Part shown: one piece after another, positions 1-64,000 of the stretch
How positions within the stretch are numbered: position 1 is the first letter of the stretch
Layout: every line of letters begins with the position of its first letter
Assembly (NCBI GenBank): GCA_037367355.1
Contig: JAVSCG010000040.1
Coordinates: forward strand, 1-64,000
Length of the DNA stretch: 64,000 nt
Direction of reading: 5' to 3'
DNA from: Neoscytalidium dimidiatum
Taxonomy: Eukaryota; Ascomycota; Dothideomycetes; Botryosphaeriales; Botryosphaeriaceae
Translations under genes and position numbers: made by a program
The notes under the pieces: generated by a model
Databases searched by the model: none
The model's input: the letters and a program-made list of their open reading frames with translations, nothing else
Told to the model about the DNA's origin: nothing

Positions 1-20773
<20,773 letters not shown>

Positions 20774-20787
20774 TTATTTATTTTTTT

Positions 20788-20877
20788 CTAGTCCCTCATT
20801 ATAAAGGGCCTGTCCCGGTTGGGACCTTTTCGGTCCCATATTTTTTATTATAAAAAAATATGGGAAAAAAGAGTAGT
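20788..20877. repeat. Double-hairpin element upstream of cox1
   Basis: 'ctagtccctcattataaaggg', then 'gtcccggttgggacc', then an AT stem closed by 'cccata...tatggg', ending 'agagtag'. It may have split the original cox1 leader or start region. Confidence 0.75.
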
Positions 20878-21038
20878 ATAAAGGTTTTTGTGCGTAGTGA
20901 TATAAATAGATGTATTATTTTGAATACATTGTATTCGCTCACAACTATAAAATATAAAAATTATTGCTACTCTATTCATCTTTATAAAATAATTTAATAA
21001 AAATATATAATCTTTATATAAAATTAAAAACATATAAT

Positions 21039-21109
21039 ATTCTTATCCAAGACTCGAACTTGGATCTAGATATTAGAAGTATCCTGCTTTACCATTAAGC
21101 TAATAAGAG
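21039..21109 (-). tRNA. trnR: tRNA-Arg (anticodon TCT)
   Basis: Cloverleaf on the minus strand: acceptor CTCTTAT/ATAAGAA (first pair C-A mismatched), D-stem GCTT/AAGC, anticodon arm GGATA-CTTCTAA-TATCT, T-arm CCAAG-TTCGAGT-CTTGG. The anticodon TCT reads AGA/AGG. It is about 93% identical to the tRNA-Ile at 58244, which is exceptional for different acceptors. Confidence 0.85.
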
Positions 21110-21497
21110 TTTATCCTTCCTTCCTTTAAAAGAAAATTTTTGTACTGTTAAACAAATATAGTTTATTAAAAAAAAATTTTTTTTTTTTGGAAGACATTAT
21201 AAAATAATATATTATTGTATTGTTTAAAAAAAGAGGGGTTAATTACTTAAAAACTTAATTTGTTACTTTTTTATTTAGTTAAATTATCATTTAACTAAGG
21301 GTTTTATAAGTGAAATAAAATAATAGAAGTATAAATAAACATAGATATATTTATAATAATTTTATTATTAAAAAAATAATAGTTATTTTTTAATGTATAT
21401 ATTTCTCGTTAGGCAGCTATGCAACAAAAAGGAAAAAATGTATAATTATAGATAAAAACCAAAGATAAGTATTAATAAATTATTAATATATACTTGC
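21110..21497. other. AT-rich spacer between tRNA-Arg and the cob 3' duplicate
   Basis: No gene seen. Contains an A/T stem at about 21167-21192 and a run of AT repeats. Confidence 0.6.
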
Positions 21498-21790
21498 TTA
21501 TTTTTTTAAAGATAATTCAACTAAACTATTTTCTAATAAACTTACAGCAGAAACTATAATTAAGAAATGAGCAAAATAGTAAGTACATGCTTGACCTAAT
21601 TCTATAAATGAAGATTCAACATGTTTAGCACCTATTACCATTAACATTAAAAAGTCAGCTACAAAAATGAAAAAGGCTATTTTACTTAAAAGTCTAAACT
21701 GTATACCACGAGAACGACCTAGATCTGTAAATGGCATAACTAACAATATTAAAATAGCTGAGAACATTGCTATTACACTTTCTGCTATAA
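21498..21790 (-). pseudogene. Duplicate 3' end of cob
   Basis: Encodes [12 protein letters not shown] through [13 protein letters not shown] and a stop, matching the last 85 codons of cob exon 6. Several otherwise conserved positions differ (P-L-T-D-L to P-F-T-D-L, Q-L-C-T-V-Y to Q-A-C-T-Y). Homology starts abruptly about 21780. The order working 3' end / decayed HEG / second 3' end parallels nad3. Confidence 0.88.
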
Positions 21791-22930
21791 ACGAGAAATG
21801 AGAAAAGAGAAAAGGGACAATAGGAATTTAATCTATTAAACTTTTTAGATGATTATCTAAAATAAGATGACAATAAGATACTGCAGCAGCCAGAGCTTTC
21901 TCTGGTAAATCAAAAAATGAAAATGTAAACTGTTTAATAGATTGTTTAGGAACAATCTTATTAGATAAAATCACCCGTCAGGTAATTTGTTGACCAGATT
22001 GGTCATTTCTACCTTTCACAAGTTGGACGACCAGATAAACAATCCGCTTCTATCTTGTCAAAGTAAGAATTGGCAATCTTAATTCACTCTTCTAAAGATT
22101 TATCACGACTATGGTCATAATTCAATACAAGGGTTAGAAGAGCGACCATACCTTTTCTATAAGTATGTACTCCTGCAAAATGTAGCTTAAAAAATCAATT
22201 AAAGTTTTCATAGTATCTGTTCGTCAATAATCTAAAGGTAAACTAGCTTTAAATAAAGGAATTAAATTTGATATTGCTTTAACTTCCTCTATTGAAAGCA
22301 TAAACATACCACTCTTTTTATGAGTGTAGATAGTATTAATACCCATATTTTTGAAAAAGGCAGCAAACATTTTAAACATATGATCTTTGCTTTTATGGGT
22401 CTTTTGAGGGAAAAGCAAAGTAGGAATAATATTAATACCATCATAAAACACATGACGTATTCTTATAAAAATAGAACCATCTCCTAAAATAAAACCAAGT
22501 AAAAATAAAAAAGTAGGTATATTAGGATTATCCAAATAAACTTTTACTTTTTCAGATAGAGAGAGAAATATTAACAATATTTCAGCCAAATTTAAGCAAT
22601 AAATCTTCTAATTTAATCTTACACTCTCTGCCTGAAGCAGATAAAGAATATACCAATTTAATAAGATTTATCTTAGAGTTATCATCCTGTTTAAGTACAA
22701 ATATGTCAGCTAATTTAAAGACTATATATTTTTCTCCGTAAAGTAAAGAAAAATATTTAGTTGTTATAAACTCTAAATCATTTCAACTCTCACAAACATA
22801 TTTAATATATATTTTACCTGAAAGAGTTGAAGTTGCAAAAACTTTACCTCTTTTATCTAATTCAAAATAAAGTCTTACAAAAAAAATCTAAAGCTCCATT
22901 AAAAAAATTTTGTCCTAATACCTGAAGGTA
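21791..22930 (-). pseudogene. Decayed LAGLIDADG gene before the cob 3' duplicate
   Basis: Pieces in several frames align with the ORF of cob intron 5. The clearest is 22589-22224 with F-L-L-G-F-I-L-G-D-G-S-I, then I-I-P-T-L-L-F and I-S-N-L-I-P-L-F-K. At least three frameshifts, near T/A runs at about 22885, 22595 and 22190, separate it from an N-terminal piece and a C-terminal piece (H-T-Y-R-K-G-M-V-A-L-L). Non-functional. Confidence 0.75.
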
Positions 22931-22975
22931 TTTCCCTTAAGAAATACCTTCAGGTATTTCCCTTAAGAAATAGGC
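22915..22975. repeat. Tandem/inverted repeat
   Basis: 'ccttcaggtatttccctta' occurs twice in tandem, preceded by its inverse ('ctgaaggtatttccc'). It forms a stem-loop right upstream of the decayed HEG. Confidence 0.7.
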
Positions 22976-23029
22976 CCAACATTTAATTTATTTTTTCTGA
23001 AACTAATAAGTTTTTCATTTTAATTTTAC

Positions 23030-23560
23030 ACTTACACTTAATCTCAGCCCATGGACCTCATTATTTTTCTTGTAGTAACCTAGTTTAACTTCTAGGACCT
23101 TCATGATCAGGCGAAGTGGCTGGCACTGTACACCCTTCACCACACTTCTCACGACTCCAAGACTTAACCTAGCATTAACATACAATAATTTATTAGTAAT
23201 TACTACGATCTACCCTTTATAATACTTTAGATTACTTGTGCCTTTCAGATGGGACCCTGCTTTCTTACACACCTACAAGCCACAGCTACTGGAACCAAGT
23301 ATACAGGTAGTTAACTGGAGACTCATCCTACTCCTATACGCACCTTATCGTCTAGTACCTCTTACTAAGTAAAGATACTCTTTAATAGTGTCATGACTAT
23401 AGAGTGATCACTCAACTTGACCCTATAAACCTCCGTTTTGGCGCAGTGAGCTGGAAGGTGGCATCTCTTTTAAGGCAAACCATTTCTTCTTTGGATATAC
23501 CAAAATCTTATCAAATTAACTTATATTTAGATATAAAATTAATATAACTAGTTAAACCCG
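23030..23560 (-). other. GC-richer non-coding region, possible structured RNA
   Basis: About 450 bases with balanced base composition, in contrast to the AT-rich surroundings, and with no long reading frame on either strand. Compatible with a catalytic or structural RNA, or a relic of a lost intron core. I could not match RNase P RNA, rRNA or group II domain V signatures. Confidence 0.4.
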
Positions 23561-23563
23561 CGT

Positions 23564-23631
23564 TGGAGATAATAGGAATCGAACCTATAATATACATAGA
23601 TATTACAACCAACACCTTAATATAATCCTCC
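23564..23631 (-). tRNA. tRNA-like gene, acceptor identity unresolved
   Basis: The 3' half is convincing: T-arm ATAGG-TTCGATT-CCTAT followed by TATCTCC-A. The 5' acceptor GGAGGAT pairs fully only in its first four or five positions. An anticodon arm can be drawn but is ambiguous. Either a tRNA with an imperfect acceptor stem or a tRNA-like remnant; similar 3' halves occur at 37873, 38466, 39994 and 48811. Confidence 0.45.
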
Positions 23632-23639
23632 ACTGTTAT

Positions 23640-24085
23640 CTACTGATCTTTCTTTTTATATGTTTATATATATATCCACAAAGTGTTACCTTACTCAAGG
23701 TAAAATTTAATTCAAACATAACAAATTTGGATATATTTATTTGAGAAACATTCTTAAAAAAAAAAATACCTTCCAATAAATTAATAGTGTAAAATACTAA
23801 TTTATTGCAGCAGTTATACCTCAAGCTTGTACTAGCAAATGAAATGTCTACAAAAATACTTATAATCCAGGATATTGGATTACAGGCAGGTCTGCCTAAA
23901 TGACCCGGCTCCCGATTGTAGGACACCAGAGGGTAGCTAAGTAGGCGTTCTCAGTTAAACAATTGAAAACAATATCTATTGAGGAAGCTCAAATAAGAAC
24001 AGGGTAATGCGAAAACGCACCAATTAGATAGCCTATAATACAATACAATTGTATTGATATTTCTTTTTATATGTTTATATATATA
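23640..24085. other. Spacer downstream of cob
   Basis: No recognisable gene. The string 'tttctttttatatgtttatatatata' type sequence just 3' of the cob stop (24060) recurs at 23648, so the cob 3' flank has been partly duplicated. Confidence 0.6.
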
Positions 24086-24473
24086 CTATTTTATTTTAGA
24101 AGAAATAGAAAGTTCAATTAATGAATTTTCTAATAAACTTACAGTAGGAACTATAATTAAGAAATGAGCAAAATAATATACAGTACACAATTGACCTAAC
24201 TCTATATACGGACTTTCAACATGTTTAGCTCCTAATACCATTAACATTAGGAAATCTGTAACAAAGATAAAGAAAGCAATTTTACTTAGTGGTCTAAATT
24301 GTATACCACGAGAACGAGATAAATCTGTTAACGGCATAACTAATAGTATTAGAATAGCAGAAAACATTGCAACGACACCTGCCAATTTATTAGGAATAGA
24401 TCTTAATATTGCATAGAATGGAAGAAGGTACCATTCAGGTACAATAGCAGGAGGAGTTTGCATAGGATTAGCC
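24086..24473 (-). CDS. cob: cob exon 6
   Basis: Encodes [15 protein letters not shown] through the C-terminus, ending I-S-S-K-I-K and TAG at 24086-24088. Contains the P-E-W-Y quinol-site motif. Confidence 0.94.
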
Positions 24474-27400
24474 CAGATACACCTCAGGGAAGGGTGTTAT
24501 TTTATGTTCTATATTTAAAAAAAGAATTACAAAAGGAGTGAAGGAATAACTGCAAACCTGCGAAATAAAAATATTATCGCAACACGCAGAAAAAAAAGAA
24601 GGGTAGTACTCAAGTAAACATACGGATTAAAAGAATTCTTAATTTACAACTAAATATTATAAAAATTTAAAAACTATTAATTCAATTTGAAAGAATTTTA
24701 TCTCTAAATTGTACAGCTGAGACAAAAGCTTTATCTTGTCCACCACAGGTTGAACACATGAATGCCTTATTAGATTTAGGCAGTTTTAATGTAGAAGGGA
24801 AACGCACCTGTCAACCCCTAATCACTTTATTTGTAGTATATATAGGGGAGATATAATATTCCCCTCAATCTCTACGATCAGAAACTGCCTTCAACCAAAC
24901 ATCTAGACGACCTATCCAAACCTCCTTATCCATAAAGCGCTCATTAACACCACTATATATTTTATCAATAAGTGCATTAAGCCCAAAATAAGTATGGTGG
25001 CCTCCCGATCTAATCAACTGTTTTACTCAAGCTAATAAGTTAAAACTATCGCTTTTTCAATATAAAAAGTGTGAGTATTCTTTTAATAACGGTAATAAAG
25101 AATTAAAAACATTATCTAAACCTTTAACAGTTAAAGTGAAAGTTTTAGTACTTTTAGCTAAAGAAGCCTTTATACCTTTACTTTTTAAGGTGTTAGTCAT
25201 TTTTTCCATTATTTGCTTATTAGATTCAACATTAGATTGTATGATATTAAATAAAGGAATAATGACTATAGTGCTATTTTTCTGTTTCCACTCTAACTTT
25301 AAATGTAAAGTACCATCACCTAAAAAGAATCCTAAAACAAATAAAAAACAGGGAGAAATTTTATTTTCGGGATAAGAAATATTAGGTAATTTTTTTAATA
25401 AACCTGAATCTAGGTTAAGGGAAGCTAATTTATCTTCAATACTTAATTTATAACGAGAAGAATAAGCAGTCAAGGAATAAGCAATACTTATCAATAAAAC
25501 TTTGTACATATTATCTGAATTTTTTTTAATTAAATTCTTTAATTCATAAATTTTTTTTAATTTATGTATGGCTTGAAATTTTGCACCATAAAGCATATAA
25601 AAATATGGAACAAAAATAGAAAAGAATGTATCTCAACCCGATAATCTATATATTATAACAAATTTACCCATACTATTTAAAGATATATTAAAAGTACCTT
25701 TCTTGGATAAATACTTATCCAATCTAAGGAGAAATTTTACACTTTCCTCAGATAACAACTGGGTAGCTGTACAAGTAGGATAAAAATTTAACCCAGATCT
25801 AAAAATACCACCTATGTAACCTTCCGCTTGTCAAAACCCGTTAGCGAGTATACAGAATTCTTTGTCCGTACCTTTACCTAAATAATTAAAATTATTTTTG
25901 AAGGTTAATAATCAACCCTTTACTTCAGAAAGGGTCATTTCTTTATTTCCTAATTTACCTTTAGTAGTCGATTTAACCTTATCAGGTTTAATTAGAGTTG
26001 ATTGCTTCTGAAATATAGAAAAATCACTTTCAGTCTTTAAACAAGTATAGAAAGTAAATAAATAACAGATACGCCTAAGGCTTTATCCCTAAATAAGTTT
26101 AAACTATCCATTTAACGGAAACCATAAAAGTTTCCTGCATTCTTTCGAATGGGGCTTGACTATATCTTAAGCACCATATAAATATGATGCCAACCAACAT
26201 CTAGTCGATGAACTGCACACCTTCCCTCCTTATATGTCTTAAAAAAGGTAGGGGGAAATAGGTGCTTGGCTGCGGATTACCCATTTATCACACATTGCGA
26301 TAATCAATTTCGATTTTACCATACCACGAGTCATTACCTGTGCCACAAACTGTGTTACCACGTTTGTTTGGTTGAGAATTGCTTTAGGGACTTCCCGACA
26401 ATTTGATGGTTTGTTGCCAGAAGTTCATTCTAACAGTAACTAAAGTTCTCTCTAATTACATAATTTTCACTATCACCTAAAACATTAGGCATAAAGAAAA
26501 CAAATACAGATAATACTATAATAAATAAGAAGATTGTGATTAAATCTTTAAATATGAAATAAGGAGCAAAAGGTAATCTATCATAGTTACCTGAAACACC
26601 TAAAGGGTTACCTGCGAAAAAGAAAAATTTCCGACTGTACATTAAGCATCAAATAAATTGACACCCACCAGTGACCCAGTCTGTAGCGATCATTTATTTA
26701 AACATTAGGATTAATATAACCGACGGTCTTGTATTAATCAAAGTATTAATATTTTAACCGTTTTCACTAGCATTGCCAAACCATTATACCTTAAAAAGAG
26801 TATATAATAATTTAAGTCTCCCGTCGGAGACTTAGAGATTAAATATTTAATCTCTCGACTATTTATATATATATATTATAATCCTAATTTGTAGTGCATA
26901 CTAGGAACCATATAAGGTAATACCAATTCTTTTAATAAAGTAATAGATTCCTGTTTAATATATAATTGATAATTACCATTATTTTTTTGTAATGAACAAC
27001 ATAAATTATACTTGGTATATAAAGCTGATGATAATAATTCTACTTCTTCTTTTGTAAAACTATTAGTTGCAATTCTAACACCCGGATTTTTCCATGTACC
27101 ATCATCCATGATTCAAATAGCTAAAGCTAAAGGTGTCAACAAATTAGCAATATTTGCGGGTATTACTTTTTTCTTATTGTTATTATAAAAAGTTTTATAT
27201 AATCACAATAAACTTGTAAATCTATAAGTACCAAAACGATAATACTCTAATACTTTATCACCTGTTTTTTGTGTGTAAATTACAGGTAAAAGGTTAGAAC
27301 AATAACCTCTTGTATTAAAAAAATTGTGTAACCAAAAAATATAATCCTTACGCACTACACTCTGTCTAAATCTAAATCTTACACCTCCACTCTCTTCACG

Positions 27401-30400
27401 CTCTCCAAAACCATCACCTAACAATGAACCAACCAACACGGAGATAACATCTTGATTATGTGGACCTATTCTTTTTACGGCTTTAACGTTAGGTAATATA
27501 AAACTTAAGCTTGCTTTAAGTAAGGTAGATGTAGATTTCATATATATAAATTTAGGGCCAGTAAATAACCACCCTGCGCTATCATGTAATGCAATTAAAT
27601 GCATTAAAGCTAATGCCGCTAAAACAAATGGTAATACAAAATGTAATGAGAAGAATCTATTTAAAGTGGCATTGTTTACAGAGAATCCCCCTCAAATAAC
27701 GATGTGATATAGATAAATTTAAATATCTAAAAAAACCTCACGGTTCTCTCTAGACTATGTTACCAACCTTTTTTACATATTTTTATATATATATATATAA
27801 ATAACCAAAAATAGGTTAAGGTTGTGAGGCACTCGTGTCCAGATTATTGTCGGCATACTCACTGGTTAGTCGTTGAACGTTCTTTGATATATTATTAACC
27901 CAATATCAAATTTCGCTGCAGATATTATTAATCAACGGAGGAAGGTTGAATATTAATATGTCTCTGCAATTCACCTCTATTTACCTCTAAGACATTACTG
28001 TCTTAAGGAGCCTACTGATTGCAAAAATAAGAATCTCTACCATTTATGACCTAAACTAATCAGGAAAATTAAGTCCTCCATAACGTTCAGAATTACGTAA
28101 ATTCTCTAATCACGCTGAATATTGAATTCCTTTAAGTCCTATTAAAGGATGGTGACCTGAGAAAGAGAAAAAATTTATAACATTTTGTATGTCCGCTTTA
28201 TAACTTACACTAAATTGAACATATAACGAGTTATCTACACTAATTTTACGTGTAGTATTGAAAACTAATTTAAATGCTTCAAATAATGGCATATGTAATC
28301 TTTGTTTAATCTGGAAACAAGCATCTTTGTTAGATTTGACAAAGAATGATCCTTCGGCGGCAACAAAACCAACTAATCAATCTTTAAGGAAAGGCAAATT
28401 AAAATAACCCTTAGCACCAGCCCCTCCGGGGCGTGGTGCCTCCCCCCTCTGGGGGGAAGCACTATTAAGTAAAGCTTGTAATTCTGGAACAGTTTTAGGA
28501 ATTTGAGAATATGATTTTATACCCTCTACTATAATTTGAAGAGCTTTATAAAACTGAGTTCTACGTGTCTCAGTTAAGAAATAAATACCGTGATAGATCA
28601 TTAATGGGAATAAAATTTCTTGTAAATCTGTTTTAGAAAATATCAATCTAGCACTAGGACTCTTAAGATTAGGGTAAGTAGAAAGTTTACCTATTTTTAA
28701 AACTGATTGAATATAGTTAAGAATAGCTATATCATCAATATGGACAGAGATTACTAATTTAATACCTAAAAAATCTTTTCTAGTATTATTTATTAAAATA
28801 TATCCATCCCCGTCAATAAATCCAACTAAGAAAGCAATAAAAGATTTGGGTATAGAAAGATATTCAGATTCAGACAATCATTTTGATCTATTAGCACGTG
28901 ATTTCAAATTAGTAATTCCAAGTTTAGGTAAAACATTATTTCCTGATTTTAAGGGGGCACAAACGGATAGAGCAGAGTACAATGCAAAACCAGTGATCTT
29001 TGACTCAACTATATCTTGTCCAACTCAAGGTATAGCACTCATTAAGTTAGTAATACAAAAAATTATTTATAAAAACCTTGTACAATAATAACTGGCGATT
29101 GTTTTATAATAACAAAATAGTGAGATATAATTATATGAAAAAACATCTTTATCTCAGTGTTACGTCTGAGGAAAGAGAATAATTTAGTGAAGACTCTATT
29201 GAACCAGGAGGAGCGTAAGCTCTGATTCTTTTAACTGATTGAGCAACGGTTAAACCTTCTTTATTTCTAACCGGTTTACCATCGTTCAATCTTTGTGTTA
29301 TAATATTATTACTTACATGGAGAGCTTTAGCACAAGAGATTCCATTAGTAAAATAATTAATAGAACAATTTAAAAAAGTAGCTTGAATAATATAGGTAGA
29401 TCTTATATATTTCTTTTCATGAATTATCATAGCTCTACCTTCATAATCTATATTTATTAAAGGTTCTGATTTAATCAGAAGACGCAATTCTGATTTTACA
29501 GACTCATCTAATCTAAAAGGATTAGAATTAGTTGATAATCTATTGTTATTCATAGTATCCCCTAATTTAATTATCAATTCTTTACCTTTCTCTGTTAGAT
29601 GTTTACCCTCTAATATTAAAAAGGCAATTGTTCTAAAATCAAGATAGTCTTTGTATTTTTTAGTCATAAACTGTAAACTATCAAAATAAGGTATTAGTAT
29701 ATTACATAAATAATCGATCTGTGATATCTCTAGAACAGAAATAGGTTTATTATTCCCTCTTACTTTCTTATCACTAATATTAATTAATTTAGTAGCACTA
29801 CCTAATATATAAGAGGGTTTGTCCAATAAACTAAGAAGAAATTCTCTTATTTTTTCTAAGACTAATCTATTAACCTTAGTAGTAACAAGAGATATACGAG
29901 GAGACATATCATGTTTATTTAAATAAAATGATCCGTCACCTTCTAATAAACCAACTAAATAATTACCTGTGATACGTATGTGGTGATTATTTGGTAAATT
30001 AACATTTACCCTTTTATCATTCATACTATCTTTAATATTAATAATATTAAAGTACAAATCTTGTAAATTAACCTCACTAGATTTTCGAAATTTAAACATA
30101 AAAAATGCATTTTTAAAGTCCAAATAATCTAGATGTTTTGTAGTATTTAATGTAAATTGTTCAAACAGAGGTATCAATTTAGATTCAATATCACTTAATT
30201 GAGATATAGTATATACTACTAAATCCCTCTCAGTATTTAGTCTACCACAACCTAAAGTAGTTTTTATAAGCTCTAGAATAGCCCTATCATCTTTATGTAA
30301 AGTAATTCTGAACACAAATTCAAAGCCTGTAACACCTCCTTGTTTATTTTTACGCACTCTAATCAAAAAATTAGATTCTGCTTCACATATACCTACAAAC

Positions 30401-33400
30401 CATTCAATAAACTTAATATTTATTGATGGTTTTTTTACTTCATGGGAACCCTTATTTTCATTATAAAGTTTAGATGAAAATTTAAAGGGAACAATTAAAG
30501 AAGTAATACACTGACCTTTATACATACAACCCTGTCTCATATCGTCTTAAAAATGTACAGACGGTATTTTTTTTTTCTAAGCACTAGTAGAGACAATTAT
30601 AGAAAAAAAAAACGAGAATCGGAAAATTTTACACAGTATTTTTGTATAATATCCTTAAGTATATTAAGGATTAAAGGTTACCTTTAATTTATTTAAGGGA
30701 TCGGACTATATCTTTACCTATATTAGCTATAATTTACATTATATATTATAAGCTAAAAGGTATATCACGTGTAGTCTCTGAGGACCCAACTACGTATATT
30801 GTAAGCTGGTTTCCTGCTGATTGTTCTAAGCTATGTATTGTTAAATAACACAATTATAATGAATTAGATGTTTCCAGCATATAGTGATATTTTTAAACAG
30901 CTATTACTATCTTAACTGTTGCACCCCACAAACTCATTTGACCATAAGGCAAGACATATCCTAAGAAAGCTGTAGCCATCATTAGTATTAATATCACAGT
31001 ACCTATAGCTCATACTAGTGTTCTAGGTGCTCTGTATGATCCATAATATAAACCTCTTCCTATATGTAAGTAAACTAAGAAGAAGAAAGCCGAAGCTGTA
31101 TTTGCGTGTAAGTAACGGATTAATCATCCGTTATTCACATCTCTCATAATATGTTCAACTGAGTTAAATGCTTCTAAAACACTAGGATTGTAATGCCAAA
31201 TTCTAGTATAATAACCTATTGCTTATATATTTCTATTTTAAATTAGATAACTCTTTTATTAATTTTTCTAATTCTGCGTCTCTTTGATCCGATCTTACCT
31301 GATCATTTAAAAGACAAACTATTTTTAATCAAGCTGAAAGCTGTAAAGCTTTATGGCCGGCTAAAGGATAATTATTAAAATGTGGAATTATTGTACTAAT
31401 GATTTCATCTTTAGTACGTAATCTATATCTGCTCATACCTTTAGTATCAGTATAAACATTACCTATTTTAAAGTAAGAAGCTATTAAATTTAATATTTGT
31501 AAATCTTGTGTTCTCTGACTTATTTCAAACACAAGAGAATAATCTTTAACTATTTTACCTACAGAACTTAAACGAGTTTTTGTAAAATACGTAAAAGAAC
31601 CTTCACCAGTAGCAAACCCAGATATTCAAAAAGGATTTAAGATTTGTACTGTATTTGAAACACTTAAGCCTAAAGAAGTTTCAAACTCTACTTTAGGTAA
31701 AGGACCTAATTGCCCTAATTTATCTAAAAGTGATTGAGATAAAGGTTTATTCAATTTATTTATTAAAGAAGCTAATTTTAAAAATCCAGGAATGTTAGTA
31801 TGAAGTTTATTATTAATAAGATTAAGTATTTCACAGAAATATGCAAAATTTAGACCTTTAGTTGTTTGTAAAGGATACTTATTAAAGTGAGCAATAATAA
31901 TATTAAGCTCTTGTCTTGATCTAACTCTAAACCGAGCATCTTTACCCACTACTGATACTGAACCTACAGAAAAGAAATTTTTAATTAAGTTTAATAACTC
32001 TAAATCTCTCACATGTAAAGTAATAATAAAACAAGGTTCTATAGTTCAACCTATAGCTGCTGTTTTTGATTTAAATATTGACATTGCAAAAGAACCTTCA
32101 GCGTCAACAAAACCAGTTACCCATCATGGATTTAAATACTTAGATTTACTTTGTTTATCCGTACTATAACATCTAACCTGTTTAACTTGACTTTTCTTTT
32201 TAACAAAAGAATTATAACGGTAATTTGATAATTTAGAATTAGAACGACCATCTATTAATAAAAAAACTAATGCTACAAAAATAGGAATAAATAAGTAATA
32301 ACCTGTATCTTATTTTTTTTCAAACAAGAATGGACTATATCTTCACATATTCATATGAATATTTATAAAATATGTGTCTTACTTTTAGTCTCTGAGGACC
32401 CAACTAATATTAAAATATTGGAAGGTTTCCTGCTGATTGTCCTAAATTAACAAAATTAATTGTTCAAAATATTTTTTGCTTCCTTCCGAAGGATAGGATA
32501 GCTACAATGAAGATATTTAGGATGTTCCAGCATATGGTAAGATTTTATAGCAACCCATTAATTGCTAGAGTTACACCTGTTACACCAAAGCTTAAGACAT
32601 AGCTCGGGTAAAAAACAAAGAACTGGTCTAAAATGGGTTGCTATAGCGACACACTATATATAGATACCAGAAATCTTCTCTGATATAGATTATTAGTACA
32701 TTATCTTCGCAGGGGAGGGGAAGGAAAAAATAAATAACTTTTCTATAGCATTTTTTATATTTCTTTTCTTTCATTTTGAAAGATAAGAAATATCCAAGTA
32801 GGCTTATATTATTACACCTAATACCCAGCTTCTGAAAAATCTAGAGTAAACCTACTAGTAGTATTTATAAGAAAACCCCTCTGGAAACAGGGGATAGAAA
32901 AAGATAAAACAACCTTTGCACTTTAACGTAAGTTAGATCAATCAAAAATAAAGAGAAAGAAGGAAAGGAAAGGAGAGAATAGGCGAGGCAGTAAGAGAAG
33001 ATATACCTATTATGTACCGTATTAAACTTTTTTAAAAGTAAATGTACCTATTACTTTACTTCGTATGGATATAGGTGCATTTTTGTTAATTCATCTTCCA
33101 ACTGATACTTTACTTACTCCAAAATAATCAGCACATTCTGCATTTGATTTAAATTTAAAAGATTTAGAATTACCTAAATCAGTAACTAAAACACTTGAAC
33201 CTATTTTATGCTTTATACCTGGTAAACCTTGAGAGTTCTTTTTTATAATTAATATACCAGATTGATCGGATTCAACATAATTACTAGCACTATTTAATAA
33301 AGCTATTATTTCCTTATTTATTTTATAGTCAAGTAACTTACGTTTAGTTCCCAATCTTGATTTTAATTTAGCTATAATAAGTTTTCCTTCAGGAAGATGA

Positions 33401-34545
33401 TGTTTTCCTTCAGAAACTAAGAGATAAATTATTACTCAATCTATAAAATTTAAAACTTTAAAAGATAACCAAGGTAAATCTATTAAAAAAGATATAAAAA
33501 GAGAAGCAGTGTTATTTCCTTTACCTATGTATAACACAGAATAAGGTTTTTGTTTTAAGCTATTAGGCTTACAATCTTCTATAGTTATGATAAGACTCTC
33601 CCCTAATTTATGTAAATAATCTTTAATACAAACCAAAATGTACCGATTTGCAAAGCTTTGTGATAATTTAAATGCTATAGAAAAATTATTAAGATAAAAA
33701 CAACCTTCACCTTCAATAAAACCTAACAATCATTCCTTTGTTATGTTTACTGTATGAGATTCCGGTAATTTGAAATTTAATCTAGATTTATTCATAGAAT
33801 CTCTGATAGAGAGAACTTTTTTTAAAATAAGAGAATAACCCGGATCTTTGTAGGAAGGTATTTTTTTTTCAACCATATATTTATAATAAAGGTCTCGAGC
33901 TTCACATCAAGCTAAAAAATCTAATACTTTCGTAGTATTTAATTTACTAAAATAACCATACATTAATTTAAGTAATTTATCAGTATCTTCCTTGCTAGTT
34001 ACTAAGAAAAAAGCTGTTTTGCTTTTTTCGTCCGCTCTTACAATACCAATACCACCTAATCATTTTTGTATAGTATATAATACATCTATATCTTTTACAG
34101 ATAAATGTAAAACAAAAGAAAAAGTAATAGTAATGTATGTTATTACTTCACCTGACTTACTTAAAGATTTTCTTGAGGATTTTCTTATTAAGAAATATCC
34201 TTCACCATCTGTAAAGCCTCTTAACCACTCACAAAATACATTAATTGATTTAATTTTATTTTCTTTAAGAGACAAAATTTTATTTTTAAGAATTGAAGAG
34301 GGATATGCCCCGGAAGATAAAATACAATAATCTAAGATATCATTATGATATTCTACAGGACAGAACATTGAAATACTAAGTCAATCAACTATCGCTAAAG
34401 TTACACCAGTCAAAATCTGTATTACTAAACAAAAAGCTAATAAAGAACCGAAGTTTCATAAATAACTAATATTAGAAGGTTGAGGTGAGTCAATCACATA
34501 TGAATTAACCATTTTTAATAAAGGATGGCTTTTTAAAATTCTCAT
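24086..34545 (-). CDS. cob: cob, apocytochrome b (six exons)
   Basis: Encodes the b-haem carrying core subunit of respiratory complex III. ATG at 34545. Exons: 34545-34391, 31196-30915, 29055-29003, 27699-27571, 26614-26455, 24473-24086. The joined product runs from [11 protein letters not shown] through [17 protein letters not shown], the Qo motif P-E-W-Y and the tail. All five junctions restore conserved codons with T before and G at the end of each intron. TGA is Trp. The 3' end is duplicated at 21498. Confidence 0.95.
24474..26454 (-). mobile_element. cob group I intron 5
   Basis: Interrupts the Met codon of Y-V-M-A-N-P. The core lies in the 5' part (26150-26440, with 'cttgactatatctt' and 'catctagtcgatg' blocks). 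The ORF follows downstream. Confidence 0.85.
24667..26082 (-). CDS. LAGLIDADG-related endonuclease of cob intron 5 with C-terminal Cys motif
   Basis: Open frame of about 470 codons. A weak first motif (N-G-F-W-Q-A-E-G-Y) occurs near residue 65 and a clear one ([10 protein letters not shown]) near residue 225. The C-terminal 110 residues contain W-Q-V-R-F-P-S and C-S-T-C-G-G, a possible half zinc ribbon not typical of intron HEGs. The start is uncertain; M-T-L-S-E-V-K-G at about 25935 is the first plausible ATG. A decayed paralogue accompanies the cob 3' duplicate. Confidence 0.75.
26455..26614 (-). CDS. cob: cob exon 5
   Basis: Encodes [12 protein letters not shown] through V-L-G-D-S-E-N-Y-V. 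Both junctions follow the group I rule. Confidence 0.94.
26615..27570 (-). mobile_element. cob group I intron 4
   Basis: Interrupts D-S-A-G-S-G-N-P, a well-known fungal cob site. The ORF is fused to exon 4. The core at 26630-26780 has 'cagtctgtagcgat' and 'ccgacggtctt', the same subgroup as the core at 16640-16900. Confidence 0.9.
26876..27570 (-). CDS. LAGLIDADG (type 2) maturase/endonuclease of cob intron 4
   Basis: Fused in frame to exon 4. Motifs [10 protein letters not shown] and A-I-W-I-M-D-D-G-T-W, then [10 protein letters not shown] and the terminal S-M-H-Y-K-L-G-L. This matches the bI4/aI4 maturase family, whose members help splice the host intron or cut intronless alleles. Unbroken. 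Confidence 0.9.
27571..27699 (-). CDS. cob: cob exon 4
   Basis: Encodes [16 protein letters not shown] through L-H-D-S-A-G. Trp is TGA. Confidence 0.94.
28056..29002 (-). CDS. LAGLIDADG endonuclease of cob intron 3 with an in-frame GC element
   Basis: Continues from exon 3. Motifs [12 protein letters not shown] and [12 protein letters not shown]. Between the two domains a 51-bp double-hairpin element (28413-28463) is inserted without shifting the frame, adding about 17 residues rich in Gly, Pro, Ala and Arg. The second motif has Ala where an acidic residue often sits. Otherwise intact, ending L-N-F-P-D. Confidence 0.87.
28413..28463. repeat. In-frame double-hairpin element (51 bp)
   Basis: Hairpin 'cccctccgggg', linker 'cgtggtgcct', hairpin 'cccccctctgggggg', bounded by AGCAC on both sides. 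The length is a multiple of three, so the host endonuclease stays readable. Confidence 0.88.
29003..29055 (-). CDS. cob: cob exon 3 (53 nt)
   Basis: Encodes [17 protein letters not shown] with split codons at both ends. Confidence 0.93.
29056..30914 (-). mobile_element. cob group I intron 2
   Basis: Interrupts A-T-V-I-T-N. The IB-like core is at 30690-30900 ('gtgtagtctctgaggaccc', 'cctgctgattgtt', 'ttccagcatatagtg'), upstream of a free-standing ORF. Confidence 0.88.
29149..30540 (-). CDS. LAGLIDADG endonuclease with NUMOD1 tail, cob intron 2
   Basis: ATG 30540, 463 residues. The first motif is altered ([11 protein letters not shown]), the second canonical ([11 protein letters not shown]). 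After the core, residues about 345-440 form a NUMOD1-like DNA-binding tail with [12 protein letters not shown] and an R-N-K-E-G segment. The tail makes it longer than usual; such tails also occur on the ORF of cob intron 1. Confidence 0.87.
   Translation of the reverse strand: MRQGCMYKGQCITSLIVPFKFSSKLYNENKGSHEVKKPSINIKFIEWFVGICEAESNFLIRVRKNKQGGVTGFEFVFRITLHKDDRAILELIKTTLGCGRLNTERDLVVYTISQLSDIESKLIPLFEQFTLNTTKHLDYLDFKNAFFMFKFRKSSEVNLQDLYFNIINIKDSMNDKRVNVNLPNNHHIRITGNYLVGLLEGDGSFYLNKHDMSPRISLVTTKVNRLVLEKIREFLLSLLDKPSYILGSATKLINISDKKVRGNNKPISVLEISQIDYLCNILIPYFDSLQFMTKKYKDYLDFRTIAFLILEGKHLTEKGKELIIKLGDTMNNNRLSTNSNPFRLDESVKSELRLLIKSEPLINIDYEGRAMIIHEKKYIRSTYIIQATFLNCSINYFTNGISCAKALHVSNNIITQRLNDGKPVRNKEGLTVAQSVKRIRAYAPPGSIESSLNYSLSSDVTLR
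30915..31196 (-). CDS. cob: cob exon 2
   Basis: Encodes [10 protein letters not shown] through the haem-binding H-A-N and G-R-G-L-Y-Y-G-S-Y region to S-L-W-G-A-T. Confidence 0.95.
31233..32309 (-). CDS. LAGLIDADG endonuclease of cob intron 1b
   Basis: Open frame of 358 codons starting just after a TAA; no early ATG. A hydrophobic stretch ([13 protein letters not shown]) is followed by a basic segment and R-C-Y-S-T-D. The first LAGLIDADG is [12 protein letters not shown], the second [12 protein letters not shown]. Both domains look complete. Confidence 0.85.
32561..32580 (-). repeat. Copy of the last 20 nt of cob exon 1 inside intron 1
   Basis: Reads 'acaggtgtaactctagcaat' on the minus strand against 'actggtgtaactttagcgat' at the end of exon 1 (34391-34410): 17 of 20 identical, synonymous or third-position changes only. 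Confidence 0.85.
33022..34390 (-). CDS. LAGLIDADG endonuclease with NUMOD1 tail, cob intron 1a
   Basis: Fused to exon 1, about 455 residues. Motifs [12 protein letters not shown] and [12 protein letters not shown]. The tail contains V-L-V-T-D-L then [13 protein letters not shown], a NUMOD1 helix-turn-helix. Unbroken with TGA as Trp. Confidence 0.9.
34391..34545 (-). CDS. cob: cob exon 1
   Basis: ATG at 34545. Encodes [13 protein letters not shown] through I-L-T-G-V-T-L-A. It ends in T before intron 1a. Confidence 0.95.
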
Positions 34546-34917
34546 TTTATTAAATAATAGGATCTAATTTTCTTTATAATTCCAAAGGAACTTACCGGTC
34601 CTTATGAGAAATTGGTTAACATTAACCTTTATTTATTATATATACTGATTAAATATTAAGCTTTAGATAAAAATTTACCCTTCTCTTAAAAATATATATA
34701 TAATATTATATATATGATTGCAACATATATGCAGTTATACCTAACATATTTATGTAAATATAATAGGTTATACACCACTCACCAAATAACCTAATTTAAG
34801 TAGATAAAAATACGAAGAATATTTAAGATAATACTTATATCAAAAATTTATAAATAAGGATAAGATCTAATTAAGGCATTGAATATCGCCTTTTCAGATT
34901 ATAAAACATTTCTCCCC
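34546..34917. other. Spacer upstream of cob
   Basis: AT-rich, with an AT microsatellite around 34690-34715 and a poly-T/poly-A stem at 34918-34950. No gene or clear promoter recognised. Confidence 0.5.
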
Positions 34918-34949
<32 letters not shown>

Positions 34950-35440
34950 TACAACCTCTTTATCCTTATCGTTAGTATGTAAGAATAAAGAATATTCTAA
35001 CTTATATAAGTAAGTTTTATCTAAACCCTCTAAGATTTCACCTAAAACTTTAACAAATTCATAATTTGGTTTGTTATCTGAAAAATCACTATCCGCACTA
35101 ATACAAAGTGAAGATAATCATAAAAGTATTTGATCATTATTAAATGAAAAATTTATTGATGTACCTCTCGACAAGTTATTTTCCTTTCCGTTCCCAGAAG
35201 AAAATGAAGAGTAAAATTTCTTTTAATTATATTTAGCTTTATTAATACTATGGATAAAGTTAAGCATTTGTCTAGCTACGATTGAAGGAGTAGCTAGCTC
35301 TTCTAAACGCTTTCCAATTAGAGTAGAAGGAGCAGGACCCATATTAGAAGCCTTTAATCCTCTTCTAACATTAGAGTGAATACTTCTAACATTAGATTTT
35401 ATCCCGGCGATGGCCTGAGATCCACTACATCAACCCTACG
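34918..35440 (-). pseudogene. Broken plasmid-type ORF with the shared N-terminal module (copy 3)
   Basis: Frame with G-P-A-P-S-T-L, then L-E-E-L-A, A-R-Q-M-L-N-F-I-H-S and K-K-F-Y-S-S. A single TAA lies between K-Y-N and K-K-F-Y. The downstream part (S-I-N-F-S-F-N-N-D-Q to N-E-leading Lys-rich end) is unlike anything else recognised. The N-terminal module is shared with the ORF at 35493-36560 and the polymerase gene at 40536. Confidence 0.6.
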
Positions 35441-35492
35441 TGTTACCTCCCACGTAGGCTAAATTAGACTTAGAATTTAATCCTATAGTACT

Positions 35493-36560
35493 TTAATTTC
35501 TTTTACCTAAGTCTTTAAACTTGTAACCTTTCGGCATACCTGGTTTTTTAAAACATGTATCAGGCTCTTTTCCATAATATATAATTTTATCCACATTTTC
35601 ACCTAAACTTAGATTTTGAAAATGTGGATCTGTTTGTTTTAAAATACTTAACTCTTCTATAACTGACCCTGCTCTAGTATTTTTTGCAAAACTGTAACCC
35701 AAATCCTTTAATAGTACTCGACCTTTATGATCCGGATTATTAATTTTAAATGCTTCCCTTTCAGCAGCTAAAATTTGTTGCACATTAGTTAAAGTTTCTT
35801 TATTAAGGGGTTCTATAGTTTTGACAGTATCTGCTATAACATTGACTTTATCTTCTACAATATTAGGATTACACATTTGTGTTAAAGACATAGGATTAAC
35901 AGATCTTACTCTTATATCTGTTACAACACCAGTTCCCTGATGGTTCCTAGAACTACCAATCCCTCCAGCAGAACTACCTTGTCCACCACTATTACCAGTA
36001 GAATTATCCATAGTATTAACAATTCCTTTTCTCCCCGTATTGATCTCCTTACTACTATTATCCTTAATACCAGAAGGTAAATCAACTTCACCCAAAGGAA
36101 TTTTAGGTCCATCAAGAAGATTGGGTAATTCATTAATGAGAAGCGATAAACCACTCATAAAAGAGTAAAAAGTAATAGAGATTCAATTAGTATAATCAAC
36201 AAAAACATTAACATCAATTATATCATTAATAAATCATCTAATAATAAACCCTATACCAAATATAATAACTATTTTTATAACCTTTTCTGTTCATTTAGAT
36301 TTAGTATTAGATTTAGGCGTATTTTTAGGGCCAGAAGAGTGAGCCCCTTTTCCGCTCGACCCAGTTGAGTAGGAGTAAAAATTATTTTGATTTGCTTTTA
36401 ATTTTTTCATACCATTAATAAATTTTAGCATTTCTCTTACTTCCATTGAATTAGTGGCTAATTTTCTTAGATGTTGCATTCTAAGCGTACTTGGAGCTGG
36501 CGATGCTATTCTTTTTGGTATTAATTCAAGATATATTTTATTTAATTTGTTAGTTGTCAT
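35493..36560 (-). CDS. Unrecognised plasmid-type protein with shared N-terminal module
   Basis: 355 codons with TGA as Trp, ATG at 36560. Residues about 20-70 are the shared module (P-A-P-S-T-L-R-M, L-R-K-L-A, M-L-K-F-I-N-G-M-K-K-L-K) ending N-N-F-Y-S-Y-S-T-G-S. Next come a Lys/Ser-rich stretch and one hydrophobic helix at about 95-115, possibly a second at about 120-140. The C-terminal 200 residues are soluble and contain a Gly/Ser-rich linker (G-G-Q-G-S-S-A-G-G-I-G). Function unknown. Shares a leader with the plasmid DNA polymerase, so co-localisation is likely. Confidence 0.7.
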
Positions 36561-37000
36561 GATTTGTTTTTAATTTGGTCTTACAAGTATAATCTAACGA
36601 TTAGACGATACATAAGGGAATCTACGTCATTTTACCGTGGGCTACTCCTCCTGTTACTTCTTACCTTACAATTAGATCTATTCCTTATGAAGAACAGCAA
36701 AAGAACGTCAGATCTGCTTTTGATCTTACCTTCTTTTTGTTGATGTTATAAGACATAGGCCCGGTACCAGTTCCATATCCTCGTCACTCTATACTCTCTT
36801 CAGCATTCTCCTCCAGGTAGGCTTAGCACTTTGGGGTTGCCGCTGCTATCTACAAACACCTATCCCTATATAGAGTTTTGTCAATTTTCCTGTCGGTAGC
36901 TTAACTTACTATAAATCAACTAAATTAACTTCAGATCATCCACATATCTAATTGTAACAACTAAACTACTTCAGTCGACCCCCACCTATAGTTTAATCAT
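36561..37000 (-). other. GC-richer non-coding region
   Basis: No convincing reading frame. Composition is distinctly less AT-rich than its surroundings and several short palindromes are present. Possibly a structural RNA or a plasmid control region; unidentified. Confidence 0.35.
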
Positions 37001-37005
37001 ATGAA

Positions 37006-37066
37006 AGGTATTTATAAATTTGGATAAATGGTAGTAACCTTTTCCTATCCAAATTTATAAATACCA
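37006..37066. repeat. Long perfect hairpin, left of ORF 37249
   Basis: 'ggtatttataaatttggata' is repeated inverted after a short loop. Its arm shares 'atttataaatttgga' with the hairpin at 38161, so the two flank the ORF between them. Confidence 0.85.
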
Positions 37067-37248
37067 CCAATTATGTTACCCTCGGAATCCCTAAGAACTC
37101 CGCACCCACCCTCACTAAATTAACTCCTTTCTCGGGATATTTTTATGATACTCGCTAGTTAATTCAGTTACCAAACATTCTTTTTTTTTTTAATATGTCA
37201 TTTGTAATTATCACATAATTACGACATATAAAATATGTGATGACAGAT

Positions 37249-37749
37249 TTAATCATAGAAAGATTTTTCATCAAATTCTGGAAATTTATTCTTTATATGA
37301 TCCACAAACGATTCTAATTCTAACTCAATCGTTTTTTCGAATCTTCTTTTTTCAATAGGTCTATGCTTTAATAAAGATATCTTATTTTCATTAATTTTAT
37401 ATGATTTATCAAATTCTTTTATAAAATCTACAATTTCATTATAATTATTCAATAATTCTATATCTAAATTATAACTTTTTGAAAATAACCCTCTTATAAA
37501 TGCTCTCACACCTATATCTTCAAAATTATCTCCTAATTCTGTCTTCCCCATTATTATATTATTTAGCTCTTTAATTAAATAAATTTTAACTTTATTATTA
37601 TCTGGTAAACTAGATAGAATATATTCACAATATTCTATATTTTCTTTAATATTAGCATTAAAAACAATATGGGCTAAAAGTTTATTCTTTGAGATATTTT
37701 TAATAGATTTTTCTATTAGATTATTATTATTTGTATAATTTTTAGTCAT
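37249..37749 (-). CDS. Hypothetical 166-residue protein
   Basis: ATG at 37749 (M-T-K-N-Y-T-N-N-N-N-L). Mostly polar, helix-prone, rich in Lys, Asn and Glu, and ends K-S-F-Y-D. No membrane segment or known motif recognised. Flanked by two related hairpins (37006 and 38161). Plasmid origin inferred from position. Confidence 0.6.
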   Translation of the reverse strand: MTKNYTNNNNLIEKSIKNISKNKLLAHIVFNANIKENIEYCEYILSSLPDNNKVKIYLIKELNNIIMGKTELGDNFEDIGVRAFIRGLFSKSYNLDIELLNNYNEIVDFIKEFDKSYKINENKISLLKHRPIEKRRFEKTIELELESFVDHIKNKFPEFDEKSFYD

Positions 37750-37872
37750 GATATGTAATATATAAGATAAAAGAGGTAATATTTCCACCTCAAATTGATT
37801 AAGTTTCTTCTTTAAAGACTCTTAAGAAAAAAAAAAAAAAAATAAATAAAAACTAACTATAAATTAATATAT

Positions 37873-37954
37873 TGAAGATAGTAGGATTTGAACCTACTAA
37901 ACAATTAGGATCTCCCCCTTACTTCTAATTATAAAACTACCAACAAGTATCTCC
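37873..37954 (-). tRNA. tRNA-like sequence
   Basis: Acceptor GGAGATA pairs with TATCTTC (one G-U). T-arm GTAGG-TTCAAAT-CCTAC is perfect. D- and anticodon arms are not clear and the interior is about 10 nt too long for a class I tRNA. Possible class II tRNA or pseudo-tRNA. Confidence 0.45.
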
Positions 37955-38112
37955 TATCAATTATGTTGTGTTTTTAGTTTTATTTAATATATTAAATAGT
38001 AAGGTATTATCTTTATATTTACTTGTTAATAAGTGGTTCAAAAAAAATCACCTTTATAAAAAGAAAATTCTAATAACTTTTTACTTTTTGCATAAGTAAT
38101 ATAATATTATAG

Positions 38113-38242
38113 GGAACCCAAATAAATAATTTATTTAATTCTTAAGTATTTAAATACTTATTGATTTATAAATTTGGAATATTTAAAGTTGTATTCTATT
38201 CATTCCAAATTTATAAATCAACTATAAACCTTTAAGGGGTTC
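38113..38242. repeat. Large nested hairpin, right of ORF 37249
   Basis: Inner stem 'ttgatttataaatttggaat' (38161-38180) with its inverse at 38202-38221. An outer stem is formed by 'gggaaccc' near 38113 and 'ggggttccc' near 38236. A candidate for a plasmid terminal structure or RNA processing signal. Confidence 0.75.
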
Positions 38243-38385
38243 CCTTTATAAAGATATACCTACTAATGGGTCGGAATGTAACAAATGAGTCTACTATAAA
38301 GAGGGGTCCCTAATTAAATTTTACTAAAGACTAAAAGAAATAATCTAAATGCGTAAAATAATATTAAAGCCCAATCATAGAATTT

Positions 38386-38443
38386 GTATACAAGCAATAC
38401 TTTCATTATAATCCACCACAGATATCTCCTTTATATAATTTCT
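38386..38443 (-). repeat. Inverted copy of 39980-40037
   Basis: The minus strand here matches the plus strand at 39980-40037 almost base for base over about 58 bp (through 'ggagatatctgtgg' and 'ggattataatgaaagtattg'). Confidence 0.85.
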
Positions 38444-38465
38444 TATCCTTATGAATAAGGATAAG

Positions 38466-38545
38466 AAGATCAGGACTCGAACCTATAATATAAATAAAGA
38501 AGAATAAGATCAGCAACAGGAGAACCTATTGTAGAGTTTTTATAT
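38466..38545 (-). tRNA. tRNA-like remnant
   Basis: T-loop 'ggttcgagtcctg' and an acceptor-like end are visible, but no complete cloverleaf. Probably a pseudo-tRNA linked to the plasmid block. Confidence 0.3.
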
Positions 38546-38605
38546 GTAAAAATGAATATAAGGTGATATCTATCTCTTATATGTTAAGGAGATATAGATC
38601 AGTCT

Positions 38606-38960
38606 ATAATATAGTAATAAGTTCTATTATATCTTTTTTATTCAATAGTTTTGTAATTTTACCGTTAACATACAATAAATCACCAGTTTCTAGAGATGTA
38701 TTATGTATATAAGCTAAAATAGATAAAGTTAAATATAAGTGTTTAAATTGGATATATTTATGTGTAGCTTTAAACTTATTGTCATTTATATCAATAATAA
38801 TAGGTTATAAAACAGGATAAACAAAAGTCAAAAAACCTGAAATTTCTCTGAATAAAGGTAATAATATATTTGAAGATGGATATTTAAATTTTTTTTTTAT
38901 TTTCTATGAATAAATTATTAATATTAAGTAATAAAAAATCTAATTGAGAGAGTAGATGAG
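38606..38960 (-). pseudogene. Decayed inverted copy of the plasmid ORF at 44200
   Basis: The minus-strand frame reads S-G-F-L-T-F-V-Y-P, then L-Y-L-T-L-S-I-L-A-Y-I-H-N-T and D-L-L-Y-V. This aligns with the plus-strand ORF at 44200-44735 (G-F-M-T-F-V-Y-P, L-A-Y-I-H-N-T, D-L-L-Y-I). An in-frame stop follows F-V-Y-P-V-L. It shows a second, inverted plasmid integration. Confidence 0.8.
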
Positions 38961-39660
38961 TTTTCAGCTGCGTCTGGAATCTGCACCAATGAGTAATACA
39001 TCATTTTTAATGAGTGCTCTTTTAGAATGACATCTTACTCTTAGGCGCAGGGAAACGTAGGTTATTTTTGAGTTGTACTAGTTTGAACGATGTTTTGATT
39101 TTTTTTAACCTCACTATTGAGAACTAAGAACTTTTCTAAGGTTTGGTGTTTTCTAGATCAGATTAAGAGGAATTTTATTTTTTTTAATTTTTACAGCTTA
39201 AATCACCCTCGGTCATTTTTTGGTGTTTGTTTGGAGGGATAGAACGCCTTTGATTGTTGGTACACTTTTTTTATTTATCCACATTTAATGCTTTTTATAC
39301 ATATATATAAACGATTAATTACTTTGCAATTTCTCCTTCATAAATATGTATATTATGAAACGCAGGTCCTTTTTGAGTTGTACTAGTTTGATCGGTGTTT
39401 TTATTTTGTATTTATTATTATTTGATTTGTACTTGTTTTAAGTCAAATATTATTTTTAGCTTATTTTGAATAGGATTCTTTTATTATTTGTTTATAAAAT
39501 CAATAGCTAAACACCTTCATAGTTATATCTTTAGATATATAACTAATTGATTAGAAGGTAATCAATGGGTCTCCAATTAACTCTTCTTTAGGATTAATAA
39601 TAACTAAAGAATAAAAAAAGATTATAATCTAAATAAATATAAATCAGGTTCTTTTATTTT
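38961..39660. other. Spacer with short direct repeats
   Basis: No gene seen. The phrase 'cgcaggtc/gggaaacgtagg...tttttgagttgtactagtttgaacgatg' at 39055-39095 recurs at 39361-39395, an imperfect direct repeat about 300 bp apart. Confidence 0.5.
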
Positions 39661-39661
39661 C

Positions 39662-39922
39662 ACAGGTAAGCGAAGCTTACCTGGTTTATACTAATAAATA
39701 GTTACCGCGCGCGGTAGCGCGATGGGAACCTGTGGGGACCCATTCTTAAGGTGCCCCACCGGGAAAAGAAGTGAAATCTTAAAGGTGAATCAGCTTGAAA
39801 TAAAGTAGACCCAAAGATAGGTTTTCCATAAGAAAATAGGTAATATACATAAGGGAAAGTCCAGGAAACCGTAGGTGTCATGGTGGGAGGGGGACCCCCT
39901 GGGGGGAGGGCAATAGCCCTCC
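39662..39922. repeat. Cluster of GC hairpin elements
   Basis: 'aggtaagcgaagcttacct', 'taccgcgcgcggta' and 'ggtgccccacc' elements at 39662-39770, and 'gagggggaccccctggggggagggc' at 39885-39922. The string 'ggggacccattcttaag' is shared (inverted) with 59885. Confidence 0.75.
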
Positions 39923-39979
39923 ACTATAAAATAAAAATAATAAAAATTTATAGAATAAGGGTAAATATAAGTCTTAATA

Positions 39980-40074
39980 AGAAATTATATAAAGGAGATA
40001 TCTGTGGAGGATTATAATGAAAGTATTGCCTGTATACTTTCTTTGTATTTTAGGTACGATTCCTATTATCTCCA
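39980..40074 (+). tRNA. tRNA-like element on the plus strand (39994-40074) within an inverted repeat
   Basis: GGAGATA at 39994 can pair perfectly with TATCTCC at 40067-40073. The T-arm TTAGG-TACGATT-CCTAT lies just before it. A strong 8-bp stem (GAAAGTAT/ATACTTTC) lies in the anticodon position, but position 33 is not T. Identity unresolved. The first 58 bp are repeated inverted at 38386. Confidence 0.45.
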
Positions 40075-40535
40075 ATGCCGGTTTAACCGGCTATATTTAG
40101 TATATATATTTATATTTATAGGGGCAGTATAGGAAAGGGACCTATGCTGGGAGAAATAATCTCCTCTGTATCCGACTCCTAATGCAAAGCCTCCTACTTC
40201 CAAAGAGTAGGTTAGTTGCCATCCACACGCCAAATGCTATTCGTAATAAGGTGGTCTGTTGTTAACCACTGGTTAGACCTTGACCCGAAAGGGAATAAAG
40301 TACCTATTCATGACCTAGTATTCATAACTAGTGGGTGTGGTAGGGCAAGAGCTGTAGCAAGCTGCGTTAACCTAAATCCGTTACGGTTTCTCTCAAATGC
40401 AATCGGAAGCGGATATGGTTTGATTATATGTGGCGCAGATACTAAACTGTCTGAGTATTGACAGTCGATCCCTCTTAATCGAAAGGGACCGTTCTTGAAA
40501 GACTAATTTGGTATACTTATTTTTAAACAAAAGAC
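40075..40535 (+). other. GC-richer leader region before the polymerase gene
   Basis: Balanced composition. A 98-codon open frame (40216-40509 with TGA as Trp) is present but resembles nothing recognised. Could be a structural RNA or plasmid terminal region. No function assigned. Confidence 0.35.
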
Positions 40536-40831
40536 ATGAAAAATTTAAATAACAACATTAAAACGCTAGCTACGCGTATAAACTTAGCAAATAATGCAAC
40601 TATTGGGTTTAATAAAGCTTCTAAAAGAAGAAGAAGTTATAGTAATAAGGTGGGGAATAGATGATGAATTAAACCATCAAAGGCTATGCCTGCTCCAAGT
40701 ACGCTTAGAATGCTACATTTAGAAAAGTTAGCTTCAACTCCAACTCCACAAGGATACGAAGCTAGACAAATGCTTAACTTTATTCATACTATGAATAAAT
40801 TAAAACATAATCAAAAGAAATTTTACTCTTC

Positions 40832-41000
40832 TAGTCCCCCCTGGGGGCCTGCCCCTCAGGGTCGGGGACCTCCCCTCCCCCCGAGGGGAAGTACGAGGGA
40901 AAAAAGAAAAGTAGAAAAAATTTGATTAGATAATTATATATTCCCTTCTACCCAGGGGGTGGTCCCACCTCATGGGGAGGACTCCGCAATGGGGACTAGT
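40832..41000. repeat. Two GC hairpin elements inside the polymerase gene
   Basis: 40832-40894 ('ctagtcccccctggggg ... gaggggaagta') and 40950-41000 ('cccagggggtggtcccacc ... ggggactag'). Both leave the reading frame open, adding Pro/Gly-rich residues just after the shared N-terminal module. Confidence 0.8.
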
Positions 41001-43857
41001 TTAAAATTGTTTAAAGAAAGATTGTTCTTTACTGGTAAATTAAAAGCAGGTGTAGAATATTTTGTTATTGTAAAAATTAGAATGGGTAATGTTTATCGTA
41101 ATGTAGGTGAAAAGCAAGAAGAATTCAAATTTTATTCAATTGAAGATGCATCTTTTGAAAGATTATTTGAAACTATAAATGATAAATTAAATCATTTAAA
41201 TGAATATCCATCAGATAGTAGTTTAGATTATTCTTCTTTTGATAGTTTATTATTAGAATTTTATCAAGTAAACGTTAAAGATGAATTAAAATCTTATAAT
41301 TTATCAAAATTAAAGGATAAATTGGCTAGAACTGAGTTCGATAATACCAAAAAAATGTTTAATTATTTTGGTTATTCTATATTTGACATTAAAGGTAATC
41401 CTTTAGAATTTAACTTAGATGAAAAAGGGTTGTATATTAAAGGGTTAAAATCTTTGGAAGGTTTCAAGAATTTTGAAGAATTCTTTTTTTCTAAATTAAA
41501 ATCAAAGCATAAAGATTATATTCTAGATATTAAAAGTAAATTGTATTTAATAGAATTTAAAAATAGACAATTTTATTATAGTATTGAATAATATAAAAGA
41601 TAATGAAGTAGAAAAATTGTTTCAATAGATTTGGTCAACTAGTATCTAGATGTAAAGATGTTAATCTACAAAATGGTAATTTACGTAGAGAATCAGGTAA
41701 TATGGTTCATATTTTTAATAGTGAATATGATCTAATAATGAGCGAAAAGAAAATAGGACTTAGTCCTATTAAAAGTGAATTTGCAAAAGTTTCTGAAGGT
41801 TTTGTACCCAATACAAATATTGGGGTTTTAGATCTTGAAACTTATGAACGTGACGGAGTGGCTAAATGTTTTGCTGTAGGTTTCTATGCATCTATAGATG
41901 AAACATGTAGAACGTTTTACATAAATAAAGATTTAGATAGTAACGAATTAATGAAACGTTGTATCGATGAACTGTTAAGACCAAAATATAAAGATATTAC
42001 ATTTTACGTTCATAATCTTGGAAAATATGATGGTAATTTTATACCTAAAATAATAACTTCTTTTAATCAAAATTATAATAATATTGAAGATCATTATAAT
42101 ATAAATAGTATCAATAGAAAAAGTGATATATTACGTTTAGTAATAAAGAAAAAAAATAGATGGAAAAGTTAGAAAATTAATATTACAAGATAGTCTTGCA
42201 ATATTACCTAGATCTTTAAGAGATCTTTGTAAAGATTATAAAGTTTCTATATCTAAAGGTCATTTTCCCTATGAATTCTGTAATAAAGATACACTATTCT
42301 ATATAGGGAAAACACCAGACATTTACTTCTATAAAGATCTAGTGGATTCAGATGTTGATGATAAAGATATTGAAAGAGTTAGATATGAAAGGTATAACCA
42401 ATTATATAAAGAGGAATGGGATTTAAAAGAAGAATGTCTTAAATATTTAGAAAAAGATTTATTAAGTTTATATGAAGTTTTAATCAAAGTTTGTAAATCT
42501 TTACATTTATTATTTGATATTCAAATGGTTGATCATATAACTGTTTCAAGTATGTCAATGTCAATATTTTTAAATAAGTATTATAAAATAGGTGAAAAAC
42601 CTTTACCTTTAATAAACAATAAAACAATATTTGATGATATACATCATGCATATTATGGAGGTAGAGTTGAAGTGTATAACCCTATACCTGATGAAGGTTC
42701 TTTTTATTATGATGTCAACTCGTTATATCCATTTGCTTCTTTATCACCTCTTCCTGGAACTAATTGTATATATAGAGAATATCACATAGAAAAACCAATA
42801 TTATCAGATCTATTTGGATTTTACTATTGTAAAGTAGAATTATATAATAATTACTTAGGATTATTACCATATAGAGATGAAACAGGTGTATTATCTTTCC
42901 CTAATGGTGGATGATATGGTTGATTTTTCTCTGAGGAGTTGAAATTTGCGTCAGAACATGGAGCAGAAATTGAAATAATAAAAGGTTATAATTTTAATAA
43001 AGTTGATTCTGTTTTTAGTGAATTTGTTAATGATATTTATCAAATAAAATCAAATCCAAGAAATGATACAGAGAAAAATGTTTCTAAATTAATTTTAAAT
43101 AGTTTAATTGGTAGATTTGGTATGGATTTTTATAAAAGTGTTACAAAACTAGTAGATCAGGAACATCATGATTATATTACGACAACTAGAATAGTAAAAG
43201 ATTCAAAAATGATTGATGATAATTTATATATAGATTGTTATATACCAAGTATAAATAAAGAGATTTGTGATAAATTTGGAGTAGATTTTACTAAAGCTTT
43301 AAATTATGAAAAATATGATGATATAAAAGATGTAAAATCATATAAAACTGTATCTATTACAACTGCTGCAGCTGTACTTTCATACGCTAGAATTCATATG
43401 GCAAGAATTATGTTATATATCATTAATAATGGTGGTACTATTTATTATCATGATACTGATAGTATAGTAACTAATTTTAAACTACCTGAGGATTTAGTAA
43501 ATCAAAAAGAATTAGGTAAATTAAAATTAGAGTATATTATTAAAAAAGGATTATTTGTTGGGGATAAAACATATTGTATCGTACCTATTGAAGGTAAAAC
43601 GGTTAAAAGAGCTAAAGCTATTAAAAGTGAATATCTTACATATGACGACTACTTAAAAATGTATAATATGGAAGTATTAGAAAATGCAATTAAAGTTAGT
43701 TCTGTCAGAGATATAACACAGGGTAGTGTTCTTATTAAAACAAAAAATGATGTTAATTTAGATGTTACTCAATACAATAAACGTAAAAGAATATTCAAAA
43801 AAGGTAAGTGAGTAGGAACTAAACCTATAGTAGTAGGTAATAACAAGAGTTATTATT

Positions 43858-43929
43858 CTAGTCCCTTCGGGCCTGCCCCGAATTATTAAGGGACCTCACC
43901 TGCCCCTTTATAATCCGGGGAAGCGTAGC
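43858..43929. repeat. Double-hairpin element in the polymerase C-terminus
   Basis: 'ctagtcccttcgggcctgcc', 'aattattaagggacctcacc', 'taatccggggaag'. Shares whole blocks with the element at 55171, so the two are recent copies of one another. Confidence 0.85.
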
Positions 43930-44199
43930 TAATAAATCAATAGTTATATATTCTAACGAAACTAAATCTATTATCAATTTCGATAATAATAAGCCTAACT
44001 TGTCATTAATTGCTTATTATAGTAATACAAAGTATGCATTAACTACTTATAGAAAAAAAAAAAAATACAAATTTGGTTTGTGTTAATTCTAATTTATCTA
44101 TTTCCTACAAAAATAAAGAAAGTGGTCAAATGTATCTTACACAGTTGTTAAAAGGAAGTAATTATATAATATACTATTTATAGTATATTATATATAAAA

Positions 44200-44735
44200 G
44201 TTATTGACAACATTGTTTTAAATTTACTATCTCAATTTAATATATTATTAATCTCTATTAATGATTTGTTAATAGAAACAAAACCCTTAAATAATCAAAT
44301 AAATTACCACTTATTATCATTGTATAAACAAATATTAGGGTTTATGACTTTTGTTTATCCTGCTTTTGAATCTAATATTAATCGTATAGAGGCTAATAAT
44401 AAGTCTCTAAATGATATACATTTTAAGTATATATATCTAACGTTATCGTTATTGGCTTATATACATAACACAGGTATTATAATTGTTGATTTATTATATA
44501 TAAAAGAAAAAATGATTATTATTCCTAAAACTGTAGAAAAACCAGTCGCTTCCCCAGATACACAAATAGAGAAACCAGTCGCTTCCCCAGGTACACAAAT
44601 TAAGAAATCAGTACCAATAAAAAAAAAAGGTATAATACAAATAATACTTCTATTATAGATTGATCTCAATCTCCTAGCTTTCGTAAGACAAAATATAGTA
44701 GAAAATTTAAAAATAATAAAAAATAAAACTATTAA
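44200..44735 (+). CDS. Unrecognised plasmid ORF downstream of the polymerase
   Basis: Open frame with no early ATG (a TTG at 44266 is one possible start). Visible blocks are G-F-M-T-F-V-Y-P-A-F and L-S-L-L-A-Y-I-H-N-T. A 13-residue unit E-K-P-V-A-S-P-D-T-Q-I occurs twice in tandem, then a Lys-rich end. A shift in an A-run at about 44620 would extend it to a more basic C-terminus at 44735. A decayed inverted copy lies at 38606. Confidence 0.6.
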
Positions 44736-44736
44736 G

Positions 44737-46958
44737 TTAGTTTTTTACACCAAGATATAATAATCTTGGTGTTTTTTTTTTTTTTTTTACTAAGTCCCGA
44801 AGGGGACTCCCTCTTTTTCTTTTATTTATGTAATAAATAAAAGAAGAGCAGGGACCTTCCCCTATATTACTTACATTCTCAATATTATTAAAATCCAATT
44901 TAATAATACTTTTATTCATTTCATTTCTACTTGGATAATAACAACCTAGATAACCTAAATTTGGTTTAATAACATTAACTAAAGCTTTACTATCCACCTT
45001 TAATTCATTATATAAGTTATTATCATAATCTTTTGCCTTATTTGAAAGAGAATTAAATAAATAAATATTGAAAAGGGTAAATATATACATATCCTTTCCA
45101 TATTGAATTAGATCACCTGTATCTAAATCAAAAAATTCTTTTATTAAATTATTTTTAAAATCTGTAAAACTTAAGAAGAAATCTAATTCTAAATTTCTGT
45201 CTAATACGCTAATATTATATTTCTTGTAAGGTTCACCTGTAATACTTAAATTCTTAAAATGATCTACATATTGAGTATACATATATTTTAAACAATATCA
45301 TACTAATCTTTTACTAAATCATGATATAATGACACTAATTCATATTTATAATCCTTACAAGGAGCTAAAAACATCTCTCCTGGTGCGTTAACTTTAACAG
45401 TTCTTTCATATAAATGACTATAATAATATTCTATCTGTTCTAAACAAAAAGAGTACAATAAGTTATCAGCAGTATTTATTAAATATAAATAATAATTATT
45501 TTTCATAACAGTATTATTAAGTTTATAATAATATAAGTTTACATAATAAAAATTACGGAAGGCTGTTTTAAAATAAATACTACGTAAAGAAAAATAAGAT
45601 TTCTTATAATTAAAATCAATAAAATAAACAAGAAATAAAATATCGGGTTTAGGTATTAATTTATTAGAATAATTGTTATTTACTCATTTAGTAATACCCG
45701 TCTTTCTATAAAGACCTGATCTAGGATCTACAATCCTTTTATCTTTTTTAATACTATCTAATTTATTTATCTGATTTAACTTACCTAAAGACATCTCTTT
45801 TCTATCTGCCTCTTTTCTATCTGCCTCTTTTCTATCTGATAGATAAGGACCCATTCAAGTATCTTCATTTAAATTAGAATCATCCCAATTATCATCCATT
45901 TGTTCGAGCAAATAATTTTTTAAAGCACCAGAACAAGGAATAGATGTAAAAAAAGATCTTTTCCTTGCGAAGCTAGAAGCGATAATTTTTCTTTTCTTTA
46001 AGAAAGAAAACCCCTTAACAGGAGTAGTAGTATATCTTTTATAATGAAAACCCCTTTTTTGGATATTAAATACATCTGTAGAGTTTTTTATATTTGAAGT
46101 TGTATTATTAGAATTTACAGTGCCTATATTAGAACCATTATTTGAATAATTATTTGAGGAATCGTCTGATTTATTTACAGATTTTTCTTTTTCTTCATAA
46201 TTATCTGCTACGTGTTCTGGAGAAGTACCATTTCTAGGTACAGTTTCACCGAAAGGGAAAGCGTCAAGGAAAATATCTCATTCTTTATCAGTATAATTAA
46301 AGAATGATTTACTAAGTTCAGGATAACGAGAGAAAACTGCGAAAGATTCTGTAACTACATTAGTATCAAAACCATATAAAACCATTGCCACTTTAGATAA
46401 AAAGAATTGCTGAGGTGAAAGAACACGTTTTAATGTATTGTTTCCACTATTAAGGTTTATATTATATTTCTTAAATCCTGTTTTAATCAGGCTTCATTTT
46501 AAACCTTCTGATACAAATACAATTTGAATATCCTTATTTTCCTCACAAAGAGAACTTAGAGATATTAAAAATTCTTTACTAAATAGTTGTTCGTAACTAA
46601 TAGTTCTAATTTTCATTTTTGATGAACCAAAGTAATTACTATAATTAGTATGTCATCCCTTTGATAGACCCTCAGAAATACCTCCTTTTTTAATATAGAA
46701 AATAGCCAATTATTTGAAACGAAGAAAGTCTAATCTAAACTCAATTTCATCTCTGCTGCTTTGAGGTTTCTTAAAAGTAAATAGAGTAGATCCATAAATA
46801 TTACTAGATTCTCCGGATTTAGGAAATTTAAAGTGAGATAAAGCAATAATAGTCATAGCATTACGAGAGTATCCATGTATAATATTCATTCATTTTAATG
46901 CTTCATCTTTAGATAAACCATTGTTGTTGTTATTGTTATTGTTGTTTTGTGTTTTCAT
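44737..46958 (-). pseudogene. Large unrecognised plasmid-type protein, broken
   Basis: ATG at 46958 followed by a poly-Asn tract. One in-frame TAA at 46710-46712 and a frameshift near 45300 separate three otherwise open pieces totalling about 730 codons. Features: a Ser/Asn-rich middle, an R-G-F-H-Y-K-R-Y-T-T-T-P motif at about 46030, and triple D-R-K-E-A repeats at about 45800. The C-terminus is altered by a double-hairpin element at 44790-44872. No polymerase or nuclease motif recognised. Confidence 0.6.
44790..44872. repeat. Double-hairpin element
   Basis: 'taagtcccgaaggggact' followed by an AT-rich stem built on 'cttttatttatgtaataaataaaag', closed by 'agggacctt'. The same AT stem is found inside the element at 55171. 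Confidence 0.8.
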
Positions 46959-47171
46959 CAGCTTTTTTTAAGTATATAGTAAAAATAAAAGAGGATATAA
47001 AGGGGTAATGAGGGTAACCTCTAAATTCCACATTACCCTTTTTTTATATAAAGTATGTATTAATTATTTTTTATTTATATAAATATTGATATAATCCTCT
47101 AAATTATTGGATAGTTCACTTATAAATGAATTTGAAAAATATAAACTGATTGTTAATACTAATAGAATTAA

Positions 47172-48005
47172 TCATAAATAAATATTGGCAATTTTTTTGT
47201 TAATTTTTATTAATTTAATAAAATAATATTTTAATTTATCATTTAAGTTAGTACCAATAAAACTAGAGAAATTAAATTTTACTTTAGATTCATCAAGGAA
47301 GAACTTGAATAATATTTGTATAATTAATATTAAAGTTAAACATAAACAAACCTTATTTAAAATTTCAATAGATAAAATTAAGTCCTTAATGGGACTATGT
47401 TCAATAGAGGAAGAGCTATCAAGAAATTTATTAATATTATCTCCAACATCTGAAGCGATACTACTAGATTTGGATTCAAAGTTTTGACCACCCCTTCCAG
47501 AGTTATATGGCGAATTAATAATATTGTTTTTTCTATTGATTGCAGAAGCACCTACATGAATAGCACCACCGGCCATAGCAGAACCAATAATTACAGCAGC
47601 CTTTTGATAAGGGGGGAGACTAGAACTAACTATTCCTTTACTTACAGCAGCAGAAACTCCTGCAATTGTAGCTCCTAATCCTACCTGACTACCTAAAGAA
47701 GAAATCCCTTTACTTATTTCTTTCCCAGCTTCCTTGCCGATTTCAATATTAGCATTTAAAGAGACCTTATCAGAAGATGGGCTTTTATCATTTGAAATAT
47801 AAGAGGGGTCTATGTTAATTAAATCTGATATATTGTAATATATATAAATAAATAAACCCAAAATAAGTAGAGGGGATATAATTTGTGAATATCTAATAAT
47901 TCAATTATCAGATAATTTAAAATCGTCTAAATAATAAGTAATGAAACTAAAAGTAAATATGAAAGATAAAAACAATATAAATAAAGAAGAAAAGTTGAAT
48001 TCCAT
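47172..48005 (-). CDS. Unrecognised 277-residue membrane protein, plasmid block
   Basis: ATG at 48005, TGA read as Trp. Two N-terminal membrane helices (residues about 8-28 and 42-62). A central Ala/Gly-rich amphipathic segment follows (A-G-V-S-A-A-V-S-K-G, then A-A-V-I-I-G-S-A-M-A-G-G-A). A third helix near residue 205 (L-T-L-I-L-I-I-Q-I-L) is followed by a basic C-terminus. Intact. Family unknown; the Gly/Ala core suggests oligomer packing in a membrane (inference). Confidence 0.65.
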
Positions 48006-48213
48006 GTTTTTTTATTTTAAGATAAAAGAGGAAATGTTATATGTTTAGTGAGTTGATTTATACCTCTAACTTAAATCAACTTTTAATTAACTCTTTTATA
48101 TGTATAAATATATAAAAAATTTTTCAATTAAGTATATAGATATAGGTTAAACCTTTAAAAGATCTTCGGACTCGAAAGTAATGTGATAAATTGCGTATAT
48201 ATTAGAATTAGCT

Positions 48214-48552
48214 TTAATTTTTTTTATTAGAATGTGTATTTATTATATCTATAGAAAGTAATGTATCTTTAATAACATTATCTCTTAGTTCTTGATAAGA
48301 AATGGAAGAAAAACAAATAAGACTGCTGATATGAAAAGAATATATAATATTATGCTTTTCAAATAGAAAATTACCATCAAAACCGTTGCGATTTTTATTT
48401 TCCTTTATAATATTATTATACTTAATGTAATCTCTATGTTTTAAATTTATAGGATTATCTAATAATAAAAATACACGAATATTAGGAAAACAATTGTTTT
48501 TGTTCATGATATCTAGAAAACCATTGGATATTATATCTAAATGTGCTTTCAT
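48214..48552 (-). CDS. Hypothetical 112-residue protein
   Basis: M-K-A-H-L-D-I-I-S-N-G-F start; no known motif. Polar with one hydrophobic patch (I-S-S-L-I-C-F-S-S-I). Lies at the edge of the plasmid block, co-oriented with the ORF at 47172. Confidence 0.45.
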   Translation of the reverse strand: MKAHLDIISNGFLDIMNKNNCFPNIRVFLLLDNPINLKHRDYIKYNNIIKENKNRNGFDGNFLFEKHNIIYSFHISSLICFSSISYQELRDNVIKDTLLSIDIINTHSNKKN

Positions 48553-48810
48553 TTTTAAGACTAGAAAGAAGAAATCTGTCCCTTCAAGCAGAAAACATTA
48601 GGATATATTTTACTTAACCCTTGTCTATCTTTAATAGAAGTTTTATCAATATTTTAAATTAAGCCTAAGTTAAAAGCTGTTTAAGTATAAGCCAAATTAG
48701 TATGATTATAAGAAAGAAATCTTTTCATATTATTATATATAAATTAGATAAAAAAGGAAATATAACCAAAAATATAATTAAAGTAAATATATCTTTAAAT
48801 AATTTACCTA

Positions 48811-48930
48811 TGAAGATTATAGGAGTTGAACCTATATCACTGATCTTTCTTTCTTTCAGAAAGAAAGAAAAAAAAGGAGATAGGAGCCGTGCCATCCTAA
48901 ATCTTAGAATTACTATCGTCTATAATCTCC
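48811..48930 (-). tRNA. tRNA-like sequence with a long internal insert
   Basis: GGAGATT pairs with AATCTTC (one G-U); T-arm ATAGG-TTCAACT-CCTAT is perfect. A purine/pyrimidine hairpin of about 40 bases (around 48845-48880) lies where the variable arm would be. Either a class II tRNA or one disrupted by a hairpin; anticodon not assigned. Confidence 0.4.
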
Positions 48931-49000
48931 TTTTGTGTTGTTGAGTATAAATATAAGTAAGATAGGTACATAGTATGAGATTTGTACACCTAAATATTAA

Positions 49001-49048
49001 TAACCGGGTCCCTCCAAGCCTCGCTTTGCTGCGTTTGGATCCTCCCTG
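49001..49048. repeat. GC hairpin element
   Basis: 'gggtccctccaagcctcgc' with inverse 'gcgtttggatcctcc' forms an imperfect stem in a spacer otherwise without genes (48945-49214). Confidence 0.55.
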
Positions 49049-49214
49049 AAATATTAGGGAATCTCTAAAGATGAAATGAAAGAGTATAAAATATATGGAA
49101 TAAGGTACCTTTAAGGTGATATGTATAGAAGTGCGTTAGGCATAACCACTTCTAAGTCCAGTACACTAAAAAGTATTCAATGTGTAAACTTTTTTATATC
49201 CCGATGGGATATAA

Positions 49215-49800
49215 AAATATTAAAAAACTGATCCTCTCTTTTTTTTTTGTAAAGTACAGTCTAAACCATAATGTATAATTAAAACATTCATTAATCGTAC
49301 TACATCTGATACCGTAAAACAGTCTGTACATATAGTTAAACCATATTCTCTAACAGACCCGTCTCCCAAAATAATATGGGCTAAAGCTACTGAAGTTAAA
49401 AATTCGTAAATATTTGATAGAATTATTTTTAAACCGTTTAAATGGAAGATAAAATAAAGTTCATTAATACAAGGCAAGGCTCTAGTATAAAACTCTAGGC
49501 TTAGAATTTTAACTCCCGCTCTATTCGCTTTAATTAAATAAGATAAACGAGAACAATAATGAGCTAACATAAAAAATACAAATCATACATATTCAAACTT
49601 ATCTAAAGACTGTTTAAACCGTAAACTTCTATTAACCCTACGAGTTGTAGTTGCAAAATTTCCGTCTGATAAAATAAGACCTATTCTAGCACTAAGATGA
49701 AAATTTGGTAATTTTATCATATTTCTTTCCTATTTTGTAAACACACTACCTACTGTACTATATAAATTTGAACCTCATACTACTAAACCTAAATTTGATG
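49215..49800 (-). pseudogene. Truncated LAGLIDADG (type 2) gene, paralogue of the cox1 intron 1 ORF
   Basis: Aligns with the second half of the 18773-20404 ORF: V-V-W-G-S-N-L, E-R-N-M-I, I-L-S-D-G-N-F, A-H-I-I-L-G-D-G-S-V. A TAG replaces the Gln before E-R-N-M. The C-terminus is lost after C-T-L-Q-K-K-K. Not inside a recognised intron. Confidence 0.75.
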
Positions 49801-49850
49801 AATAACCAGGATTTTTAAATAAATAAAATTACCCCTAAGGGGCCCCCGTG

Positions 49851-50032
49851 GTTGGGGGCCCCTTCTCCATTTGAAAATGATAATTAAAAAATGGAAATTT
49901 CATATTAATTTTAAAAAAATTATATTTTTTAAAATCACGCCTTATTTATAAGGCTGGGGGGGGGACCCCACCTTAAAAACAATGAAAGGAAAGGAAGATA
50001 AAATCATTCCTTTCATTTTCTTTTTAAGGAAC
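49851..50032. repeat. Left arm of a 182-185 bp inverted repeat
   Basis: Near-identical, in inverse orientation, to 59901-60085. Begins with 'gttgggggcccc', contains an AT-rich middle and 'aaggctggggggggg', and ends 'ctttttaaggaac'. It contains double-hairpin type GC modules. Confidence 0.9.
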
Positions 50033-50163
50033 TAGCTATACGTACGTATAGCGTGGTCCATTATTAATGAAATTAATAATGGACTAACTCTGTTTTAGTT
50101 AATATTCCTTTATTTATAACACGGAGAATGTGTTTACATTCTTATTTTTTTTTTAAGTCAGAA

Positions 50164-50646
50164 TTAGAAAGATTTTTTACATCTCATGCGTGTTAATGTA
50201 CGGCAAGCCTTTACAATATTATTAAAAAAATAAGTTAATGTTTGTTTATCTGCACTATAAACAAACAATTTGTTTAAGGCTAAAGTATGTATATTGATAC
50301 TAAAATTTGACCCAGTCGAAGCTGATAATCCTTTTACCTTAGATTTTTCAACAATTATTAAATATCGATCTTTATATAATACATTTAATCCTAATTCACT
50401 TTTAGATAAAATATGAGAATTAAGAGATTTTACATCTACATTAAGGGCAGATGCAGCTTTACGAATAGACGAATAGCTAGTAGTTAAACTAGCCTTAGCA
50501 TCAAAAACCTTAATATTTCTATCCCAAGGGTTTTTTATATTTATCTTCTTTTTTTTTATATTTATTAAAGAAGATAAAAAAAGAACATTATCAGATAAAG
50601 ATGATTCACTTAAAGTAATATCAAAATTATATAATAAATTTTTCAA
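50164..50646 (-). CDS. NUMOD1-like fragment downstream of atp9
   Basis: 160 codons. The middle (K-V-F-D-A-K-A-S-L, then I-R-K-A-A-S-A-L-N-V-D-V-K-S-L) is a NUMOD1 helix-turn-helix of the type ending GIY-YIG endonucleases. There is no nuclease domain. It closely resembles the tail of the atp9-intron endonuclease (V-R-K-T-A-S-A-I-N-F-D-I-K). Probably a leftover of a 3'-end-associated HEG. Confidence 0.6.
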   Translation of the reverse strand: MKNLLYNFDITLSESSLSDNVLFLSSLINIKKKKINIKNPWDRNIKVFDAKASLTTSYSSIRKAASALNVDVKSLNSHILSKSELGLNVLYKDRYLIIVEKSKVKGLSASTGSNFSINIHTLALNKLFVYSADKQTLTYFFNNIVKACRTLTRMRCKKSF

Positions 50647-50727
50647 TACATAGAAGCAATAAAAAATAATCTAAATTTATATAACTTAATATAACTAAAA
50701 AATCTACACCTTAGATATCTAATAATA

Positions 50728-52248
<1,521 letters not shown>

Positions 52249-52780
52249 TTACTATATTATGCTTTTACCTTGCATATGTTATACTATATATTATATCTAA
52301 AGATAATAAATAAAAATAATTACACTTTTTAGAAAATAGCCCCTTATGGAACATGGAATCCCCCCCTACTTCAGAGGGAAGATTGTAAAGAACAATAATC
52401 TATTAGAAAAAAACTTTTTTACGTCACGTACTTTTTTTTTTCTCTTTATATAAAAAAAAAGAAAAAATGAAATTTAACAAATTTTGTATAAATTTTTATT
52501 ATAGTCATATGTATTATTATTTACTCTTATTGTAGTATATATCTGATTAATTTATACTTGATTAATTTTACCTAAAGGGGCACCCCCACTACATGTTTTG
52601 GAAAGGGTTAAAAAAAAAAAGAGGGGGTAGACTACTAGTATATTATATATATTAAAAATTTTTTATATAATTATTTTATATTAAAATGGTAATAATTTTT
52701 AGCTGATAATTTGTCAAGATAATATTTAAGAAAGTTATTTACAATAAAGAAAGAGTTGTCTTTAGTATCATTTTTATTGT
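52249..52780. other. Spacer upstream of atp9
   Basis: AT-rich; an A/T-pure hairpin lies at about 52430-52470. No gene seen. Confidence 0.5.
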
Positions 52781-52871
52781 ATACCGGCGGGGGGAGCCGG
52801 GGGAGCCCGTCAGGGCGACGGGTCCCCGCAGGTTGGGGCCCCGGCTACGCCGGGGGGGGGGGACCCCAACT
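52781..52871. repeat. Double-hairpin element cluster
   Basis: 'ccggcggggggagccggggg', 'cccgtcagggcgacggg', 'tccccgcaggttggggccccggctacgccgggg', 'ggaccccaac'. Shares 'ggctacgccgggg...gaccccaac' with 58380. Confidence 0.85.
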
Positions 52872-53046
52872 AATTTTCAAAAATCATTAGCCAATTTAAT
52901 TGTATTGGAAGAAGCATTAGCAGACTTTGTTCTAGAATAATAAGACCTACATTGTGTCTTAAGAATTATATTCTGAACGATTTTTTTATATGACTATTTG
53001 TGTATAATATATTTTTAATAATGTCATTATTATACACAGATATATT

Positions 53047-53279
53047 TTATCTACTATCAATTTTTAAAGCTCCTTTACCTAATTCGAATACAAAACCTAA
53101 AGTTAGCATGACGAAAAAGATTAACATAATAATTAAACCATAAGCACCATTTGTATATGCACTTACTACGTAAGGATAAACTAATAATATTTCTAAATCA
53201 AAAAGAAAGAATAACAAGGCAAAATGAAGAAAGATATATTGAAAGGTGATCTAGTTTGCTGGAAAGAATGTAAACCACA
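53047..53279 (-). pseudogene. nad3 3' end, third copy
   Basis: Matches nad3 from C-G-F-H-S-F to K-I-D-S-R and a stop. One T is missing in the run encoding F-F-I-F-A, so it is out of frame there. It is nearly identical in sequence to the working nad3 over the last 150 bp, closer than the second copy. It may be the displaced native 3' end. Confidence 0.88.
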
Positions 53280-53297
53280 CAATTATTTATCAAGTGA

Positions 53298-53363
53298 ACT
53301 AGCCCCTCTCTCTCTGCAAGAGAGAGAGAGGGGCCTGGTCCCCCCCCCGGGGGGGGGAACTAG
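53298..53363. repeat. Double-hairpin element flanked by AACTAG
   Basis: 'cccctctctctctgcaagag...gagaggggcc' plus 'ggtcccccccccgggggggg' between two copies of AACTAG, a probable 6-bp target duplication. Confidence 0.85.
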
Positions 53364-53771
53364 GTTTATAATAAGAAAACTTCTATTTCTTATTATAAGG
53401 TTCACCCGATTGTATGTATTTAAGTATAGTAGAATATTCTATACCTATAGCTCTGGCTGCTGAACGGATAGGGGATAAACTGTTTTAAGGCAAGTATCTA
53501 AATCTAACACCTCTATTTTTATACCAATACGTCAAGACTATACAACCTTAGTAGTTTTTACATAAGTTGTTTCTAATCTTGTTAAAACATATCTATTATT
53601 AAGAGGTTTGACCTGATTTTTAGAAAAATATTTTGCAATTCGACCACGAGAAAGATTTAAATCTTTCTCTGCTTGTACCATAGAGTCATATGTTTTTACA
53701 GTATTAGTCAAAATATCTTTAACTGAAATTGTAGCTCTGCTGGGTTGAGCTTTAGATATTTTCTCTATTTC

Positions 53772-53818
53772 CTGCGGTGCGGAAATCCCCTTAGGGATTC
53801 TAAATCCCCGCACGGGAT
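53772..53818. repeat. Small GC palindrome
   Basis: 'tgcggtgcggaaatcccct' with inverse 'aaatccccgcacggga', inserted in the second nad3-array endonuclease and shifting its frame. Confidence 0.65.
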
Positions 53819-53968
53819 AGTAGACTTACTATGAGTATATCCTAACCTAGAAGGCATAGTATTAGATACCTGAACTATATTATACTCAGGATTTAGAAGA
53901 TTTAAATAATAATTCTCTCTATCTACAAGATCTTCATAAGAGCAATATTCTAAAATTTCTAATCTAAA

Positions 53969-54031
53969 ACTACCCTGGGGGGGGGGAGGTCCCCCCTCCC
54001 CCAGCAGAAGGCTGGGGGGAAGGGGGACTAG
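53969..54031. repeat. Double-hairpin element flanked by ACTA
   Basis: 'ccctggggggggggaggtccccc' and 'cccccagcagaaggctgggggg', bounded by ACTA on both sides. Taking out the element plus one ACTA restores the Y-S-S-F-R-L reading expected for the family. Confidence 0.88.
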
Positions 54032-54329
54032 AATAACCGTACTTAAGTAAAGCACGACAGATTAACATCTTATAGTTATCTTTAAGATGGTTTATATTAA
54101 AATAGCTGGTAAATCTATCTTTTAAATGCACAGAAGAGCCTACATAGCTTTTACCCTTATTAATATTAACCCTACGATAAATACCAGATTTACTTTTATT
54201 TTCTTTTAATATTCTAATTTTATCAACATTTGCATTATCATAAACTAAAATAGGCATATTCTTATTAGGGCCCGTAGTATAGTATCGACGTTGATAAAAA
54301 GACCGAGTAAGATTATTATCTTTAGTTCT

Positions 54330-54556
54330 TTATATATATATATGGACGTTTTTAGGTGCATCATTACCTATGCTATATGTTTGTCTGCTGTCAATTTTAA
54401 GGGCTCCTTTACCTAATTCAAATACAAAACCTAAAGTTAACATTACAAAGAAAACAAGCAAGATAATTAATCCATAAGCACCATTAGTATAAGCGCTAAC
54501 GACATACGGATAAACTAAAAGAATTTCTAAATCAAAGAGTAAAAATAGTAAAGCTA
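54330..54556 (-). pseudogene. nad3 3' end, second copy
   Basis: Encodes L-A-L-L-F-L-L-F-D-L-E-I through G-K-G-A-L-K-I-D-S-R-Q, then a tail ending at a TAA in an AT microsatellite (54330s), directly in frame with the following endonuclease leader. Its third-position differences from nad3 are many, unlike the third copy, so it is probably of foreign origin. Confidence 0.85.
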
Positions 54557-54772
54557 GGATCTTCTCTGCTAGTTTGGGAACTCTTTTATTTATTGAATAA
54601 ATAATTTCCCTTTCCTACTTTAAAAAATGGGAAAGGGAAGATCGGAAAGATCAGACGAAAGAAAAGTCATCGAAAGAAGGGAAATAAAAACAGGCACAAC
54701 AATAAGAAAAAATTTTCTTTTGCATGCAAGGCCGCAAAAGAAAAAAGGGGTGGAGGTAAGCAGCATGATTTA

Positions 54773-56210
54773 TTAAACCTCACTAACACGTTCAATTTTA
54801 AATAAACCTTTGTATATAGTACCTTTAGTACAGCAATCTGATACCGTACCAGGGGAACATTTATAATCAGGACTTAGTCCTCTTAAGTACGCAGCAGTCT
54901 CCATTCCAGAATTAAAAATTAAAACCTCGTTAGTTTTAATATTAGTTACTTTAGTTATTTTAGAGATTTTTAACTTAGTCGCCTCTCTTGTACTATTAAC
55001 TTGCTTCATAACTTCTTTTCTTCGAATTACACGAAGTTCATTTACAAGATTTGATAAAGTATCAACACTTAATAAATTTTCAGTATACTAAACTGGCTCT
55101 AAAGGAGTGTTCGTAAAAAGAATCCTATTTAAATATAAAGCACCTACACGCTTAAGATTAGGTATATTACTAGTCCCCGGAGGGGCCTGCCCCGAATTAT
55201 TAAGGGACCTCACCGGCCCCCCCGCTCTTCTTTTATTTATTACATAAATAAAAGAAATTATAATCCGGGGAAGCTGACATATTCAGAATTTTACCTAACT
55301 GTGTTTGGCTTTTAGCTATATAAATAAGTTCTTTTTTTACTGTATCGTATAAATATACAGGTTTTGAGTTTTTAGTAAAAGAAGGCAACATAGACTCAAC
55401 GGTACGCTTTAAACCTGCAGGTGAACCTGCTACTTTTAAAACGTTATACTCAGGATTAAACTTAAGAAGTAATATTTGTTCTAAAGCTAAAGTTAAACTT
55501 TTTAATCTGACCTTCGAGATAGAGGTATTATTACCTTCTGAAAGTTATAATTCTGAGGGTAAAATAAAAAGATCTAGAAAGAATGAACTTAATCCAGATT
55601 CTGTAATGGCTGAATCAATTTTTCTTTTACCTAACCTTGGTCCAAAATAACCAGTAGATAACCGATTAGCTAAAGAAATCGAAGATCCTACGTAGCAAAA
55701 CCCATTATTTTTATTAGTAAACATATAAACCCCTGCTTTACCTGTTTCACCGTTACGAACATATTTACCTATTAATTTTTCCAATTCAGGCTTATAACCT
55801 GCAGATAAATCGAATCTTATTGGGTTAATATTAACTAATATGTCAAACTCAGCAGGTGTTAGGTTAAAGCCAGGTATGTGACAACTAAGAATAGAAACAA
55901 TTAGATTAAAATCAATTTTATCTTTTATAGATTTGTTATTAGAATTGCTTTTAATAAAGCTATTAACAATAATAAATGGATTGCTGCTATCTAATTTGTC
56001 ACTACTATTAACCTTTTTTCAAAAATCTATTTCTCTCTTATTTCTAACTGAAATAAGAGAGAGAGTAGAAGAATTTAACCCTCGGTTACTACCTGTAGAA
56101 TATGATCTACGCTGGGATAAAGACTCTTTAATAAATTTTTTATATGTATTTTGTTTTATTAAAACATATGAATTATTAGTAACCTTATGCTTTATATTTA
56201 TAGGATCCGA
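54773..56210 (-). pseudogene. GIY-YIG endonuclease 1 fused in frame to nad3, broken
   Basis: The reading frame runs from nad3 without a stop to 55545. It contains R-R-S-Y-S-T-G-S (about 56089-56112), then A-G-V-Y-M-F and F-C-Y-V-G-S-S-I-S-L. A TAA at 55545 interrupts just after L-P-S-E-L. The same frame then continues with P-E-Y-N-V-L-K-V-A-G-S-P-A-G. A double-hairpin element at 55171-55273 separates the NUMOD-like tail (55009-54773). The nad3 stop codon is absent, so any Nad3 made carries this extension unless processed. Confidence 0.82.
55171..55273. repeat. Double-hairpin element with AT-rich inner stem
   Basis: 'ctagtccccggaggggcctg', 'aattattaagggacctcacc', an inner stem 'cttcttttatttattacata...aaaagaa', and 'taatccggggaag'. 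A composite of the elements at 43858 and 44790. Confidence 0.85.
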
Positions 56211-56561
56211 TTGTCTGCTATCTATTTTTAAGGCTCCTTTACCTAATTCAAAGACAAACCCTAAAGTTAGCATGACGAAAAAGATTAACATAATAATTAA
56301 ACCATAAGCACCATTTGTATATGCACTTACTACGTAAGGATAAACTAATAATATTTCTAAATCAAAAAGAAGGAATAACAAGGCAAAAATAAAAAATGAA
56401 ATATTAAAAGGTGATCTAGTTTGCTGGAATGAATGAAAGCCACACTCGAACGCAGAACCCTTTTCTTCATAAGGGGTATGTGGAGCTAATATTAAATTTA
56501 CTGCTAAAAGAATAATAGCTAAAATAGGAATAAATACTAAAAAAAAAGTTGTACTAGTCAT
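56211..56561 (-). CDS. nad3: nad3, NADH dehydrogenase subunit 3
   Basis: Membrane subunit of respiratory complex I. ATG at 56561 overlaps the nad2 stop by one base, a common fungal arrangement. 117 conserved residues: three membrane helices, the Y-E-E-K-G-S-A-F-E-C-G-F-H loop with its Cys, and F-D-L-E-I-L-L-V-Y-P. After K-I-D-S-R-Q the frame continues into an endonuclease instead of stopping. Two more 3' ends lie downstream. Confidence 0.95.
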
Positions 56562-58243
56562 TAAGGATTAAACATAATAAGGGCTAATATATTAGCCATA
56601 CTTAATCATTCCTGAGGTACAAATATAAATAATGATATAATAAGAGTTAAAATAGAGATTATTATAGTATTAGAACTTGATAATTTTATATTATCAGGAG
56701 TATATGTAAATTTATGTATTAATCCTGCACGATTAATAACATTTCCTGTAAGGATTAAATCGTTCAACTCTGAGTTAAATTTATGATCTGGTTTTTCAAA
56801 GAAAATTTGTTTTACAATTACTAAGTAGTAGACTGCACTTACCACACTAGTAAGAATACCTATTAAAGTAATAAATATATAACCACTATCTAAGGCAGCA
56901 CTGAACACCATCTGTTTAGCAAAGAATCCCATTAAAGGAGGAATACCAGCAAAAGAGAAAAGACTTATAGATAAACTCAATGCTAAAACAGGGTTTATGT
57001 AAAAGTACCCTTTTAATTGACTAATAAGTTGTATAGGTGAGTTGTTCTTATCTTGTAAATCAGAATCGTTATTGTTTGTATAAAGATATAATGAATAACC
57101 AATAGTAATTAAAATAAGAAATGCATTTAGATTAGCAATAGAATATTGAGTAAGATAGAAAATAAATGCTTGTATAGATTCTATACTGTACACACTTAAA
57201 GCTAATAATATAAAACCTACATGTGAAATTGTACTATAAGCATATAATCTTTTTATTCTAAATTGAGTTAAACCAAGTACTGATCCTACTATTAATGATA
57301 ATAAAGAACTCAATAATAAACTAGTAATTCATGAATAGTTGAAAGAGAATAATGATTTGCTAGTGTAATGTACTAACCCTAAGAAAAAAATAAATATAGA
57401 TACTTTAGCAACTATAGCTACAAATGTTGTAACTATAGTAGGTATAGCGTCATAGACGTCAGGGCTTCATAAATGGAAAGGAGCAGCACTCACTTTAAAT
57501 AAAAACCCTACTGACATAATAAGTAATGAAAGATGTATATAATATGGTTTATATCAATATAGTATGTTTGTATTATCAAGAGATGTTTCTGATATGCTAG
57601 TTATTACATATAAACTATCTAAACTAGTAGTACCTGAATTAGCATATAATAAACTAGTAGATAATAATATAAAACAAGATGATAGACCCCCTAATAAAAA
57701 ATATGTAAGACCTCCACTAGTCGCTAATTCGGAGTTTCTATATATGGTACTTAATAAATATAAACCATAACTTTGTAACTCTATAGATAAAAATATTGAA
57801 ACTATATCACTACTTGACATTAAAAATAGAGCACCACTTACTATAAATAAAATAATAAGTGGATATTCTATAATTCTAAATTGTTCACCCATTTTATTTA
57901 TTATTTTTGTTTTATAGTTTAGGAATTTAGAAAAGATTAAGTGATTAAAGCTAGAATAATTATCTAATCATATTTTTCTAGGGTAGAAAGCAGTTAAACT
58001 TAATATTGATGCACTTAACAATAATACAAACAGATGAAAAATTTGTGTAGTACTGTTAGTATAAAATAAGCCCCCGTATAGACCAATTCCTTTTTCTAAA
58101 AATGATATATATAAACCATTGTAACATAAGAAACTTGAATATAATAATATTATAATAGCAACACGAGAATATAATATAGATTTATCACGTCTAGTAGTAA
58201 CGGCATTAGACATTAATAATAAAATTAAAGAAGTAAGTAACAT
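56561..58243 (-). CDS. nad2: nad2, NADH dehydrogenase subunit 2
   Basis: Complex I proton-pumping membrane subunit, 560 residues, uninterrupted in code 4. ATG at 58243 was chosen because it sits directly after tRNA-Ile; the in-frame ATG at 58255 lies inside the tRNA. Typical segments: [43 protein letters not shown]. It ends I-M-F-N-P and overlaps nad3 by one base. Confidence 0.95.
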
Positions 58244-58314
58244 ATTCTTATCCAAGACTCGAACTTGGATCTAGATACTATAAATATCCTGCTTTACCAT
58301 TAAACCAATAAGAG
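58244..58314 (-). tRNA. trnI: tRNA-Ile (anticodon TAT)
   Basis: Minus-strand cloverleaf with anticodon arm GGATA-TTTATAG-TATCT, D-stem GTTT/AAGC and T-arm CCAAG-TTCGAGT-CTTGG. Differs from tRNA-Arg(TCT) at 21039 at only about five positions, several of them in the anticodon loop. If U34/C34 is modified it could instead read Met; Ile (AUA) is the plain reading. Confidence 0.8.
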
Positions 58315-58379
58315 TTTATTATTAAAGGTAATACCTCCCTTTTATCTCTTGTCTTGTGTAAAAAAAAAGAAAAGAAATA

Positions 58380-58466
58380 GGTTGGGGTCCCCCCCCCGGC
58401 TACGCCGGGGGACCCCAACCCACGGGGACCTGTCGCCAGCTTCGCTGGCTCCCCCCTCGAGGGAGA
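58380..58466. repeat. Double-hairpin element cluster
   Basis: 'gttggggtccccccccc', 'ggctacgccgggggaccccaac', 'ccacggggacctg', 'tcgccagcttcgctggct', 'cccccctcgaggga'. A near-complete representative of the family consensus. Confidence 0.88.
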
Positions 58467-58546
58467 TCATTATTTAAGATAAATCTATTAATTTTCATCC
58501 TTTTATAACGTAGCGACTAAAAAGGAGGTTGATAAATATAAAAGGT

Positions 58547-58619
58547 AGAGACAAGGAGGAATTGAACCTCGTATGTCTGATCTGCAATCAGATTACAGAA
58601 CCTTCTGTATACATGTCCC
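58547..58619 (-). tRNA. trnC: tRNA-Cys (anticodon GCA)
   Basis: Anticodon arm TCTGA-TTGCAGA-TCAGA, T-arm GAGG-TTCAATT-CCTC, acceptor GGGACA pairing with TGTCTC (one G-U). Confidence 0.85.
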
Positions 58620-58978
58620 TTAATAACATATATTGTATATTATGTATACAATATCTTAAGCAATTACCTTTATACCTTTTATTATCTAGAATTTATTATA
58701 TTTCATAATAAATTCTAGATCATTTATGATATAAAAAGGATAGGTAATAGTTACAATTTAACTTTTCCTGCCGGCAGCTTTACAGCCTAAGGAATTTTTT
58801 TTTGCATTCTTCAAAAAAAAGGGAACTAAAAATTTAAGTAGGAAGTGGAACTTCTCCTCTTATCCCCTATCATTAGCTAAAAGCTAACCCCCCTCTTTGG
58901 TTTTTATTTGTTTCTGAATAAGTTTTCATAGGAGAAGAGTACTAAAGGTATTATCATAAAGTTGATTAATTATAATCC
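58620..58978. other. Spacer with palindrome
   Basis: AT-rich; 'atctagaatttattat' with its inverse at 58684-58722 forms a hairpin. No gene seen. Confidence 0.5.
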
Positions 58979-59134
58979 TTAGTAATAAATAGATATGAAT
59001 AAAAATAATCATACTACGTCTACAAAGTATCAATACAAAATTCCCGCTTCCAATCCAAGATGGTGATTGTTTGTTTGATGATATGCCAAAACACGTCATA
59101 AACCCACTGCTAAAAAGGCTGTTCCTATTATAAC
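58979..59134 (-). pseudogene. Duplicate 3' end of cox3
   Basis: Begins exactly where the last cox3 exon begins and matches it codon for codon ([14 protein letters not shown]). Differences include D to N before N-H-H-L, the conserved His of L-Y-W-H-F changed to Tyr, and TAA replacing the Trp codon three residues before the end. Confidence 0.9.
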
Positions 59135-59679
59135 CAAATATTTAATATACAAATTATTTATAGAAATATAATTTAAAAAATATTATATCCACTTTTTTAT
59201 ATGTAGGCTTTAATCATAATAGAATATATGAGCTTCTCCTTACTTTCCTATAATTTATTATAGGGATAATCAAATATCTTACTTCCTGGTCGCAAGGATG
59301 GATATCTGTCCGTTAACCCGTTTTTTTGTTTAGACTTTAAAAAACATAAAACGAATAAAACATAAAACGAATAAAACATAAAAATAAATATTAAACCAAA
59401 TTAAATTGATCCCACGTGCTACTAAAAAATTTATATACCATTAGGCAGATTAATGGCACGATCTAAAATCTAAATGAGAATTAAATTTAAAGAACCCTTT
59501 ATTAAAGGTGTTCTTTAATTGACTAATCCCTTTATAAAGGGAGTCCTGAAATTTAACCACTTTAGATCTAAAGTGGTCAGATAAAGAATCTCTAGATAAA
59601 TTACTAAAATGAAAAATTTTACTTACCCTACCTGAAGGGACTAAATAAGAATCTACCTAATCTAATGCAACACGGGAAT

Positions 59680-59925
59680 AACACGCCTTCCCCTTATAAG
59701 GGGGGCAGGCCCCTTGGGGACTAGGGATAATCCCTGAACCAAGGGATTATTTAAATGACCTAATATTCAACGGATATAATCAGGATGATGTGGTCAATTA
59801 CGCGGTATAAAATTAAACCCTTGTAATGCTCCCTATGAGAAATTATTAGCTAATCTACTAAAATCCACTTGCGGGGCTCCTTAAGAATGGGTCCCCGCAG
59901 GTTCCTTAAAAAGAAAATGAAAGGA
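59680..59925. repeat. GC hairpin elements
   Basis: 59680-59724: 'ccttccccttataagggggg', 'caggccccttggggactag'. 59868-59925: 'gcggggctccttaagaatgggtccccgc', the inverse of part of the 39720 cluster. Confidence 0.7.
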
Positions 59926-60085
59926 ATGATTTTATCTTCCTTTCCTTTCATTGTTTTTAAGGTGGGGTCCCCCCCCCCCAGCCTTATAAATAAGGCGTGA
60001 TTTTAAAAAATATAATTTTTTTAAAATTAATATGAAATTTCCATTTTTTAATTATCATTTTCAAATGGATAAGGGGGGCCCCAAC
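59901..60085. repeat. Right arm of a 182-185 bp inverted repeat
   Basis: The inverse complement matches 49851-50032 with only a few differences (mainly homopolymer length). Confidence 0.9.
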
Positions 60086-60461
60086 TATATTCATATGAGG
60101 AATATCCATTGTAGGTATTACAAGACCATTACGAACAAAAATATTATTAAGTAATGAAGAAAGATCTCATTGAGGCATAATTAAATCTAAACCTTATTCA
60201 GGCATATAAACAGAGACAGTGATAATAATAATAAAAGAGCTGGGTTTAAACCCATCCTGTAAAATAACCGCATATGCAGAAAGGCTTTTTGGGGTTAATC
60301 CTGTTACAAATTAGGGTCCAATATAACCTTTTGGTTATTACAGTTAGATGTATAACTTCTTTTTATTTTATGTATAAATAGAATAGTGAATAATAAGTAA
60401 TTATCACCGTACATATAAGAAATTGAAGATACATCAAAGCTAAGATATAAAACAAGAAATA

Positions 60462-60626
60462 TTACGATCCCCAGTAGTATATAGAAACAAATAGGAATAA
60501 TCATACTACGTCTACGAAGTGTCAGTATAAAATTCCCGCTTCTAATCCAAGATGGTGGTTATCAGTTTGATGGTATGCTAATACACGTCATAAACCTACT
60601 GCTAAAAAGGCTGTTCCTATCATAAC
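60462..60626 (-). CDS. cox3: cox3 last exon
   Basis: Encodes the C-terminal 54 residues of cytochrome c oxidase subunit 3: [38 protein letters not shown], ending I-Y-Y-W-G-S and TAA. Three Trp codons are TGA. Upstream exons lie beyond the window. Confidence 0.93.
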
Positions 60627-61511
60627 CGCGTCTATCTTTACTTCAGCATATCGAACGATTTATGCGTGTTTAACTATTATAGTTAATACATATGTATATA
60701 AACACATAAATCATATAACTCCGACTTAGCTAGGACGTAAAGTTATTTCCATATTTCTAAGGAAGACTGAGTACACCTTAATTACAGAAGAGAAACTAGA
60801 GTTAATATTTAAAATCTATCTCATTCTTCTATAACAACTACCATCTACTCGATGCGCTTTTCCATATTAAATGATTAATATAGGTTAGTTCCGCGATTAC
60901 CCATTTAAGTTTCCTTAATACAATAACTTATTACCTCACCCATTATGATTAGTAATGGTACTTATTATTAGACTTTTCACTATGTATAAGGTGGTATTAT
61001 TGTCTTTAGGGTTTCCCCGGAGTTTGGCAGCTTAGTATAACTTAAGATTAATTTAAACTTTTACTTCTTATAAAGTATAGTACAAGTACCAAAAGGGTGT
61101 TATTATACTTTAATCTCCTTCTAGCCACATTTATATAAATTTATATAAATTAGGGAGACCTCGATAACGTCTTACCCCTATTATTAGTAAAAAAAAAGAA
61201 TGGAAATGGAAAGGAAAAGAAAACTAGAGCTAGAAAGGAGTCCGTAATTAAACCCTTGCTACAGCAAAGGGTAAAAGAAAAGGGTGTCAACCCATAAAAT
61301 ACTTACTATCTGCCTTTATTCATCTCAGATTTTATTTGACAAACCTTGTCAAATCCCTCTTTGGTTAAATGATCCTTAGCTTTTATTATTTTGGCTATTT
61401 CACACCAATCATTAAAATCTTTCGATTTTACACCTCTTATGCTAAATTCACGGAAAAACGGTATTATTTTTTCATAAATTTCTGAAAAACTCAGACATTC
61501 AAAATATACCG

Positions 61512-61573
61512 TAGTTCTACCCACCCCCCCCCGGGGTGGGTGAAACCACGCCCCCCCCCGGGGGGCGAGTTCT
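61512..61573. repeat. Double-hairpin element flanked by AGTTCT
   Basis: 'acccaccccccccc' / 'ggggtgggtg' and 'cgcccccccccggggggcg' between two AGTTCT copies. Confidence 0.87.
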
Positions 61574-61847
61574 GTTTGCAGAAGTTGAACGATATACACC
61601 ACAACTAAAGAAATTAACAAAACTACTAATTAGTGATGAATCCCTGCTATGCTGAGATATACTAAACACTAATCTTACGTAAACTTTAGAAGAAGATTTG
61701 TTTTCAGTAACGAAAAAACAATCGTCCCCGAAACAAACCCCGCCATTCACTGTCCAACTTTAATCAATTTGGAGCTACCCGGTATAATAAGAGCAATTTC
61801 ATAATTGACCGAAGATTTAGCTTTAGCAATAATTTTAGTACTTTCAA

Positions 61848-61954
61848 CTTCCCCGACGGGGCGGGGAGGTCCCCGTACCGGTTTCATATATATATGTATA
61901 TATATATATGAAGATCAGGGGGAGGTCCCCCCCTTAAGAATGGGGGGACTAAAG
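61848..61954. repeat. Pair of GC elements around an AT palindrome
   Basis: 'ccccgacggggcggggaggt', an AT palindrome around 61887-61911, then 'gggggaggtcccccccttaa' and 'ggggggacta'. Confidence 0.75.
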
Positions 61955-62067
61955 GTCTAACAGCTAGCACAATATGAGGGAAAGCAGCCTTTAGTTCATT
62001 GTTTAAACCGAGATTAATAGAAGCTTTAAGAGACACAATTCTCTGTAACCCTTTCATTATTAAATGT

Positions 62068-62129
62068 TCCCTACGGGGGTGGGGTCCCCGTGGTTGGGGG
62101 TTCCCCCTTTATGGGGGGGGCTCCCAACT
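62068..62129. repeat. Double-hairpin element
   Basis: 'ccctacgggggtggggtccc', 'cgtggttgggggttccccc', 'tttatggggggggctcccaac'. Confidence 0.82.
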
Positions 62130-62966
62130 TAGTATTAACAATATTTACAACGGTTTTAAAGAGAAGGAAATCTGCAAGCTTTTGGCTAATTAGAGGATAT
62201 TTAACAAAATGAGGTATAATTACAGTAGTTAACTGTTCTATAGAAGATACGTAAAACCCACAGCTATTTTTTCCCTCTGTTATTCTACCTATACCTCCGA
62301 AAAAAACTTTGATTTCTTTTAGAAGCGGCAAATCTCGAGAATGAAGACTGATTGAAAAGATAGCTTCTACATGTCAACCTATTTGAGTTTTTTTAGATTT
62401 TCTAACTCTAATAGAAAAACAACCTTCTGCATCGTTAAATCCTGTAATAAATCCAGGATCTAGCCCCCTACGGGGCGTGGATCAAAAAAAAAGATTTTTT
62501 TTGGATCTAAATGGAAAATTTGTGAGTCTGAAGACAGCAAGTTTTTTTGTTATTACGGGAAGTAAATGTAAAAAAAAGATCTAATATACTTTTTTACACT
62601 ACTTTTCCTGTCCCAATCGGAAAATGAATGTACAAAATTGTTATCATAAGGCATTTAAACCTTATCTCAATAATTTACATTATTGTTCAGACCATATATT
62701 TAACAATTACTTTGTTTAATTTCTTTTTTATTTATTCTCCCGCTCTTTCAGATCAGAAAAAAAAGAAGAGTAGTAATTACCACAGAATTTACACACTTGT
62801 GTAAATTGGCCGTTGAACCTACATATATTTTAAATTATTTTTATATAATGTGTGGCTGCATATAGACCTAAAACGATATAAATTTTAGGATTTTCATGCA
62901 ATTAACTCTGTTAGACTTTACCCTGAAAATAGGGTAGGGCTATTTTTTTTGTCCACTACATTTGAG

Positions 62967-63925
62967 CTATTTATAAGATCTACCTGTATTCATTTGAGAT
63001 TTAATTAAAGATATTTTCTCAATACCTTCTTTAGTCAAGTGTGCTTTAGCTAACATTAAATTAGCTATTTCGCAAAAATAAAAAAAATTTAATAACTTCA
63101 CACTTTGTAGAGGGTATTCACGAAAGAAAGGAATCAATTTATCCCAAATGTCACTAAATTTATATACTACAAATGCTACTGAATTTGGTCTAATTTTAAC
63201 CTTTTCAATAACACCGTAACCTAAATAATTAACTATACATTTAAACAACATCTCGTCACGAGAGTGTTGAGATAATGAAAAAGTAAGTAAAACTTGATGA
63301 CCTGATTTGCTAGAGATTTTTTTCACATTAGCGTAAAAACAACCCTCTCCATCAACAAATCCTACTAACCAGTTAGGGTAATATATAGTATCAATATTAA
63401 ACTCTGGTCTAAGAACAGGTACAGTATTAGGGAAAGCTTTTTTTAATAACTCAGGTAAACCTTTGTTCATTGAAGCTCTTATATTAATAATTTTTTGTAA
63501 TCCCTCCACTGAAGACTGTGCTTTCTCATTTAAAAGTTGAACAGCAAGACTAAATAGTATGAAGTCTGTTCTTTTTTTAGTGAGTAAAGGATATTTGGTA
63601 AAATGGGGGATTATTACTTGTGTAATATCAGAAAAAGATTGCACATAGTATGTAACCTTTCCATTTTTACGGTCACTAAGGATACCTACTCCGAAAAATT
63701 CTTGGATACGTTTTAATAATATAGTATCTCTTCTGTCTAACTCAATAGCAAAAATAGGTAAAACTCTTCAACCTAATTTTCTAGAACTATTTTTTGCAAT
63801 TCTTAAGCTAAAAGAAGATTTTGCATCAGAAAATCCTGATACTCAATTTGGACACAGTTTAGTGTTAGATAGTCTAGAAGAAAAAGACTCAGAATTAGTT
63901 TTGGTTTCTGTTGTTAACCCGTGGA
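62967..63925 (-). CDS. LAGLIDADG endonuclease of an upstream cox3 intron
   Basis: Visible motifs: a weakened first one (V-S-G-F-S-D-A-K-S-S-F, with Lys where Glu is usual) and a canonical second (W-L-V-G-F-V-D-G-E-G-C-F). H-F-T-K-Y-P-L-L-T and F-F-R-E-Y-P-L follow the domains. No break between about 63900 and the TAA at 62967; the start is not certain. Confidence 0.83.
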
Positions 63926-64000
63926 ACAAATATTGTTATCATAAAGCTATTTAACTCTATTTCAACAGATTACTCTGTTGTTCAGACTATGTTTTGTATT

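What the first reader, a model, noticed from the sequence alone, without database searches (positions are those of the whole stretch)
53047..56561. nad3 3' end present three times, interleaved with two GIY-YIG endonucleases
Working nad3 has no stop of its own: it runs in frame into a GIY-YIG gene. Downstream come a second nad3 3' end, a second GIY-YIG gene and a third nad3 3' end. The third copy is almost identical to the working gene while the middle one is divergent. This suggests successive insertions in which an endonuclease arrives with a foreign 3' end and displaces the resident one. The Allomyces atp6/ORF360 case (Paquin and Lang) is the known precedent. A double insertion in nad3 is not one I know of.
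Basis: partly seen in the sequence, partly recalled or inferred. Interest (0 to 1): 0.88.

Follow-up and report, generated by a model that had tools for sequence, protein, structure and literature searches.

The report
Stacked endonuclease inserts in mitochondrial nad3
In this fungal mitochondrial genome the complex I gene nad3 appears to have been invaded again and again by DNA-cutting parasites, each bringing its own copy of the gene's end and pushing the previous end downstream, and the joint between gene and parasite carries what looks like a protein-cutting signal.

Summary
On the minus strand nad3 (start 56561) runs in frame into a GIY-YIG ORF. Behind it lie a second nad3 3' end, a second GIY-YIG ORF and a third 3' end. 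The array is identical in both copies of the circle in the assembly. The kind is known: Allomyces atp6 (Paquin and Lang, recalled), nad3 and other genes in Glomus (PMC3630166), and single nad3/GIY-YIG ORFs in Cryphonectria and Chrysoporthe (PMC4894602). What I add: (1) The two endonucleases belong to two different nad3-associated families; both ORFs are broken. (2) The 3' ends look like distinct alleles: tail B matches unnamed relatives P0007, P0009 and P0124; tail C matches P0012. (3) The likeness of copies A and C is concentrated in a 112-nt identical tract, which points to later gene conversion. (4) Behind C lies a probable remnant of a third, older family-1 element. (5) Stacking probably occurs in other fungi (P0235). 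(6) In 34 of 37 nad3-endonuclease fusions examined, a presequence-type cleavage motif (R/K-x-Y/F-S/T-S/T) sits in the linker, against about 2 expected. I propose, untested, that matrix processing peptidase releases the endonuclease from the complex I subunit.

The parts
56211..56561 (-). working nad3 coding region (117 codons to SRQ), no stop; start overlaps the nad2 stop by one base
56211..56396 (-). nad3 3' end, copy A (in the working gene)
56094..56108 (-). R-x-Y-S-T motif (in RRSYSTG) in the linker between nad3 and GIY-1
54773..56210 (-). GIY-1: family-1 nad3-associated GIY-YIG ORF; in-frame stops at 55545 and about 55088, GC-rich insert about 55161-55237
54381..54566 (-). nad3 3' end, copy B
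54273..54287 (-). R-x-Y-T-T motif (in RRYYTTG) in the linker between copy B and GIY-2
53350..54380 (-). GIY-2: family-2 nad3-associated GIY-YIG/NUMOD1 ORF, broken by an in-frame TAA at 54330, GC-rich inserts and later stops
53301..53360 (.). GC-rich cluster flanked by GAACTAG on both sides, between the GIY-2 end and copy C
53047..53280 (-). nad3 3' end, copy C (from codon 40; one frameshift; TAA where A and B have CAA at the end of the conserved part)
53096..53207 (-). 112-nt tract of copy C identical to copy A (gene conversion)
52969..53046 (-). tail behind copy C (NISVYNNDIIKNILYTNS...), matching unnamed relative P0012
52677..52948 (-). probable remnant of a third, older family-1 element: RSYYSRTK..ANDFWKLV, GC-rich insert, DNSFFIVNNFLK

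Best explanation
nad3 is a repeat landing site for free-standing (intron-less) homing elements. Each element consists of a nad3 3' part, a short linker and a GIY-YIG endonuclease in one frame. Cutting of an element-free nad3 in its conserved ECGF loop (about codons 39-42) and repair from a donor joins the resident 5' part to the incoming 3' part and leaves the old 3' end behind the endonuclease. In this lineage that happened at least twice and probably three times: first a family-1 element (now copy C plus remnant), then a family-2 element (B plus GIY-2), last a family-1 element (A plus GIY-1). Afterwards the endonucleases decayed and part of A and C was homogenised by gene conversion. Shown: the array, the families, the distinct tails, the identical tract, the broken ORFs. 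Inferred: cutting, insertion site, order and direction of transfer. Proposed: the conserved R-x-Y-S-T motif in the linker is cut by mitochondrial processing peptidase/ICP55, so that nad3 ends normally and the endonuclease is freed.
For: Architecture and in-frame fusion. Two endonuclease families, each fused to nad3 in other fungi. Tail B resembles P0009, P0007 and P0124, and tail C resembles P0012 (scores 92, 92, 70 and 65, each 0 of 2,000 shuffles; the top scorers among 243 relatives), so the 3' ends look like different alleles. Copy C begins at codon 40, 70 bases behind the GIY-2 end. P0004 and P0008, seemingly displaced ends with endonucleases in other fungi, begin at codons 40 and 42. The 112-nt A/C tract has P = 0.00017 (200,000 draws), while A and B differ at 25 of 112 sites there. 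The family-1 remnant behind C has E = 1.7e-4 and ranks second of 2,440 stop-to-stop frames, behind GIY-1 only. P0235 holds two nad3 ends, each with an endonuclease part, in one ORF. Motif in 34 of 37 fusions against a shuffled mean of 1.8 and maximum of 6 in 2,000.
Against: No usable DNA of the relatives could be fetched (searches found none; two weak 34% loci were not used), so donor and resident cannot be told apart by silent sites. The protein tree of the ends is poorly resolved, with 4 of 35 branches starred. Tail A has no close match: its best score, 49 with P0007 (0 of 2,000 shuffles), rests mainly on the shared QRRxYxTG motif. The A/C tract could have moved either way. The scored piece behind C is short (27 profile positions). 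Both endonucleases are broken here, so no activity can be assumed. The order of insertion rests on position. PMC4019555 prefers, for Phlebia atp6, an endonuclease that moved in behind the stop codon over transfer of a foreign end (passages). For the cleavage proposal: no amphipathic helix precedes the motif (mean z -0.27), 3 of 37 fusions lack it in strict form, and family-2 ORFs not fused to nad3 (P0245, P0246) carry it near their start too.
Confidence: 0.8

Rival explanations
1. Local tandem duplication of the nad3 3' end inside this mtDNA, with endonuclease genes inserted later behind or between the copies.
For: All three copies are close at the protein level and fall in one shallow clade. 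A and C share a 112-nt identical tract. PMC4894602 reads comparable Cryphonectriaceae ORFs as duplications (passages), and PMC4019555 prefers endonuclease transposition behind the stop codon for Phlebia atp6 (passages).
Against: Tails B and C match different relatives. B differs from A at 25 of 112 sites in the tract where A and C agree. End-plus-endonuclease units of both families occur as fusions in other fungi. 0 of 200 bootstrap trees join the three copies, although copy A is identical in protein to P0009 and P0123, which weakens that count.
Confidence: 0.1
2. nad3 has group I introns with duplicated 3' exons, and splicing joins the 5' exon to one of the copies.
For: Endonuclease ORFs in frame with an upstream exon are common in fungal mitochondrial introns (PMC8260586 passages). 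The Tremella study first predicted such units as introns (PMC7315562 passages), and one of the six (nad4-i2) was a real intron.
Against: No group I intron match at E up to 10 in 50500-57000, while 4 are found elsewhere in the window. The working gene is uninterrupted through its conserved end. In Tremella the nad3 unit proved to be downstream sequence by cDNA. Limit: the presumed atp9 intron in the same stretch was not found either.
Confidence: 0.07
3. Assembly artefact (chimeric or collapsed reads).
For: The contig is a concatemer of the circle (307,956 bases against a unit of about 176.8 kb).
Against: The array is identical in both units (0 differences in 4,843 bases). The unit offset differs elsewhere (176,842 here, 176,851 near 99 kb, 176,906 near 17 kb), so the second unit does not look like a mere copy. 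Relatives carry the B and C tail types separately.
Confidence: 0.03

Closest known systems
Allomyces macrogynus atp6/ORF360 element (Paquin and Lang; recalled, and as described in PMC3630166 passages)
   Same: Endonuclease ORF inserted at the end of a mitochondrial gene, with a foreign 3' end in use and the old one behind the ORF
   Different: atp6, one insert, endonuclease shown biochemically to drive mobility (as stated); here nad3, two to three inserts, the ORFs broken, close donors
Glomus sp. DAOM-229456 mobile-ORF hybrids of atp6, atp9, cox2 and nad3 (PMC3630166, passages)
   Same: nad3 with inserted C-terminus, in-phase mobile ORF and displaced native C-terminus; hybrids expressed at the mRNA level
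   Different: LAGLIDADG in nad3, one element per gene, inserted end much more divergent (73% against 98% to the insert-free relative)
nad3_copy ORFs of Chrysoporthe austroafricana and Cryphonectria parasitica (PMC4894602, passages)
   Same: By length probably P0243 (600 aa, 1,803 bp) and P0002 (519 aa, 1,560 bp): nad3 fused to GIY-YIG, endogenous nad3 close by; P0002 is family 1
   Different: One element each, described there as duplication; no series of displaced ends described in the passages seen
Phlebia radiata atp6 and cox2 with alternative 3' ends and endonucleases (PMC4019555, passages)
   Same: Alternative C-terminal coding ends associated with endonuclease ORFs
   Different: Other genes and a different preferred explanation (endonuclease moved behind the stop codon)
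Tremella fuciformis host-gene fragment exchange units, including nad3 (PMC7315562, passages)
   Same: Partial host gene duplicated by a mobile unit, with a model of foreign gene-part replacement
   Different: Population polymorphism; endonuclease type not compared here
Truncated atp6/atp9 copies in Sclerotinia borealis (PMC4162613, passages)
   Same: Helotialean mtDNA with partial gene copies; an atp9 copy without stop runs into an unrelated sequence
   Different: Other genes, explained there as duplication

Membership tests
Allomyces ORF360-type / mobile-ORF elements | Endonuclease ORF directly follows a host-gene 3' end, outside a recognisable intron | tested here: met
   intron detection has limited sensitivity
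Allomyces ORF360-type / mobile-ORF elements | Incoming 3' end is in phase with the resident 5' part | tested here: met
   Open frame 56561-55548
Allomyces ORF360-type / mobile-ORF elements | Old 3' end persists behind the endonuclease ORF | tested here: met
   Copies B and C; C starts 70 bases behind GIY-2
Allomyces ORF360-type / mobile-ORF elements | Displaced end is closer to insert-free relatives than the working end | tested here: inconclusive
   Tail C matches P0012, but the tree of ends is unresolved, C may itself have come with an older element, and no relative DNA was available
Allomyces ORF360-type / mobile-ORF elements | Endonuclease cleaves the insert-free gene | not testable with these tools
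   Both ORFs here are broken
Family-1 and family-2 nad3-associated GIY-YIG endonucleases | Sequence relationship to nad3-fused GIY-YIG proteins | tested here: met
   GIY-1: P0001 1.5e-93 for the whole fusion, nad3 part included. GIY-2: P0007 tblastn 1.8e-121 on the window, copy B included
Family-1 and family-2 nad3-associated GIY-YIG endonucleases | Intact endonuclease reading frame | tested here: not met
   Stops and GC-rich inserts in both; these are remnants
Group I intron | Group I catalytic core | tested here: not met
   No RF00028 match at E up to 10 in 50500-57000; the presumed atp9 intron there was missed as well
MPP/ICP55 substrate | Cleavage consensus RX(F/Y/I/L)|(S/A)(S/T) (quoted in PMC8847149 passages) | tested here: met
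   30 of 37 fusions, shuffled mean 1.3 and maximum 7 in 5,000; 0 matches in 7,112 residues more than 90 residues into the tails. The window's own A linker fits (RSYST); its B linker (RYYTT) fits only the looser pattern
MPP/ICP55 substrate | Presequence-like amphipathic helix before the site | tested here: not met
   Mean z -0.27 over 35 linkers; 3 with z above 1, 7 below -1
MPP/ICP55 substrate | Actual cleavage | not testable with these tools
   needs N-terminal proteomics or purified peptidase

The most novel reading that the evidence does not exclude
nad3-endonuclease ORFs of fungal mitochondria encode polyproteins. The matrix presequence machinery (MPP, then ICP55), which normally acts on imported proteins, cuts these mitochondrially made proteins at a conserved R-x-Y|S-T site. 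This frees the endonuclease and leaves a usable complex I subunit. A cheap cleavage site would be what makes C-terminal invasion of respiratory genes tolerable and lets insertions pile up in one gene.
Probability: 0.35. Interest if true: 0.78.

Novelty: new variant of a known kind. Interest (0 to 1): 0.62.

Why it matters
Published cases that I saw show one endonuclease replacing one gene's 3' end. A stack of two or three in one gene, with signs of stacking elsewhere, makes nad3 a record of successive invasions: insertion order, displaced alleles and later gene conversion in one locus. It also warns that nad3 3' ends can be foreign or mosaic in phylogenies. If the linker motif is a processing site, it answers how a complex I subunit can end in an endonuclease, and it would be a substrate class for presequence peptidases that is made inside the organelle; my paper searches on this (open-access library only) did not list such a report.

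Tried and rejected
Tried without result. Viral contigs: scans with the fused ORF, nad3 and alignment A1 found no relative; A2 gave two weak 34% loci, not used. Genome contigs with A1: none (a second scan was allowed and not used). The protein tree of ends is poorly resolved. The helical-moment test did not support a presequence-like helix. In the window's 42 ORFs of 150 aa or more the motif count is only 7 against 3.2 expected, so it is not a general feature of them. Structure models of P0001 and P0007 (mean pLDDT 60.5 and 67.1) have low-confidence linkers at 106-175 and 109-157, which hold the motif; this fits an exposed linker but is weak.

Considered and rejected: tandem duplication, twintron or alternative 3' exon, assembly artefact (see rivals). 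I dropped my first idea that C is the untouched native end, because of the family-1 remnant behind it. A possible match of tail A with P0123 scored only 33 and is not claimed. NCBIfam named the endonuclease parts 'group I intron endonuclease' (TIGR01453): over the cut-off in P0001 and P0007, under it (39 against 56 bits) in the window's broken ORF.
Full report
What the window is. The window is the first 64,000 bases of contig C40 (307,956 bases) of a 43.76-Mb, 40-contig genome. The gene content is that of a fungal mitochondrial genome, and the contig holds more than one turn of a circle of about 176.8 kb: nad3 recurs at an offset of 176,842. The array is the same in both turns (0 differences in 4,843 bases), while the offset elsewhere is 176,851 or 176,906, so the second turn does not look like a mere copy. 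No nuclear copy of nad3 was found: all 8 matches at E up to 0.001 lie on C40. By nad3 it is near Leotiomycetes; Ciborinia camelliae, P0171, is a named hit at 82%.

What is there. All parts lie on the minus strand. nad3 starts at 56561, overlapping the nad2 stop by one base, and stays open to 55545; Pfam finds nad3 and the start of a GIY-YIG domain in the one frame. Copies of the nad3 3' end are A (56396-56211), B (54566-54381) and C (53280-53047). Between A and B lies GIY-1, between B and C lies GIY-2. Both are relics. GIY-1 has two in-frame stops and a GC-rich insert. GIY-2 has an in-frame stop in its linker, GC-rich inserts and further stops. GIY-2 reaches to residue 426 of the 428 of its open relative P0007 at 53350, and copy C starts 70 bases on, at codon 40, just after a GC-rich cluster flanked by GAACTAG and a stop codon.

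The endonucleases. GIY-1 and GIY-2 belong to two families that are each fused to nad3 in other fungi. Of 953 hits to the GIY-1 fusion, 6,746 to nad3 and 972 to P0007, only the best 120 of each were listed; I held 290 proteins. Family 1 includes P0002 (named Cryphonectria parasitica). Open family-2 fusions include the close relative P0007. P0243 (named Chrysoporthe austroafricana) also is a nad3-GIY-YIG fusion. By length these two fit the 1,560-bp and 1,803-bp nad3 copies of PMC4894602, which lie close to an endogenous nad3 and were read there as duplications (passages).

Three alleles rather than three duplicates. I compared the tail after SRQ of each copy with the tails of 243 relatives. Tail B: P0009 and P0007 (score 92 each) and P0124 (70). 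Tail C: P0012 (65; the next relative 38). Each has 0 of 2,000 shuffles as good. P0012 has its C-type tail on an otherwise complete nad3. Tail A has no close match: 49 with P0007 (0 of 2,000), resting mainly on the QRRxYxTG motif. In a 62-column protein tree of 40 rows (37 chosen relatives) the three copies fall in one shallow clade with P0007, P0009, P0012 and P0121-P0124 (support 84/82), and 0 of 200 bootstrap trees join the three alone; only 4 of 35 branches are starred, and copy A is identical to P0009 and P0123. So the donors were probably close kin, and the tree alone does not settle the matter.

Gene conversion. A and C differ at 17 of 235 columns, with a 112-nt stretch free of differences (P = 0.00017 in 200,000 random placements). 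A and B differ at 25 of 112 sites in nearly the same stretch, so selection does not explain the identity. In the last 55 nt A-C, A-B and B-C differ by 7, 6 and 7.

A third element. Behind C and its tail, a profile of the family-1 domain between nad3 and GIY-YIG, built from relatives in alignment A1, finds 52760-52677 (E = 1.7e-4, second of 2,440 stop-to-stop frames of 15 or more residues, behind GIY-1 only; the next is 0.19). Upstream of it, across a GC-rich insert, another part of that domain (ANDFWKLV) and a linker-like RSYYSRTK can be read (by eye and a weak tblastn match only). So C itself probably came with an older family-1 element whose rest, and the end it displaced, are lost.

Other fungi. 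P0004 begins at codon 40 of nad3, P0008 at 42, P0254 at 61 and P0248 at 62, each followed by an endonuclease. These look like displaced ends, though predicted protein starts can also be cut short for other reasons. P0235 holds nad3, a truncated family-2 piece, a second nad3 end (0 of 5,000 shuffles as good) and a second endonuclease in one ORF. P0046, P0239 and P0254 each list 440,003 bases as their longest contig, so one contig may carry three such units; this is an inference from length. P0240 joins a family-2 front to a back that matches family 1 (383-589 against P0001 350-541, 33%, 4e-31).

The linker motif. Of 177 tails of 60 residues or more among the 290 proteins, 37 carry an endonuclease domain (E up to 1e-5, own profiles). 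34 of the 37 have [RK]x[YF][ST][ST] within 90 residues of the nad3 end, against a mean of 1.8 and a maximum of 6 in 2,000 shuffles; the three without it are P0008 (RFHST), P0018 and P0254 (RIFYST). Of the 140 other tails 12 have it, against 3.4 (maximum 9 in 500). The published MPP/ICP55 form RX(F/Y/I/L)|(S/A)(S/T) (PMC8847149, passages) is in 30 of 37 (26 distinct contexts; shuffled mean 1.3, maximum 7 in 5,000) and has 0 matches in 7,112 residues further into the tails. S-T of the motif is invariant in the 12 rows of alignment A1, while the rest of the linker hardly aligns; in the 16 rows of A2 the Y is invariant and the last T nearly so. Linkers before the motif have a mean net charge of +3.2 with 1.2 acidic residues, against +1.7 and 4.1 in equal stretches after it (35 linkers), but no amphipathic helix precedes the site. 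That the Nad3 C-terminus faces the matrix is recalled from complex I structures; only shows that solved relatives exist. The fusions are related to each other, so the 37 are not independent. I propose release by the presequence peptidases; cleavage is not shown.

Rivals. Group I intron: no match in 50500-57000 at E up to 10, although 4 were found elsewhere in the window; the presumed atp9 intron in the same stretch was missed too. Endonuclease moved in behind the stop codon: preferred for Phlebia atp6 in PMC4019555 (passages); it does not explain the distinct tails here. Tandem duplication and artefact: see the Rival explanations section.

Known or new. All papers cited by PMC number were seen as passages only. 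The mechanism class is known (PMC3630166, PMC7315562, PMC4894602, PMC4162613, PMC4019555). Searches that could have shown stacked insertions (capped listings, open-access library only) listed none that I recognised as such. The stack, the conversion tract and the third remnant make it a new variant of a known kind.

Noticed in passing
window 58976-59143 and 60462-60632 (-): cox3 also has its 3' end twice (85% over 167 nt), about 1.3 kb apart with decayed sequence and GC-rich stretches between; no family was recognised in the three ORFs tested between them.
   Followed up: partly
window 52066-52248, 51294-51680, about 50743 (-): atp9 breaks off after FAEATG, a GIY-YIG ORF follows, and a [13 protein letters not shown] 3' piece lies further on: an intron or another invaded gene. 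A nuclear atp9-like match lies on C8.
   Followed up: partly
window 52772-52880, 53301-53360, 53771-53816, 53962-54034, 55161-55237: GC-rich clusters sit in and beside the dead endonuclease ORFs; the one at 53301-53360 is flanked by GAACTAG, as if inserted with a target duplication.
   Followed up: partly
window 40527-41588 (+), 45306-46709, 31236-32309, 18776-20773, 11636-13021, 15567-16547 (-): R/K-x-Y/F-S/T-S/T motifs also occur in ORFs without nad3, two of which I took for plasmid-like by eye; 7 in all against 3.2 expected in 42 ORFs.
   Followed up: partly
P0001 residues 166-250; window about 56042-55791 (-): Family-1 proteins share a conserved, by prediction mostly helical domain between linker and GIY-YIG (DFWKKV..NPFIIVNNFLK) that Pfam does not name in the window's ORF.
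   Followed up: partly
P0014-P0120, various: Many fungal nad3 proteins carry long tails without any endonuclease; some hold RRFSTS- or KYFSTS-like motifs.
   Followed up: no
window about 56430-56400 (-): nad3 codons 45-52 read QQTRSPFN where many relatives have LGQNRTQFS (one residue longer), close to the inferred insertion site; could mark an altered cutting site.
   Followed up: no
PMC6221350, Table 1: Coniothyrium glycines nad3 is listed as 418 aa, so it may be another unremarked fusion; sequence not seen.
   Followed up: no
G000 C40: The unit offset between the two turns differs between regions (176,842 to 176,906), so the turns are not identical everywhere.
   Followed up: no
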